64,000 bases of DNA from Flavobacterium sp. (GTDB lineage: Bacteria; Bacteroidota; Bacteroidia; Flavobacteriales; Flavobacteriaceae), in assembly GCA_014378065.1 (NCBI GenBank), contig JACMOK010000071.1:49099-113098 (forward strand), written 5' to 3'. The notes beneath the pieces were generated by a model. The model saw only the letters and a program-made list of their open reading frames with translations, did not search any database and was not told the origin of the DNA. The translations under genes were made by a program, and so were the position numbers. Positions 1 through 64,000 of this stretch are shown one piece after another (position 1 is the stretch's first letter; every line of letters begins with the position of its first letter).

Positions 1-570
1 GGCAATGCCATCGCCTTTAGTCCAAATGCTTATGGGTTCAATCTTGACCACCTTATTGTTGTGAAATACGCTCAATTTTCGGGAGTTAGTGATGATGTTG
101 TAAGTGTTTATATTGATCCTGCGTATATTACCGGAGAACCCAATTTTCCTACATTCAGTACGAATGTTGGTATGGATCAGAGCGGCAGTCTTGATCGATT
201 GTCATTCCGGCAAAATTGGACCAATGGAATGCCAACCGGCCGTGCGGGCTTAACTAGTGTAGCAACAACTTGGAATGCATTATCGTTTTTACCTTTGGCT
301 ACAACGAACTTTGATGCAAGCCACCAATTTTTGATTGGCACCGAAAATGCTAAAGAAGGAATACTTAGCCTGGCATCCGATTTTATAAAAGGAAATGTTA
401 TTTTAAAAATATACGCAACAAATGGAACCCTGTTGCACAAAGCAAATATAGCAATCACAAAGAATTTTAACGATTTCGAGATTACCCCGCTTCGCCACGC
501 TGGTTTTTATATCATTGAACTTAGCGACGACAGCAATAACAGATACACTCAAAAAATAATAGTAAAGTAA
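1..570 (+). CDS. T9SS type A sorting domain-containing protein, C-terminal part (5' end outside window)
   Basis: Frame is open from base 1. C-terminus ...GNVILKIYATNGTLLHKANI...HAGFYIIELSDDSNNRYTQKIIVK is a typical Por secretion tail. Confidence 0.8.
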   Translation, partial: GNAIAFSPNAYGFNLDHLIVVKYAQFSGVSDDVVSVYIDPAYITGEPNFPTFSTNVGMDQSGSLDRLSFRQNWTNGMPTGRAGLTSVATTWNALSFLPLATTNFDASHQFLIGTENAKEGILSLASDFIKGNVILKIYATNGTLLHKANIAITKNFNDFEITPLRHAGFYIIELSDDSNNRYTQKIIVK

Positions 571-590
571 CCGTCAAACATTTTTTGTAA

Positions 591-619
591 AATCCGTTGT
601 AAAAAACGGATTTTTTTTG
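591..619 (+). terminator. Rho-independent terminator
   Basis: aatccgt-tgtaaaaa-acggatt followed by a T run. Confidence 0.65.
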
Positions 620-795
620 CCTTAAAATCAACCAATGCGAACAGCTATCCATTTGGTCTGTTATAAATACTACAATCTAATCTTGAAATTTCATAAGATT
701 ATTCCCATTAATCAGGCTAGTTTTGCCGAAATCATGCTGCAATCACACGAAGTCTTTACGGTAATGATATTAAAAAAATTAAAAATCGTTACACT

Positions 796-1350
796 ATGAA
801 AATTACCAAGAAAATGAAAATGCTTTTTATCATCGCAGTCGCTTTGGGTTTCGCCGGAAACGCGCTTGCTCAAAACAAAAAAGCCACCAATTACGATCAA
901 GGATTTCGATTGGGATTTGGCCTAAGTGGCGGATATGTTTTCGACGATCCGTATGATTTTGCTTTAGGTGCAGATGCTAGAATCCAATACGATCTCTCCA
1001 AAAGGTATTCATTTACACTTACCACAGGATTCACCAATATGTTTGTAACCGGCAAAAAAAATGACCTCGGATTTATACCCGTGAAAGCAGGTTTTAAAGG
1101 TTTCTTCTGGGAAGATCAGTTTTATGCCATGGGTGAAGCCGGTGCCGGTTTTGCCATAACCAATGGTTACGATCAAACGTCTTTGATTTTGGCCCCAAGC
1201 ATTGGGTACGCCAATAAATACTTCGATGTCAGTTTGCGGTACGAGTATTATTCCGATTTTCCTGTAGTCAAAACCAATGGCCTTAACACCGTCTACGGCG
1301 AAGGCACTGGTCAATTGGCTATCCGACTGGCCTATGGTTTTAAATTGTAA
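796..1350 (+). CDS. Outer membrane beta-barrel protein (porin family-like)
   Basis: Signal peptide MKMLFIIAVALGFAGNALAQ, alternating aromatic beta strands, C-terminal LAYGFKL. Confidence 0.75.
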   Translation: MKITKKMKMLFIIAVALGFAGNALAQNKKATNYDQGFRLGFGLSGGYVFDDPYDFALGADARIQYDLSKRYSFTLTTGFTNMFVTGKKNDLGFIPVKAGFKGFFWEDQFYAMGEAGAGFAITNGYDQTSLILAPSIGYANKYFDVSLRYEYYSDFPVVKTNGLNTVYGEGTGQLAIRLAYGFKL

Positions 1351-1353
1351 AAT

Positions 1354-1385
1354 AAAAAAAGGCTCTGCATTGCAGAGCCTTTTTT
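1354..1385. terminator. Bidirectional terminator between convergent genes
   Basis: aaaaaaaggctctgca-ttgcagagccttttt perfect palindrome with A/T flanks. Confidence 0.85.
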
Positions 1386-2262
1386 ATTCTTCCCTAAGTT
1401 GGTTTTTGTAACTTTCAATATTATTTCTGACCGCCTCATCAAGCAACGGTTCTTGAATATCGGTATATTTTTGCATGACTTCCCAAATAATTTTACCTAC
1501 AATATAACGGGCCATCTCTTTATCATCAGCCGGAATCACATACCAGGGCGCATATTTCTTTGAAGTAGCGTTAATTGCTTCTTCATAATATTTCATGTAA
1601 TCTTCCCAATGATCGCGCTCTTTTAAATCGCCTACCGAAAATTTCCAATTGTGCTTCGCCTCTTCTAAACGCCGCAACAACCGCTGCCTTTGCTCCTCTT
1701 TGCTCAGATGCAAAAAGAACTTCAATACGATAGTTCCGTTTTGGGAAAGGTGTTTTTCAAAATGATTGATTTGCGCCATTCGGTTTTCCCAGAATTGAGC
1801 AGTAATGTCTTCTACTTTTTCAATTCCTGGCAGGTTTTCATTTAAAATATATTCCGGATGCACCCGAGTCACCAACACATTCTCATAATGCGTGCGGTTA
1901 AAAACCGTAAACTTACCTTTTTCGGGCAAGGCGAGATAATGCCGCCACAGAAAATCGTGTTCTAACTCTGAAGAATTAGGCGTTTTAAAACTAAGCACCT
2001 CCACGCCTCTTGGGTTAAATTCCTTAAACACTTCCCGAATCAAACTGTCCTTTCCTGAAGTATCCATCCCCTGCAAACAAATCAGCACACTGTAGCGATT
2101 GTGCGCATACATGACATCCTGTAACGCGCTGAGTTTGTCGCGAACGGCGTCGAGTTTGTCTTCCTTTTCGGCATCATCGGCTCCGTTTTGTAGCAAGGTA
2201 GCAACTTTGGATAGGGTAATTTTTTTTACCACTTTAAATTCATCGGGATCAATTGACTTCAT
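1384..2262 (-). CDS. PPK2 family polyphosphate kinase/phosphotransferase
   Basis: Walker A QGMDTSGKDSLIR, NRTHYENVLVTRVHP, lid motif RLLRRLEEAKHNWKFSVGDLKERDHWEDY. Confidence 0.92.
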   Translation of the reverse strand: MKSIDPDEFKVVKKITLSKVATLLQNGADDAEKEDKLDAVRDKLSALQDVMYAHNRYSVLICLQGMDTSGKDSLIREVFKEFNPRGVEVLSFKTPNSSELEHDFLWRHYLALPEKGKFTVFNRTHYENVLVTRVHPEYILNENLPGIEKVEDITAQFWENRMAQINHFEKHLSQNGTIVLKFFLHLSKEEQRQRLLRRLEEAKHNWKFSVGDLKERDHWEDYMKYYEEAINATSKKYAPWYVIPADDKEMARYIVGKIIWEVMQKYTDIQEPLLDEAVRNNIESYKNQLREE

Positions 2263-2434
2263 GTAAATTCATTTATATTTATAGTTTCAAATTTAAGAAA
2301 TATTTGAAGCCAATTCCAGCTATCCATTACAATTTTTTTTGCTCCTCGCCAATTTATATTTTTAAAACTTAGACAACGCAAAAAAAGATTTTCTTTGCTA
2401 TCTGGGCTAGGGAAACCAGTAAAATTCAACACTT

Positions 2435-3268
2435 ATGCATGCTTTTCAACTTGAATTGTTATTTCAAATTATAGGGATCGGCTCCGCTTCAGGATTACTA
2501 TACCATGAACCTTCCTTGTACTTGATTTCAGACAACGGAGCCTATCTTTACCAGTTCCAAACCCAAACGAAAGCGCTGGAAAAAACACTGCTTTTCGATA
2601 ATCCGGTTGTGGAGAACATTCCCAAAAAAATAAAACCCGATTTCGAATCCATCACCCATTTTGAAGATGACTATTTTATTTTTGGCTCCGGTTCAACGCC
2701 AAACCGAAATAAGATGTTTCAATACCATTCAAAAAACAAAACCATAAAAACCATAGACCTGACCAATCTCTATCTGTTGATGCAAAGTTTTGGCAATATC
2801 AAGCCAGAGGATTTTAATATTGAAGGCGTTGTTTTTACGGGCGAAATTTGGTATTTTTTGCAACGTGGCAACGCAGGAACAGGCAAAAATGGCATTTTCA
2901 CAGTGCAAGGTAGCAACCTCGAAAATGATTTCACGATTTTATACAATTCCTACAGACTTCCAAAGATAAAAGGCATTCAAAGTAGTTTTACCGATGCAGT
3001 TTTGATAAATGACACACTCTATTTTTTGAGCACCGCCGAAAATACCAAATCGACTTTTGACGATGGTGTTGTGCTCGGAAGTTTTGTAGGGCTTCTCAAT
3101 ACAAAGACGATGAAAATCGACTTTACCCAACAAATTAGCAGCCAACATAAGTTTGAAGGTATTTCGCTGTACCAAAGTACCGCCTCGACCATAGAATTTT
3201 TACTTTGTGACGACGACGATTCGGACAGATTACAAACAAATATATATAAGTTGGTGTTAAACAAATAA
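2435..3268 (+). CDS. DUF6929-like beta-propeller family protein
   Basis: 277-aa ORF; repeated SGLLYHEPSLYLISDNGAYLYQF / FEGISLY strands; family name recalled, not searched. Confidence 0.6.
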   Translation: MHAFQLELLFQIIGIGSASGLLYHEPSLYLISDNGAYLYQFQTQTKALEKTLLFDNPVVENIPKKIKPDFESITHFEDDYFIFGSGSTPNRNKMFQYHSKNKTIKTIDLTNLYLLMQSFGNIKPEDFNIEGVVFTGEIWYFLQRGNAGTGKNGIFTVQGSNLENDFTILYNSYRLPKIKGIQSSFTDAVLINDTLYFLSTAENTKSTFDDGVVLGSFVGLLNTKTMKIDFTQQISSQHKFEGISLYQSTASTIEFLLCDDDDSDRLQTNIYKLVLNK

Positions 3269-3287
3269 TTTTTAAAAAAATTGAAGG

Positions 3288-4922
3288 CTACTTCTCAATT
3301 TCTCTCAAATTTTCCATTTTCTTGTGCGCTAAAAATGCTGCGATGTCTTCAAAATGTTCTTTTACACGTTTGTTTCCGAATTCAAAAACTTTGGTCGCAA
3401 GACCATCGAGAAAATCCCGATCGTGGGATACCAAGATTAAAGTGCCCTCAAAATCGCGAAGTGCTTCTTTGATAATATCTTTGGTTTTCATATCCAAATG
3501 ATTTGATGGCTCGTCAAGAATCAACAAATTAACCGGTTCTAACAACAATTTAATCATGGCCAGTCGCGTTTTCTCGCCACCCGACAACACCTTTACCTTT
3601 TTGGTTACATCATCGCCATGAAACATAAAGGCACCTAAGATATCCTTTATTTTCGTGCGTACGTCGCCCACCGCAATGTCATCGATAGTTTCAAAAATGG
3701 TCGCGTTTTCATCCAATAAGGCCGCCTGATTTTGGGCGAAATAACCTATTTTGGCATTGTGCCCGATCTCTAAAGTACCTCCGTTAAGATCGATTTCTTT
3801 CATGATTGCTTTAATCATGGTCGATTTGCCTTCGCCATTCTTTCCGACAAAAGCCACTTTCTCGCCGCGCTCGATGACAATATTGGCGTCCTTAAAAACC
3901 ACATGATCGCCATAAGATTTCGACAAATCTTTTACAATCACTGGATATTGACCTGATCGTACCGCCGGCGGAAACTTTAGTCGCAACGCAGAAGTATCAA
4001 TCTCGTCAATGGCTACAGGCACCAACTTTTCGAGCATTTTTACGCGCGACTGCACCTGCAATGTTTTAGAATAGGTGCCTTTAAAACGATCAATGAATTC
4101 CATATTGTCTGCAATCATTCGTTGCTGTTCGTCATACGCTTTCTGTTGGTGTACGCGACGGTCTTTGCGCAATTCGAGATAATGCGAATACTTGGCTTTG
4201 TAATCGTAAATCCTACCCATCGTAACTTCAATCGTTCGGTTGGTTATATTGTCTACAAATGCCTTGTCATGCGAAATCACCACAACTGCTTTGGCCGAAT
4301 TGATTAAGAAGTCTTCAAGCCATTGGATGCTTTCAATATCCATGTGATTGGTCGGCTCATCGAGTAAAATCAAGTCTGGTTTTTGGAGTAAGATTTTCGC
4401 CAATTCGATGCGCATGCGCCAGCCTCCCGAGAATTCTGCGGTTTGTCGGGCGAAGTCTTCGCGAAGAAAACCAAGTCCCAGTAAGATCTTCTCGATTTCT
4501 GCTTCGTAATTGATTTCTTCAATGGCATAGAACTTTTCGCTAAGGTCAGAAACCCTTTCGATAAGCTTCATGTAGGCATCAGTTTCATAATCTGTCCGTA
4601 TGGTCAATTGCTCATTGATGTCGTCGATTTCTGCCTTCATACTAAAAATTTCACGAAAGGCTTTCGAAGTTTCCTCCATGACCGTCACGCCATCGGTAGT
4701 CAGCAAATGTTGCGGCAGATAGGCGATGACGGCATCTTTTGGTGCAGAAATATTTCCGGAAGTAGGTTTGCTTTGACCCGCAATAATTTTTAGGAGCGTT
4801 GATTTTCCGGCACCGTTCTTACCCATCAAGGCAATTTTATCATTTTCGTTGATGGAAAATGAAACGTCACTAAACAAATTGGTTCCGCCAAATTGCACGG
4901 AAATATCATTAACTGTAATCAT
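3288..4922 (-). CDS. ABC-F family ATP-binding cassette protein
   Basis: Two ABC domains (GKNGAGKST, FSGGWRMR, LLDEPTNHMD; GKNGEGKST, LSGGEKTR, ILDEPSNHLD), no TM segments. Confidence 0.95.
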   Translation of the reverse strand: MITVNDISVQFGGTNLFSDVSFSINENDKIALMGKNGAGKSTLLKIIAGQSKPTSGNISAPKDAVIAYLPQHLLTTDGVTVMEETSKAFREIFSMKAEIDDINEQLTIRTDYETDAYMKLIERVSDLSEKFYAIEEINYEAEIEKILLGLGFLREDFARQTAEFSGGWRMRIELAKILLQKPDLILLDEPTNHMDIESIQWLEDFLINSAKAVVVISHDKAFVDNITNRTIEVTMGRIYDYKAKYSHYLELRKDRRVHQQKAYDEQQRMIADNMEFIDRFKGTYSKTLQVQSRVKMLEKLVPVAIDEIDTSALRLKFPPAVRSGQYPVIVKDLSKSYGDHVVFKDANIVIERGEKVAFVGKNGEGKSTMIKAIMKEIDLNGGTLEIGHNAKIGYFAQNQAALLDENATIFETIDDIAVGDVRTKIKDILGAFMFHGDDVTKKVKVLSGGEKTRLAMIKLLLEPVNLLILDEPSNHLDMKTKDIIKEALRDFEGTLILVSHDRDFLDGLATKVFEFGNKRVKEHFEDIAAFLAHKKMENLREIEK

Positions 4923-4969
4923 AAGAAATGGTAGGTTTTAAAATTATACAATCGTTTGAAAAACGATTT

Positions 4970-5188
4970 CTAGATGCTCATTCTGAATTCCTCGATTACG
5001 GGATTGGCTTTGGCAAAATCGGTTTCCTGAATAAAAACTTCGACTGCCAAATCCATATTGCCAAAACCGCCCAATCGCGCAGATTGTATGTTGTCTTTTA
5101 AAACGGTGGCAACGCCTATGTCTTCAATTTTTTGTTGTAAGGCTTTTGCTAAAATGTCACTTCCTGAAAATACTTTCATTAATCCCAT
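4970..5188 (-). CDS. DUF2007 domain-containing protein
   Basis: 72 aa; VFSGSDILAKALQQKIEDIGVATVLKDN...LAVEVFIQETDFAKANPVIEEF. Confidence 0.75.
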   Translation of the reverse strand: MGLMKVFSGSDILAKALQQKIEDIGVATVLKDNIQSARLGGFGNMDLAVEVFIQETDFAKANPVIEEFRMSI

Positions 5189-5196
5189 AATGGTTT

Positions 5197-5862
5197 TTAG
5201 TTGTTAGTTGGGGTTGTTGGTTGTTCGTTGTCTAATTCTTCGTCTTGCTGTTCTTCCAATTCAAAAAAGACTGGCTCTAATAGCATTTTCTCTGCTAAAA
5301 TTTGTATTCTTTCGGTCAGTTGGTCTGCAAAAATAAGTCGCTGGGTTTTGGAAATGCTGTTGGAGATGCGCATGATTTTTGTTTCGTGACGCAATTTTAA
5401 AATCGGATCTGCGTCGTCAAGGACCAGCATTTTCAATCGGTTTACGTTGTAGCCCGCGGTTGTAAACATCTCGTTGAGTTTGTTTGGTGTCCCGATTAGC
5501 ACATCAATTCCTGTGGAAATATAATTTTTATCGTATTCCATATCGCCTTTGTCATGCACGCCGTACACCCTTAAATTGGTATAGTTGCCCAGCTTTTCAA
5601 ATAGTGTTTCCATTTCCAAAACTTTCGCTTTGTCTTCGACTATAATTAATGCCCGTGGCGATTCTTCGCCTTCGCAAACCAATTGCTGAATTACGTTTAA
5701 TACGATGGTGGTTGATTTTCCACTTTTCGCCGGCGCGATAATAATGCAGTCGGCGCCGCTTTTTAAGGTTGAAAAAGTTTCCTGTTGCAAGTCATTGGCT
5801 TGGTCCAAACCATTTTCAATGAGCGCTTGCTGGAGCTTTTCGTTTATTTTTTTTAGTTTCAT
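5197..5862 (-). CDS. DEAD/DEAH box helicase domain protein (short)
   Basis: PAKSGKSTT (motif I-like), VLDDADPILKLRHE (DDAD in place of DEAD). Start taken as MKLKKINEKLQQAL rather than the longer ORF start, to limit overlap with the upstream gene. Confidence 0.75.
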   Translation of the reverse strand: MKLKKINEKLQQALIENGLDQANDLQQETFSTLKSGADCIIIAPAKSGKSTTIVLNVIQQLVCEGEESPRALIIVEDKAKVLEMETLFEKLGNYTNLRVYGVHDKGDMEYDKNYISTGIDVLIGTPNKLNEMFTTAGYNVNRLKMLVLDDADPILKLRHETKIMRISNSISKTQRLIFADQLTERIQILAEKMLLEPVFFELEEQQDEELDNEQPTTPTNN

Positions 5863-5905
5863 ATTCTTTTTTAATTTGCAGATTTTAATATCTAACTTAT
5901 TTGCT

Positions 5906-7069
5906 TCATTTTGTAGCAAACATTTTTACATCGTTTTCTGAAATTTCGTTGCCACCTAAAATGATCAGCCGTTCTACCACATTTCGCAGTTCGCGAATGT
6001 TTCCGGTCCAATCGTAGGCTTGGAGCAAAGTAATTGCGGCTACCGAAAATAATTTTGGTGTCGTGCCCTGTTCAGAGGCGATTTTTTCGGTAAAATAGGC
6101 AATCAACACTGGAATATCTTCGCGCCTGTCATTTAAAGCCGGCACTTTAATAAGAATTACGGCCAAGCGGTGGTATAAATCTTCTCGAAAACGGCCTTCT
6201 GCAATTTCGACTTTTAAATTTTTATTAGTCGCTGCTATCACGCGTACGTTGATTTTAATGTCTTTTTCGGCGCCCACTCTGGTAATCATATTTTCTTGTA
6301 AGGCGCGCAATACTTTGGCCTGTGCCGACAAACTCATGTCGCCAATTTCATCTAAAAAAATGGTTCCGCCATCCGCGGCTTCAAATTTTCCAGCCCGATC
6401 GCGCACTGCCGAAGTAAAGGCCCCTTTGACATGACCAAACAATTCACTCTCAATCAGCTCACTCGGAATGGCGGCGCAGTTGACTTCAATCAGCGGAAAG
6501 CCCGCGCGTTCACTTTTTTCATGCAATTGATGGGCAACTAACTCTTTTCCGGTGCCATTGGGTCCGGTGATTAAAACCCTGGCCTCGGTTGGTGCTACCT
6601 TTTCGACCATTATTTTGATCTGGTTGATGGCTTCGCTTTCGCCAATCATTTCATAGTTTTTGCTGACTTTTTTCTTGAGGATTTTGTTTTCTACCACAAG
6701 TTGCTTTTTGTCTAACGCGTTGCGAACAGTATTGAGCAGCCGATTTAAATCGGGTGGTTTGGAGATGTAATCAAACGCACCGAGTCGCATGGTGTTGATG
6801 GCTGTTTCCATATCACCATGACCAGAAATCATGACCATGGGGATTTCGGGTTTGATTTTTTTGACCGCCTCGAGCAGTTCTACGCCGTCCATTTTTGGCA
6901 TTTTGATGTCGCACAATACAAGATCGTAATCGTATTTTTTAATTTTTTCGAGTCCTTGCATGCCATCTTCGGCATCTTCGACGATGTAAGTTTCGCTTTC
7001 TTCGGAAAGTATTTTTGTGAGTACCCGGCGGATGGCCGCTTCGTCTTCGATAATGAGTATTCTTGACAT
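5906..7069 (-). CDS. Sigma-54-dependent two-component response regulator (NtrC family)
   Basis: REC domain (LVLCDIKMPKMDG), AAA+ GPNGTGKE, GAFTSA, FREDLYHRL, C-terminal NIRELRNVVERLIIL. Confidence 0.95.
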   Translation of the reverse strand: MSRILIIEDEAAIRRVLTKILSEESETYIVEDAEDGMQGLEKIKKYDYDLVLCDIKMPKMDGVELLEAVKKIKPEIPMVMISGHGDMETAINTMRLGAFDYISKPPDLNRLLNTVRNALDKKQLVVENKILKKKVSKNYEMIGESEAINQIKIMVEKVAPTEARVLITGPNGTGKELVAHQLHEKSERAGFPLIEVNCAAIPSELIESELFGHVKGAFTSAVRDRAGKFEAADGGTIFLDEIGDMSLSAQAKVLRALQENMITRVGAEKDIKINVRVIAATNKNLKVEIAEGRFREDLYHRLAVILIKVPALNDRREDIPVLIAYFTEKIASEQGTTPKLFSVAAITLLQAYDWTGNIRELRNVVERLIILGGNEISENDVKMFATK

Positions 7070-7083
7070 ATAGTGTATTTTTT

Positions 7084-7163
7084 TAGCCCCGATTGGAGAG
7101 GAAATCCTTTTGTTTTTTCTTTAAAAAATAAAAGATTGCAACGTAAAGCGGGAAATGGCTTCT
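7084..7163 (+). repeat. Dispersed intergenic hairpin repeat, copy 1
   Basis: tagccccgattggagaggaaatccttttgttttttctttaaaaaataaaagattgcaacgtaaagcgggaaatggcttct; aligned by eye to 26885-26965 and the reverse complement of 36751-36831. Confidence 0.88.
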
Positions 7164-7184
7164 GAAGAAACGCAGAAGATTACT

Positions 7185-8489
7185 TTAATATTTCAACCAT
7201 TTGTACAATTCGCGCCAGGTTGGTTTTTTGCCGTACATCAATATGCCGACGCGGTAAATTTTGGAGGCAAACCAGACCACAAAAAAGAAAGAACTGAACA
7301 ATATTGTGATTGACAGTAAGATTTGCCACCAAGGCACACCAAACGGAATTCGCATCAGCATGACGATCGGGGAAGTCAACGGAATCATCGAGAATACTGT
7401 GGCGATTGTGCCATGCGGATCGTTCATCACAGTAAAAAAACCGATGTAAACTCCAAGAATTAACGGCATTATTATCGGCAACAGAAATTGCTGAGAGTCG
7501 GTTTCGTTGTCTACTGCGGCACCAATGGCAGCATAAAACGAGCTGTAAAGAAAATAGCCTCCGACGAAATAGATGATAAAGCAAGCGAAGATGGAAGCGA
7601 TGGGCAGGTTCCACAATTCTTTAAGGTAGAGCTGCGCGGTTGAGGCCATTTCTTGCGAAGCAGACTCCATGGCATGTTGCGAGATGGCTGACGTAGGTCC
7701 GACCTGCACTCCAAAAAATGCCGAAGCGGCGGATAGTAATGAAAGTCCGATAATTGCCCAGATAAAAAACTGCAGTATACCGGCTAACGAAGTTCCGATG
7801 ATTTTTCCCATCATTAGTTGAAATGGTTTTACGGAGGAAATGATGATTTCGATAATGCGGTTGGTTTTTTCTTCGATGACGCTGCGCATCACCATATTTC
7901 CGTAGATGATGATGAACATCATGATCAGATAACCGAAAGCTCCTCCAATGGCAATCTTGATTTCGTTTAATCCTTTTAAGGTAGATTCGCCGGAAGCTTT
8001 GGCCACGCTAATATTGACTTTGGCTTCCGCATTTTTTATGGCAAGCGTGTCCAGGTGTGCGTTTTCTAAATTGATTTTAGTGATTTTCTTGGCTATAAGG
8101 TCTTCGATATCTCCAAGAAAACTAAGGCTAGGACTGTCATTGGATATGTATTTAATTTTGTTCTGCAACGTTTTATTATCAATAGCTTTAGGAATAAAAA
8201 GCAGGCCTTCATAACTATCTTTTGTAATACTGTCTCTAAGTATTTTCATTGGTACGGCAGACAAATTTAAGTAGCGGTATTGGTCAGAATTTTTGAATTC
8301 GTCAGCGAATATTCCGGTTTCATCGTGCACTGCGATGGTTTTTACATCGGCTTTCATTGAGCTTAAATAGCCTACAAAAACAGCAATTCCGACAAACAAC
8401 AACGGACTCAGAAAAGTCATGACGATAAAGGATTTATTGCGGACTTTGGCAATAAATTCTCGTTTAATGATAAGGGTTAGGATGCTCAT
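7185..8489 (-). CDS. ABC transporter permease (NatB/ABC-2 type)
   Basis: N-terminal TM, long extracytoplasmic segment, several C-terminal TM helices; adjacent to ATPase gene. Confidence 0.9.
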   Translation of the reverse strand: MSILTLIIKREFIAKVRNKSFIVMTFLSPLLFVGIAVFVGYLSSMKADVKTIAVHDETGIFADEFKNSDQYRYLNLSAVPMKILRDSITKDSYEGLLFIPKAIDNKTLQNKIKYISNDSPSLSFLGDIEDLIAKKITKINLENAHLDTLAIKNAEAKVNISVAKASGESTLKGLNEIKIAIGGAFGYLIMMFIIIYGNMVMRSVIEEKTNRIIEIIISSVKPFQLMMGKIIGTSLAGILQFFIWAIIGLSLLSAASAFFGVQVGPTSAISQHAMESASQEMASTAQLYLKELWNLPIASIFACFIIYFVGGYFLYSSFYAAIGAAVDNETDSQQFLLPIIMPLILGVYIGFFTVMNDPHGTIATVFSMIPLTSPIVMLMRIPFGVPWWQILLSITILFSSFFFVVWFASKIYRVGILMYGKKPTWRELYKWLKY

Positions 8490-8536
8490 TTTTATGTTTT
8501 AATAATTGGCGCTGTCGACTGAAGTTATAAATGCGA

Positions 8537-9460
8537 TTATTCTTCGGTGACGGTTTTAATAAAAATATCGTTCACACTAGGAATTTTTTCTAAAAAATGG
8601 GTGACTTGACCGCGTTGGGTTAACAAATGCAGCAGTTCGTTCGGCGTGGCATTGCCAAGTTGGATTTCAAGCTTCAATTCGTCGTTGAGCGACTTAAAAT
8701 GGGTTTGGCCTACGGTGAATTTTTGGGTGATATCGAACATAAGTCCTTCTACATTATCTGTTAAAATGCCAACTTCAAAGCTATTGGTGCGGTATTTCTT
8801 CTTGACTTCATCGAGTCGGCCTTCAATAAGTTTATTAGATTTGTGCAATAATGCAATGTGGTCGCAGAGTTCTTCCACGCTCTCCATACGATGGGTAGAA
8901 AATATGATCGTAGATCCTTGCTTTTGCAATTCTAAAATTTCGTCTTTAATTAGATTGGCATTGACTGGATCAAAACCGGAAAAGGGTTCGTCGAAAATTA
9001 GCAATTTCGGCTTGTGCAAGACACAGACCACAAATTGGATTTTTTGGGCCATGCCTTTGGAGAGTTCCTGAATTTTTTTATTCCACCAACCTTTGATTTC
9101 AAGTCGTTCAAACCAATATTCGAGTTGCTTTTGGGCCTCGGCTTTGGAGAGTCCCTTCATTTGTGCAAGGTAGAGGCATTGTTCGCCAACCTTCATCGAT
9201 TTGTACAAGCCTCTTTCTTCAGGCAAATAACCGATATACTGCACGTGTTTGGGTTGTAATTTTTCGCCGTCGAGAATAATTTCGCCACTGTCGGGGATGG
9301 TTATCTGATTGATGATTCGGATTAGAGAAGTTTTTCCAGCACCATTAGGACCGAGAAGCCCATAAATACTTCCTTTTGGGACGGTGAGTGAAACTTCGTT
9401 AAGCGCAATGAAATCGCCATATTTTTTGACTACTTTATTGACTTCAAGTATATTGCCCAT
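8537..9460 (-). CDS. ABC transporter ATP-binding protein (NatA-like, with DUF4162-like C-terminus)
   Basis: GPNGAGKTS, LSKGMAQKIQF, LLIFDEPFSGFDPVN. Confidence 0.93.
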   Translation of the reverse strand: MGNILEVNKVVKKYGDFIALNEVSLTVPKGSIYGLLGPNGAGKTSLIRIINQITIPDSGEIILDGEKLQPKHVQYIGYLPEERGLYKSMKVGEQCLYLAQMKGLSKAEAQKQLEYWFERLEIKGWWNKKIQELSKGMAQKIQFVVCVLHKPKLLIFDEPFSGFDPVNANLIKDEILELQKQGSTIIFSTHRMESVEELCDHIALLHKSNKLIEGRLDEVKKKYRTNSFEVGILTDNVEGLMFDITQKFTVGQTHFKSLNDELKLEIQLGNATPNELLHLLTQRGQVTHFLEKIPSVNDIFIKTVTEE

Positions 9461-9557
9461 GCGTTTATTTTAATTAACTGGCCCGTTAGACCCCTTTGGT
9501 TTTGGGTTTGTAAAAGTACATAATTAGACCCTATTCCGTTTCACATGTTACAAAAAA

Positions 9558-9592
9558 AACCCACCCTTATTTGCACAAGGATGGGAAAAATT
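9558..9592. terminator. Putative terminator hairpin
   Basis: cccaccctt...aaggatggg with one mismatch and flanking A runs. Confidence 0.5.
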
Positions 9593-9653
9593 GCTATGAA
9601 AAAGAAATTACTAGTTTCCTAGTAACACTTCAAATGTAAATATATTTTTTGAT

Positions 9654-10763
9654 TTAGGAGAACATATCTTTAACTTTTTCGAAAAAAGATTTATCGCTTT
9701 TTTCTGGCTGCGGAATAAAGTTTTCGTCGGTAAGGTTTTTCTCGAAAAATTGTTTCTGGTCTTTATTTAAAATTTTTGGTGTCCAAACATTTACATGAAC
9801 CAGCAGGTCTCCATTCCCATATCCGTTAAGGCTTGGAATTCCTTTTCCTTTTAATCTCAAAATTTTCCCAGACTGAATTCCTTCCTCGAGTTTAATTCTA
9901 ACTTTTCCGTTTACCGCTTCAATATCTTTTGAAATTCCCAATACCGCTTCAGCAACACTGATGTAGAGATCAAAGTGTAAATTTTCACCTTCTCTTTTCA
10001 AGAATTCATGTTCAACTTCTTCGATAGCGACGATCAAATCGCCTGGAATCCCATTGCCGGGTGCATCATTTCCCTTATTGGCAACTTTAAGTTGCATGCC
10101 GTCGACTACGCCCGCAGGAATTTTTATAGAAACCGTTTCGTCTTCCAAAAGCATGCCCTGTAAGTCAGCGTTGGTTGGTTTTTTGTCGATAATTTGACCC
10201 GAACCACCACAAGTCGGACAAGTAGAAGCCGACTGCATTCTTCCTAAAATGGTATTGGTAACTCGCATCACTTGCCCCTGACCATTACATGTACCACAGG
10301 TTTTATACGAAACGCCGGGGGCCTGAATTTTACGTTTTACTTTTACTTTTTTTTCTACACCATTGGCCACTTCCTCTAACGTCAATTTGACTTTAATGCG
10401 CAGGTTACTCCCTTTCATGCGACGTTGCCCGCTAGAACTTCCGCCAAATCCTCCTCCAAAAGCGCTACCAAAAATGTCTCCAAACTGGCTGAAGATGTCA
10501 TCCATGTTCATTCCGCCACCACTATAACCTCCGCCTCCGCCATCGAAAGCTTGATGACCATACTGGTCGTATTTGGCTTTCTTTTGCGGATCGCTCAAAA
10601 TCTCATAAGCCTCGGCTGCAATTTTAAAATTTTCTTCTGCTTCTTTGTTGCCAGGGTTTTTATCAGGGTGAAATTCAATAGCTTTTTTCCTGTAGGCCTT
10701 TTTGATTTCAGCTTCGGAAGCGCCTTTGGAAATGCCTAACAATTCGTAAAAATCTTTTTTCAT
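9654..10763 (-). CDS. dnaJ: Molecular chaperone DnaJ
   Basis: J domain with HPD, G/F region, C-terminal substrate-binding domain; only two CxxCxGxG repeats. Confidence 0.95.
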   Translation of the reverse strand: MKKDFYELLGISKGASEAEIKKAYRKKAIEFHPDKNPGNKEAEENFKIAAEAYEILSDPQKKAKYDQYGHQAFDGGGGGYSGGGMNMDDIFSQFGDIFGSAFGGGFGGSSSGQRRMKGSNLRIKVKLTLEEVANGVEKKVKVKRKIQAPGVSYKTCGTCNGQGQVMRVTNTILGRMQSASTCPTCGGSGQIIDKKPTNADLQGMLLEDETVSIKIPAGVVDGMQLKVANKGNDAPGNGIPGDLIVAIEEVEHEFLKREGENLHFDLYISVAEAVLGISKDIEAVNGKVRIKLEEGIQSGKILRLKGKGIPSLNGYGNGDLLVHVNVWTPKILNKDQKQFFEKNLTDENFIPQPEKSDKSFFEKVKDMFS

Positions 10764-10806
10764 GGTTGTTTTATCGTTATAAACAAGTGTTGACTTGATT
10801 TAAAAA

Positions 10807-11382
10807 TTATTGTCCGATCACTACTTTTGGAAAACGGATAATTTTATCGCCCAATTTGTAACCTTTTTCAATCACATCAACGATTTTTCCTTTAAGATTT
10901 GGTGAAGCCGCGGGAATTTGGGTGATGGCTTCGGCAAAATCAGCATTAAAAATATCACCTATTTTGATCTCGACTTCCTCAAGACCTTTAGAGACCAACG
11001 TGTTTTTTAATTTTTCATGTATCAACTCCACGCCCTGCAGTACTACGTCGTCATCTGTTTTTTTGATTTCAGCCAAAGCCCTGTCAAAATCATCCATTAC
11101 AGGTAACATGGATTGGAGCACTTCTTGATTGGCCGTTTTGAACAAATCCATCCTTTCCTTTGCTGTGCGTCTTTTATAATTCTCAAATTCTGCGAAAAGG
11201 CGCAGGTATTTATCCTTTTCTTTTGCCAAATCTTGCGTCAGTTGCTCTTCCAAAGGCAGCTCTTCAATTATAAGTTGCTCGCCATTTGCATTTTGCTCTA
11301 GAGTAACATCATCTATCTCCTGATCCGGTTCTGTATTTTCAGTCGTCATTTTGGTTTTGTCTTTAAATATGTTTTTAAACAT
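10807..11382 (-). CDS. grpE: Nucleotide exchange factor GrpE
   Basis: LFAEFENYKRRTAKERMDLFKTANQEVLQSMLPVMDDFDRAL...; start set at MFKNIFKDK rather than the longer ORF. Confidence 0.93.
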   Translation of the reverse strand: MFKNIFKDKTKMTTENTEPDQEIDDVTLEQNANGEQLIIEELPLEEQLTQDLAKEKDKYLRLFAEFENYKRRTAKERMDLFKTANQEVLQSMLPVMDDFDRALAEIKKTDDDVVLQGVELIHEKLKNTLVSKGLEEVEIKIGDIFNADFAEAITQIPAASPNLKGKIVDVIEKGYKLGDKIIRFPKVVIGQ

Positions 11383-11693
11383 TTTTTTTTCGTTCGAATT
11401 GCAAAAGTATTGCCATTTGTTGAATAATGTCAAATTGTCACTGTTTTTTTTGAACAGGTCAAGGCGGTTGCGAAAGCTAATAATTTAATAAGACGTCACT
11501 GAAGCCTTTCCGTCCAGTAGTACTGAATAGCGAGGGGAGAGAAGGGTAAGTTAAAATAAAAAATTTAATAGAATTTTATGACTATTTGGTTTTCGTTTTG
11601 TTTAGATTTGTTTTAGTAAATATTTGATTTGCTAAAATTAAAACCATAAAGGTTAGCATTAAGCTTCAAAATATTATTAATTCACCCGCTTAT

Positions 11694-11730
11694 AAAAAAA
11701 AAGCTCCGTTTTAAAAACGGAGCTTTTTTT
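11694..11730. terminator. Rho-independent terminator
   Basis: aaaaaagctccgtttt-aaaacggagctttttt. Confidence 0.85.
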
Positions 11731-12634
11731 ATGAAAGAATTTGCTGTAACGCATGCTCTACTTCGGGAAATTGAAAAGAAAATCCGTGATCGATGGCCTT
11801 CTGTGGACTAATATTTTTATCTGTAAACAACAATTCATGCATTTCCCCTAGTATTAATTTCATGACAAATTCGGGTATATTAGGCATAAACAAAGGTTTT
11901 TTTAATTTTTTAGCTATCAACTTCGTAAGTAGTTCGTTGCTAATTGCATGGGGCGAAACCGCGTTGTATATCCCTTCCCATGAATTTTGAACAGCAAAAA
12001 AATACATTCGGGCCAGATCGTGTATGTGTATCCAAGATTGCATTTGTGATCCGTTGCCAAACGCAGCGCCAAATCCTAATTTAATAGGTTTCAACATTTC
12101 TGGTAAAGCACCGCCTTTGGCTGACAATACAATTCCTGTTCTTAATTTGCAAACTTGAATGTTAAGCCGCTGGAATTTATCCACGCTCTCCTCCCACTTA
12201 AGGACAACATTACCTAAAAAACTATGGTCGATCGTTTGTTCGTCTTCGGTATACACGATGCTCGAACTATTTGGATAAATTGCAACCGCCGAAGCAGATA
12301 CAATTTGCTTTACTTGATTTGGATTTTCTTTAAGCGCCTTATACAATGTATTTGATGAAAGTACCCGGCTCTCGATAATCTCTTGTTTATAGTCATCAGT
12401 CCATCGATTAGAAATATTGGCACCGGCCAAATGGATTATGGCATCCACTCCAATTAAACAATTATCATCAATAACGCCTTGTTCAGGATTCCAAAAAAAG
12501 CCGGTACAATTGGGTTGGTCTTTGTCTTTTGATTTTGAAACAGTCAAATAATGTATCGAAATCTGGTGTTGTAACAAAAGAGCTATCAATTCTGTTCCTA
12601 CCAATCCTGTCGCTCCTGTGATTAAAATTCTCAT
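11729..12634 (-). CDS. TIGR01777 family oxidoreductase (SDR/epimerase)
   Basis: MRILITGATGLVGTELI, HLAGANISNRWT, C-terminal DUF1731-like region. Confidence 0.9.
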   Translation of the reverse strand: MRILITGATGLVGTELIALLLQHQISIHYLTVSKSKDKDQPNCTGFFWNPEQGVIDDNCLIGVDAIIHLAGANISNRWTDDYKQEIIESRVLSSNTLYKALKENPNQVKQIVSASAVAIYPNSSSIVYTEDEQTIDHSFLGNVVLKWEESVDKFQRLNIQVCKLRTGIVLSAKGGALPEMLKPIKLGFGAAFGNGSQMQSWIHIHDLARMYFFAVQNSWEGIYNAVSPHAISNELLTKLIAKKLKKPLFMPNIPEFVMKLILGEMHELLFTDKNISPQKAIDHGFSFQFPEVEHALQQILS

Positions 12635-12725
12635 TATTTTTATTTTTCTCTTTTCTCAAAATTACAGCCTCAACCCCGAAATTAAATGTTAATTAGGCTA
12701 GGTTTAACGATTGTTGTGTTGGACA

Positions 12726-13178
12726 TTATTTCAGTTTTAGCGTCCATTCAAAATGCATGTCAGATACAGTTTCGCCTTCTTCATTGGTGCCAACGGCATG
12801 CATCCACACCGTTTGACTTTCTTGAGAAGCAATGGTTTTTTCAATGCCCTCTTCAATCATAAGTCCATCGTGACAGGTAAATGTAATTCTGCCCGTGGCT
12901 TTTTTTGTAAAAGTAGCTTTATTATTAAGAACCAACATCGAAATTTTGCGACCACTTTTTTCAATATGATACATCACTAGCGCACCGGTTGCCAATTCAG
13001 CGCCCATGGCTTGCACTGCAAAATACATCGAATGAAAAGGATTTTGGTTTTTCCAGCTGTGTTTGACAGCTACCAAACACTGTTTGCTGTCGATGCGCCT
13101 TACCCGGACACCACACCAAAATGCCGACGGCAGTTTTAAGAATAAATACAGGTTGATTTTTTTAGGCGAAAAGTCCAT
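12726..13178 (-). CDS. DUF4442 domain-containing protein (hotdog fold)
   Basis: KLPSAFWCGVRVRRIDSKQCLVAVKHSWKNQNPFHSMYFAVQAMGAELATGALV; start set at MDFSPKKINLY. Confidence 0.82.
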   Translation of the reverse strand: MDFSPKKINLYLFLKLPSAFWCGVRVRRIDSKQCLVAVKHSWKNQNPFHSMYFAVQAMGAELATGALVMYHIEKSGRKISMLVLNNKATFTKKATGRITFTCHDGLMIEEGIEKTIASQESQTVWMHAVGTNEEGETVSDMHFEWTLKLK

Positions 13179-13331
13179 AATTACTGGTAATTTTTCTAAA
13201 TGTAAACATTTTCCACACAATAAATCTTATTTTATATTTGTTAATATTTTGTTAAGATTTGGTACTATGTAAAACAAGATACTATTTTTTAGATATATAT
13301 TTGCATAAGAAAATACTATATACTTTTAATT

Positions 13332-13787
13332 ATGGAAACCACCTCAAAAAACAGCACTGCTGCCATTATCAACTTGAGTACTTTGTCACAATATTTTATT
13401 CCGTTTGGGAATTTTATATTCCCAATCATTATTTGGAGTACGAACAAAGACAAATCGGATTATGTAAACGAGCAAGGAAAAGAAACCATTAATTTTCAAT
13501 TAAGCTTATTTCTTTATTCATTGGTATTGGCCATGATTGCCATTCCTACCTTATTAATTATTTTTTTTAAAAATATCAATTTTTCTGCTGTTACCGATTG
13601 GGACAACATCGTTTTTGAAGATTTCAATTTTGAAAATAACGGCGGACTTTTAACTGTTGCCATTCTTGCGATTGTAGCTTTTGGCTTCTTGAAAATAGCC
13701 GAATTTTTTCTGATCATTTATGCTTCGGTTAAAACCTCAAACGGAGAGCCTTTCAAATATCCATTTAATATCCGGTTTCTAAAATAA
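13332..13787 (+). CDS. DUF4870 domain-containing membrane protein
   Basis: FIPFGNFIFPIIIWSTNKDKSDYVNEQGKETINFQLS motif, TM helices. Confidence 0.85.
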   Translation: METTSKNSTAAIINLSTLSQYFIPFGNFIFPIIIWSTNKDKSDYVNEQGKETINFQLSLFLYSLVLAMIAIPTLLIIFFKNINFSAVTDWDNIVFEDFNFENNGGLLTVAILAIVAFGFLKIAEFFLIIYASVKTSNGEPFKYPFNIRFLK

Positions 13788-13789
13788 AT

Positions 13790-13900
13790 CAATCATCAAT
13801 CAAAAAAACGAATTAATTAATCCAAGAAAAAAATACCAAAAGTAAGCCGGTATTAGTCAACTCAGTGTAATCAACTGATTTACAATCATCAATCAAAAAA
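13790..13900 (+). repeat. 18-bp direct repeat pair (caatcatcaatcaaaaaa at 13790-13807 and 13883-13900)
   Basis: Identical 18-mers 93 bp apart between DUF4870 and GIN-domain genes. Confidence 0.85.
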
Positions 13901-13908
13901 TCAAAATT

Positions 13909-14670
13909 ATGTTAAAAATTATCACCATGCTAACCATGTTCCTTTTTGGAATGGTCACTAAAGGACAAATAGCTGAAATTAGAACTGCAGCTCAATTTTC
14001 AAGGATAGAAATACGCAACGCCACTCTTTTTTATATGGAAAGCGACACAACATCGATAAGGGTTGAAGCTCAAAACGAAGCTGGGTGCAAGCAGCTCAAA
14101 ACACAAGTCGTTGACGGTACATTGAAAATAGGCAACACCAAGTACAATCCCGAAAATAAAGTTAAGGTGTATGTTTCGGCAAAAAATATTTCCTTTTTTA
14201 AAGCTGCCGATAATGCCATCATCGAAGTAAGCAACCAACTCACCGCATTAAACTTAAAGGTTGTGCTTCAATCGGGTGCTTCGTTCTCCGGGAACATCAA
14301 CGCCAAAAACAAGGTTAATATCGAAGCCCGGAAGCAAACAACTTTTAGAGCGAAAATACAATCTCAAACGCTCGAGGGACACTTTAAGGACAACGCTAAA
14401 ATCATTTTATGTGGAAGGACAGAAAAAGCGGTAATTCATAACGCTGATAGGGCGTGGTGTAATGCCAGAAATTTGGTCACCCATTCGCTAACTGTTCGGG
14501 CAGAGGGCAGTTCTGAAGCATGGATTTACAGTAATAAGTATATGGCAATTGAGGTAATTGATTCAGCTAAAGTAATTTATAATGGCATTCCACAAGCGCT
14601 TAGTCTAAATTTAGATGCCATCGCTTTGGAAAAAAAAAGAAGTGAAACTGCCGTTTCTTATCAATATTGA
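13909..14670 (+). CDS. GIN domain (DUF2807)-like secreted protein
   Basis: Signal peptide; FSRIEIRNATLFYMESDTTSIRVEAQN...LKVVLQSGASFSGNINAKNKVNIEAR. Confidence 0.75.
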   Translation: MLKIITMLTMFLFGMVTKGQIAEIRTAAQFSRIEIRNATLFYMESDTTSIRVEAQNEAGCKQLKTQVVDGTLKIGNTKYNPENKVKVYVSAKNISFFKAADNAIIEVSNQLTALNLKVVLQSGASFSGNINAKNKVNIEARKQTTFRAKIQSQTLEGHFKDNAKIILCGRTEKAVIHNADRAWCNARNLVTHSLTVRAEGSSEAWIYSNKYMAIEVIDSAKVIYNGIPQALSLNLDAIALEKKRSETAVSYQY

Positions 14671-14727
14671 GAATTAAAAAAGAGCACCAAAAAAGTAGAA
14701 TATGATATCCAAAACAAAATTGAAATT

Positions 14728-15057
14728 ATGAATATTGAAAACACAAAAGCACAGATGCGTAAAGGTGTTCTCGAGTTCTGCATCCTTTCGGTTCTGAAAG
14801 AAAAAGATGCCTATACTTCTGAAATTTTAGACACTTTGAAAAACGCCAAACTCTTGGTGGTAGAGGGAACAATTTATCCGTTGCTGACCAGATTGAAAAA
14901 TGACGGACTGCTCAACTATCGTTGGGAAGAATCTACCTCTGGTCCGCCACGAAAATATTACGGGTTAACCGAAATCGGAAAAACTTTTTTAAATGAATTG
15001 AATAGCACCTGGACTGAATTGTCCGACGCGGTGCAGCTAATCACAAACCAAAAATAA
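14728..15057 (+). CDS. PadR family transcriptional regulator
   Basis: MRKGVLEFCILSVLKEKDAYTSEILDTLK...VVEGTIYPLLTRLKNDGLLNYRWEES..GPPRKYYGLTEIG. Confidence 0.95.
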   Translation: MNIENTKAQMRKGVLEFCILSVLKEKDAYTSEILDTLKNAKLLVVEGTIYPLLTRLKNDGLLNYRWEESTSGPPRKYYGLTEIGKTFLNELNSTWTELSDAVQLITNQK

Positions 15058-15062
15058 AAGTC

Positions 15063-16805
15063 ATGAACAAAACTGTAAACATAAATTTAGGCGGAATGTT
15101 TTTTCATATTGACGAAGATGCATACCAAAAGTTGACCCGTTATTTTGATGCCATTAAACGTTCTCTTTCAAATTCTAACGGAGAGGAAGAAATCATTAAA
15201 GACATAGAAATTCGTATTGCCGAACTGGTATCTGAAAAACATACCAACGAAAAACAGGTCATCAACATTAAAGAATTAGATGAAATTATTGCGGTAATGG
15301 GCCAGCCCGAAGATTATCGGATTGACAATGATGGTGAAACGGAAACCAAAGATTTTAATACTACCGTTGCTTCTAGCGGCAGAAAAAAATTATACCGCGA
15401 CAAAGACGGAGGCATGATTGGCGGCGTGCTTTCAGGATTAGGATACTATTTCGGAATTGATAAAGTGTGGTTGCGCATCGTGCTGTTGGTTTTTGTTTGC
15501 TTTTACGGAACCGGAATTCTAGCCTACATCATTTTGTGGATTGTGATGCCCGAAGCAATGACCACCACTGAAAAACTAGAAATGCAGGGCGAACCGATTA
15601 CGATTTCTAACATAGAGAAAAAAGTACGCGAAGAATTTGATACGGTTTCTCAAAAATTTAAAAATGCCAATTATGACAAAATGGGCAACCAAGTCAAAAG
15701 CGGTGCTGAAAAAATCGGAAGTTCTTTTGGCGATTTTATCCTGACCATACTAAAAATATTTGCTAAATTTTTAGGAGTGATTCTGATCATGACGAGTTTG
15801 TCTACCTTGGTGATCTTATTTATTGGCGTTTTCACATTAGGATCTACTGCCTTTGTTGATTTCCCCTGGCAAGATTTTATCATGGCTGGAAATTATTCCC
15901 AATATCCAATATGGTCTTTTGGTTTGCTGATGTTGCTGGCGGTTGGTATTCCATTCTTCTTCCTACTGCTTTTAGGATTTAAACTATTGTCGCCCAACAT
16001 GAAATCGATTGGAAATATTGTTAAATATACTTTGCTGGCTTTGTGGTTAATTGCGATTGGTATCTCGATATCAATAGGCATTCAACAAGCTACCGAATTT
16101 GCAGTTGAAGGAAGGGTGATTCAAAAGGTAACAATACCCCTGCAAACTCGCGATACGCTTTTTATCAAATTTAAACACAATGATTATTTTGCGAAAAGCA
16201 TCCATGAACACGATAATTTTACGGTAACCGAGGATTCGACCAATACCAATGTGATTTATTCCAATCAGATTCAAATTAACATTGTCAAAACCGACGAAAA
16301 GCTACCTTACCTTCAAATTGAAAAACAAGCCAAAGGAAGATCGCTGTCTGCTGCTAAAAAAACAGCTGAAAAAATCAAGTATGGTTACAAAATTGTCGGC
16401 AACCAACTGATATTAGATAATTATTTGTTGACCGATTACAAAAACAAATACAGAGACCAAGAGGTAACATTGTTTTTATATTTACCTGTCGGAACCATAT
16501 TGAAGCCAGACAGTAGCATCCAAGATTACGATGACTCTGACGACTCTTTTTTCAACCTGCATTATTCCGGCGACTATATTTATAAAGTTGAAAACTCAAA
16601 AGTCATCTGTTTAAATTGCCCTGCCAATGAAAATGAATGGAATGATGTGCAAGACGGTCAGAATAATGCTGATGACGACAGTACTGCTACGACTGTTATT
16701 TTAAATAAAGATGGTGTCCTAATCAAGAAAAACGATAAAGAAGTTACTAAAGGTGGTAATAGTGTCAAAATCAACGAAGACGGAATTACTGTAAAAACGC
16801 AATAA
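15063..16805 (+). CDS. PspC domain-containing membrane protein with N-terminal HAAS-like region
   Basis: KLYRDKDGGMIGGVLSGLGYYFGIDKVWLRIVLL PspC domain, several TM helices. Confidence 0.88.
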   Translation: MNKTVNINLGGMFFHIDEDAYQKLTRYFDAIKRSLSNSNGEEEIIKDIEIRIAELVSEKHTNEKQVINIKELDEIIAVMGQPEDYRIDNDGETETKDFNTTVASSGRKKLYRDKDGGMIGGVLSGLGYYFGIDKVWLRIVLLVFVCFYGTGILAYIILWIVMPEAMTTTEKLEMQGEPITISNIEKKVREEFDTVSQKFKNANYDKMGNQVKSGAEKIGSSFGDFILTILKIFAKFLGVILIMTSLSTLVILFIGVFTLGSTAFVDFPWQDFIMAGNYSQYPIWSFGLLMLLAVGIPFFFLLLLGFKLLSPNMKSIGNIVKYTLLALWLIAIGISISIGIQQATEFAVEGRVIQKVTIPLQTRDTLFIKFKHNDYFAKSIHEHDNFTVTEDSTNTNVIYSNQIQINIVKTDEKLPYLQIEKQAKGRSLSAAKKTAEKIKYGYKIVGNQLILDNYLLTDYKNKYRDQEVTLFLYLPVGTILKPDSSIQDYDDSDDSFFNLHYSGDYIYKVENSKVICLNCPANENEWNDVQDGQNNADDDSTATTVILNKDGVLIKKNDKEVTKGGNSVKINEDGITVKTQ

Positions 16806-16807
16806 CC

Positions 16808-17533
16808 ATGAAAAACGCCATAGCTTTACTTACTAAAACCTCCTTAATTGCAACAACTGTCTTACTATTTGCTTCCTGTCAATTCAGCGGAATTACGGGA
16901 AGTGGAAACATTACGACTGAAAACAGACCAATCACAGCAGCTTTTGAGAGCATCGCCGCTGAAAGAGGTTTAGAAGTTACTGTAGCCCAGTCCGATACCC
17001 CAAGTATTTTGGTTGAAACCGATGACAACGTGCAAAAACACATCACGACAAACATTGAAAATGGGGTGCTACACCTCACATGTGATCAGAGTAGTTGTAA
17101 CAATGTCACGATAAAAATTGTAGTACACCTGCCAAAAATTACAGGTTTAGAGGTAAGCGGTGGCGCCAATTTGAATTCTAAAAACACGTTAAAAAGCAAT
17201 AATATTACCATTAAAGCAAGTAGCGGTGCCGAGGCGAGCGTTTCCATCGAAGCAGAAAAAACGAGTTGTCAATCTTCCAGCGGAAGTACCATCACGATGA
17301 GCGGAAAAGCCATCGAGCTTGAAACAACTTCTTCGAGTGGCAGCACGATCGATGCGCGCGGGTTGCTATCCAATAATATTATTGCTAGCGCGACAAGCGG
17401 AAGTAGTACTGAAATTAATCCGCTGGTGAGTCTTAAGGCCAAAGCTTATAGTGGTGGCAATATCAGTTATATTAATACCCCGAAGAATTTAAGTAAAAAA
17501 TCAAGCTCTGGCGGCAGTATAAACAAAGAATAA
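16808..17533 (+). CDS. Head GIN domain-containing lipoprotein (DUF2807)
   Basis: Lipobox LLFASC; GSGNITTENRPITAAFESIAAERGLEVTVAQSDTPSILVETDDN. Confidence 0.92.
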   Translation: MKNAIALLTKTSLIATTVLLFASCQFSGITGSGNITTENRPITAAFESIAAERGLEVTVAQSDTPSILVETDDNVQKHITTNIENGVLHLTCDQSSCNNVTIKIVVHLPKITGLEVSGGANLNSKNTLKSNNITIKASSGAEASVSIEAEKTSCQSSSGSTITMSGKAIELETTSSSGSTIDARGLLSNNIIASATSGSSTEINPLVSLKAKAYSGGNISYINTPKNLSKKSSSGGSINKE

Positions 17534-17558
17534 GTCGCAATTCAGAAAAAAACTCAAC

Positions 17559-17588
17559 AGCCATACTCACAAAAAGTATGGCTTTTTC
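17559..17588 (+). terminator. Rho-independent terminator
   Basis: agccatact-cacaaaa-agtatggctttttc. Confidence 0.7.
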
Positions 17589-17735
17589 AATTAAAAAGCG
17601 TCGCCGATGACTATCAAAATTTACATCTTTTTAAAAAATTAACACGTCTTTATTTTATCATTCTCGATTTTATTTAACTTTAAGATCCCCAATCGTCAGG
17701 ACTACTTTTCTGTTAATGAAAACAATAGCTAAAAG

Positions 17736-18593
17736 ATGAAAGGTTTTTTAACAAAAGCATCAAAAATAATACTACGCCATCCTTTTTTATATTTGATGCG
17801 TTATATTCTTTTATCCAAAAACAATCAGGGTGAATCTGTTGATGCCGTTGGCTGTTTTAACGATGTGAACACTGTGCTGGAAATTCCCAAAGTCTATTTC
17901 GACATCAATCAGCAAATTAACTTACATCAAGAAACCGACGAATTAGAAAAAGCGATCGAAATAGGACGTTTTCTTCGGAAGAATATTCCGGGAGGCGCAG
18001 GATTGGGACTTTCCTCAGAACAAACACTACAAAAAATGCTGGATGGGAAGGGTGGTGTATGTTCGGATTTTAGTCAGATTTTTAATATTTTCTGTTTAAT
18101 CAACCAGATTAAAGTAAAAGAATGGGGTTGTATAGACCGATTTTACAAAACCCGATTTGGCCATTCATTCAACGAAATCTATTCAACCGCCAAAAAAAAA
18201 TGGATCGCTATCGACATTCATAAAAGTGTTATATTTGCTGGACCTGACAATGTTAATCCGCTTTCGGCATTGGAACTATTCACCTCTTTGCGCAATGGCA
18301 ACCAATTAAATTTCATTCTCTTTTCGGCATACATTCCTATCAAATTGGAACGCATTTACAGCGTGTACTCTAAAACCACGATTCCATTTGTAATTTCTAA
18401 CTATAAAAATAAGGTTTATGACTATTTTCTAAATAAATTCAAAAAGTTTCCTCCGTTTATGATCAACGGACTTATGATACTCTTAGGCAAAAATCATGAT
18501 TTTGTTTTTATATTAGACAATTATAAAGTGAAACTATTGCCCAAACCTTTGCGAAATTTGAATTTGATTTCATTTTTTAGTTTTATTTTTTAA
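17736..18593 (+). CDS. Transglutaminase-like domain-containing protein
   Basis: GKGGVCSDFSQIF (Cys), GHSFNEIY (His), WIAIDIHKS (Asp). Confidence 0.8.
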   Translation: MKGFLTKASKIILRHPFLYLMRYILLSKNNQGESVDAVGCFNDVNTVLEIPKVYFDINQQINLHQETDELEKAIEIGRFLRKNIPGGAGLGLSSEQTLQKMLDGKGGVCSDFSQIFNIFCLINQIKVKEWGCIDRFYKTRFGHSFNEIYSTAKKKWIAIDIHKSVIFAGPDNVNPLSALELFTSLRNGNQLNFILFSAYIPIKLERIYSVYSKTTIPFVISNYKNKVYDYFLNKFKKFPPFMINGLMILLGKNHDFVFILDNYKVKLLPKPLRNLNLISFFSFIF

Positions 18594-18668
18594 TTCGTGA
18601 CTAATTTCTATTCGAAATTTTAATTCTGATTGCCAAAAAAAACTTTCAAAATAATTGCAGATGTTTTT

Positions 18669-18676
18669 TATATTTG
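18669..18676 (+). promoter_or_regulatory. Bacteroidota-type -7 box (TATATTTG)
   Basis: tatatttg 21 bp upstream of ATG 18697; no convincing -33 element found. Confidence 0.4.
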
Positions 18677-18696
18677 CGTTCACCTACATCAAAAAT

Positions 18697-19533
18697 ATGA
18701 AAAAGTCTCTCCTGTTGCTCTGCTTCATTTTAGGCAGCACCATGCTTTTTAGTCAGCAAAAAGAAAAGATAAAAGGCTCAAAAATTGTCACAGTTACCCA
18801 AAAAGAGATTGGTGAATTTGAAACCTTAGAAGTGCAAGACAATCTTGAAATTTTCCTAATCAAAGGAGAACAGTCGGCTGTTGAAATTGAAGCTGATGAC
18901 AATTTGCACGATGCTGTGCTGATCAAATTAGAGGCCAATACGCTTCGATTATCTGCCTCTAAGCAAGTAAGCGGTGCTAAAAAATTTAGTGTACGCGTCA
19001 CTTACACAGACAATCTAAAAATGGTTATTGCAAAAAATGACGCTAATATTACTGCTTTAGCCGAAGTCAACTTAACAGATTTTACCTTCAAAAGTTTTGA
19101 TTCAGCCAAATTTTACGGCAACGTTAATGCCAAAAAATTTACATTGATGGCCAATGACAAATCCAAAACAGAACTCAATTTAAAGTCGGAAGAAACTATT
19201 ATCGAACTCAGTAAAAGCGCGCAACTGAAGGCATTAATCGCTACGGTCAAAATGAAATTTGATATGTATCAGAAAACGACAGCCATTATCGAAGGCGACG
19301 TTATCGATTTAAAACTGCGACTAGACAACAATTCTGTTTTTACGGGAAAAAATTTAACTTCAAAAAATGCAGAAATCACAACCGAAGGTTACACCAACTG
19401 CAGTCTGTTAGTCAATACGAAAGCCGTTATTGACGCTTCTGGAAAATCTGAAATTCAATTGTACGGCGACCAAAAAATTGAGATGAAACGCTTCATTGAC
19501 AACGCCACTCTGTCGAAAAAAACACTGAAATAG
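18697..19533 (+). CDS. GIN domain (DUF2807) secreted protein
   Basis: MKKSLLLLCFILGSTMLFSQ signal; GEFETLEVQDNLEIFLIKGEQSAVEIEADDN; start moved inside the track ORF. Confidence 0.85.
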   Translation: MKKSLLLLCFILGSTMLFSQQKEKIKGSKIVTVTQKEIGEFETLEVQDNLEIFLIKGEQSAVEIEADDNLHDAVLIKLEANTLRLSASKQVSGAKKFSVRVTYTDNLKMVIAKNDANITALAEVNLTDFTFKSFDSAKFYGNVNAKKFTLMANDKSKTELNLKSEETIIELSKSAQLKALIATVKMKFDMYQKTTAIIEGDVIDLKLRLDNNSVFTGKNLTSKNAEITTEGYTNCSLLVNTKAVIDASGKSEIQLYGDQKIEMKRFIDNATLSKKTLK

Positions 19534-19553
19534 GTTTAATCGTAAATACCAGC

Positions 19554-19590
19554 AAAAAAAGTCCCGACATTACTCGGGACTTTTTGTTTT
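19554..19590. terminator. Terminator between convergent genes
   Basis: aaaaaaagtcccga-cattac-tcgggactttttg. Confidence 0.8.
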
Positions 19591-19602
19591 TTTTGTGATA
19601 AT

Positions 19603-20550
19603 TCACTCCAAAGAGGATAAGTACCGTTCGGCATCCAAAGCTGCCATGCATCCTGTGCCGGCTGCCGTAATAGCTTGGCGATAGACATGATCAGCAGCAT
19701 CGCCACCAACAAAAACGCCGGCGACGTTGGTTTTGGAAGTTCCGGGAATATTAACGATATAACCCGTCTCATCCAACGTAAGATACGATTTGAAAATATC
19801 CGTATTGGGTTTGTGTCCGATGGCCACAAAGAAACCCGTAGCAGGAATTTCAATAACTTCACCGGTAGTTTTATTTAATGCAGTCACCGCACTCACCACC
19901 TGCCCGTCTCCTAAAACCTCAACCGTATCGTGGTGCATCAGTATTGTAATGTTTTCCGTTTTTCGGACACGCTCTTCCATAATTTTAGAGGCCCTGAATT
20001 TTTCAGAACGTACGAGCATCGTTACTTTTTTACAAAGTTTAGACAAATAATGTGCTTCTTCGCAAGCGGAATCTCCAGCGCCAACAATGACAACTTCTTG
20101 ATTGCGGTAGAAAAAACCATCGCAAATCGCACAGGCAGAAACGCCGCCGCCTGTCTGCAAATAATGTTGTTCTGACGGAATACCCAAATATTTTGCTGTA
20201 GCACCGGTAGAAATGATTACCGTTTCGCAATGCAATTCAATTGTATCATTGATCCATACTTTGTGAATGGGTCCGGTGAAGTCAACTTTAGTAGCCCACC
20301 CGTCTCGAACATCTGAACCGAAACGCTTGGATTGTTCCATCAGTTGAACCATCATTTCGGGACCTGTAATGCCATCAACATACCCTGGAAAATTCTCTAC
20401 TTCGGTGGTCGTTGTTAATTGTCCGCCGGGTTGTGTTCCTTGGTATAAAACTGGAAACATGTTGGCTCGTGCGGCATAAATGGCCGCAGTGTAGCCCGCG
20501 GGACCGGAGCCTATTATAAGACATTTTACTTTTTCAATAGTATCTGACAT
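19603..20550 (-). CDS. trxB: Thioredoxin-disulfide reductase
   Basis: GSGPAGYTAAIYAARA, redox motif CAICDG, GAGDSACEEA, GVFVGGDAAD. Confidence 0.97.
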   Translation of the reverse strand: MSDTIEKVKCLIIGSGPAGYTAAIYAARANMFPVLYQGTQPGGQLTTTTEVENFPGYVDGITGPEMMVQLMEQSKRFGSDVRDGWATKVDFTGPIHKVWINDTIELHCETVIISTGATAKYLGIPSEQHYLQTGGGVSACAICDGFFYRNQEVVIVGAGDSACEEAHYLSKLCKKVTMLVRSEKFRASKIMEERVRKTENITILMHHDTVEVLGDGQVVSAVTALNKTTGEVIEIPATGFFVAIGHKPNTDIFKSYLTLDETGYIVNIPGTSKTNVAGVFVGGDAADHVYRQAITAAGTGCMAALDAERYLSSLE

Positions 20551-20673
20551 AGTTACATATTTTTTGACGTTGCAAAATTACGTTATAATTTGAGATATTT
20601 TGATACGCCCCGCATTAGTTTTTATTATACGATAATTTTTAAAAACAGAATAAATCTTAATTTTTAAATTAGC

Positions 20674-20703
20674 TTGTATACGCCAGAAATAGTTCTATCT
20701 TTG
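20674..20703 (+). promoter_or_regulatory. Bacteroidota sigma-A-type promoter for tRNA-Pro
   Basis: ttg (20674-20676) - 19 bp - tatctttg (20696-20703), ending 11 bp before the mature tRNA 5' end. Confidence 0.6.
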
Positions 20704-20713
20704 CCGACGCTTT

Positions 20714-20788
20714 CGGGGTGTAGCGTAGCTCGGTTATCGCGCCTGCTTTGGGAGCAGGAGGCCGCAGGTTCGAATCCTGCCACCCCGA
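20714..20788 (+). tRNA. tRNA-Pro (anticodon TGG)
   Basis: cggggtg...caccccg acceptor stem, anticodon arm cctgc-ttTGGga-gcagg, T arm gcaggttcgaatcctgc; no encoded CCA. Confidence 0.96.
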
Positions 20789-20789
20789 C

Positions 20790-20820
20790 AAATCCTTGCT
20801 GTTTTCAGTAGGGATTTTTT
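20790..20820 (+). terminator. Putative terminator after tRNA-Pro
   Basis: aaatcc...ggatttttt hairpin. Confidence 0.5.
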
Positions 20821-20975
20821 GTTTTTTAAAAGAATTAAAGTTTATTGAAACCTTTTAGACAACAAAAAAATAAAACAGTTTGCAAAGCGGTCAAGATTTA
20901 GCATCAAAACCAGTTCATAATCACCACTACAATACTCTCAATGCATCATCGACCTTCGCTTAATGCAGTAACACA

Positions 20976-21104
20976 ATGTTGAGCCCAGATGACACTGGAA
21001 AGCTTGCCGAAGCAAACAGCGGTTTTTTGCTTAAACAAAGAGCCACGACAAGAACTTTTGTATTGGCTTTAGAAAAAAACTTTTTGGAGCGTAACTTGAA
21101 ATAA
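20976..21104 (+). CDS. Putative 42-aa small ORF or remnant of unknown function
   Basis: MLSPDDTGKLAEANSGFLLKQRATTRTFVLALEKNFLERNLK; below the ORF-track length cutoff. Confidence 0.3.
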   Translation: MLSPDDTGKLAEANSGFLLKQRATTRTFVLALEKNFLERNLK

Positions 21105-21200
21105 AAGTTGAAAAAGCTGTAAAATATTTTTTTTAAAATCAAAATTCAGTGTCGTTTGAATTTGTACATTTGCACACGTTTTCAAAGACAATCTGCTTAT

Positions 21201-22307
21201 ATGTTGATCCTTACTTTTTATTTATTTATCGGTATCGTTGCGATTCAGCTTTTTTATTACCTGGTCATTTTTGGAAAATTTGCATTTGCCAAAACGCAAA
21301 AAAGCAGTCCGAAGCGGATTCCAATCTCAGTGATCGTTTGCGCCAAAAATGAAGAAGTAAATGTAAAAAAGTTTATTCCCATATTAGCCGACCAAGACTA
21401 TCCCGATTATGAAATTATATTAATTGATGATGCTTCGAGCGATGATACTTTGGAGATACTCGAAGCCTTTGAAAAGCAATATGCCAATATCCGATTGGTA
21501 AAAGTGGAAAACATAGAGGCCTTTTGGGGCAACAAAAAGTTTGCTTTGACGTTGGGGATTAAAGCGGCAAAAAAAGAATATCTTTTGTTTACAGATGCAG
21601 ATTGCTATCCCAATTCGAAAGATTGGATTAAAGAGATGAGTTCGCAATTTACGGCCGAGAAAACCATAGTGCTGGGCTATGGTGCCTATGAAAAAATTGC
21701 TGGTTCGTTTCTCAACAAAATGATTCGTTTCGAGACCATGCTCACCGCAGTTCAATATTTTTCTTGGGCGAAACTGGGTAGGCCTTATATGGGCGTCGGT
21801 CGCAATTTAGCCTACAAAAAAGAAGAGTTTTTTAATGTAAATGGCTTTATCGACCACATGAAAATTCGTTCCGGTGATGACGATTTATTTATCAACCAAG
21901 CGGCGAAAGGAAAAAATACGACGGTTTGTTTTGCCCCGGAAAGCTTTACTTATTCGGCGCCAAAAACCACATTTAAAGACTGGTTCCAGCAAAAAAGACG
22001 GCACATTGCCACTGCTGGATTTTACAAATCATTCGACCGAATGCAGTTGGGCGTTTTTTATATTTCGCAATTGCTGTTTCTATTGCTGCCAATTGTTTTA
22101 TTGGCCTTTCATTACCAGTGGATTGTTGTTTTGATTTTAATTGGTTTTCGATATTTGTTTTCTTGGCTGTCGCTTGGATTTTCTGCGAGCAAACTAAAAG
22201 AAAAAGATGTAATGTATTGGTTTCCTGTCATCGAAATAGTGTTGATTTTCATGCAATTGAATCTCTTTTTAGCAAACATTTTTTCAAAACCTGTACATTG
22301 GAAATAA
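21201..22307 (+). CDS. Glycosyltransferase family 2, membrane-associated
   Basis: PISVIVCAKNEEVNVKKFIP, DADCYP, QKRRHI, C-terminal TM helices; start set at MLILTFYLFIGIVAIQ. Confidence 0.9.
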   Translation: MLILTFYLFIGIVAIQLFYYLVIFGKFAFAKTQKSSPKRIPISVIVCAKNEEVNVKKFIPILADQDYPDYEIILIDDASSDDTLEILEAFEKQYANIRLVKVENIEAFWGNKKFALTLGIKAAKKEYLLFTDADCYPNSKDWIKEMSSQFTAEKTIVLGYGAYEKIAGSFLNKMIRFETMLTAVQYFSWAKLGRPYMGVGRNLAYKKEEFFNVNGFIDHMKIRSGDDDLFINQAAKGKNTTVCFAPESFTYSAPKTTFKDWFQQKRRHIATAGFYKSFDRMQLGVFYISQLLFLLLPIVLLAFHYQWIVVLILIGFRYLFSWLSLGFSASKLKEKDVMYWFPVIEIVLIFMQLNLFLANIFSKPVHWK

Positions 22308-22849
22308 AAAAAAATATAGAAAAGGCAAAAAGAGGCGATCAGTTTGCCTTCACTTTTTTATTAAATCATTATTGGAATGAAGTATACGGATTCATGCTTA
22401 AACGCACCGAAAATGAGACCAATGCTGAAGATATTACCATTGAAACCTTTGCTAAAGCCTTTGACAAGATCGCCAGTTATAATTCTGAATTTCAATTCAA
22501 TACTTGGTTGATTGCCATTGCCAAAAACGTACACATTGACCTATTGCGCAAAAAAAAATCGTCTCTTTTTATTGATATCACTGATGAAGAAGATTACCAA
22601 GCCTATAATGTGGCCGATACTTCTCCATCTGCAGAAGACGTCCTGATTACCGAGCAAAACTTATCGCAACTTCTGCAATACATTAAAGAGTTAAAACCTC
22701 ATTATCAAGAAGTAATTCAACTGCGCTATTTTCAAGAGTTGAGTTATCAAGAAATTGCCGATCAGTTGGGTGAACCTTTAAATAACGTTAAGATTAAATT
22801 ACTTCGCGCCAAGAAATTATTGGCTGAAATCATACAAAAAAAACGATAA
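22298..22849 (+). CDS. RNA polymerase sigma factor, sigma-70/ECF family (likely TTG start)
   Basis: Region 2 AEDITIETFAKAFDKIASYNSEFQFNTWLIAIAKNVHIDLLRKKK; region 4 LRYFQELSYQEIADQLGEPLNNVKIKLLRAKKLL. Confidence 0.88.
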   Translation: MEIKKNIEKAKRGDQFAFTFLLNHYWNEVYGFMLKRTENETNAEDITIETFAKAFDKIASYNSEFQFNTWLIAIAKNVHIDLLRKKKSSLFIDITDEEDYQAYNVADTSPSAEDVLITEQNLSQLLQYIKELKPHYQEVIQLRYFQELSYQEIADQLGEPLNNVKIKLLRAKKLLAEIIQKKR

Positions 22850-22986
22850 ACGATTTGCTTCAAAGCCTATTAACTTATTATCCTACAAATATTTATCAAT
22901 TTGTATATTAAAATTCATATTGTTTACGTTACAAGTTAAAACATAGCTTATGACTTCATAAATACTTAATCATAAAACCTTTTATT

Positions 22987-23811
22987 ATGTCAAAATTAAG
23001 TATTTATCAAAACAGTTGGATTGATCTGGTCTTCGAAGGAAAGAATAAAGCCTACGGTGCCTATCAATTGCGACAAGAAAATGACAAAACAACAGCCATA
23101 GCCTTTTTATTCGGATTGCTGCTAATTACTGCGGCCATCGGAATTCCGACGCTACTCACTCATTGGACTACTGCAAACAAAACCAAAATTTCCAATCCGG
23201 ATTATTCAAATACCACCATACAGTTAAGTGCTATTTTACCTAATTTGCCCAAGAAACCCATGCAACTTGCTGTACCAGTACAAAAAAAGACACCAACTGA
23301 AGTCAGCGATGGTCAGCAACTCAAGGATCCACAAATTGTGAGCGCTAACCAGCAAACGACAAACATTGTTGATCATCTAGAGCCCCAATCAAATGAAGTG
23401 AAGCCAAACGAAGGAACAACAACAGTATTTTCCAATTCGACTGCAAATTCAGAAACTACCCAAGGGTCTTCAATCCCTTCCGCCTCCGGTGGCAAAATTG
23501 AAACCACGTTCGTTTTAGACAAACTTCCTGAATTTCCGGGAGGAATTAATAAATTCTTAGCCTATGTCGGTAACAACTTCGAAAAACCTGAATTGGAAGT
23601 GGAGAAAACCATCCGTATCTATGTTACTTTTGTTATTGAAAAAGATGGCAGCATGACCGATATCCAAGTAAGGAAAGATCCAGGATACGGCCTTGGCAGC
23701 GAAGCCATACGGGTTTTAAAATCGCTTAAAACAAAATGGCAACCCGGAATGATTGCCGGACAACCAGTACGTACCGCATATAATTTGCCCATAGTTGTGC
23801 AGATGCAGTAG
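22987..23811 (+). CDS. Energy transducer TonB family protein
   Basis: N-terminal TM, Pro/Thr-rich linker, C-terminal TonB domain IRIYVTFVIEKDGSMTDIQVRKDPGYGLGSEAIRVLKSLKTKWQPG. Confidence 0.9.
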   Translation: MSKLSIYQNSWIDLVFEGKNKAYGAYQLRQENDKTTAIAFLFGLLLITAAIGIPTLLTHWTTANKTKISNPDYSNTTIQLSAILPNLPKKPMQLAVPVQKKTPTEVSDGQQLKDPQIVSANQQTTNIVDHLEPQSNEVKPNEGTTTVFSNSTANSETTQGSSIPSASGGKIETTFVLDKLPEFPGGINKFLAYVGNNFEKPELEVEKTIRIYVTFVIEKDGSMTDIQVRKDPGYGLGSEAIRVLKSLKTKWQPGMIAGQPVRTAYNLPIVVQMQ

Positions 23812-23843
23812 TCAAAAATAACTAATGGCGTGATTTTAACAAG

Positions 23844-23870
23844 GCAGAACATAAAAGTTCTGCTTTTTAT
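23844..23870. terminator. Terminator between convergent genes
   Basis: gcagaac-ataaaa-gttctgcttttt. Confidence 0.7.
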
Positions 23871-24080
23871 TTATGCTTTTTTTACAAATTCTGTTCTAAG
23901 TACCATTGCCGTTTTATTGACACGGCAATCTATCTCTGCCGGATCGTTTGTGAGTCGGATGCTTTTGATCAGCGTTCCCCTTTTGATCACTTCAGAAGAA
24001 CCGCGCACCTTTAAATCTTTGATTACTGTCACAGCGTCTCCGTCTTGTAATATATTTCCGTTACTATCTTTTACTTCCAT
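23871..24080 (-). CDS. PhnA/YjdM C-terminal domain-like small protein
   Basis: VKDSNGNILQDGDAVTVIKDLKVRGSSEVIKRGTLIKSIRLTNDPAEIDCRV. Confidence 0.85.
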   Translation of the reverse strand: MEVKDSNGNILQDGDAVTVIKDLKVRGSSEVIKRGTLIKSIRLTNDPAEIDCRVNKTAMVLRTEFVKKA

Positions 24081-24190
24081 AATTTGCAGATTTATTGTAT
24101 AGCCGTAAAAATACTATACGCGACGCTTATTATTCCGCAAAAATTTCTTTTAAAAGGAATTTAATATATTTGATCAAACTGCAATTGCTT

Positions 24191-25435
24191 ATGCGACATT
24201 TTACTTTTCGTGAAAAACTTCAGTACTTATTCGGATTTCCCGTCATTATTGCATCCTTAGGCTATTTTGTAGACATCTACGATTTACTGCTTTTTGGAAT
24301 TGTTAGGGTTCCAAGCCTTGTAAGCATGGGATTAAATGCTGACACCGCCGGAACTTATATTCTGAGCTTTCAAATGACCGGTTTACTATTGGGAGGCATT
24401 CTTTGGGGGATTTTGGGCGACAAGAAAGGAAGACTTTCTGTGCTGTTCGGGTCCATTTTGGTCTATTCTTTGGCCAATATAGCGTGCGGATTTTTACCCC
24501 AAATGGATTTTTCCAATAAAATAAATGCTTATGCTTTTCTAAGATTTATTGCAGGTGTCGGTCTGGCCGGAGAATTGGGCGCGGGAATTACGCTGGTTTC
24601 TGAAAGTTTACCAAAAGAACTCAGAGCGATCGGGACTTCAATAGTTGCCGGATTTGGAATATTAGGCGCGGTGGTCGCTCAACTTACGGTGGAACTGGCT
24701 CAAAACTGGACTACAGCTTATTTTATTGGCGGCAGTATGGGATTGTTGTTGCTGGTGTTAAGAGTCAGCGTGGCGGAAAGCGGTATTTACAGTACCATAA
24801 AGTCTAATGAAAAAATAGTCAAAGGCAATTTTTTATGCTTTTTTACAAATAAAATCCGTTTGATCAAATACCTTAAATGTATTGCCATTGGTTTACCGAT
24901 TTGGTTCTGTACCGGAATTTTAATCATTATGGCCAACCAATTTGCTCCTGAAATGGGAATAAAAAATATCAATCCCGGAAAAGCCATTATGTGGGCTTAT
25001 TTATTTGCATCGGTTGGCGATTTCTTGAGTGGCTTTATTTCTCATTACTTAAAATCGCGCAAAAAGGCAATGGTATACATGCTTCTGTTCAATTTGGCTG
25101 GAGTCATTTTATTATTGTTTAGCGGCCCTAAATCTGCTAACATGTATTACTTTTATTGCGCTTGGATCGGTTTGGGAAATGGTTTTTGGGCGATGTTTGT
25201 TACAGTGGGCGCCGAGCAATTCGGAACCAATCTCAGAAGCACAGCTGCCACGACAATTCCAAATATGGTTCGCGGTTCAGTGCCGATAATGCTTTTGGGC
25301 TTTGACTTCCTTAAGAAAACCAATAGTGTCATAATGTCGGCCGCGATGATTGGAACATTGATCTATGGACTCAGTTTCTACGCAATGATCACCAGCAAGG
25401 AAACGCACAATATAGACATGGATTTTGTAGAATAA
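24191..25435 (+). CDS. MFS transporter
   Basis: 12-TM-like hydrophobicity, GDKKGRLSVLFGS loop motif; start set at MRHFTFREKLQYLFGFP. Confidence 0.9.
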   Translation: MRHFTFREKLQYLFGFPVIIASLGYFVDIYDLLLFGIVRVPSLVSMGLNADTAGTYILSFQMTGLLLGGILWGILGDKKGRLSVLFGSILVYSLANIACGFLPQMDFSNKINAYAFLRFIAGVGLAGELGAGITLVSESLPKELRAIGTSIVAGFGILGAVVAQLTVELAQNWTTAYFIGGSMGLLLLVLRVSVAESGIYSTIKSNEKIVKGNFLCFFTNKIRLIKYLKCIAIGLPIWFCTGILIIMANQFAPEMGIKNINPGKAIMWAYLFASVGDFLSGFISHYLKSRKKAMVYMLLFNLAGVILLLFSGPKSANMYYFYCAWIGLGNGFWAMFVTVGAEQFGTNLRSTAATTIPNMVRGSVPIMLLGFDFLKKTNSVIMSAAMIGTLIYGLSFYAMITSKETHNIDMDFVE

Positions 25436-25451
25436 CAACAACCCTAAATTA

Positions 25452-26873
25452 ATGTCGTTAAAAATAAAAAATACAATAGCGCTAGTTTCATGTTTTCTGA
25501 TGGTGTTGGGTTTTCAATGGTGTTCATTGGATCGACCTTTCTTTTGGGATACCATACAGTTGGGTGCTGCTCACGCTACATATTACTGGTCTACGCAATT
25601 CTCTACGATACTCTTACCCGAGAGTATAGATAGCGGCCACATACCGAGTTTTGGCATGTTTCTGGCGCTGGTTTGGGAAATATTTGGCAGAACACTAATC
25701 GCTAGTCATTTGTGTATATTGCCTTTCAGCATCGGAATCGTATGGCAACTTTGGCAGTTGTGTCGTCAATTTATTGTTGCTGAATTTGCAGGAGTTGCGC
25801 TCTGCCTAATTATGATAGATCCGTCGCTGCTAAGTCAAATAACTTTAGTTTCCCCCGATGTTCCTTTGGTTTTTTTCTTTCTTTTAAGTGTAAATGCCGT
25901 ATTAAAAAACAGAACATTACTTCTGCTGTGCGGGATACTCCTTCTTTTCATGACCAGCATGCGCGGCATGATGCTCTCGATTTGTATTCTATTTTTAGAT
26001 CTGTACCGCCATATCGATTTAAAAAAAACACCAAAACAATTGCTATCCATCCTTTTGAAAAGAAGTATTATTTACATCCCTGCCTTGCTGGTGTTCGTTA
26101 TTTTTAGTGGCTATCACTATGCCGAAAAGGGCTGGATTGGCTACCATAGAAACTCGCCTTGGGCCAAATGTTTTGAAGCTGTTAATTTTAAAGGGTTCTT
26201 GTACAATATCGGAATATATGGCTGGCGCCTAATTGATTTTGGAAGGGTCGGCGTTTGGAGCGCCTTTTTTATATTGTTGCTATTATATCGAAAAGTCATC
26301 TTCAAGGAAAAAGAGATCCGTATTCTAGGCTATTTTTCGGCAGTGCTGTTGCTCATTTTACCCTTGAATATGTTGTGGGCAAAAAACCTGCTGGCACCGC
26401 GCTACTTTATCCCCATTTATTTAACTTTTTCGTTATTTTGCGCGGCAATTTTGTTTTCGAAATTTGTAGCTAAAAATGTGCGACTAGCGTTGGCCGCCCT
26501 ATGGTTCATTTGCATCGTGTCTGGCAACTTTTGGGTTTATCCCCGACAAATTTCAGAAGGTTGGGATGCCACTTTAGCACATGTTCCGTATTACAAGCTC
26601 CGTGAGCAGGCGCTGGCGTATTTGGATAATGAACAGTTGCCATATAGCGAAGTACAGTCTTTTTTTCCAAATACGGCAGCCATAGACCTTATTGATTTGA
26701 ATGGCGACGCAAGAAAATTTCAAAATTTTGATGGAAAAGGGCGCTACGTTTTGGACTCGAATATCTTTAATGTAAATGAAACAGATTATAATAGCTTAAT
26801 CCGGCATTACAAGGTCGTCAAACGATTTGAACACCTCGGAGTGCATGTTGTTATTTACGAAAAGTTACAATAA
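25452..26873 (+). CDS. Glycosyltransferase family 39-like multi-TM membrane protein
   Basis: ~10 TM helices, FFWDTIQLGA..., APRYFIPIYLTFS. Confidence 0.65.
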   Translation: MSLKIKNTIALVSCFLMVLGFQWCSLDRPFFWDTIQLGAAHATYYWSTQFSTILLPESIDSGHIPSFGMFLALVWEIFGRTLIASHLCILPFSIGIVWQLWQLCRQFIVAEFAGVALCLIMIDPSLLSQITLVSPDVPLVFFFLLSVNAVLKNRTLLLLCGILLLFMTSMRGMMLSICILFLDLYRHIDLKKTPKQLLSILLKRSIIYIPALLVFVIFSGYHYAEKGWIGYHRNSPWAKCFEAVNFKGFLYNIGIYGWRLIDFGRVGVWSAFFILLLLYRKVIFKEKEIRILGYFSAVLLLILPLNMLWAKNLLAPRYFIPIYLTFSLFCAAILFSKFVAKNVRLALAALWFICIVSGNFWVYPRQISEGWDATLAHVPYYKLREQALAYLDNEQLPYSEVQSFFPNTAAIDLIDLNGDARKFQNFDGKGRYVLDSNIFNVNETDYNSLIRHYKVVKRFEHLGVHVVIYEKLQ

Positions 26874-26884
26874 CCCTTCTCGCC

Positions 26885-26965
26885 TAGCCCTGATTGCAGT
26901 GGAAATCCTTTTTTAAGATTTTTACCTTAAAAAAGATTGTAGCGTAAAGCAGGAAATAGCTGCTT
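26885..26965 (+). repeat. Dispersed intergenic hairpin repeat, copy 2
   Basis: tagccctgattgcagtggaaatccttttttaagatttttaccttaaaaaagattgtagcgtaaagcaggaaatagctgctt. Confidence 0.88.
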
Positions 26966-27006
26966 AAAATCCGAAATTGTACCTTCATTTTCCGCATCAT
27001 TATTGT

Positions 27007-27014
27007 TACCTTTG
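27007..27014 (+). promoter_or_regulatory. Bacteroidota -7 box upstream of lipA (TACCTTTG)
   Basis: tacctttg ~20 bp before the start codon region; -33 not clear. Confidence 0.45.
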
Positions 27015-27033
27015 TACCGCAAAATAAATTCAC

Positions 27034-27903
27034 ATGGAAAGTATTTTAGAAAACACATTACCCGTTGGCAAGCCCAAATGGTTAAAAGTTAAGTTGCCTA
27101 TCGGAAAAAAATATACTGAACTTCGCGGTTTGGTGGACAAATACAGTTTAAATACGATTTGTACCTCGGGAAGTTGCCCGAATATGGGCGAATGCTGGGG
27201 AGAAGGAACAGCAACTTTTATGATTTTGGGCAATATTTGTACGCGTTCGTGCGGCTTTTGTGGCGTTAAAACGGGCCGGCCGGAAACCGTCGATTGGGAT
27301 GAACCCGAGAAAGTAGCGCGTTCAATTAAGATCATGAACATCAAACATGCTGTTGTGACGAGTGTCGATCGCGATGATTTGAAGGATGGCGGTTCAATTA
27401 TTTGGATTGAAACGGTCAAGGCAATTCGGCGAATGAATCCGACCACAACTTTGGAAACCCTGATTCCCGATTTTCAGGGTATTGAAAGGAATATAGACCG
27501 CATTGTGGCCGCCAATCCAGAAGTAGTGTCGCACAATGTAGAAACCGTGCGCAGGTTAACTCGTGAAGTGCGCATTCAAGCCAAATATGACCGGAGTTTA
27601 GAAGTATTGCGGTATCTTAAGGCGAAAGGTATCAATCGAACCAAGTCGGGCATTATGCTGGGTTTGGGTGAGACAGAGGCAGAAGTCATTCAGACGTTAC
27701 ACGATTTGCGCCAAGCCAATGTAGATATCGTAACCATCGGACAGTATTTGCAGCCCAGTAAAAAGCACTTACCGGTCAAAGAATATATTACACCAGACCA
27801 GTTTGCCAAATATGAAAAGATCGGTTTGGAACTTGGTTTTCGTCATGTGGAAAGCGGTGCTTTGGTTCGTTCTTCTTATAAAGCAGCAAAACACATTTTA
27901 TAA
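27034..27903 (+). CDS. lipA: Lipoyl synthase
   Basis: [41 protein letters not shown]. Confidence 0.98.
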
Positions 27904-27930
27904 TTTAGGATTTTTGTATCCGAAAACTAG

Positions 27931-28929
27931 ATGAAAATAAAAATTGCGATTAACGGTTTTGGAAGAATTGGACGAAATTTATTCCGATTGCTTTTAAACC
28001 ATCCTGATATAGAAGTGGTTGCTATCAATGACATTGCCGACAATCGTACTATGGCGCATTTGATCAAATATGACAGTATTCATGGCGTATTGCCCTTGGA
28101 TTGTTCGTTTGATGATCGTTCTATAATTGTGGATGGCCGATCGTTTCGATTCTTTCATGAGCAAAATATTTCGGATCTCGATTGGAAAAAAGTATCGGTA
28201 GATGTGGTTGTGGAATCGACCGGAAAATACCATACGTTTGAAGAAATTAATGCCCACATTATCGCCGGCGCCAAAAAAGTTATTTTGTCGGCACCTTCAG
28301 AAGTCGATTCGATTAAAACGGTGGTTATTGGTGTCAATGAAAATAACCTGGATGGCAGCGAAACGATTATTTCCAACGCCAGCTGTACGACCAATAATGC
28401 CGCACCGATGCTTAAAGTAATTCGCGATTTGTGTGGCATCGAACAGGCATACATTACCACTGTACATTCCTACACCACCGATCAAAGTTTGCACGACCAG
28501 CCGCATAAAGATTTGCGGCGCGCTCGCGGTGCCAGCCAATCTATAGTTCCCACCACAACTGGGGCTGCCAAAGCTTTGACCAAAATATTCCCTGAATTTG
28601 ACGGCAAAATTGGTGGCAGCGGAATTAGGGTTCCGGTTCCCGACGGTTCGCTGACCGACATCACTTGCTATGTAAAGAGGCAAGTTTCAATTGAAGAGAT
28701 CAACGCCGCTTTCCGAAAAGCAGCAGCGCAGGAACTCAAAGGAATTTTGGCCTACACCGAAGACCCGATCGTATCGGTGGATATCATTGGAAATAAAAAC
28801 TCCTGTCTTTTCGATGCGCAATTAACTTCTGTCATAGGAAAAATGGTTAAAGTCGTAGGATGGTATGATAACGAAATTGGTTATTGTTCAAGAATTATTG
28901 ACCTAATAGTTTTAACTCATAAGAAATAA
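27931..28929 (+). CDS. gap: Type I glyceraldehyde-3-phosphate dehydrogenase
   Basis: INGFGRIGRNLFR, SNASCTTNNAAP active site, WYDNEIGYCSR. Confidence 0.97.
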   Translation: MKIKIAINGFGRIGRNLFRLLLNHPDIEVVAINDIADNRTMAHLIKYDSIHGVLPLDCSFDDRSIIVDGRSFRFFHEQNISDLDWKKVSVDVVVESTGKYHTFEEINAHIIAGAKKVILSAPSEVDSIKTVVIGVNENNLDGSETIISNASCTTNNAAPMLKVIRDLCGIEQAYITTVHSYTTDQSLHDQPHKDLRRARGASQSIVPTTTGAAKALTKIFPEFDGKIGGSGIRVPVPDGSLTDITCYVKRQVSIEEINAAFRKAAAQELKGILAYTEDPIVSVDIIGNKNSCLFDAQLTSVIGKMVKVVGWYDNEIGYCSRIIDLIVLTHKK

Positions 28930-28968
28930 TTTCATACTTTTAAAGCCTTGAAAAACAATTAATAGTAG

Positions 28969-31158
28969 TTGATGAGGTCTTTTTTAGTTTTTTTTATTTT
29001 TTTCAATTCTATTCTTTTCGCTCAAAAGCAAAAGAAAGATGCTAAGGGCGTCGATAGTGTAAGTTATTACATCGAACTCTCCAATTTTAATATTAAGACC
29101 AATAATTACAAATTTTCACTGGCTTTCTCCCAAAAAGCAATTGATTATGCAGAGTCTACCAAAAATATTAAGGCACAAGCTTATGCTCACTACACGCTGG
29201 GGGCGATTTATTTTGAACTAAAAAAATACGATGATGCCATTGAAACTTATTATAAAAGTGTGGCACTTTACAACACTTTAACACCTTCTAGCGAGCAGGC
29301 CTTTTGTTATTATCAGTTGGGTTTGTGTTTTATGGAGAAAGACGATTATTCGCTGGCCGAGAATTATTTCAATAAAGCCAAAATCATTTACACCTCGATT
29401 AAAATTCCCGACGCCATTGAATTGTTGAACCTACAGAAAGGTATCGTTTACAAAGCAAAAGGGCAATATAAATCGGCCATTCCAATCTTCGATCAGATTA
29501 TAGCCAAGCCCGACGCTCAAGATGTTTTCCGCACTAAAGCCGAAGCATTGTACCAAATAGGTAACATCGAAATCGACAACAACCGTGGTAATCTGGCTCT
29601 GAACTACCTCAATCGTGCGTACACGTTAAATGCCAAAAATAAAAATATCGACCAAAAGGCAAAGATTTTATTATCGCTGAGTCGGGTATATGAAAAATTA
29701 TTAGACATCAACAAAGCCCATTCTTTTTTAAAGCAACACATTCAACTAAAAGACAGCATCGCGCACCTAAATACTGAAAAATTAGGCTCTGAAGATTATG
29801 TGCAGTTTAAAGAAAGTGAAAGGCTGAAAACCATCGAGCTGATGGACAAAGAAAATAAGGAGCAACAAAAAGCCAATAAAGTAGCCAAGCTCATTAGTAT
29901 TTTGGCCATTGCCCTGATTTCTATCCTGTCGCTTTTAAGTTTGTCGTTGTATAAAAACAATATCATTCGAAACCAATCGAATTTATTACTCAAAGAAAAA
30001 AACAACGAATTGCTTTTAGCGAAAGAGAAAGCTGAAAAAGCCTCAAAAGCCCGCTCCGAGTTTTTATCTACGGTAAGTCACGAGCTGCGCACACCACTAA
30101 ATGCAATTAACGGAATTACCCACTTGTTACTTGAAGAAAATCCGAGGGAATCTCAAATGAATTATTTAACATCATTGAAGTTCTCGGGAAATTATTTGCT
30201 CACCTTTATCAACGAAATTCTAGAAATAAACAGGATAGAATCGAGCGCTATTGAAGTCGAGACGATTAGTTTTAATCTAAAATTGCTGTTGGTTAACATT
30301 CAGCATTCATTGAAAGAGTTGGCCTCAATCAACAATAACGCTTTTACTATAGAAATTGATCCAGCGATACCCGACTTTTTATTGGGTGATCCTACTAAAT
30401 TGTCACAGATCTTTTTGAATTTGATCAACAATGCGTTGAAGTTCACAAAAAATGGCGAAGTAAAAGTGATTTTACAGGCCAACGAAATCAATGAAGAATT
30501 TACGTCGATCCATTTTAAGGTACTTGATACGGGAATTGGAATTCCAGAAGAAAAAATCGATGCCGTTTTCGACAGTTTTTCACAGGGCTCGATAGAAATC
30601 AACCGAAAATATGGCGGCACCGGCTTGGGATTGACCATAGTCAAAAAATTAATTGACATTTTGGGCGGAAAAATTAAACTCGAAAGCAAGGTGGGCAAAG
30701 GATCATCGTTTTCTTTTGATTTAAGTTTTAAAATTGCCGAAGAAAAAATGGTTTTAGAAAATCCAACCGATTTTGACGACAGCATTTTAAATGAGAAAAA
30801 AGTACTGCTGATTGAAGACAACAAAATCAATCAGATGATTACCAAAAAGATGGTAGAAAATAAAGGCATGGTTTGCGAAGTAATTGACAATGGAGAAGAT
30901 GCGATTGAAGCTGTAAAAAACAACACCTACGACTTGGTGCTGATGGATGTACACCTGCCTGGAATCAACGGAACGATTGCCACACAAACCATTAGGACAT
31001 TCGACAAAAAAACCAAAATCATTGCGCTGACCGCCATTTCGTTAAATGAAAATCGAGAAATGTTACTCTCTTACGGCATGAATGATGTGATTACAAAACC
31101 ATTCGATCCTATGGAATTTTACAGAATCATTACGAAAAACCTAAGCAAAAATACTTAG
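28969..31158 (+). CDS. TPR-containing hybrid sensor histidine kinase/response regulator
   Basis: Signal peptide, TPRs, TM, HisKA STVSHELRTPLNAING, HATPase NxGTGLGL, C-terminal REC LVLMDVHLPGING. Confidence 0.95.
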   Translation: MMRSFLVFFIFFNSILFAQKQKKDAKGVDSVSYYIELSNFNIKTNNYKFSLAFSQKAIDYAESTKNIKAQAYAHYTLGAIYFELKKYDDAIETYYKSVALYNTLTPSSEQAFCYYQLGLCFMEKDDYSLAENYFNKAKIIYTSIKIPDAIELLNLQKGIVYKAKGQYKSAIPIFDQIIAKPDAQDVFRTKAEALYQIGNIEIDNNRGNLALNYLNRAYTLNAKNKNIDQKAKILLSLSRVYEKLLDINKAHSFLKQHIQLKDSIAHLNTEKLGSEDYVQFKESERLKTIELMDKENKEQQKANKVAKLISILAIALISILSLLSLSLYKNNIIRNQSNLLLKEKNNELLLAKEKAEKASKARSEFLSTVSHELRTPLNAINGITHLLLEENPRESQMNYLTSLKFSGNYLLTFINEILEINRIESSAIEVETISFNLKLLLVNIQHSLKELASINNNAFTIEIDPAIPDFLLGDPTKLSQIFLNLINNALKFTKNGEVKVILQANEINEEFTSIHFKVLDTGIGIPEEKIDAVFDSFSQGSIEINRKYGGTGLGLTIVKKLIDILGGKIKLESKVGKGSSFSFDLSFKIAEEKMVLENPTDFDDSILNEKKVLLIEDNKINQMITKKMVENKGMVCEVIDNGEDAIEAVKNNTYDLVLMDVHLPGINGTIATQTIRTFDKKTKIIALTAISLNENREMLLSYGMNDVITKPFDPMEFYRIITKNLSKNT

Positions 31159-31967
31159 TATTGCTGAATCAATTGGCTGATTAAATTTCTTACTTTAGGC
31201 TCCGCCTTTTTTGCAGCCTCCAAAACTTCGGAATGGGTGATAGTTCCTATGCTTTCTTCATTTCCCATATCAGTAATGACCGAAATGCCGAGCGTTTCTA
31301 AGTTCATGTGGCGCGCTACAATTACTTCGGGAACAGTGGACATCCCCACACAGTCGGCTCCCAAAATTTTAACCATGCGGTACTCCGACATGGTTTCAAA
31401 AGTCGGACCTTGCAAACCCAAATACACCCCATCTTGCACTTCAATGTTTAAAGTTTGGGCCAGTACTTTGGCTTTCTCAATCATTTTTAAACTGTATGGG
31501 GCACTCATATTAACGAATCGGGGACCAAAGCGCTCGTCGTTTTTACCATGTAGCGGATGTTCAGGAAACAAATTGATATGATCTTTTATCAATACAATCG
31601 AACCCACTTTATAATTGGCGTTAACGCCGCCAGATGCATTCGAAACAATGAGTTTCTCCACACCTAAATATTTCATCACCCGCACAGGAAACGTGACTTC
31701 CTTCATATCGTACCCCTCATAAAAATGAAATCTGCCTTGCATGGCCACTACTTTTTTACTGCCAATGGTTCCAAACACCAGCGCACCTTGATGACCCTGC
31801 ACTGTGGCTACCGGAAAATTTGGAATTTCGGTGTAAGGCAGCGTAAATTCAATGGCGATATCCTCTGTGAAACTTCCCAATCCAGAGCCTAGAATGACAC
31901 CATATTCCGGAGTGAAATTGGTTTTTTCTTTAATGTAAGCAACAGTTTGTTGTACTTTTTCCCACAT
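31155..31967 (-). CDS. Purine-nucleoside phosphorylase
   Basis: GVILGSGLGSF, LIVSNASGGVN, GPTFETMSEYRMVKILGADCVGMSTVPEVIVARH. Confidence 0.96.
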   Translation of the reverse strand: MWEKVQQTVAYIKEKTNFTPEYGVILGSGLGSFTEDIAIEFTLPYTEIPNFPVATVQGHQGALVFGTIGSKKVVAMQGRFHFYEGYDMKEVTFPVRVMKYLGVEKLIVSNASGGVNANYKVGSIVLIKDHINLFPEHPLHGKNDERFGPRFVNMSAPYSLKMIEKAKVLAQTLNIEVQDGVYLGLQGPTFETMSEYRMVKILGADCVGMSTVPEVIVARHMNLETLGISVITDMGNEESIGTITHSEVLEAAKKAEPKVRNLISQLIQQY

Positions 31968-32319
31968 AATATATTTCCTGTTTATTTAAAATGACCTGAA
32001 AATTCTTTGTCTTATTTTGCTTTCCTTTGCCGAAAAGTTTTTTTCACCGCCAAATATAGTCAAAAACTAGCTGGTCTTACTCTTTATTTCGTTGAGAGAA
32101 ACTCAAATATACTTTTCATTTTATAGATCATTTAAGAATTAAATGCCAACAAAAAAGGGTCTGCGATAAAATCACAATGTTGTTTAAGGAGATCAATTAT
32201 TGTTTATATTTTCTCCGCGTTCAGCAGTTTTTCTTTTGCTAAAAATTTATAAATATACCGTTCGCATGAGATTATCGAACATTAAACCATCTTAGGTACA
32301 AGTACTGAAGATTGAAATA

Positions 32320-33345
32320 TTAATTTTTAAAATCCGTTTGGTAAGTTTCTACAAATGCCAAAATGGCTTGGTCAAAATTTTTGCGTTGAGTTATAAAAGA
32401 AGTTTTTATGGGCAGGTAATACAGTTGCGATGCCGGAAGCCTTCCGTTCAATCGCATATAATCTTTTTCGGTAGTGATGATGAACCGATTGCCAGTTTGG
32501 CTTTTGATCGCCTCAATTTCCATGGGTGTAAACGAATGGTGATCCGAGAAAGTCATTGTAATATCGTTTTCACTTTTTAAATGGTTAAAAAAAGTTTGGG
32601 GTTTTGCAATACCGGCTAAAAGCACTTTCGCAGTAGTCCTGATTTCGCTAACTTTTATAGTCGTACTTTGAGAGTAAACTGACTCGTCATAATCAATTGA
32701 ACTGAAGAAAATTGGTTGGTTTGTGCCCAATCTCATTTTTATTTTTTGTTGCTCTGCTTCCGAAATCGACTTCGGACATTTGGTAACAACAATAAGGTCT
32801 GCGCGTTTTGATCCTCGGCGATTTTCCCGCAAATTTCCTGTGGGCAGCATCCAATCGTCGCAATATAAATCACCATAGGCCGTCAATAAAATATAAAATC
32901 CTGCCTTTACCCTCCGGTGTTGAAAAGCATCGTCGAGCAAGATGATTTGGGGTCTTTCATTTTGCAAAAGCAACTGTGCAATTCCGTTTTTTCGATTGGC
33001 ATCCACCGCCACCTGAATATTTGGAAATTTTTGGTAAAACTGAAAAGGTTCGTCTCCCAAAGTCAAAGCATCCGACTGTTTATGCGCTAAGACAAAACCT
33101 CTTGACTGCCTTTTATACCCTCGACTCAAAGTAGCTACCTTGTATTGATTTGATAACAAACGAATCAGGTATTCGATCTGTGGTGTCTTTCCGGTACCGC
33201 CCACACTTAAATTTCCAACAGCAATAATAGGCAAATCAAAAGTATAGGATTTTAGTAGGCCCGTATCGTATAGAAAATTGCGGATTTGGGTAATCCATCC
33301 GTACAGTATGGCAAATGGAAACAGTATTTTTCGCAGCAAAATCAT
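32320..33345 (-). CDS. lpxK: Tetraacyldisaccharide 4'-kinase
   Basis: IAVGNLSVGGTGKTPQIEYLI Walker A, LLDDAFQHRRV, TTEKDYMRL. Confidence 0.95.
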   Translation of the reverse strand: MILLRKILFPFAILYGWITQIRNFLYDTGLLKSYTFDLPIIAVGNLSVGGTGKTPQIEYLIRLLSNQYKVATLSRGYKRQSRGFVLAHKQSDALTLGDEPFQFYQKFPNIQVAVDANRKNGIAQLLLQNERPQIILLDDAFQHRRVKAGFYILLTAYGDLYCDDWMLPTGNLRENRRGSKRADLIVVTKCPKSISEAEQQKIKMRLGTNQPIFFSSIDYDESVYSQSTTIKVSEIRTTAKVLLAGIAKPQTFFNHLKSENDITMTFSDHHSFTPMEIEAIKSQTGNRFIITTEKDYMRLNGRLPASQLYYLPIKTSFITQRKNFDQAILAFVETYQTDFKN

Positions 33346-33406
33346 TTTACGAAAGTATAATATTTTATCTTTGGAAGAAAAATTATTTCGGAAATCCCCT
33401 CTAAAA

Positions 33407-33979
33407 ATGAAAGTCAATTTAATTACCGTAATTTTAATATTTTTAGGATGCACGCAATTTTCTTTGGCGCAGGAAAGCCAAACCACCAATGTACTGAAAA
33501 CGATATTGACGAAATACTATCAGACAGAAAAGCCAGTATACAAAGGCCGAAGCCAATTGCTGTATTTGTACTGCAACCAAGCCAATAACAATGAAGAGAT
33601 TTTTGAAGCCATCAAAGACCGTAAATTACCCGATGATTTTCTAAAAGAAATCCGCAACAACGTAAAAGCTGATTTGGCTGAAAAAGATTGGTCGTCTGCG
33701 CTGGCCACCATTTTTGAAACAGACAAAACCAACCTAAAAATGAAAATTAATGCGTGCCTTTCGCTCGAAAAATATCATGAAGTATCTAATAGACTCGCGC
33801 TGAACAACCAGCGTTTTATGATCATCAGTAAGCCATTGTATTATTCCAAAACCAATATAGCCCTTGTTAAAGTGGTCTTTTACCGCAATATCGAACACAA
33901 CAATGGAGCTATTTTGCTCCTTGAAAAAGTAGCCGATCAATGGGTCATAAAAGAATATTTAAATCCGTGGTCGACTTAA
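33407..33979 (+). CDS. Secreted hypothetical protein
   Basis: Signal peptide MKVNLITVILIFLGCTQFSLAQ; the longer ORF start overlaps lpxK. Confidence 0.65.
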   Translation: MKVNLITVILIFLGCTQFSLAQESQTTNVLKTILTKYYQTEKPVYKGRSQLLYLYCNQANNNEEIFEAIKDRKLPDDFLKEIRNNVKADLAEKDWSSALATIFETDKTNLKMKINACLSLEKYHEVSNRLALNNQRFMIISKPLYYSKTNIALVKVVFYRNIEHNNGAILLLEKVADQWVIKEYLNPWST

Positions 33980-33992
33980 TCATTCCCTTTCA

Positions 33993-35087
33993 ATGAAATT
34001 AAAAGAAATCATTACAGTACTCGAGCAAATGGCGCCCTTGGCCTATGCCGAAGATTTTGACAATGTGGGTCTGCTCCTCGGCAATTCCGAATCACAAACC
34101 ACGGGTATTTTGGTCTGCCATGATGCCCTAGAAAGTGTTATAGACGAAGCGATCTCAAAAAACTGCAACCTCGTGGTCTGCTTCCATCCGATTGTTTTCT
34201 CGGGTTTGAAAAAAATCAATGGCAACACTTATGTAGAACGAGTGGTTATTAAAGCAATTAAAAATGACATTGCGATTTACGCAGTTCACACCGCGTTAGA
34301 CAACCACAGTGAGGGTGTCAACAAGATTTTTTGCAACGCACTCGGACTGACCAATACTAAAATTCTGATTCCAAAATCCAATTTCATTTATAAATTATCC
34401 ACCTACACCATTGCAGAAAATGCCGAAAAATTGCGCCTTGCCTTATTTGAAGCCGGTGCGGGAAATATTGGAAATTATGAAAATTGCAGTTTCAATTCGA
34501 AAGGTATCGGAACTTACCAAGGCAACGAACACAGCGACCCTCAAATTGGCCAGCGATTTGAATTTATGCAAACCGAAGAAATCAAAATTGAAGTTACTTT
34601 CGAGAAACACCTTGAATCAAAAATCCTACAAGCTCTTTTTAAAAATCATGTTTATGAAGAAGTCGCGTACCAGATTTTTAACCTGCAAAATACGCACCAG
34701 CAAATTGGTTTGGGAATGACGGGAGAATTTCAAAACGCCATGCCTGAAAAAGAATTCTTGCTTTTTGTAAAGGAAAAGATGCAATGCGAAACCATCCGCC
34801 ATTCAGAATTTACAGGAAAAAAAATTAAAAAAGTCGCAGTACTCGGAGGTTCTGGAAGTTTCGCCATACAAAATGCCATCCGGTCTGGAGCTGACGCTTT
34901 TTTAACCGCCGATTTAAAGTATCATAACTTTTATGAAGCTGAAAAACAACTGCTTATGGCAGATATCGGGCATTTCGAAAGCGAACGATATACAAAAGAT
35001 TATATTGTTGATTTTCTTCGGAAAAAAATTCTTAATTTTGCCATCATTTTATCAGAAGAAAATACAAATCCTGTTAAGTACTTATAA
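33993..35087 (+). CDS. Nif3-like dinuclear metal center hexameric protein
   Basis: DNVGLLLG, VCFHPIVFSG, AIYAVHTALDN, DIGHFESE. Confidence 0.95.
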   Translation: MKLKEIITVLEQMAPLAYAEDFDNVGLLLGNSESQTTGILVCHDALESVIDEAISKNCNLVVCFHPIVFSGLKKINGNTYVERVVIKAIKNDIAIYAVHTALDNHSEGVNKIFCNALGLTNTKILIPKSNFIYKLSTYTIAENAEKLRLALFEAGAGNIGNYENCSFNSKGIGTYQGNEHSDPQIGQRFEFMQTEEIKIEVTFEKHLESKILQALFKNHVYEEVAYQIFNLQNTHQQIGLGMTGEFQNAMPEKEFLLFVKEKMQCETIRHSEFTGKKIKKVAVLGGSGSFAIQNAIRSGADAFLTADLKYHNFYEAEKQLLMADIGHFESERYTKDYIVDFLRKKILNFAIILSEENTNPVKYL

Positions 35088-35092
35088 ATATT

Positions 35093-35872
35093 ATGGCGAA
35101 TACAAAAGAACTAAGTGTTGAAGAAAAATTAAGAGCATTATACGATTTGCAATTGATTGACACGAGAATTGATGAAATCAGAAATGTTAGAGGTGAACTT
35201 CCATTAGAGGTAGAAGATTTGGAAGATGAAGTAGCTGGTTTGTCCACACGTTCGGAAAAATTAAAACAAGATTTAGAAAGCATCGAAGAACAAATCAAAG
35301 CTAAAAAAATTGCTGTTGAAGAGTACCAGACATCGATTAAACGTTATACCAAACAACAGGAAAGCGTTCGAAACAACCGAGAATTTAACTCTTTGACTAA
35401 AGAAGTTGAATTCCAAGAACTCGAAATCCAATTGGCCGAAAAGCAAATTAAGGAAATGAGAGCGTCAATGGAACACAAAAAAGAAGTGATCTCCAGTTCT
35501 AAAGAAAAATTAGAAGCCAAAAGTAGCCACTTGAAACACAAGAAAGCAGAATTGAGCGACATCATGTCAGAAACAGCAAAAGAAGAAACCTTTCTTTCCG
35601 AAAAATCAGCTGAATTTGAGGCTTTAATTGAAGAGCGACTGTTGGCCGCATACAAAAGAATTCGAAGCAGTGTTCGCAACGGATTGGCGGTAGTATCGAT
35701 CGAAAGAGGCGCTTCTGCCGGATCATTCTTTACCATTCCCCCGCAAACACAGGTTGAAATCGCCGGAAGAAAAAAAGTCATCACCGACGAACACTCCGGA
35801 AGAATTTTAGTGGACAGTTCACTAGCGGAAGAAGAAAGAGAAAAAATGAAAAAATTATTTTCTAAATTCTAA
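35093..35872 (+). CDS. C4-type zinc ribbon family coiled-coil protein lacking cysteines
   Basis: Long coiled coil followed by IPPQTQVEIAGRKKVITDEHSGRILVD, the zf-RING_7-like position without Cys. Confidence 0.85.
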   Translation: MANTKELSVEEKLRALYDLQLIDTRIDEIRNVRGELPLEVEDLEDEVAGLSTRSEKLKQDLESIEEQIKAKKIAVEEYQTSIKRYTKQQESVRNNREFNSLTKEVEFQELEIQLAEKQIKEMRASMEHKKEVISSSKEKLEAKSSHLKHKKAELSDIMSETAKEETFLSEKSAEFEALIEERLLAAYKRIRSSVRNGLAVVSIERGASAGSFFTIPPQTQVEIAGRKKVITDEHSGRILVDSSLAEEEREKMKKLFSKF

Positions 35873-35902
35873 AAATACAGCCTCGATGTTCGGGGCTTTT
35901 TT

Positions 35903-36742
35903 ATGGAAAAAATAAAATACTGGCTGCTGACCAAATCCATCGGATTTTACATCAACCTATTGCGTTATTGGAATCCGAAAAAAGCAGCCTTACTGGCTTA
36001 CAAATTGTTTAGCAATCCCAGGATCGGTAAATTCTCTGAAGAAACTTTGCCTTTGGTTTTACAGGATGCATTAAAAGAAACAGTTCACTTCAACGAACAT
36101 ACTTTCCAAACCTATACTTGGAGCGGCAACGAAACGGTAACCTTATTGGTTCACGGTTGGGAAAGCAATGCCTCGCGCTGGGAGAAACTGTTGCCCCACC
36201 TCAAAAAAACCGGCCATACTATTGTCGCGCTCGATGCTCCGGCCCATGGTTTGTCTAGCGGCAAAGAATTCAACGTGCCACAATATGCCGCCTTTATTGA
36301 CGTCCTCACCCAAAGATACCAACCCAAACACATCATCGGTCATTCTATCGGCGGCATTGCCAGTGTATATTACCAGCACCATTACCCCAACCAGTTAAAA
36401 AAAATGATTTTGCTGGGCGCCCCTTCCGATTTCACCATCTTGATTTCCAATTATGTAAAATTGCTGGGACTCCATTCTAAAATTCACCAATTTTTAAAAG
36501 ACTACACCAAAGAAAAATTCGCCATAGCCATTGAAGACTTTTCAGCCGAAAAATTTCTGAAGTCGTCTTCACTACTCGGCATAGTGGCACACGATCACGA
36601 CGACACCGTGGTGGCCTTTTCAGAAGGTAAAAAACTGGCTTCCAGCTGGAAAAACGCAACCTTCATACAAACCCAGGGACTAGGACACAGCCTTCATGAC
36701 GATGCGTTGTACCAAAAAATAATATCCTTTTTAATGCAATAA
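35903..36742 (+). CDS. Alpha/beta hydrolase
   Basis: LLVHGWESNASRWEKLLPHL, APAHGLSSG, IIGHSIGGIAS nucleophile elbow, GLGHSLHDDA. Confidence 0.92.
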   Translation: MEKIKYWLLTKSIGFYINLLRYWNPKKAALLAYKLFSNPRIGKFSEETLPLVLQDALKETVHFNEHTFQTYTWSGNETVTLLVHGWESNASRWEKLLPHLKKTGHTIVALDAPAHGLSSGKEFNVPQYAAFIDVLTQRYQPKHIIGHSIGGIASVYYQHHYPNQLKKMILLGAPSDFTILISNYVKLLGLHSKIHQFLKDYTKEKFAIAIEDFSAEKFLKSSSLLGIVAHDHDDTVVAFSEGKKLASSWKNATFIQTQGLGHSLHDDALYQKIISFLMQ

Positions 36743-36750
36743 TTTTTCGC

Positions 36751-36831
36751 AGAAGCCATTTCCGGCTTTTAGTTCCAATCTTTTTATTTTTAGAGAAAAA
36801 ATAAAAAGGATTTCTACTACAATCCGGGCTA
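36751..36831 (-). repeat. Dispersed intergenic hairpin repeat, copy 3
   Basis: Reverse complement tagcccggattgtagtagaaatcctttttattttttctctaaaaataaaaagattggaactaaaagccggaaatggcttct. Confidence 0.88.
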
Positions 36832-36888
36832 AAAAAATTTCGCGAACGCCGAATTAATCCTTACTAAATTTAATAGTACTTTTGTGCC

Positions 36889-37830
36889 ATGGAAGAACAG
36901 GTCAAAAGGCTCAATAAATTTATCGGCGAAACTGGTTTCTGCTCCCGTCGGGAAGCAGACAAACTTATTGAAGACGGCCGGGTCACAATCAACGGCATTG
37001 TTCCTGAAATGGGAACCAAAGTGTCTCCCTCCGATGAAGTGCGCATCGATGGCAAACTGATCCGCGACAATCAAGAAAAGCTAATCTATTTGGCGTTTAA
37101 TAAACCCGTCGGAATTGAATGCACCACCAACCTTGAAGTTCGCGACAATATTATAGATTATATCAACCATCCCAAACGTATTTTCCCCATCGGCCGGCTG
37201 GATAAAGCGAGTGAAGGTTTAATCTTCATGACCAATGACGGCGATATCGTCAATAAAATTCTTCGGGCCAGAAACAACCACGAAAAAGAATACACCGTCA
37301 CGGTGAGCAAACCCATTACCGAAGATTTTATACAACGCATGGGAGACGGCGTGCCGATTTTGGATACCGTTACCCGAAAATGCAAAGTGGAACAAATCAG
37401 TCAATTTATTTTTAAAATTATTTTAACGCAGGGACTTAACAGACAAATTCGAAGAATGTGCGAGTATCTAGGTTATGAAGTCACTGCTTTAAAACGCATT
37501 CGAATTATCAACATCTCTTTGGATTTACCAGTTGGCAGATACCGCGATTTGACCGATGCCGAGATCCAAAAATTAAACCAGCTCATTGAACCCTCAAGTA
37601 AAACCGAGGAAGCGAGTTTGCCAAAAACAGCTCATAAAAGAAAGACGATGCCCGAAAAAAAAGCAATCGTTCCGTTCAAAAAAAAGATAGAATCTACAAA
37701 GACAATCCCCTCAGAAAGACCGATAGCTCCAGATGAAAATAAAAACGATAGTCCGAACGCTGCGTCTAAATGGAAAGTCGATTTCATTAAAAAAGATGAT
37801 CCCAATTATAAAAAAAAAGGAGAATACTGA
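36889..37830 (+). CDS. rluF: 23S rRNA pseudouridine synthase, RluF-like, with basic C-terminal extension
   Basis: S4 domain RLNKFIGETGFCSRREADKLIEDGRV, GRLDKASEGLIFMTNDGD, GLNRQIRRMCEYLGYEV. Confidence 0.93.
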   Translation: MEEQVKRLNKFIGETGFCSRREADKLIEDGRVTINGIVPEMGTKVSPSDEVRIDGKLIRDNQEKLIYLAFNKPVGIECTTNLEVRDNIIDYINHPKRIFPIGRLDKASEGLIFMTNDGDIVNKILRARNNHEKEYTVTVSKPITEDFIQRMGDGVPILDTVTRKCKVEQISQFIFKIILTQGLNRQIRRMCEYLGYEVTALKRIRIINISLDLPVGRYRDLTDAEIQKLNQLIEPSSKTEEASLPKTAHKRKTMPEKKAIVPFKKKIESTKTIPSERPIAPDENKNDSPNAASKWKVDFIKKDDPNYKKKGEY

Positions 37831-38115
37831 GTTGTCGATAGGCAAAATTTTATATTGTGAAAATTACCACCTCTTTTTTCATCATATTCCATGAAATGAG
37901 CCAGCACAATATGGTATTAAAATTTGGGTGATTGAGATAAAAAGTTAATTATTCTAAGTCGTTGTCAGTGATCCTTTTGCCGCGGTAGAAATATTTTATG
38001 CCAGTATTGCTATTAAATTATCTAATAATCATACCGCACACACTACTATTGTAATATGTATTTTTTTCATGATAGTGTTTTAAATTGTTAACGGGATTCT
38101 ATTCCGTTTAAAAAA

Positions 38116-38330
38116 TTAATTTTTGATGACTTTAATAATCTTTTCGTTGGTAGTTTGTATAGTAATGAAATAAACTCCTGAACTTAAACTACTCAAGTCA
38201 ATCGTTTCATGATTTTCACCAAGATTGCTTGTTTTTTTTTGGTAAACAATTTGCGAGTTTGATTGCGCCGAATTTTTGCAAAAAAAAGGCAATTTCCTGT
38301 GGAGGGGTTTTTAAGAACGTGACCAAAAAG
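38116..38330 (-). pseudogene. Remnant of a T9SS type A sorting domain (frameshifted, no N-terminal body)
   Basis: Minus strand reads NPSTGN(C)LF in one frame, then KNSAQSNSQIVYQKKTSNLGENHETIDLSSLSSGVYFITIQTTNEKIIKVIKN* in another. Confidence 0.75.
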
Positions 38331-38425
38331 TAAGGCTGAACAATTGACTTTGTTGCAATATTTAAAAAATGTGAAAAAGCCACATCAGGAGCTATCTTTT
38401 TGGGGGTTGTGCCAGCGGTAACTTT

Positions 38426-39307
38426 TTATTGTAACTTTCGTTGTTCTCGAGCCAAAAGCGTATTTTTTAAGAGCATGGCAATGGTCATCGGACCAACGCC
38501 GCCCGGTACAGGAGTAATATAGGAAGCTTTTTTACTCACATTTTCGAAATCGACATCTCCCGTAATGCGATACCCTTTTTCAGTCGTCTTGTCTTCTACT
38601 CGGGTAATGCCCACGTCTATGATTACCGCACCCTCTTTGACCATCTCGGCCTTTAAATAATTAGGTACGCCTAATGCAGTAATGATGATATCGGCTTGGG
38701 TCGTAATTTCCGCCATGTTTTTGGTATAGCTATGGGTTAAGGTAACCGTAGAATTTCCGGGGAAACCTTTGCGTCCCATCAAAATGCTCATGGGTCTTCC
38801 CACAATATGGCTCCTGCCTATTACCACCGTATGTTTTCCTTTGGTTTCAACTTGGTATCGTTCTAATAATTCTAATATTCCAAAAGGTGTTGCAGGGATG
38901 AATGTGGTCATATCCAAAGCCATTTTTCCAAAATTTTCTGGGTGAAAACCATCTACATCTTTACTCGGATCAATCGCCATGAGTACTTTTTGCGTATCAA
39001 TTTGTTCGGGCAACGGCAACTGTACAATGAATCCATCAATATCATCGTCTTCATTAAGCTGTTTTATCTTTTTCAACAACTCGGCCTCCGAAGTCGTACT
39101 GGGCATTTTAATTAAAGTCGATTCAAAACCCACCAATTCACAAGCTTTGACTTTACTGCCAACATAAGTGAGACTAGCCCCATCGTTGCCAACAATGATA
39201 GCGGCAAGATGTGGTACTTTTTCGTGGTTCTTTTTCATCAAATCGACCTCAGCCGTGATTTCACTTTTGATATCAGCCGCTATTTTTTTTCCGTCTAATA
39301 ATTGCAT
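38426..39307 (-). CDS. folD: Bifunctional methylenetetrahydrofolate dehydrogenase/cyclohydrolase
   Basis: YVGSKVKACELVGF, GFIVQLPLP, PATPFGILELL, GRSHIVGRPMSILM, TPVPGGVGPMTIAML. Confidence 0.97.
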   Translation of the reverse strand: MQLLDGKKIAADIKSEITAEVDLMKKNHEKVPHLAAIIVGNDGASLTYVGSKVKACELVGFESTLIKMPSTTSEAELLKKIKQLNEDDDIDGFIVQLPLPEQIDTQKVLMAIDPSKDVDGFHPENFGKMALDMTTFIPATPFGILELLERYQVETKGKHTVVIGRSHIVGRPMSILMGRKGFPGNSTVTLTHSYTKNMAEITTQADIIITALGVPNYLKAEMVKEGAVIIDVGITRVEDKTTEKGYRITGDVDFENVSKKASYITPVPGGVGPMTIAMLLKNTLLAREQRKLQ

Positions 39308-39335
39308 CGCGTTATTGTTTTGGAGTTTGTATTAA

Positions 39336-39369
39336 ATAAAAAAGACGTGAAAAATCACGTCCTTTTTTT
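39336..39369. terminator. Terminator between ffh and folD
   Basis: aaaaagacgtga-aaaa-tcacgtccttttttt. Confidence 0.8.
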
Positions 39370-40705
39370 ATCTCATGCCTTTCATTCCGCCCATCATCTT
39401 CATCAGGTTTTTCCCTCCAGGCCCTTGCATCATTTTCATCATTTTGCTCATTTGGTCAAATTGCTTCATTAACTGGTTGACTTCTTCAATTTTTCGTCCA
39501 GCACCTTTGGCAATTCTTGCTTTTCTCTTGACATCGATGATAGAAGGCCTGGTTCTTTCTGAAGGAGTCATCGAATGGATAATCGCTTCGATGTGCTTAA
39601 ACGCATCGTCTTCAATTTCTACATCTTTCATCGCTTTAGAAGCCCCTGGAATCATCCCAACAAGGTCCTTCATATTCCCCATCTTCTTCACCTGTTGAAT
39701 TTGGGAAAGAAAATCATCAAAACCAAATTCGTTTTTGGCAATCTTCTTTTGAATCTTTCTAGCTTCTTCTTCATCGAATTGCTCTTGCGCTCTTTCTACC
39801 AAAGACACCACATCTCCCATTCCAAGAATCCGTTCTGCCATACGCGAAGGATAAAAAATATCGATGGCATCCATTTTTTCTCCGGTACCGACAAATTTAA
39901 TTGGTTTGTTTACTACCGATTTGATCGAAATGGCCGCTCCTCCGCGCGTATCGCCATCCAATTTGGTAAGGATCACACCATCAAAATTCAATCGGTCGTT
40001 AAAGGCTTTGGCGGTGTTGACAGCATCTTGTCCTGTCATGGCATCTACCACAAATAAAGTTTCCTGGGGTTGAATTGCTTGGTGGACATTGGCAATTTCT
40101 GCCATCATTTCTTCATCAACCGCCAAACGTCCGGCAGTATCGACAATTACGACATTAAATCCTTTTTCCTTTGCGTATTTGACGGCGTTTGTCGCGATTT
40201 CTACAGGGTTGTTGTTTCCTATTTCCGAATATACCTCAACTCCAATTTGGTCTCCCACTATATGCAACTGGTTGATTGCCGCCGGACGATACACATCACA
40301 GGCCACCAAAAGTGGCTTCTTATTCTTTTTAGTTTTAAGAAAATTGGCTAGCTTTCCGGAGAAAGTTGTTTTTCCTGAACCTTGTAAACCCGACATTAAA
40401 ATGACGGTTGGATTGCCAGAAAGGTTGATTCCGGCTACATCGCCTCCCATCAGTTCGGTCAATTCATCTTTGACCAATTTAACCAGTAACTGTCCGGGTT
40501 GCAAGGTCGTTAATACGTCTTGACCCAGTGCCTTTTCTTTGACTTTGGTTGTAAAATCTTTAGCAATTTTAAAATTGACATCGGCATCTAACAATGCGCG
40601 ACGAACTTCTTTTAAAGTCTCTGCAACATTTATTTCGGTTATTTTTCCATGTCCTTTGAGGATGTGGAATGCTTTGTCTAATTTTTCACTTAAATTATCG
40701 AACAT
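39368..40705 (-). CDS. ffh: Signal recognition particle protein Ffh
   Basis: GLQGSGKTTFSGKLA, VDTAGRL, LTKLDGDTRGGAA, Met-rich M domain. Confidence 0.97.
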   Translation of the reverse strand: MFDNLSEKLDKAFHILKGHGKITEINVAETLKEVRRALLDADVNFKIAKDFTTKVKEKALGQDVLTTLQPGQLLVKLVKDELTELMGGDVAGINLSGNPTVILMSGLQGSGKTTFSGKLANFLKTKKNKKPLLVACDVYRPAAINQLHIVGDQIGVEVYSEIGNNNPVEIATNAVKYAKEKGFNVVIVDTAGRLAVDEEMMAEIANVHQAIQPQETLFVVDAMTGQDAVNTAKAFNDRLNFDGVILTKLDGDTRGGAAISIKSVVNKPIKFVGTGEKMDAIDIFYPSRMAERILGMGDVVSLVERAQEQFDEEEARKIQKKIAKNEFGFDDFLSQIQQVKKMGNMKDLVGMIPGASKAMKDVEIEDDAFKHIEAIIHSMTPSERTRPSIIDVKRKARIAKGAGRKIEEVNQLMKQFDQMSKMMKMMQGPGGKNLMKMMGGMKGMR

Positions 40706-40877
40706 ATGGCTACTGGTTTTAAAGATGCAAATATAAGGTAAACAAGTTGCCTTTCAAAGTGGTAATCTGCCAAAATAAGGCGTCAGTTTATTGTAATATT
40801 ATAACATTACTTTTAAAACCTGTAGGCTTAATGGCGAAAGTGTCCTATAAATTTATGTGCATTAATAGATAGAAATT

Positions 40878-41030
40878 ATGAAAACTACCCTAAAATTTAA
40901 ATTGTTGATTCTGATTTTATTTTCTGCCTTAATTTTTTCATGTAGTTCCAGCAGAACCGGAAGCGCCGCAGATACCACCGGAACGAACGGCGCTACAAAT
41001 GGAACGGGAAAAATGCCGAAAACCAATTAG
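40878..41030 (+). CDS. Small (50 aa) putative lipoprotein
   Basis: MKTTLKFKLLILILFSALIFSCSSSRTGSAADTTGTNGATNGTGKMPKTN; lipobox SCSS; shorter than the ORF-track cutoff. Confidence 0.6.
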   Translation: MKTTLKFKLLILILFSALIFSCSSSRTGSAADTTGTNGATNGTGKMPKTN

Positions 41031-41243
41031 TTTTACCGCTGTAAAAATTTACAAACAGCATCACTGTTCGATCGCTGCTCGAATCTGCAACCTTCTGGTG
41101 CTACCGCTAAACAATGGATGTACATAATATAGTTTAGCATGGTGATAGAACAGCTAAACACGGCAATACAAGAAGTCGCGACTTGCTTTATATTTTCGAT
41201 GGGTAATTTCCGCCTTAAGGATTAGTCTGAATTTGTTAAATAG

Positions 41244-41270
41244 AAAAAAACCAGCTTTGCAGCTGGTTTG
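41244..41270. terminator. Rho-independent terminator
   Basis: aaaaaaccagct-ttgc-agctggttt. Confidence 0.75.
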
Positions 41271-41290
41271 TCATTTTACAGAACAATTAT

Positions 41291-41752
41291 TTAATTTTTT
41301 TCGAAAGTCAGATAGTCGGTGTTATCGCTCGATCCACTAACATCTATGAGTTCAATTTTTGTTGCAGTTCTCGAAACGATATCCCAATCATCATTGATGT
41401 CTTCAAAATCTGCGGGTGCGGTAAAAGCAATATTAAAATCGATAGGATCCTCAGGACTATCGTCTGAACTGTTGGTGTTTGTGACACTCCACGTGCCTGC
41501 AATATTGTTTGTTCCAATGGTTGCCGTCAAGACGTTTCCGCTACCGAAAGTAAAAATATAACCCGTAAAATGATCTGTCTGGTTAAGCGTATGATCAATG
41601 TAGTTTGTGACCCTCCAAGTCCCTTGAGATACCGTATTCACAATTGCGGTGGTATCTTCAACAGGAGCCGCTTTTTTGTCGTCAGAACTACAGGAAAGGG
41701 TAGTAAAAATAAACAGAACGACAGCACCGCAGTAATAATTGAATTTTTTCAT
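41291..41752 (-). CDS. Lipoprotein, hypothetical (lipocalin-like layout)
   Basis: Lipobox TTLSCSSDD; GTWRVTNYIDHTLNQTDHFTGYIFTF...NIAGTWSV. Confidence 0.75.
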   Translation of the reverse strand: MKKFNYYCGAVVLFIFTTLSCSSDDKKAAPVEDTTAIVNTVSQGTWRVTNYIDHTLNQTDHFTGYIFTFGSGNVLTATIGTNNIAGTWSVTNTNSSDDSPEDPIDFNIAFTAPADFEDINDDWDIVSRTATKIELIDVSGSSDNTDYLTFEKN

Positions 41753-41820
41753 GATAAGTTTGATTAGGTTTGAATAAATAAAGTTAATTTTTTAAATGAA
41801 TACTGCCACTGCTTTAACAT

Positions 41821-43599
41821 TTACATTCGTTCAGGCACTTCGATACCTAATAAATGAAATGCAGACTTGATAATATCACCGACTTTTTTTGAAAGTTGTA
41901 CACGGAATGTCTTTATGTCAAGATTTTGTTCTCCCAAAATAGAAACCGTCTGGTAAAAAGAATTGTATTCTTTGACCAGTTCATAAGTATAGTTTGCGAT
42001 GACTGCCGGGCTATGATTTTGAGCGGCAAGTTGAATGATTTCGGGATAACTTGAGATTTGTTTGAGCAATTCCTTTTCCTTTTCATGCAGTTGATCAATC
42101 GCAACAGCAACATTTATTTCGAAGTCGGCTTTGCGAAGGATCGATTGGATTCTCGCATAGGTATACTGAATAAAAGGCCCTGTATTTCCTGCAAAATCCA
42201 CCGACTCTTCGGGGTTAAAAAGTATGCCTTTTTTGGGATCCACTTTTAAAATATAGTATTTTAATGCGCCCATTCCGATCATCTTATACAATTTTGTTTT
42301 TTCACCTTCTGAATATCCTTCTAATTTTCCTAACTCTTCAGATAAATTTTGAGCCGTTTGAGTCATTTCTTGCATCAAATCATCTGCGTCTACCACCGTA
42401 CCTTCTCTGGATTTCATTTTGCCAGAAGGCAAATCCACCATGCCATAAGATAAGTGAAAAAGATTTTTAGACCATTCAAAACCTAATTTTTTTAAAATTA
42501 AAAACAAGACTTTAAAATGATAATCCTGTTCATTACCCACGGTGTAAACCATCCCGCCTACATCTGGAAAATCTTTTACCCGCTGAATTGCAGTTCCGAT
42601 ATCTTGTGTCATGTAAACTGCCGTGCCGTCTGATCGCAACACAATTTTACGATCTAGACCCTCTCCGGTCAGGTCAATCCAAACCGAGCCATCGGGTTCT
42701 TTTTCGAAAATGCCCTTTTCTAGACCCAATTGCACAACTTGTTTTCCTAAGATGTAGGTGTTACTTTCGTAATAATAGCTGTCAAAATTGACTCCCAAAT
42801 TATTATAGGTTTCAGCGAAGCCCTCATAAACCCATTGGTTCATTTTTTTCCAAAGAGCTACCGTTGCAATATCTCCCGCTTCCCAGTCAATCAACATTTG
42901 CTGTGCTTCAAGAAGTAAAGGCGCCTGCTTTTTTGCTTCTTCTTCCGTTTTGCCTTCCGAGATCAATGAGCTGATTTGATTTTTATATTCTTTGTCGAAA
43001 GCAACATAATATTTGCCTACCAACTTATCCCCTTTCAAACCCGTGAGCTCTGGTGTGTCTTGATTTCCGAATTTCTGCCACGCCAACATTGATTTGCAAA
43101 TATGAATGCCTCGATCGTTGATAATTTGGGTCTTATAAACTTTTTTCCCTGAGGCTTTAAGAATCTCTGCGACCGAGTATCCCAAAAGATTATTTCTGAC
43201 ATGCCCCAAATGCAAGGGCTTGTTCGTATTGGGAGACGAATATTCGACCATGATGGCTTTGTTGTCTTCGGAAGCTTTTACAAGTCCATACTGCTCATTG
43301 TATTTAATATCGTTAAAGAATTGAAGATAATAACTATCAGACACTACAATATTTAAAAAGCCAGAAACCACATTGCATCGCACTACTTCGCTTACCTGAT
43401 CTACTAAATAACTGCCAATTTTGTTTCCCAATTCTGTTGGATTGCTTTTGATTTGCTTTAAAAGTGGGAATAAAACCAAAGTTATATCACCCTCAAATTC
43501 CTTTCGAGTAGCTTGAAATTCTATTCTTTCAACGGTGAAGTCAAATAAAATCGAGACGGCTTTTTTAATATGTGGCAGAAGAATGTGCTGAACTGACAT
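41821..43599 (-). CDS. argS: Arginine--tRNA ligase
   Basis: VEYSSPNTNKPLHLGHVRNNLLG (HIGH), MKSREGTVVDADDLM (KMSK-like), DALR-type C-terminus. Confidence 0.97.
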   Translation of the reverse strand: MSVQHILLPHIKKAVSILFDFTVERIEFQATRKEFEGDITLVLFPLLKQIKSNPTELGNKIGSYLVDQVSEVVRCNVVSGFLNIVVSDSYYLQFFNDIKYNEQYGLVKASEDNKAIMVEYSSPNTNKPLHLGHVRNNLLGYSVAEILKASGKKVYKTQIINDRGIHICKSMLAWQKFGNQDTPELTGLKGDKLVGKYYVAFDKEYKNQISSLISEGKTEEEAKKQAPLLLEAQQMLIDWEAGDIATVALWKKMNQWVYEGFAETYNNLGVNFDSYYYESNTYILGKQVVQLGLEKGIFEKEPDGSVWIDLTGEGLDRKIVLRSDGTAVYMTQDIGTAIQRVKDFPDVGGMVYTVGNEQDYHFKVLFLILKKLGFEWSKNLFHLSYGMVDLPSGKMKSREGTVVDADDLMQEMTQTAQNLSEELGKLEGYSEGEKTKLYKMIGMGALKYYILKVDPKKGILFNPEESVDFAGNTGPFIQYTYARIQSILRKADFEINVAVAIDQLHEKEKELLKQISSYPEIIQLAAQNHSPAVIANYTYELVKEYNSFYQTVSILGEQNLDIKTFRVQLSKKVGDIIKSAFHLLGIEVPERM

Positions 43600-43620
43600 G
43601 ACTTTAGTGTTTTAAGTCGG

Positions 43621-43628
43621 CAAAGATA
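43621..43628 (-). promoter_or_regulatory. Bacteroidota -7 box upstream of argS (TATCTTTG)
   Basis: caaagata on + strand, ~22 bp before the argS start. Confidence 0.45.
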
Positions 43629-43855
43629 GCTATAACTGCGTCATTTTAAAAATTGGCGCAAAGTAACCGATATTTTATCCTTTAAATACATCCAACATGT
43701 TTGCGACTTTTTAAAATTAAATTGTAAGAATTTTATTTTTAATAAATCTAAAAAACTGTATTTCATCGATTTTTTTTGCTTTTCACCGATATTATTTAAA
43801 TATTTGAATCGTCAAAATTAAAATATTCGTTAATAATAATGAAGCCCCAATTATT

Positions 43856-46800
43856 ATGAAAAAAATTCTACTCCTGCTTGCTTTGGCAGTTAGCTTAAGC
43901 AATTATTCACAAGCCATAACGGTAAACACCAGTACTTATACTGTTCCACAGCTCGTGAATACGGTTTTAATCAACTCTCCTTGTGTTTCTGCAACAAACA
44001 TTACTTCGAAGACCGGCAGTAACTTTGGTTCTGTAAACGGTATTGGTTTCTTTCAAAACACGAATCCTAATTTTCCAATGCAATCTGGCGTTATATTAAG
44101 TACAGGTAACGTAACAAACGCAGTGGGGCCTAACAATACACAACTCAATGATGGCTCAATGAGCTGGCCGGGAGATGCCAATTTAGAAACTACCTTGGCG
44201 CAATCAGGTATTGCCATGAACTCGGTTAACGCCACAATATTAGAATTTGATTTTACCCCGATATCGCCTACTTTCAGTTTTGATTTCCTTTTTGCTTCAG
44301 AAGAGTATGGCAATTTTCAGTGTCAGTTTTCAGATGCATTCGCTTTCTTATTGACCAATATGAGTACGGGAGTAACAACAAATTTGGCGGTTGTGCCCAA
44401 TACTAATTTACCCATTTCGGTAGTCACCATTAGAGATTTTTTATACAATTCTTCTTGTGCTTCGGCCAATGCTCAATATTTTGGAAGTTACAATGGTGGT
44501 TCAGCCGCTGCAGGATCTGCCATAAATTTTAACGGCCAAACTAAATTGCTAAATGCTTCTGCCACATTGGTTCCAAATACAAACTATCATATTAAATTGG
44601 TTATTGCCGACCGCTCGGATGAAAGTTCGGATTCGGCTATCCTTATTTCTTCGGACACTTTCAATATCGGTCAGGATGTCTTGGGGCAAGATGTAACCAC
44701 AACGAGTTCTACCTCCCCGTGCTTTGGAGAAACTTATGTTTTAAATTCGAATCTGAGTGCTTCCAACTATACCTTTAGTTGGACAAAAGATAGCCAGCCA
44801 TTGACAGGAGAAACGGGATCAACGCTTAATATCACACAATCGGGCAGTTATGCCATTACGTATCAAAATATCAATAACGGATGCCAACCGATTACTGATA
44901 TTGTTAACGTAATTTATCAAGCAGAGATTGCCGCTGGAACGCCGAATAATTTATACAAATGCGATATTGGCGCGAGCACTTACAACTATGACTTGTCTCT
45001 CAATACGTCGGTCGTTAAAGCAGGATTAAATCCAGCTCCAGTAATTACCTACCACGCGAGTTTGGCCGAAGCCAATTTAGGTACCAATGCAATACCAACA
45101 ATTTTTTCAAGTGCGCCAGGACAAACTGTGTATGTTAGGGTAAAAAATTCTAATAACGCTTGTTACGTGGTAAAATCATTCCAATTGTTAACCTCGCCAG
45201 CACCCATTGCCAACCAACCACCAAATTTGACGAAATGTGCCACTTCAACCTTTGGTAACAGTGCTTTCAATCTGAATGATCAGAATACCGCAATACTTAG
45301 TGGTCAACTGCCTGCTACTTATGCTGTAACTTATTATAGCTCACTGGCCAATGCTAACAGTGGTTCTAATCCACTTCCTCCATCAGCCTACTATGCTACC
45401 AATAACACCACGGTATACGCTCGCGTAGAAAATGTGTATGACAATAGTTGCTATAGTACAACCAATTTCGTTCTTTACATTAGTCCGTTGCCCTTGGTCG
45501 ATATGATGGAAGCCGTTGTATCATGCGATCCTTATACTTTACCCCATGTAACCAATGGCAATTATTTCTCTGGCCCGAACGGAACGGGCACGGCTCTTTT
45601 TGAAGGTGATGTTATAAGTGTGACCAAAACCATCTATATTTTTAATCAACCCGACGGATCGAGTGGTTGTTTTGCCGCAAGTAGTTTTTTGGTAACCATA
45701 CTAGATCCTTTAACAATAGCGCCCGCGAGCGGTTCTCACTGTGGAAGTTTCACATTACCGACTTTGCCTTTTGGCAAGTATTACACTGGCGATAATGGAA
45801 CAGGACCCCAAATTCCAGCGGGAACAATAATTACAACCTCACAGACTATTTATGTGTACTTTCAGGCCATTATTGCTCCATTTTGTGTCATCAGCAAAGG
45901 CTTTGACGTTATCATTTTGCCTACCATTACTTTGGCCAGCCAAAATAACGTTTTTGATTGCACTTCTTACACTTTGCCTTCCTTAAGTTCTGGCAAATAT
46001 TATACTTTACCTGATGGTGGAGGTGCAGAATTACCGACTGGAACGACGATTACTTCGTCGCAAATCATCTATGTATATGCTATTTCACCTAATGGGTGTT
46101 CAGTTCAAACTTCATTTCAGGTAATTATTGGAATTGACACGCCTGCGGATGTCGCTCAATGCCAACCTTACACACTGCCTGTCTTGCCTATAGGTAATTA
46201 CTACACCGGAATACAAGGATCGGGAAATCAAATTGCCGCAGGAACAGTAATTAATATCACGCAAACAATTTACGTTTATGTTGCCAATACAAATTGTACC
46301 GATGACATTCATTTTACCGTAAATATTGCGCAACTCCTAATTGATAATTTTAGTGATGTCGTTGTCTGCGAAGGTTTTACACTCCCCGTGTTGACCAATG
46401 GCAACTACTACACTGCAGGTAACGGAACAGGTACGATGTTGCAGGCAGGCGATGTGATCTCCATTAGCCAGCCTGTTTTTATCTTCAAAAGATCGAGTTC
46501 GAATTGTAGCAATCAATCTAGCTTTCAGGTAACCATTAGTCCAAAACCTCCCATTGATTCTAGGTCTGATATCGATATTTGCAATTCCTATGTTTTAACT
46601 GAATTGGCGGTCGGAAATTATTTTACCGGACCCAACGGAACAGGGACTATGCTAGCAGGAGGAACGGTGATTACTTCCACGCAATTAATATATATTTATG
46701 CCGTTACACCAACCGCCCCATTTTGCACGTCCGAAAATAGTTTTCAAATTACAATTTTCTCAATTGAAGCTGATGCGCCAGCAAACGTTACTGCTTGTGA

Positions 46801-48439
46801 CAGCTATACTTTACCGGCATTGAACATTGGAAATTATTATAATCTTCCTGGCGGACCGCTTGGTGGAGAAGGAAGTTTGATGCACGCAGGAGATGTCATT
46901 AGAACGACATCAACCATTTTTGTGTATACTGAATCTGGAGAAAGAATTAATTGTACCGACGAAAACAGTTTTACCGTTACAATTAATATAACCCCCGTAC
47001 TAGTGGCTATTTCTAATATTAACGCTTGTAATTCTTACACCTTACCACAATTAACGGTAGGAAATTATTTTACGGGACCCAACGGAACAGGAACGCCATT
47101 ATTTGAAAACGATGTAATCAGCACCAGCCAAACAATTTATGTCTATGCACAAACGGCTACGACGCCCAACTGCACAGACGAAAAAAGCTTTTCAGTCAAT
47201 TTGTTTAAGGTTGACGTATTGCCTAACCTAACTATTTGTGAGAATTACACTTTACCCATTCTTACCGTTGGAACATATTACACTGGTTCTATTGGTACTG
47301 GCACACAACTAAACGCGGGGCAGGTTATAAATACTTCCCAACTTATCTACGTTTATGGCACTTCCGCTTTCACTCCAAGTTGTTATGATCAGAGTTCTTT
47401 TGTAGTTACCATTGTAGTTGCACCGACAGCCAATCTGGTACCTTTAAGTTTAAGGACGGTTTGTGATGAAGATGGAAACAACGATGGCATTACCAATTTC
47501 GATTTGACACAGTTGAGTAGTACGGTTTTAGGAACACAGGCGGGATCTGAATTTACGGTATCGTATTACGCAAATCTTAGCGATGCCCAAACGGCAATCA
47601 ATCCGATTATAAATACAAATCTTTCTGAAGTTTTCGTGCGCGTGACAAACCTTTTGACTTCAAACTGCTTCGATTTAAAAAGCATTCTTATTAAAGTAAA
47701 TAAGTTACCTGAGCCAAAACCAATTGGAGGCATCATTTGTTATGAAAGTAAAACCAAAACCCTGCTCAATCCATTCACCATTAACAGCGGATTAAGTGCC
47801 GCAACTCATAGTTTTGCCTGGAAAAATGAAGATGGTGCAGTTGTAGGTACCGGGAGCAGTTACACCGCAGTAGTCCCAGGAGATTATACCGTCACGGCTA
47901 CTGACATCATTACCGGTTGTAACTCTTTGGCTAGCTTGGTTACCGTATCACCCTCAGAACCTGCCCTAGTTACTTACAGCATTACAGATGATTTTTCAGA
48001 TTATCAAATTATTACTGTTGAAGCAGTGGGCGTAGGAGGCGATTATGAATACCAATTGGATTCAGGAATCTTCCAAGACAGCCCGACTTTCAACGATGTT
48101 TCGTCTGGAAGTCATGTTATAACAGTCAGAGACAAAAACGGTTGCGGTATGTCAACGTCTCAGGCGTTGGTCATCAACTATCCCAAATTTTTTACACCAA
48201 ATGGCGATGGCTTTAATGACACTTGGAACATCGTCGATTTGAAAACCAAAGAGAATGCCGTAATCTACATCTTTGACCGTTATGGAAAACTGTTGCGGGA
48301 AATCAAACCTAATGGTCCGGGTTGGGACGGTGTTTTTAGTGAAAAAGTGATGCCTTCCACCGATTATTGGTTTACTGTTACCTATCAAGAAGACGGAAAT
48401 ACAAAAGAATTTAAATCGCATTTCGCGGTAAAGAGATAA
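43856..48439 (+). CDS. Choice-of-anchor L-like, T9SS type B sorting domain protein with nine internal repeats
   Basis: Signal peptide; FDFLFASEEYGNFQCQFSDAFAFLLT; C-terminal FFTPNGDGFNDTWNI...IYIFDRYGKLL...GWDGVF...TDYWFTVTY type B tail. Confidence 0.92.
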   Translation: MKKILLLLALAVSLSNYSQAITVNTSTYTVPQLVNTVLINSPCVSATNITSKTGSNFGSVNGIGFFQNTNPNFPMQSGVILSTGNVTNAVGPNNTQLNDGSMSWPGDANLETTLAQSGIAMNSVNATILEFDFTPISPTFSFDFLFASEEYGNFQCQFSDAFAFLLTNMSTGVTTNLAVVPNTNLPISVVTIRDFLYNSSCASANAQYFGSYNGGSAAAGSAINFNGQTKLLNASATLVPNTNYHIKLVIADRSDESSDSAILISSDTFNIGQDVLGQDVTTTSSTSPCFGETYVLNSNLSASNYTFSWTKDSQPLTGETGSTLNITQSGSYAITYQNINNGCQPITDIVNVIYQAEIAAGTPNNLYKCDIGASTYNYDLSLNTSVVKAGLNPAPVITYHASLAEANLGTNAIPTIFSSAPGQTVYVRVKNSNNACYVVKSFQLLTSPAPIANQPPNLTKCATSTFGNSAFNLNDQNTAILSGQLPATYAVTYYSSLANANSGSNPLPPSAYYATNNTTVYARVENVYDNSCYSTTNFVLYISPLPLVDMMEAVVSCDPYTLPHVTNGNYFSGPNGTGTALFEGDVISVTKTIYIFNQPDGSSGCFAASSFLVTILDPLTIAPASGSHCGSFTLPTLPFGKYYTGDNGTGPQIPAGTIITTSQTIYVYFQAIIAPFCVISKGFDVIILPTITLASQNNVFDCTSYTLPSLSSGKYYTLPDGGGAELPTGTTITSSQIIYVYAISPNGCSVQTSFQVIIGIDTPADVAQCQPYTLPVLPIGNYYTGIQGSGNQIAAGTVINITQTIYVYVANTNCTDDIHFTVNIAQLLIDNFSDVVVCEGFTLPVLTNGNYYTAGNGTGTMLQAGDVISISQPVFIFKRSSSNCSNQSSFQVTISPKPPIDSRSDIDICNSYVLTELAVGNYFTGPNGTGTMLAGGTVITSTQLIYIYAVTPTAPFCTSENSFQITIFSIEADAPANVTACDSYTLPALNIGNYYNLPGGPLGGEGSLMHAGDVIRTTSTIFVYTESGERINCTDENSFTVTINITPVLVAISNINACNSYTLPQLTVGNYFTGPNGTGTPLFENDVISTSQTIYVYAQTATTPNCTDEKSFSVNLFKVDVLPNLTICENYTLPILTVGTYYTGSIGTGTQLNAGQVINTSQLIYVYGTSAFTPSCYDQSSFVVTIVVAPTANLVPLSLRTVCDEDGNNDGITNFDLTQLSSTVLGTQAGSEFTVSYYANLSDAQTAINPIINTNLSEVFVRVTNLLTSNCFDLKSILIKVNKLPEPKPIGGIICYESKTKTLLNPFTINSGLSAATHSFAWKNEDGAVVGTGSSYTAVVPGDYTVTATDIITGCNSLASLVTVSPSEPALVTYSITDDFSDYQIITVEAVGVGGDYEYQLDSGIFQDSPTFNDVSSGSHVITVRDKNGCGMSTSQALVINYPKFFTPNGDGFNDTWNIVDLKTKENAVIYIFDRYGKLLREIKPNGPGWDGVFSEKVMPSTDYWFTVTYQEDGNTKEFKSHFAVKR
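45521..47420 (+). repeat. Nine ~70-75 aa tandem protein repeats (C..YTLP.L..GNYYTG.NGTGT.L.AG.VI..SQTIYVY)
   Basis: Counted by eye in the translation from SCDPYTLP to ICENYTLP. Confidence 0.9.
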
Positions 48440-48559
48440 TTTAACTGGTTTTTAATGTAACAAATGGAAAACCTTGAAGTCTGATAGCAAAACAGATTAG
48501 TTGAGTAATTTTAAAAAATTAATTTAAATAATTGGGTTTTAAATTGAGTTTTAGTTAGC

Positions 48560-48594
48560 AAAAAAAACCGGAGCCTATCCAGCTCCGGTTTTTT
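48560..48594. terminator. Terminator between convergent genes
   Basis: aaaaaaccggagc-ctatcca-gctccggttttttg. Confidence 0.85.
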
Positions 48595-48617
48595 GTTTTA
48601 ATAGAGATTTCAAACGT

Positions 48618-49631
48618 TTACCACCTTATAATAACACTTCCCCAGGTAAAACCGCTTCCAAAAGCGGCAAGAACTACCAGATCGCCCTTTTTTATTTTTC
48701 CCATTTCCCAAGCTTCGGTCAACGCGATGGGTATGGAGGCCGCTGTCGTATTGCCAAATTTCTGTATATTGTTATAGACTTGATCGTCTCTCAGTCCGAA
48801 TTTTTTTTGAATAAATTGTGAAATTCTGAGATTGGCCTGGTGTGGTATCAACATATCTATATCGCCCACTTTCAAATTATTGGCCTGCAATCCTTCATCG
48901 ATCACTTCGCTAAAACGCACGACAGCATGTTTAAAAACAAATTGCCCATTCATATACGGGAAATAACTTTGATCCTCAAGATTGTTATCGGCAAGAATAT
49001 CAGTTACCCAACGACCACCCATTCCGGGCGCCAAAAGAGCTAACTCTTTGGCGTGTTCCCCTTCAGAATGCAAATGAGTGGAAAGTATTCCGCTTAAAGC
49101 GTCCTCTTCCCTACTTATAACTGCCGCGCCGGCACCATCTCCAAAAATTACAGAAACCCCGCGACCCCGATCGGACATATCGAGTCCTAGCGACTGCAGT
49201 TCAGAACCAACTATCAGAATATTTTTATACATTCCAGTTTTAATGTACTGATCGGCTACGGACAATGCATAAACAAAACCTGAACATTGGTTGCGAATAT
49301 CCAAAGCACCTATCGTTTTCAGACCGAGTTCTTTTTGTAACATTACACCAGGTCCTGGAAAGTAATAGTCGGGTGAGATTGTCGCAAAAATGATAAAATC
49401 GATTGTTTCCTTTGCAACACCCGAACGTTCAATTGCGATTTGGGCTGCTTTTACACCCATCGTGGCAGTGGTTTCTCCACTTCCTTTTATAACGTGTCTG
49501 CGTTCACGGATACCGGTGCGTTCTTGGATCCATTCGTCATTAGTATCTATTACTTTGGACAAATCGTCGTTGGTGACCACGTTTTCGGGTACAAAATAAC
49601 CCAAGCCAGCTATTTTTGAATGATACAACAT
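48618..49631 (-). CDS. 3-oxoacyl-ACP synthase III family protein (FabH-like)
   Basis: IKGSGETTATMGVKAA, LDIRNQCSGFVYAL (active Cys), PHQANLRI, FGNTTAASIP, FGSGFTWGSVIIRW. Confidence 0.95.
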   Translation of the reverse strand: MLYHSKIAGLGYFVPENVVTNDDLSKVIDTNDEWIQERTGIRERRHVIKGSGETTATMGVKAAQIAIERSGVAKETIDFIIFATISPDYYFPGPGVMLQKELGLKTIGALDIRNQCSGFVYALSVADQYIKTGMYKNILIVGSELQSLGLDMSDRGRGVSVIFGDGAGAAVISREEDALSGILSTHLHSEGEHAKELALLAPGMGGRWVTDILADNNLEDQSYFPYMNGQFVFKHAVVRFSEVIDEGLQANNLKVGDIDMLIPHQANLRISQFIQKKFGLRDDQVYNNIQKFGNTTAASIPIALTEAWEMGKIKKGDLVVLAAFGSGFTWGSVIIRW

Positions 49632-49736
49632 AATTATTATTTCGTTAAAATAAGGATGGTAAATTTAAACATTCAATAGTATTTTAGACCATGAGTTGGC
49701 ATAATTTTACAAATAGCCAAAACAGCATCGCAAAAA

Positions 49737-49770
49737 AAATCAGCTTTTCAGAAGAAAAAGCTGATTTTAA
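49737..49770. terminator. Rho-independent terminator
   Basis: aaaatcagctttt-cagaag-aaaaagctgatttt. Confidence 0.75.
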
Positions 49771-49784
49771 TTTAAACGTTTAAT

Positions 49785-51056
49785 TTATTGTTTAACGAAC
49801 TTCAACGACTGTCTGATCATATTGGTGTGAATATCTAAAAAATAAACGCCTGCACCGTAAGGAAAATCAAAACTATAGGTTTTAGTTCCTCCATTTTTAA
49901 TATTGTCCTTTTGAAGTTCCTTGAGTCGGTGGCCCGCAGCATCATACAAATCTATGACCAGATGATCGCTTTCTTTAAATTCAATGGCCACGTTCAATTT
50001 GTCTTTTACAGGATTGGGCAGAATTAAAGCCTTTAACGGTGTGATGGATTTTTCAACAAAATTTTTAGTGTTCAAAGTAGTATCGCTAAATTTATAAACT
50101 GTCGCGCCAGCACCGTAAGCTAAATTGTTGTTGACAATAAATATTCTGTTTAAATACAACCCTACCCCAATATCATTCCAGGTATCTCCACCGTCAAAAG
50201 TTTCTAGTATATTAGTGTGATAGCCTCCCATAAATCCATGATTTTCGGTTAAAAAACCAACACCTTGTATCAGATAATCAGGAACTTCTTTGCTTACCCA
50301 ATTGAGCCCGTTGTCTGTCGATTTTATTAATTTTCCTTGGAATGGCTCGACTGATTCTACCGAGCCAAATATGACATTTGGATTAGACTGTAGAATTTGA
50401 AGTTTCCAAACATATTCGCCAGCAATGGTCGAATTATAGACGGCACTCCATGTACTTCCGCCGTCTAAAGTTTTTAGCACCACCGCGCCAGTACTTGTAC
50501 TTCCTGAAGCGTATCCGATGTTTTCATCCACGAATAAAATTTCCACTAGCGCGGTGGCGTAAGCACTCATATCGATGTATTCCCAAGTTGTGCCGCTGTC
50601 GGAAGATTTAATAATGTAAGCTGGCGAAAAATAAGCACCGCAGCCGTAAACTGTGGAAGTACCAACGGCATCCAAGCCACAAATAGCCTGAGGATTAGTT
50701 GGAAAATTGCTCACCACCGTCCAGTTGTCGCCGCCGTCAATTGTTTTCAAAAAAACGCCGTTTAAAGTACCAACAAAACCAATATTCTCGTTTAAGAATT
50801 CAACGTTCCTGAAATAATAGTTGCCTCCCAGAGATTGTTCTGTAACTTGAGTGGTCCAAGTGGCACCACCGTCAGTGGTTTTGTAAATCCCGGCATGCGC
50901 GCCATTGGCAGCCCAACCCAAATTTTCATTTAGAAAAAACACATCGTCAAATCTTGAGGTATCTACATCTTCCACTATAGAAGTTAATGGACGCCATTGC
51001 AATTGTGCCGAAAGAGAAATTGAAAAGAATAAAACCAGAACATAAACTTTTTTCAT
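49785..51056 (-). CDS. YCF48/BNR-repeat secreted protein with T9SS type A sorting domain
   Basis: Repeated GIYKTTDGGATW/FLKTIDGGDNW/VLKTLDGGSTW; C-terminal LILPNPVKDKLNV...LYDAAGHRLKEL..GAGVYFLDIHTNMIRQSLKFVKQ. Confidence 0.92.
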   Translation of the reverse strand: MKKVYVLVLFFSISLSAQLQWRPLTSIVEDVDTSRFDDVFFLNENLGWAANGAHAGIYKTTDGGATWTTQVTEQSLGGNYYFRNVEFLNENIGFVGTLNGVFLKTIDGGDNWTVVSNFPTNPQAICGLDAVGTSTVYGCGAYFSPAYIIKSSDSGTTWEYIDMSAYATALVEILFVDENIGYASGSTSTGAVVLKTLDGGSTWSAVYNSTIAGEYVWKLQILQSNPNVIFGSVESVEPFQGKLIKSTDNGLNWVSKEVPDYLIQGVGFLTENHGFMGGYHTNILETFDGGDTWNDIGVGLYLNRIFIVNNNLAYGAGATVYKFSDTTLNTKNFVEKSITPLKALILPNPVKDKLNVAIEFKESDHLVIDLYDAAGHRLKELQKDNIKNGGTKTYSFDFPYGAGVYFLDIHTNMIRQSLKFVKQ

Positions 51057-51192
51057 AATGTCGATTCATTTAAAATAACGTTGCTAAAATAAACATACTT
51101 TCATAATTAATTGGTGTAGCGGCATCTTTTTTATAAATTCAAGCATATCTTTTTTCAAAATAATACAACATACTTCTACAATTTTAGCTGTT

Positions 51193-52140
51193 TTACAAAG
51201 GGTGTTTTAAATAGCACACCGATTTTTCGCCAATCTCTGTTTCATTTTCAAAAAAAAGTGTGCCGTTTTCATATTCCGCTTCGATCAGGTAATGACTTCC
51301 ACGAAAAAACGAGCGCTTTACAACCACTTTTAAGTTAGAAATCCCAACTATCTTTAGTTGATAAGCATACACCAAAAGCAATTGATCTCCCACTCCGCTG
51401 TCGCTTAAATAGTGGGCTTGAATTTCATTTACTTCACCAAAAAGCGTCGCAACATATCTATTGGATGGAGCACTGTGAATTGTTTGTGGATTTCCTTGTT
51501 GCACCAAAGCACCCTCTTTGACGATAACTACCTCGTCGGTGAAAGAAAAAACGTCTGCACTGTCATGGGTAGCGAAGACACAGCTAATCTGTCTTTCTTT
51601 TAGGTAGCTAAACAGGTTTCGGCTTAACCTTCCTCGTCGGAAAGCATCAATTTGACTAAAAGGTTCATCTAACAATAATAGCTCGGGTTCTAGAGCCAAT
51701 ACTCTAGCTAAAGCAACGCGTTGCATTTGTCCACCGCTTAAAAATTGTGTCTTGGTTTCTGCAAAATTGCTCATTTCTACCATCGCGAGTAATTCTTCGA
51801 TGCGCTTTCTTTTGTCAGCAACAGCTGCATTTGATAAAAATTTACCTACATTTTCAGCCACAGTTATAAATGGCATTAAATCGAAGTCTTGGGCAAGGTA
51901 CTTTATATTATGCTCTCCGGGAATGAGATTGAATTTGGGACCGCGTATGGGTTTGTCATTAAACGTTATTCGACCATCATTAAGATCATACAACCCATAT
52001 ATCAATTTTAGCAGCGTGGTTTTGCCACAGCCACTTTCCCCAAGAAGACCGAGGATCTGTCCCTTAGCGACGGAGAACGATATTTTTTTAATTATTGGCT
52101 CATTTCGATAGGAGAAAAAAGCATTTTCAACTTGAAGCAT
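51193..52140 (-). CDS. ABC transporter ATP-binding protein
   Basis: GESGCGKTTLLK, FLSGGQMQRVALARVLALEPELLLLDEPFSQID. Confidence 0.93.
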   Translation of the reverse strand: MLQVENAFFSYRNEPIIKKISFSVAKGQILGLLGESGCGKTTLLKLIYGLYDLNDGRITFNDKPIRGPKFNLIPGEHNIKYLAQDFDLMPFITVAENVGKFLSNAAVADKRKRIEELLAMVEMSNFAETKTQFLSGGQMQRVALARVLALEPELLLLDEPFSQIDAFRRGRLSRNLFSYLKERQISCVFATHDSADVFSFTDEVVIVKEGALVQQGNPQTIHSAPSNRYVATLFGEVNEIQAHYLSDSGVGDQLLLVYAYQLKIVGISNLKVVVKRSFFRGSHYLIEAEYENGTLFFENETEIGEKSVCYLKHPL

Positions 52141-52313
52141 GGGAAAACTTTTTTATAAAATGGATTCAAATATGGCAATTTTTCAAAAAGATCGCTATGT
52201 GTTTTCAATAGAAACCGTAAATTAATCATTCCGAATAATATTTACCTCTTATTAATAGGGATTTTTTTGTATAAATCGTATTTTTATCCTCTGAATCTAT
52301 GAAATTGAAAGTT

Positions 52314-53789
52314 ATGAAATTGAAACGTTGTTTGTCATTATCGTTGTTTTTATTTTTAATTGTTGTGCGCGCTCAGGTTGGAATTGGAACAGTAACACCC
52401 AATGCGGCTTTAGACATTACCTCAACCACCGATGGTTTGCTTATTCCAAGGGTAGCTTTGACAAATAGCACTACTGCAACTGTTACCACACCGACTGTAT
52501 CTGAATTGGTTTACAACTCTGCAACTTTAAATGACGTGAGTCCGGGTTACTATTACTGGGATGGTACCAAATGGAATAGGTTAGCCGTTGGAAATAATTC
52601 AGATTGGTCTTTGCTAGGCAACAGCGGTACAGCTCCAACGATGAATTTTTTAGGCACTACAGACGATAAAGATATTGTTTTGAAGAGAAACAACATTAGA
52701 GCAGGCTACATTGGCGACCCTGTTTATGATGTGAGTTTTAATTACAATAATGGAAATACGGCATTCGGAGCCAACTCTTTATTAAATCCGACCATTAATT
52801 TTGCTACACAAACTGGGGTTCGGAATGTAGCGTTCGGAACCAATGTCATGCCTAGCCTGACTACCGGCCAAAGAAATGTTGGGGTCGGAGACATCTCACT
52901 GTTCTTGAATGCTAGTGGTTCTGAAAATACCGCAATTGGGGCGGGCGCGTTGTATTCAAACTCGTCTGCCTTTTCTAACGTGGCTATCGGTAGAAATGCC
53001 CTCACTACCAATAATGCCAACAATAATACCGCAGTAGGATTTGCAGCTTTGAGACAAAACGCAACCGGTACGAACAATACTTCTATAGGTTATGAAGCGC
53101 TTCGGAATGTTTTGGGTAGCGGTAACGTTGGCATTGGTTACCAAGCTGGACGCCTAGAAACGGGAAACAATAAATTATACATTTCCAACTCAAATGCTGA
53201 TGCGAACAATGCCTTGGTTTACGGCGAATTTGACAACAAAATTTTACGAACCAACGCGCAACTTCAAATTAATGACCCCACTACAACAGGTTATAAATTT
53301 CCAACAGTGCGTGGAACCAATAAACAAGTGATTGAAACCGATGGCAGTGGCAATTTGTCTTGGTCGACACCCAACATTACTTTATCTGTGATCAGGACAA
53401 ATTTAAATGCTGATCAATCATTGAACAATAGCGGTTGGCAAAAAATCACGTTTAATACTGTCGTTTTTGACACCAATATAGAATATAATACCGCTCTTAA
53501 TCGATTTGTGGCCTTAAGAACCGGTTATTATCAAATTAATGCCGCTTATCATACGTTCCTTCAATCAGATACCAATTTTTATTCAATTGGAGTCCGAAAA
53601 AATGGTGCTTTTTATCAAGAGCGATCCGGCAATCATTCCGGAAACACAACCGTTTCAAGAGACATTACCTGCATCGTCAGTTTGGCGATTGGGGATTATG
53701 TTGAGATTTTTGCAGAAAATTACACGGCTGGTGCAACACTTGATTCCTATTCAGGAAAAACCTATTTTGAAATACAGCAGATTCGATAA
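52314..53789 (+). CDS. Adhesin/tail-fibre-like protein with YadA-head-type repeats and C1q-like C-terminus (short paralog)
   Basis: Signal peptide ...LIVVRAQ; VGIGTVTPNAALDITSTTDGLLIPRV; repeats NTAIGAGALYSNS..; C-terminal jelly-roll-like GYYQINAAYHTF..FYSIGVRKNG..YVEIFAENY..GKTYFEIQQIR. Confidence 0.8.
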   Translation: MKLKRCLSLSLFLFLIVVRAQVGIGTVTPNAALDITSTTDGLLIPRVALTNSTTATVTTPTVSELVYNSATLNDVSPGYYYWDGTKWNRLAVGNNSDWSLLGNSGTAPTMNFLGTTDDKDIVLKRNNIRAGYIGDPVYDVSFNYNNGNTAFGANSLLNPTINFATQTGVRNVAFGTNVMPSLTTGQRNVGVGDISLFLNASGSENTAIGAGALYSNSSAFSNVAIGRNALTTNNANNNTAVGFAALRQNATGTNNTSIGYEALRNVLGSGNVGIGYQAGRLETGNNKLYISNSNADANNALVYGEFDNKILRTNAQLQINDPTTTGYKFPTVRGTNKQVIETDGSGNLSWSTPNITLSVIRTNLNADQSLNNSGWQKITFNTVVFDTNIEYNTALNRFVALRTGYYQINAAYHTFLQSDTNFYSIGVRKNGAFYQERSGNHSGNTTVSRDITCIVSLAIGDYVEIFAENYTAGATLDSYSGKTYFEIQQIR

Positions 53790-53983
53790 ACGGTAAAATT
53801 AAATAATTAATTTTTATATTAAAAAATAAATAAATTCCTATATTTTTTCTTATTTTTTTATATATCTAAAATTTATGATGTCAATAATTTAATGGCATCT
53901 AATTAAAGAATTTACTATTTTAACTGTCATTTTTCTCCTAAATTGACATTGAAAGTAAACTTAGAATTAGTTATTTCTTCCTT

Positions 53984-54128
53984 TTTACCAATACATTAAC
54001 TCAACATTGTAATTATTTTAATGTATGAATAAAAACAACGATGTCTTTTAACTCAAACGATTTCGTTGTTTTCTTTGGCATGGCCTTCCCATTTGCTGGC
54101 AATATATGGATGTATAGTTTTTATACAT
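53984..54128 (+). promoter_or_regulatory. Putative regulatory region: ttaccaatacattaactcaaca plus inverted repeat ATGTATA-gtttt-TATACAT (54110-54128)
   Basis: Shared motif order with 58664-58820; perfect 7-bp inverted repeat. Confidence 0.5.
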
Positions 54129-54190
54129 GTTATCGCAACGCAATTTGCCGAATACACACTTAAATTTGAGATTCAACAAAATTTAATATT

Positions 54191-57100
54191 ATGAAAAAAA
54201 CTCTATTAACCATTTTCCTTCTGATTACATCTTTAGGATTTTCTCAAACTCCAGCTGCCGGACCCACGATTCCACCTGCAAGGAACACATGGGATGTGCT
54301 ATCTCAATATGGTAGTGCCTACACCAATCAGGCCGGCGTTTATTTTGACAGCTTCGGCGGATCAAATATCGTAGGTGATGTTACTTTAGCAGACAATAGT
54401 GTTGTTAAAAAATATCTTGCCCACAGTTATTCAGGAATCGCGCCAAACGGGGCTAACAATCTTAATGTTGCAGCAATGACGCGTTTGCACATGGACGTCT
54501 GGTCACCAAATTTTGTATCCTTCAAAGTGAAATTAGAAGGAACAAATGGAAGTAATCGTGAGTTAGAAGTCCCCTTTACAAAAGCTCAAGGATCCTGGAA
54601 TTCCTACGATCTTGATTTAAGCACCTATTCTAGTGGAGCCGGAGGCGTTACACTCGCAAATTTAAAATGGATTGTTCCGGTAACTTTTAATCCGAACAAC
54701 ACCACACTCTACATTACAAATGTTTATTTTTACAGGCCAGCCACTGTACAACCTCCAACATTCTCAACAACATTTGCCGTTCCTGCTAAAAATGTAGGAG
54801 ACGCTGATTTTGTATTAACTCCACCCACTTCGAACAGTACTGGTGCTTTTTCTTACACTAGTAGTAATACAAATGTTGCAACTATTGTTAACGGAAATCA
54901 ATTGCACATAGTAGGTGGCGGTACGTCAACTATTACAGTTAATCAGGCCGCAAATGGACCATACGGATCAGGAAGCGCCATAGCGACTTTTGTAGCCAGT
55001 TATCCGGTTCCTGGTCCATCTCCAACGCCACCGGCAAGAAATTCCGGAACAGTAGTCTCGATGTATACAGGCAATCCTCCCGTTTATGCCAATCCTGTTG
55101 GATATAATATGATCCGCGCTCCTTGGACCGGCGGAACAAGTTCAGATTTTAATTTTCCGAATGGCACAAACACATGTATAAAATTAGATAATTTAGGCTA
55201 CTTTGGATATGTGACCAGTGCTGAGCCGGTTCGCTTTAGTGTGGTAGGAATGACTAAACTTCATGTTGACATTTATCTTAATACACCTTTGTCGAATTTA
55301 TTTGTTTTTCTTTTATCTAATGGAGATCAAATATACAACACCGGCCCTCTCGTTGCGGGTTGGAATTCGTTGGATATTAATTTATCCAACTATCCCGGAG
55401 CTGATTTGTCAAATATTTACGGATTTAAATTTGAACAAAACGTAGGCCCTGTTTTACAGATGTATCTTGACAACATTTATTTTTATGTTGCGGGCAGTCA
55501 GCCAACGATTAGCAATTTCACAGTACCTGCTTCAGTTTTTGGAGGCGCTAATTTTACAATAACACCTCCAACTTCAAACAGTGCGGGTGCTTTTTCATAC
55601 ACCAGTAGCAACTCCGCCGTTGCAACTATTGTTAATGGTAATCAAATACAGCTGGTAGGCATTGGAAGCTCAACTATTACTGCAAATCAGGCTGCAAATG
55701 GAATTTACGATGCAGGCTCTATCACAGCTTCATTAGTTGTATCTGCACCACCTTTAGCTACTGCTGCACCTACCCCTCCAGCGAGGAATACCTTTGATGT
55801 CATCTCGCTTTACAGTAATGCCTATGTAATGCAATCGGCTCCTGTTTGGGCAAATTCATCAAATACAACGGATGAATTATTACAAGGAAATGATACCAAG
55901 AAAATGAGTGATTTTCTTGTAGAGATTATCAACTTCGCTTCTACAAATGTCTCTCAAATGACCACGTTGCATATGGATATTTATACCACAGATTGTACTG
56001 GTTTAAACATTTGGTTGCTTAATAATGGCGATCGAAATGCACAAATTTTTCCAACTTTAAATGGATGGAACAGTATTGATATTCCTTTATCAACTTATTC
56101 GAATGCGGGTTTGATAATGACCGGAATTAGTTTACTAAAATTTGAAAGCTTAAATGGTCCGGGGAAAACGGTTTATGTAGATAATATCTATTTCTACAGA
56201 CCGGCTACGCTTCAACCTCCAACTGTTGGGACGTTTTCGGTGCCGACTAAAAACGTGGGCGATGCCGATTTTTCTATAACCGCTCCGACGAGCAACAACA
56301 CTAGCCCATTCACCTATACGAGCAGCAACACTGCGGTAGCTACGATTAATGGCAGCGCAATTCATATTGTTGGTGGTGGTACTTCGGTAATTACTGCGTC
56401 ACAGGTATCCAACGGCACTTTTGGGCCAGGAAGTACATCTGCCACTTTTGTAGTGAATTTCGCGGCTCCGAGCGCTTCTCCAATTCCCCCTGCGAGGGAT
56501 CCCTCAAGAGTAGTGTCTATGTTTACAGGTACACCAGCGGTTTATGCCAATGCCATTAATTTAGTGCGTTCATCCTGGACAGCAGCAACCACAATGACTA
56601 CTGTTCCCAATGGAACAAACACCGCTTTAAAAATAGATAATTTAGGATACATTGGCTTGGTGAATCAAGGAGATGTTAACTTCAGTGCAGCTGGAATGAC
56701 CAATCTTCATTTGGATATCTATGTTAATTCGCCATTTGCCAATATGTTTTTCTGGTTGTTATCTAATGGAGATCAAAGAAGAGATATTCAAAATCTTACA
56801 GCGGGTTGGAATTCAATAAATATTGATTTGTCTGAATTTCCGGGAGCTAATATAGCTGACATTTATGGTCTAAAATTTGAACAAAATACCAGCAGTACCA
56901 TTCAGATTTACCTTGACAACATTTATTTTAGTAACGACACCTACTATGCTGATGTCGACGGCGACGGTTACGGCGATTTATCTTCACCCACATCAGCTTC
57001 AACCCAGCCCGTTGGATACGTAATTAACAGCACAGACTGTGACGATACTAATACTGCTGTATACCGCACAGGTTTCTTTTATGTAGATGCTGACAACGAC

Positions 57101-58411
57101 GGTTATTATAACGGTAATGCTACGACTACTTCTTTGTGTTATGGCGCAGCAACACCAAATGGCTACACTGCTACCATCATTGGAACAGATTGTAACGATG
57201 CCAATTTTGAAATTAACGCCAATCACGTAGAAGTAATGGCCAATGGTATCGATGATAATTGTGATGGTATCTCAGATGAAGTGGCTCCTACTTCTGCTCT
57301 TCAACCTTCACAATGTAGCGCAACGTTATCCAATATTGCTACTGCAATTTATGCCAATCAGGTTTCGGGTGCTCAAGGCTACCGTTTCCAAGTTACAAAC
57401 GGGGCCTCAGTTCGAACCTATGATTCCGCTTCAAGCAGTTTCAATTTGTTGAATTTGACGGGTGGTGCAACTTACGCCACTACATATACGATCAAAGTAG
57501 CGGTAAAAACTAATAATTTCTGGAGAGCTTATTCTTCTGCCTGCGCTATCACAACCCCTGCGATACCTGCTACAACTAAGGTCATAACCGCCCAATGCGG
57601 CATAACCTTAAACTCGCTTTCCAATACAATTTATTGTGATCAAGTAACTGCTGCAAATCAATATCGTTTTGAAGTTTCTGACGGCACAAATCCGGCGCGA
57701 ACTTTTGAAACTGCGGTAAACCGCTTCAGCCTTACGAATTTAGCCGGCGGAGGTGCTTACGCTACTACATACAGCATTAAAGTGGCATTGCGTTTTGGTA
57801 CATTATGGCAAGATTATGGCACATCCTGTAACGTGACTACGCCATTGACCCCAGGAACATCTAACATCACGCCTTCTCAATGTGGCATAACGATTAGCAA
57901 TTCTTGGACAACCATTTACGCTACACAAGTTTCCGAAGCAACTGGATACCGATTTGAAGTGGTAAATGGCGCAACAACAAGGTATTTCGATACAGCGGTA
58001 AGCCGATTCAACCTTCGCAATTTGGCAGGTGCGCCGCCCGCGGCCAACACTACTTACGTCATACGCGTAGCAATACTTTACAATAGTATTTATCAGCCAT
58101 TCGGATCTTCGTGCAGCATCAGTACTGCATCTGTTATCAGCAGAAATGCTACCAATGATGTCACAGGTTTTAGTGTAAAAACTTATCCAAATCCGTATGC
58201 AGATAATTTTCAACTCAATTTAAATACTTCAAGTGAAGAAAGTGTTGAATTTAAAGTGTATGATATGTTGGGAAGACAAATTGACGCGCGTATTTATACA
58301 GTATCAGAATTGGCAGATCAGCAATTGGGTAATCTATATCCTTCCGGTGTTTATAATATCGTTGTAACACAAGGAGATCACGTTAAAACTTTACGTGTCA
58401 TTAAAAGATAA
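54191..58411 (+). CDS. Large modular T9SS type A secreted protein with four PPARN-led modules and a MopE-like metal-binding region
   Basis: Signal peptide; PPARNTWDVLS/PPARNSGTVVS/PPARNTFDVIS/PPARDPSRVVS; VDADNDGYYNG..DCNDAN..NGIDDNCDGISDE; C-terminal TYPNPYADNFQLNL...YPSGVYNIVVTQGDHVKTLRVIKR. Confidence 0.9.
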   Translation: MKKTLLTIFLLITSLGFSQTPAAGPTIPPARNTWDVLSQYGSAYTNQAGVYFDSFGGSNIVGDVTLADNSVVKKYLAHSYSGIAPNGANNLNVAAMTRLHMDVWSPNFVSFKVKLEGTNGSNRELEVPFTKAQGSWNSYDLDLSTYSSGAGGVTLANLKWIVPVTFNPNNTTLYITNVYFYRPATVQPPTFSTTFAVPAKNVGDADFVLTPPTSNSTGAFSYTSSNTNVATIVNGNQLHIVGGGTSTITVNQAANGPYGSGSAIATFVASYPVPGPSPTPPARNSGTVVSMYTGNPPVYANPVGYNMIRAPWTGGTSSDFNFPNGTNTCIKLDNLGYFGYVTSAEPVRFSVVGMTKLHVDIYLNTPLSNLFVFLLSNGDQIYNTGPLVAGWNSLDINLSNYPGADLSNIYGFKFEQNVGPVLQMYLDNIYFYVAGSQPTISNFTVPASVFGGANFTITPPTSNSAGAFSYTSSNSAVATIVNGNQIQLVGIGSSTITANQAANGIYDAGSITASLVVSAPPLATAAPTPPARNTFDVISLYSNAYVMQSAPVWANSSNTTDELLQGNDTKKMSDFLVEIINFASTNVSQMTTLHMDIYTTDCTGLNIWLLNNGDRNAQIFPTLNGWNSIDIPLSTYSNAGLIMTGISLLKFESLNGPGKTVYVDNIYFYRPATLQPPTVGTFSVPTKNVGDADFSITAPTSNNTSPFTYTSSNTAVATINGSAIHIVGGGTSVITASQVSNGTFGPGSTSATFVVNFAAPSASPIPPARDPSRVVSMFTGTPAVYANAINLVRSSWTAATTMTTVPNGTNTALKIDNLGYIGLVNQGDVNFSAAGMTNLHLDIYVNSPFANMFFWLLSNGDQRRDIQNLTAGWNSINIDLSEFPGANIADIYGLKFEQNTSSTIQIYLDNIYFSNDTYYADVDGDGYGDLSSPTSASTQPVGYVINSTDCDDTNTAVYRTGFFYVDADNDGYYNGNATTTSLCYGAATPNGYTATIIGTDCNDANFEINANHVEVMANGIDDNCDGISDEVAPTSALQPSQCSATLSNIATAIYANQVSGAQGYRFQVTNGASVRTYDSASSSFNLLNLTGGATYATTYTIKVAVKTNNFWRAYSSACAITTPAIPATTKVITAQCGITLNSLSNTIYCDQVTAANQYRFEVSDGTNPARTFETAVNRFSLTNLAGGGAYATTYSIKVALRFGTLWQDYGTSCNVTTPLTPGTSNITPSQCGITISNSWTTIYATQVSEATGYRFEVVNGATTRYFDTAVSRFNLRNLAGAPPAANTTYVIRVAILYNSIYQPFGSSCSISTASVISRNATNDVTGFSVKTYPNPYADNFQLNLNTSSEESVEFKVYDMLGRQIDARIYTVSELADQQLGNLYPSGVYNIVVTQGDHVKTLRVIKR

Positions 58412-58663
58412 TTTATTAAATTGGGTATTAGGCCTCTTCAAAAATGGAGGGGCTTTTTATTTAATTGAAGTTGATAAATCAAAAGTTGCTATTCAATCTC
58501 TTAAAATAATTCACTTCTAACAAAATAAACAGTTATGTTAGCATTTTCTAAAATTACTTATAAAAATATTTCTTAACCTACTTTTTGTATTAAATACATT
58601 TTTTAAAGAGTTGTCTGATAAAAGAGCGCCTTTAACGGCATTAAAAATCAGATGATGCACTAA

Positions 58664-58820
58664 ATTACCAATACATCAACACAACACTCTAATCTATTTT
58701 TAGAATTATTTTTAGTTACAAAAAAAACATTGTTGCTTATTAATGTATTTAAAATGAGGATATTAATAGCTATCTGTGCTATACTAAGACCGATATTTAT
58801 AGTGTATAGTTATTATATAC
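58664..58820 (+). promoter_or_regulatory. Putative regulatory region sharing motifs with 53984-54128
   Basis: ttaccaatacatcaacacaaca and GTATA-gttatta-TATAC (58804-58820). Confidence 0.45.
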
Positions 58821-59031
58821 TTTTATTTAAATATTTATTATCACACTGTTGTAAATTACTTAACTCAAATGTAGATCTTTTCACTTTTTAATTTTATCCA
58901 TAGGTGAAAAAATAGTTGACTTACCTACCGTCGTTTATGCAAAGAGCATGTACTAGCCATTATTTGATTATTCCAATACACTCTTTACTTTTTTTAAACA
59001 ATTTTACATTAAAGTGATTAAACCTAATGTT

Positions 59032-61332
59032 ATGAAGAATACACACGCATTTTTAACTTTGTTATTGCTGCTAACCTCGGCAGCACCAATACTGGCCCAG
59101 GTGGGGATTGGAAATACCGATCCAAAAGGAGCTTTAGACATAACCTCGATTACCGACGGAATGCTTATTCCAAGACTGGCTTTAGTGGCAACCACAACGG
59201 CAACTGTAATTACACCCACAGAATCGGAATTGGTTTATAATACTGCCACGGTTAACGATGTTACTCCAGGTTACTATTATTGGGATAATTCAAAATGGGT
59301 TAGATTGGCCGCAGGAGCTAATTCAGATTGGGCGTTAACGGGAAATGCTGTAGCAAACAATACGAGTTTTATGGGTACAACCGATGATAATGACGTTATC
59401 TTTAAAAGATTCAGCACACGCGCCGGTAAATTAGGCATAACAGAAACTTCCCTCGGACTTAATGCTTTAAATCCTCTTTCAAGCGGGACTAATAATACCG
59501 CCATCGGTAAAAGTGCCTTGGCTGTAAATACATCGGGAGCATCAAATGTTGCTGTGGGTGCCAGTGCTTTGGCAGCCAATACCACTGCCGCTAATAATAC
59601 TGCCGTGGGTAACAATGCCCTGGCGGCAAATACCGTTGCTGGAAATACTGCTATTGGTTTCAGTGCATTGGCGGCGAATACTTCAGGAGGTTCAAATGTA
59701 GCTGTCGGATTTAATGCCTTAACTACCAATGGAACTTCCGCGAATAATACTGCTGTGGGTTACAATGCTTTAACTTTAAATACAGCAGCGAACAATACGG
59801 GAATTGGCTACCGGGCCTTGGCCTCCAATATCGCTGCAAATAATACTGCCATTGGCTATAGTGCCATGGCCGCCAATACCGGAGGAAGTTTTAACACCGC
59901 CGTAGGTTATAATGCCTTGTATACCAACACTACCGGACAATGGAATACCGCACTCGGATACAATGCTTTGGCACAAAATGGAAATGGACAAAACAATGTC
60001 GCAGTAGGTTTCAACGCTCTCGGAAGATTGGCAGCAACCCCGCAAAACAGTGTTGCCATTGGGTCATCGGCACTATCCAACAATACGGCTACCAATTGTA
60101 CCGCTGTCGGTTTTCAAGCGTTGGCCGGCTTAAATACCGGAATCGACAATGTAGCCGTAGGAATTAATGCGTTGCAAACCAATACTGGTGGACAGCAAAA
60201 TACGGCTGTAGGCGGTGAAGCACTGGCTTTAAACACGATATCGTCTTTTAACACGGCGTTGGGTTATAATGCTTTAAGAAACCTTACCGGCGCACAGAAT
60301 ACGGCTGTCGGATACCAAGCCGGTTTTGCTAGTGCAACGGGAACTGGGTCAGACAATGTTTTCGTCGGCAATAAAGCCGGATATGCAACTACCAATGGTG
60401 CAAATAATGTATCTATTGGTTCATTGGCAGGAGACAACACCACCACAGGAACTTCAAATGTCTTTATCGGTATGAATGCTGGAAACAACAATTCCTCGGG
60501 AAGTTTTAACGTGGCTATTGGCGTAAATGCCGGAAATGCGCACAATGGAACAAGCAATAATATTAACATTGGATACCAAACTGGCTTTGTCAATACAACT
60601 GCGAACAATGTAAATATCGGTCACCAAGCGGGATTTAGCAATACAACCACAGGCAACGTTAATCTGGGTTTTCAGGCTGGTTTTGGTGAAACTACGGCCA
60701 ATAAATTGTACATCTCCAATTCAAATGCTGATGCCATCAATGCTTTAATTTATGGCGATTTTACAACTGGCGCAAAAATTCTGCGCACCAATAGTACTTT
60801 TCAGATTGGCAATCCTGCAGGCACAGGCTATGTCTTTCCTGTGGCAAGAGGAATAAATACACAATATCTCGCAAGTGATGCCAGCGGTGTTTTATCATGG
60901 GCTACGCCATACGGGACCAATACATTGTCAGCTCTAAGAACCAACCTCAGTGCCAATCAGGCACTAGTAGGTGGCGGGTGGCAAAAAATTAATTTTAATA
61001 CTATTATTTTTGATACTAATACAGAATTTGCTGCCAGTCGGTTTACCGCTGTAAAAGCAGGAATTTACCAAATTAATGCCGGCTACCATACCAATAGTGC
61101 GAGTAGCACAGACTATTATTCTATTGCGGTGTATGTGAATGGTGTATTATATCAACAAAATTCAGCAAACCATTTTGGTAATGGCCCCGTTTCAAGAAAC
61201 ATCAATTGTAGCGTGAATTTAGCAATAGGAGGATATGTTGAAATATACGCTGAGAATTATGAAACCATCATTCCTATGAATATTGATTCTTTTTCTGGAA
61301 AAACATTCTTCGAGGTACAGCAAATCAGATAA
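59032..61332 (+). CDS. Adhesin/tail-fibre-like protein with many YadA-head-type repeats and C1q-like C-terminus (long paralog)
   Basis: Signal peptide ...SAAPILAQ; VGIGNTDPKGALDITSITDGMLIPRLAL; repeated NTAVGYNAL.xNT; same C-terminal region as 52314-53789. Confidence 0.82.
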   Translation: MKNTHAFLTLLLLLTSAAPILAQVGIGNTDPKGALDITSITDGMLIPRLALVATTTATVITPTESELVYNTATVNDVTPGYYYWDNSKWVRLAAGANSDWALTGNAVANNTSFMGTTDDNDVIFKRFSTRAGKLGITETSLGLNALNPLSSGTNNTAIGKSALAVNTSGASNVAVGASALAANTTAANNTAVGNNALAANTVAGNTAIGFSALAANTSGGSNVAVGFNALTTNGTSANNTAVGYNALTLNTAANNTGIGYRALASNIAANNTAIGYSAMAANTGGSFNTAVGYNALYTNTTGQWNTALGYNALAQNGNGQNNVAVGFNALGRLAATPQNSVAIGSSALSNNTATNCTAVGFQALAGLNTGIDNVAVGINALQTNTGGQQNTAVGGEALALNTISSFNTALGYNALRNLTGAQNTAVGYQAGFASATGTGSDNVFVGNKAGYATTNGANNVSIGSLAGDNTTTGTSNVFIGMNAGNNNSSGSFNVAIGVNAGNAHNGTSNNINIGYQTGFVNTTANNVNIGHQAGFSNTTTGNVNLGFQAGFGETTANKLYISNSNADAINALIYGDFTTGAKILRTNSTFQIGNPAGTGYVFPVARGINTQYLASDASGVLSWATPYGTNTLSALRTNLSANQALVGGGWQKINFNTIIFDTNTEFAASRFTAVKAGIYQINAGYHTNSASSTDYYSIAVYVNGVLYQQNSANHFGNGPVSRNINCSVNLAIGGYVEIYAENYETIIPMNIDSFSGKTFFEVQQIR
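59443..60705 (+). repeat. ~14-aa coding repeat array (NTAVGxxALxxNT..)
   Basis: Roughly two dozen degenerate repeats by eye. Confidence 0.88.
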
Positions 61333-61398
61333 AAAAATAAGAGCGCAGTTCCATTCGGAAAAACGCTCTTACCAACCTAACCAATAAACAAACTATCT

Positions 61399-62709
61399 TT
61401 ATAAATTGTATCGAATGTAATTTTGTGTATCAACCCGAGCTTTTAAATCATGCATTAAATTGTATAATCCAAAAAAGGTTCTGTTGATATATAAAAAATG
61501 TTTAGAACCACGGTTGCCATTCATTTTTCTTAACTGGGTGTCTTTGGTAAACTCTTCGCCCATTGTTGCTATAGCTCCAAAAAACGCTTCGTCAGAAAAA
61601 TCAAAGTGGTCCGCATGAAATGGCTGCGTAAATAAACTCAACAGACGATGAAAAATCCCGGTGAAATATTCAATTTCCTTAGGCGAGTCATCGTTTCTTA
61701 AAATCTCCAATTCATATAACTTCTCAGCAAACAAAATCGGATTGTTTATAAATTCCGGTTTGGCCAATTCAAAATAAGGAACGTAGAACTCATTGGGTAT
61801 CTTTTTAATGCAACCAAAATCAATCGGCATTAAATTTCCTTCCGAATCAATCAAGAAATTTCCCGGATGCGGATCTGCGTGGACCTGACGTAATTCATGG
61901 ATTTGAAACATATAAAAATCCCACAAGGCTTGACCCAATCGATCTCCCTTTTCGCGATCGGTATTATGAGCAGCAAATTCAGACAAATGCTCTCCTTCCA
62001 TCCAGTCCATTGTCAATATCTTTTTCGAGGACAACTCCTTGTAATAACACGGAAATTTTATATTTGCTATCGCCCTACAAGAATTGGACATTTCAATGCT
62101 TTGCTTTAACTCAAGCACATAATCTGTTTCTTCCAGCAACTTGTTTTCAACTTCAATAAAATACTTTTCTGAATCTTTACCTTTCAGATTAAACATTCTT
62201 GTAGCAAATGGTTTTACCAAAGCCAAATCAGAACTTATACTATCCGCCACACCAGGATATTGGATTTTCACAGCAAGTTTCTTCCCATCTTTGTATGCCA
62301 CGTGAACCTGACCTATACTCGCGGCGTTTGTAGAATCTGGTGTGAACGAATCGTATATTTCTTCTGGGAATTTTCCCAAATATCTTTTAAATGTCTTTCT
62401 GACTAATGGTGCGGACAAAGGAGGTACCGAAAACTGCGATAACGAAAATTTATCAACATATGCCTGAGGCATGATGCTCTTGTCCATGCTTAACATCTGT
62501 GCGACTTTAAGCGCACTCCCTTTCAGGTTTTGTAATCCATCATAAATGTCCTCGGCATTGTTTTCATTAAGTTTATCCTTACTAAGCGCGGGATTGACAA
62601 TTTTTTCTCCGTAATAAGCCAAATAATTTCCACCAACTTTTATTCCCGTCTTTACTAGTTGCCCGGCCCGCTGAATTTTGTTTGTTGGAATCGTATCTAT
62701 TGTTTTCAT
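61399..62709 (-). CDS. AarF/ABC1/UbiB kinase-like family protein
   Basis: SALKVAQMLSMD, TNAASIGQVHVAYKDGKKLAVKIQYPG, VHADPHPGNFLIDSEGNLMPIDFGCIK. Confidence 0.95.
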   Translation of the reverse strand: MKTIDTIPTNKIQRAGQLVKTGIKVGGNYLAYYGEKIVNPALSKDKLNENNAEDIYDGLQNLKGSALKVAQMLSMDKSIMPQAYVDKFSLSQFSVPPLSAPLVRKTFKRYLGKFPEEIYDSFTPDSTNAASIGQVHVAYKDGKKLAVKIQYPGVADSISSDLALVKPFATRMFNLKGKDSEKYFIEVENKLLEETDYVLELKQSIEMSNSCRAIANIKFPCYYKELSSKKILTMDWMEGEHLSEFAAHNTDREKGDRLGQALWDFYMFQIHELRQVHADPHPGNFLIDSEGNLMPIDFGCIKKIPNEFYVPYFELAKPEFINNPILFAEKLYELEILRNDDSPKEIEYFTGIFHRLLSLFTQPFHADHFDFSDEAFFGAIATMGEEFTKDTQLRKMNGNRGSKHFLYINRTFFGLYNLMHDLKARVDTQNYIRYNL

Positions 62710-62756
62710 TATTTTGTGTTAGGTGCGAAATAATAATCAAATTGTCTGCGGCAATT

Positions 62757-63428
62757 TTACATCTTGCGCTCTTTCCAGAGAAATTTCCCAAGATCAATTA
62801 AATTTATTAGTGGTCTTGTGTTTAATAAGTCGACTACCGTGTTCACCGATTTTTCAATAGCAATATCTGTTTTCTCAAAACCCTTCGAACCATCTTCGAG
62901 CCAAAACTTGAGAAGAAGCAAAAACTGGATCCACGCCCCCTCTGCAAACAAGGGTTTTGTGATTTTGTTAATTTGAGCGATTTGATTTGCTTCATTATCA
63001 TCTATGATTTCTTCAATGAAATTTTTAAATCGACGTCTAAATTGCTTTAAGTCCTTCAAATTTTTGAGACCCTGATGATTTTCTTTTAATGTGAAAGTCA
63101 CATAACTTCTGTTTAGAGTCAGAATTTCAAACATGGTAAAAAACAAAGTCAATAATTTATTTTTGTCAGAGTAAGTACTGTAGGCCTCTTCCTTTTCAAT
63201 ATTACTGGTCGCGTTTTCAAAAAACTTTAACCATATAATCTGTTTGATACTGTCAAATGAACCAAAAAAAGAATAGAAGTCTGATTCCTCAATCTCATTT
63301 TCTTTGCAAAACCGATATACATTTGGCGAGCCGTGCTCAGTCTTCAACATATAATCCATGTACAAAGCAATTATTTGATCTTCATCTATCAATTTCTTTT
63401 TCGAAGTTTCTCTCTTTGTTGCTGCCAT
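62757..63428 (-). CDS. TetR family transcriptional regulator
   Basis: N-terminal helical HTH-like FCKENEIEESDFYSFFGSFDSIKQIIWLKFFE; helical C-terminus. Confidence 0.8.
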   Translation of the reverse strand: MAATKRETSKKKLIDEDQIIALYMDYMLKTEHGSPNVYRFCKENEIEESDFYSFFGSFDSIKQIIWLKFFENATSNIEKEEAYSTYSDKNKLLTLFFTMFEILTLNRSYVTFTLKENHQGLKNLKDLKQFRRRFKNFIEEIIDDNEANQIAQINKITKPLFAEGAWIQFLLLLKFWLEDGSKGFEKTDIAIEKSVNTVVDLLNTRPLINLIDLGKFLWKERKM

Positions 63429-63533
63429 AATGGGAAGTGTTATTCTTTTTGTAAAGATACTGTTTGTTTAACGAAGTAAGCAAATGTTTAAACAGAATAT
63501 TGTGTTAAATTATAAAACTTTAAAAAAATAAGT

Positions 63534-63565
63534 AAAAAAAAAGCTGTTTCAATTGAAACAGCTCT
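63534..63565. terminator. Terminator hairpin
   Basis: aaaaaagctgtttcaa-ttgaaacagctctt. Confidence 0.7.
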
Positions 63566-63588
63566 TCAGTATTGTACAGTGTTGACGC

Positions 63589-64000
63589 CTATTTTCCGTC
63601 TTGTGCATCTTTAACCATTTTTTCATTGGCCGTAATTGCAAATTCAACGCGACGATTTTGTGTTCTTCCCGCAGGACTGTCATTAGTTGCAATTGGGTCA
63701 GCAATACCCAAACCGGTTGTTGTAAATCTAGAGGCCAAAATTCCTTTGCTTGCTAAATATACTTTAACAGAAGCGGCCCTCTGGCTAGATAAGTTAAGAT
63801 TATATTCCGGCGTTCCGGTGCTGTCAGTGTAACCATAAATTACAATATTAGTATCAGGATATTCGCCAAAGACTTTGACTAATTTATCTAAATTGGCTTT
63901 TGCGCCAGAGGTTAACGTTGACTTGTTAGTATCAAAACGAACAGAATTCTCACCCAGTACTAATTTAATGCCTTCTCCTACTCGAACCACTTCAGCACCA
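63589..64000 (-). CDS. OmpA family protein, C-terminal part (5' end outside window)
   Basis: DTNIVIYGYTDSTGTPEYNLNLSSQRAASVKVYLASKGI..RFTTTGLGIADPIATNDSPAGRTQNRRVEF; frame open to the window edge. Confidence 0.93.
   Translation of the reverse strand, partial: GAEVVRVGEGIKLVLGENSVRFDTNKSTLTSGAKANLDKLVKVFGEYPDTNIVIYGYTDSTGTPEYNLNLSSQRAASVKVYLASKGILASRFTTTGLGIADPIATNDSPAGRTQNRRVEFAITANEKMVKDAQDGK

Follow-up and report, generated by a model that had tools for sequence, protein, structure and literature searches.

Flavo-1 (RF01705) in Flavobacterium and beyond: a constrained intergenic hairpin that may be a structured DNA element

What kind of element is an intergenic hairpin of about 80 bp that recurs within a single 64,000-nucleotide stretch of Flavobacterium sp. 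DNA (hereafter, the window), with conserved arms and a stem that differs from copy to copy while remaining self-complementary? An earlier note on this DNA had described three such copies, all past stop codons, mentioned similar repeats in Flavobacterium intergenic regions, and named a match to a characterised Rfam family as one outcome that would refute it. Such a match was found by cmscan of the window: all four copies present there belong to RF01705 (Flavo-1, Rfam 15; cut-off 42 bits), with which they share both sequence and consensus structure. The mention of Flavobacterium repeats was right, these being Flavo-1. By the note's own criterion the family is not new; the window copies are new members of it, and what is now better supported is a view of its nature. 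The reading that we favour, with a probability of about 0.5, is that Flavo-1 is an old, dispersed, non-autonomous structured DNA element under purifying selection.

Flavo-1 copies in the window and in its genome

The three described copies are all real and lie where they had been placed, with E-values of 1e-15 to 2e-14 against RF01705, and a fourth with a longer and weaker stem, at 2309-2412(-), had been overlooked (Table 1). The distances of 21, 11 and 8 nt from the adjacent stop codons had been given correctly. Copy 4 departs from this arrangement, being flanked by divergent genes. For copy 1, the stop codon in question belongs to its right-hand gene, and on the other side the gene at 5906-7069(-) starts 11-15 nt downstream of the copy. 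Copy 2 lies between a gene at 25452-26873(+) and a radical-SAM gene at 27034-27903(+), the latter lipA-like by sequence. The former encodes 473 aa without a Pfam match, and the one relative found in the genome collection is 40% identical and comes from a Crocinitomicaceae MAG. Elsewhere in the window, a weak sub-threshold RsaJ match at 49737-49820(-) (23.8 bits) is a plain AT-rich hairpin and probably a terminator.

Table 1 Flavo-1 copies in the window, parts of copy 2, and selected plasmid and microvirus copies
Feature	Position	Strand	Evidence and remarks
Copy 1	7081..7159	+	RF01705, 76.0 bits; antisense to flanking 5906-7069(-) and 7185-8489(-)
Copy 2, best in window	26882..26960	+	RF01705, 78.7 bits, E 1e-15; sense orientation
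Copy 2, left arm TAGCCCTGATTGCAGTGGAAATCC	26885..26908	+	sequence; N6, N10, R14 and Y15 covary with right arm
Copy 2, variable self-complementary stem-loop	26909..26934	+	sequence
Copy 2, right arm GATTGTAGCGTAAAGCAGGAAATAGCTGC	26935..26963	+	sequence; an A-tract follows the right arm in most copies
Copy 3	36755..36834	-	RF01705, 74.1 bits; antisense to flanking 35903-36742(+) and 36889-37830(+)
Copy 4, long loop	2309..2412	-	RF01705, 63.4 bits; flanked by divergent PPK2 1384-2262(-) and DUF6929 2435-3268(+)
Paraclostridium bifermentans plasmid matches	L240:3990-4066; L241:3990-4066 and 1126-1051		above cut-off; branch hairpin GGCGAAAGCC
Variant-B element, complete circular microvirus genome	L242:3589-3663	+	
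Variant-B element, complete circular microvirus genome	L247:3382-3466	-	

Further copies, for which the earlier note had proposed a search, are abundant: the genome (2.95 Mb, 172 contigs) holds at least 134 Flavo-1 matches, at least 128 of them above the cut-off, these counts being lower bounds from 150 scored candidates out of 855. Across 36 genomes of the same genus, the copy number ranged from 0 to more than 65, the highest value that this search could give. The family originates from Weinberg et al. (2010), where it was judged a likely RNA ("y") with an unlikely cis-regulatory role ("n") and listed under Bacteroidetes (PMC2864571). It has been in Rfam since about 2010 with the type "Gene; sRNA" and an unstated function, and by the count of a recent review it is one of the most abundant families of small RNAs (PMC9029176); the papers found on Flavo-1 assign it no function.

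Anatomy of the hairpin

Seventy-three copies were extracted from the genome, and 102 usable arm pairs were obtained from three genomes. The conserved arms and self-complementary variable stems are as the earlier note had described them, and the arms covary: left-arm positions N6, N10, R14 and Y15 are paired with the right arm in 96, 98, 94 and 88% of the 102 arm pairs, against only 58, 53, 80 and 71% with shuffled partners. The element is an imperfect hairpin on one strand, in which the short covarying helices are separated by an A.G mismatch (101 of 102 copies) and by two 3x3 internal loops of the form G.A / N N / A.G (5'-GNA-3'/3'-ANG-5'), and which is capped by a stem that is self-complementary, yet differs in nearly every copy of the genome. 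No covariation was seen among the middle bases of the 3x3 loops in the 102 arm pairs, and in the second loop, A18.G becomes C.A or T.A in about one third of copies. An A-tract lies to the right of the right arm, with A at 0.65-0.89 at seven positions compared to approximately 0.36 further out. The element begins with YYYTAGCCC and ends with GCTYCWAAAA, and the TAG stop codon of the neighbouring gene is often supplied by one of these ends. The published description of RF01705 thereby gains the A-tract.

It also gains a longer form, variant B, with the same core, an outer stem (such as GCGTT..AACGC, GCATT..AATGC or CGTCA..TGACG) and a small branch hairpin on the right side; all plasmid and viral copies and a minority of the Flavobacterium copies are of this form. 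The branch loops outside Flavobacterium, read by eye, are mostly GNA or GNNA (GAA, GCA, GATA, GCTA, GAAA), a small hand tally suggesting that these loops are of a kind more typical of DNA than of RNA. Sheared G.A pairing in stable GNA loops is established for the single-stranded DNA hairpins of Streptomyces telomere palindromes (PMC7205883), and the sheared G.A in a GNA context recurs in the Flavo-1 arms and in several branch loops; Flavo-1, however, is not located at chromosome ends, and the likeness is one of motif and not of system.

Mismatches bear on the question of which strand folds. G.T exceeded A.C at the covarying pairs (21:7, p 0.013) and, with less contrast, over all stem mismatches (25:14, p 0.11; these stems hold a conserved bulged C), an excess that weakly favours folding of the Rfam strand. 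This strand is mostly the template strand of transcription and hence absent from mRNA. At the same time, RNA folding energies of the two strands differ only slightly, and RNA and DNA alike form stable GNA loops. The opposite strand is the one that would matter if Flavo-1 were a cis-acting RNA whose complement, transcribed past the stop codon, stabilises or defines the mRNA 3' end, for example as an exonuclease barrier after Rho-dependent termination. We consider this possible, though rather doubtful; the variant-B branch, which often reads C(UUCG)G in the mRNA strand, is in its favour, whereas both the G.T bias and the GNA loops speak for the strand opposite to the mRNA.

Placement and age of the chromosomal copies

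Gene contexts were called in three genomes with a home-made gene caller and gave 89 tandem, 27 divergent and 12 convergent copies in spacers totalling 85, 34 and 23 kb, respectively, so that the copy density was lowest in convergent spacers, and divergent spacers were not depleted. Between co-directional genes, 79 of 106 copies are antisense to the genes. In the tandem spacers of the three genomes, the Rfam strand ran opposite to the genes in 65 copies and with them in 24 (p 1.6e-5); this count includes two sister species with shared sites, and the cleaner figures are 34:14 for the genome of the window and 14:3 for a fourth genome. A role at the mRNA 3' end gains from this bias, by which one particular strand is usually present in mRNA, and from the fact that 69 of the 89 tandem copies are closer to the upstream stop than to the downstream start. 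Against such a role, about one fifth of the copies are flanked by divergent genes, in spacers without an mRNA end, convergent ends are not enriched, and no U-tract follows the hairpin; a terminator-like hairpin with a T-run adjoined only 3 of 135 copies. A Rho-independent terminator was rejected, since an A-tract stands where the T-run should follow the hairpin, convergent spacers are poorest in copies and divergent ones are undepleted.

The Bacteroidetes promoter motif is TAnnTTTGY. No excess of this motif reading into the element was found (7 against 16 in shuffled sequence), outward-reading motifs were in excess on both sides (20 against 4 and 3), and no fixed distance between element and promoter was detected. 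The absence of a promoter of its own together with the lack of convergent enrichment fits neither a small-RNA gene, for which a promoter is expected, nor an intrinsic terminator, which would be expected mainly at convergent gene ends and rarely between divergent genes. A gene for a trans-acting small RNA is what the Rfam type implies, and the verdict of Weinberg et al. (PMC2864571) given above speaks for it. It is nevertheless very unlikely: the copies number at least 128, are mostly antisense and have different stems in almost every case, and transcription is inconsistent in F. psychrophilum, where Flavo-1 matches were indistinctly sense or antisense and many lay outside transcribed regions (PMC9723704). 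The data therefore speak against the small-RNA typing of RF01705. No replichore bias was seen in a single-contig genome, in which 26 of 58 copies are fork-oriented if the origin is placed at dnaA; the GC skew gave no clear origin.

The age of the copies was approached with two draft genomes of sister species that are 94% identical around lipA and offered 15 comparable sites. The same copy was present in both species at 12 of the 15. At two others, the copy occurred in one species only, the whole spacer having changed, and neither showed a clean empty site with a target duplication. At the remaining site (G014 C52:12641-12707 and G185 C62:5050-5125; L223, L154), place and orientation were kept and arms and stem were entirely different, which looks like the replacement of one copy by a different one; next to the element there is an ordinary intrinsic terminator. 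At the shared sites, substitutions per site amounted to 0.028 in the arms, 0.051 in the stem and 0.131 in the flanks (Fisher p about 1e-17 to 1e-18), the flank rate being inflated by a few sites with unrelated left flanks. Compensatory double changes separate orthologues, from T-A to G-C in the stem (C83/C74) and from T-A to C-G at Y15 (C156/C113). Within the genome of the window, the median identity to the nearest paralogue is 77%, and one pair only exceeds 90% (G000 C54:26057 and C133:278); its members share flanks, lie close to the ends of contigs and probably reflect a segmental repeat or a duplication in the assembly. Recent copies were seen neither among these paralogues nor at the sister-species sites. 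Shared sites, slow change of the arms and distant paralogues together mark the copies as old, for the most part settled at their sites, and under constraint.

Selection on structure, as the earlier note had proposed, is supported by the covariation, by the slower change compared to the flanks and by the compensatory changes between orthologous copies. Purifying selection would suit a role at the mRNA 3' end too. An inert repeat could acquire compensated stems without selection if quasi-palindromes were corrected by template switching during replication, which could alter both sides of a stem in one event, as at one orthologous site with CTGCGC..GCGCAG in one species and CTGCTC..GAGCAG in the other. 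We regard this as improbable; it leaves unexplained the approximately fivefold slower change of the arms than of the flanks, the kept non-Watson-Crick G.A pattern and the constant place of the phage copies described below.

Being short, palindromic, intergenic and multicopy, Flavo-1 could also be taken for a REP element, a repeat of the kind moved by a REP-associated tyrosine transposase (RAYT); the earlier note had suggested checking this link, which found no support. The Y1 transposase domain PF01797 is absent from the genome of the window (97% complete) and from three others with at least 64 Flavo-1 copies each (G004, G030 and G031), four genomes with PF01797 matches hold 0 or 1 copy, and close pairs of elements enclose unrelated housekeeping genes only, with no shared gene or transposase between them. 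Mobilisation by RAYT is the least probable of the explanations considered. Like the GTAG/CGTC REP palindromes (PMC3733652), Flavo-1 is a short structured intergenic repeat with a high and variable copy number, and, like the CGTC REPs, it is without a dedicated transposase; it differs from them in its greater length (75-130 bp), its two internal G.A loops and the absence of a GTAG tag at the hairpin foot or of any conserved GTAG/CGTC end tag. Flavobacterium is unmentioned in the paper on these palindromes (PMC3733652). One variant-B copy adjoins a CGTC-type REP palindrome (L174, about 10600-10800, G014 C31; CGTCATTGCGAGGCACGAAGCAATC on the other strand). A comparison with DDE-transposase MITEs gave terminal repeats limited to AGC/GCT, and the two absent sites showed no clean duplication.

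Plasmids, phages and the nature of the element

The listing of RF01705 under Bacteroidetes is here extended to Clostridia plasmids and to phages. Plasmids of Paraclostridium bifermentans, a member of another phylum, carry Flavo-1 at 51-64 bits, and nine viral contigs carry it above the cut-off. Among the latter are the two complete circular microvirus genomes of Table 1, each of which has terminal repeats and encodes rep (phrog_942); in one of them, the element is located about 12 nt behind rep in antisense orientation. No element was found behind or near rep in eight named relatives of L242 with Rep proteins 49-61% identical, which means that the microvirus copy was gained sporadically.

A different picture was obtained for viral contigs that carry the element behind a terminase-like gene, so called from named homologues annotated as terminase large subunit, in the absence of a PHROGs match. 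These contigs are related to one another at 30-70% protein identity, and a search with the terminase-like protein gave 15 loci from IMG/VR (L260-L274), four of them near-identical. Rfam detects the element in four of the 15; by reading of the sequence, the element or a degenerate form stands directly behind the stop codon in 14, L262 being doubtful. In nearly all relatives, it lies 1-16 nt past the stop in antisense orientation, an arrangement that a role at the mRNA 3' end would also accommodate. With an independent descriptor, it was located in antisense orientation 1-14 nt past the stop in 10 or 11 of the loci; the remainder of the 101 kb gave two matches, and shuffled sequence an expectation of 1.8. 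More distant terminase relatives (Flavobacterium phage 6H, Cellulophaga Ingeline, Polaribacter Leef and Microcystis Mea-Yong924) have no element behind the gene, and in phage 6H at least, an ordinary terminator takes this place. Several of the L260-L274 loci have a long noncoding region with further structured repeats after the element.

A structured DNA element is favoured over an mRNA 3'-end element on the grounds of the copies in divergent spacers, the missing promoters, the range of replicons and the weak G.T pointer to the Rfam strand. A protein acting in trans would then recognise Flavo-1 as a folded single strand or as a cruciform. Recognition by this partner probably rests on the arms, because they are kept in sequence and the stem in pairing only; the stem would serve merely as a scaffold. 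The element occupies intergenic gaps, either following a stop codon ahead of the next promoter or flanked by divergent promoters. Most copies have been in place since before the sister species split, and the element may have spread between replicons, as its occurrence on chromosomes, plasmids, dsDNA phages and ssDNA phages suggests. While the slower change compared to the flanks demonstrates constraint, it also argues for some selected local role. Taken alone, the reading as a DNA element leaves both the antisense bias and the close position behind stop codons unexplained. Integron attC sites are resembled by Flavo-1 in the variable stem and in the place behind a stop codon, these being the features compared.

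A more specific and decidedly tentative proposal is that Flavo-1 is the recognition site of an unrecognised system acting on folded DNA strands and common to Bacteroidetes chromosomes, Clostridia plasmids and phages. Flavo-1 would have become fixed as a functional signal directly behind the terminase-like gene in one phage family, with the more than 100 chromosomal copies bound by the same kind of protein.

The strong covariation and the loop pattern, the antisense bias, the shared old constrained sites, and the occurrence in plasmids, microviruses and other phages are new for this family. If Flavo-1 is indeed a DNA element, many genomes would carry wrong small-RNA annotations for it. The most useful new lead is the phage family that keeps the element at a fixed place behind a single gene; this family provides a small single-copy system for testing the function of Flavo-1.
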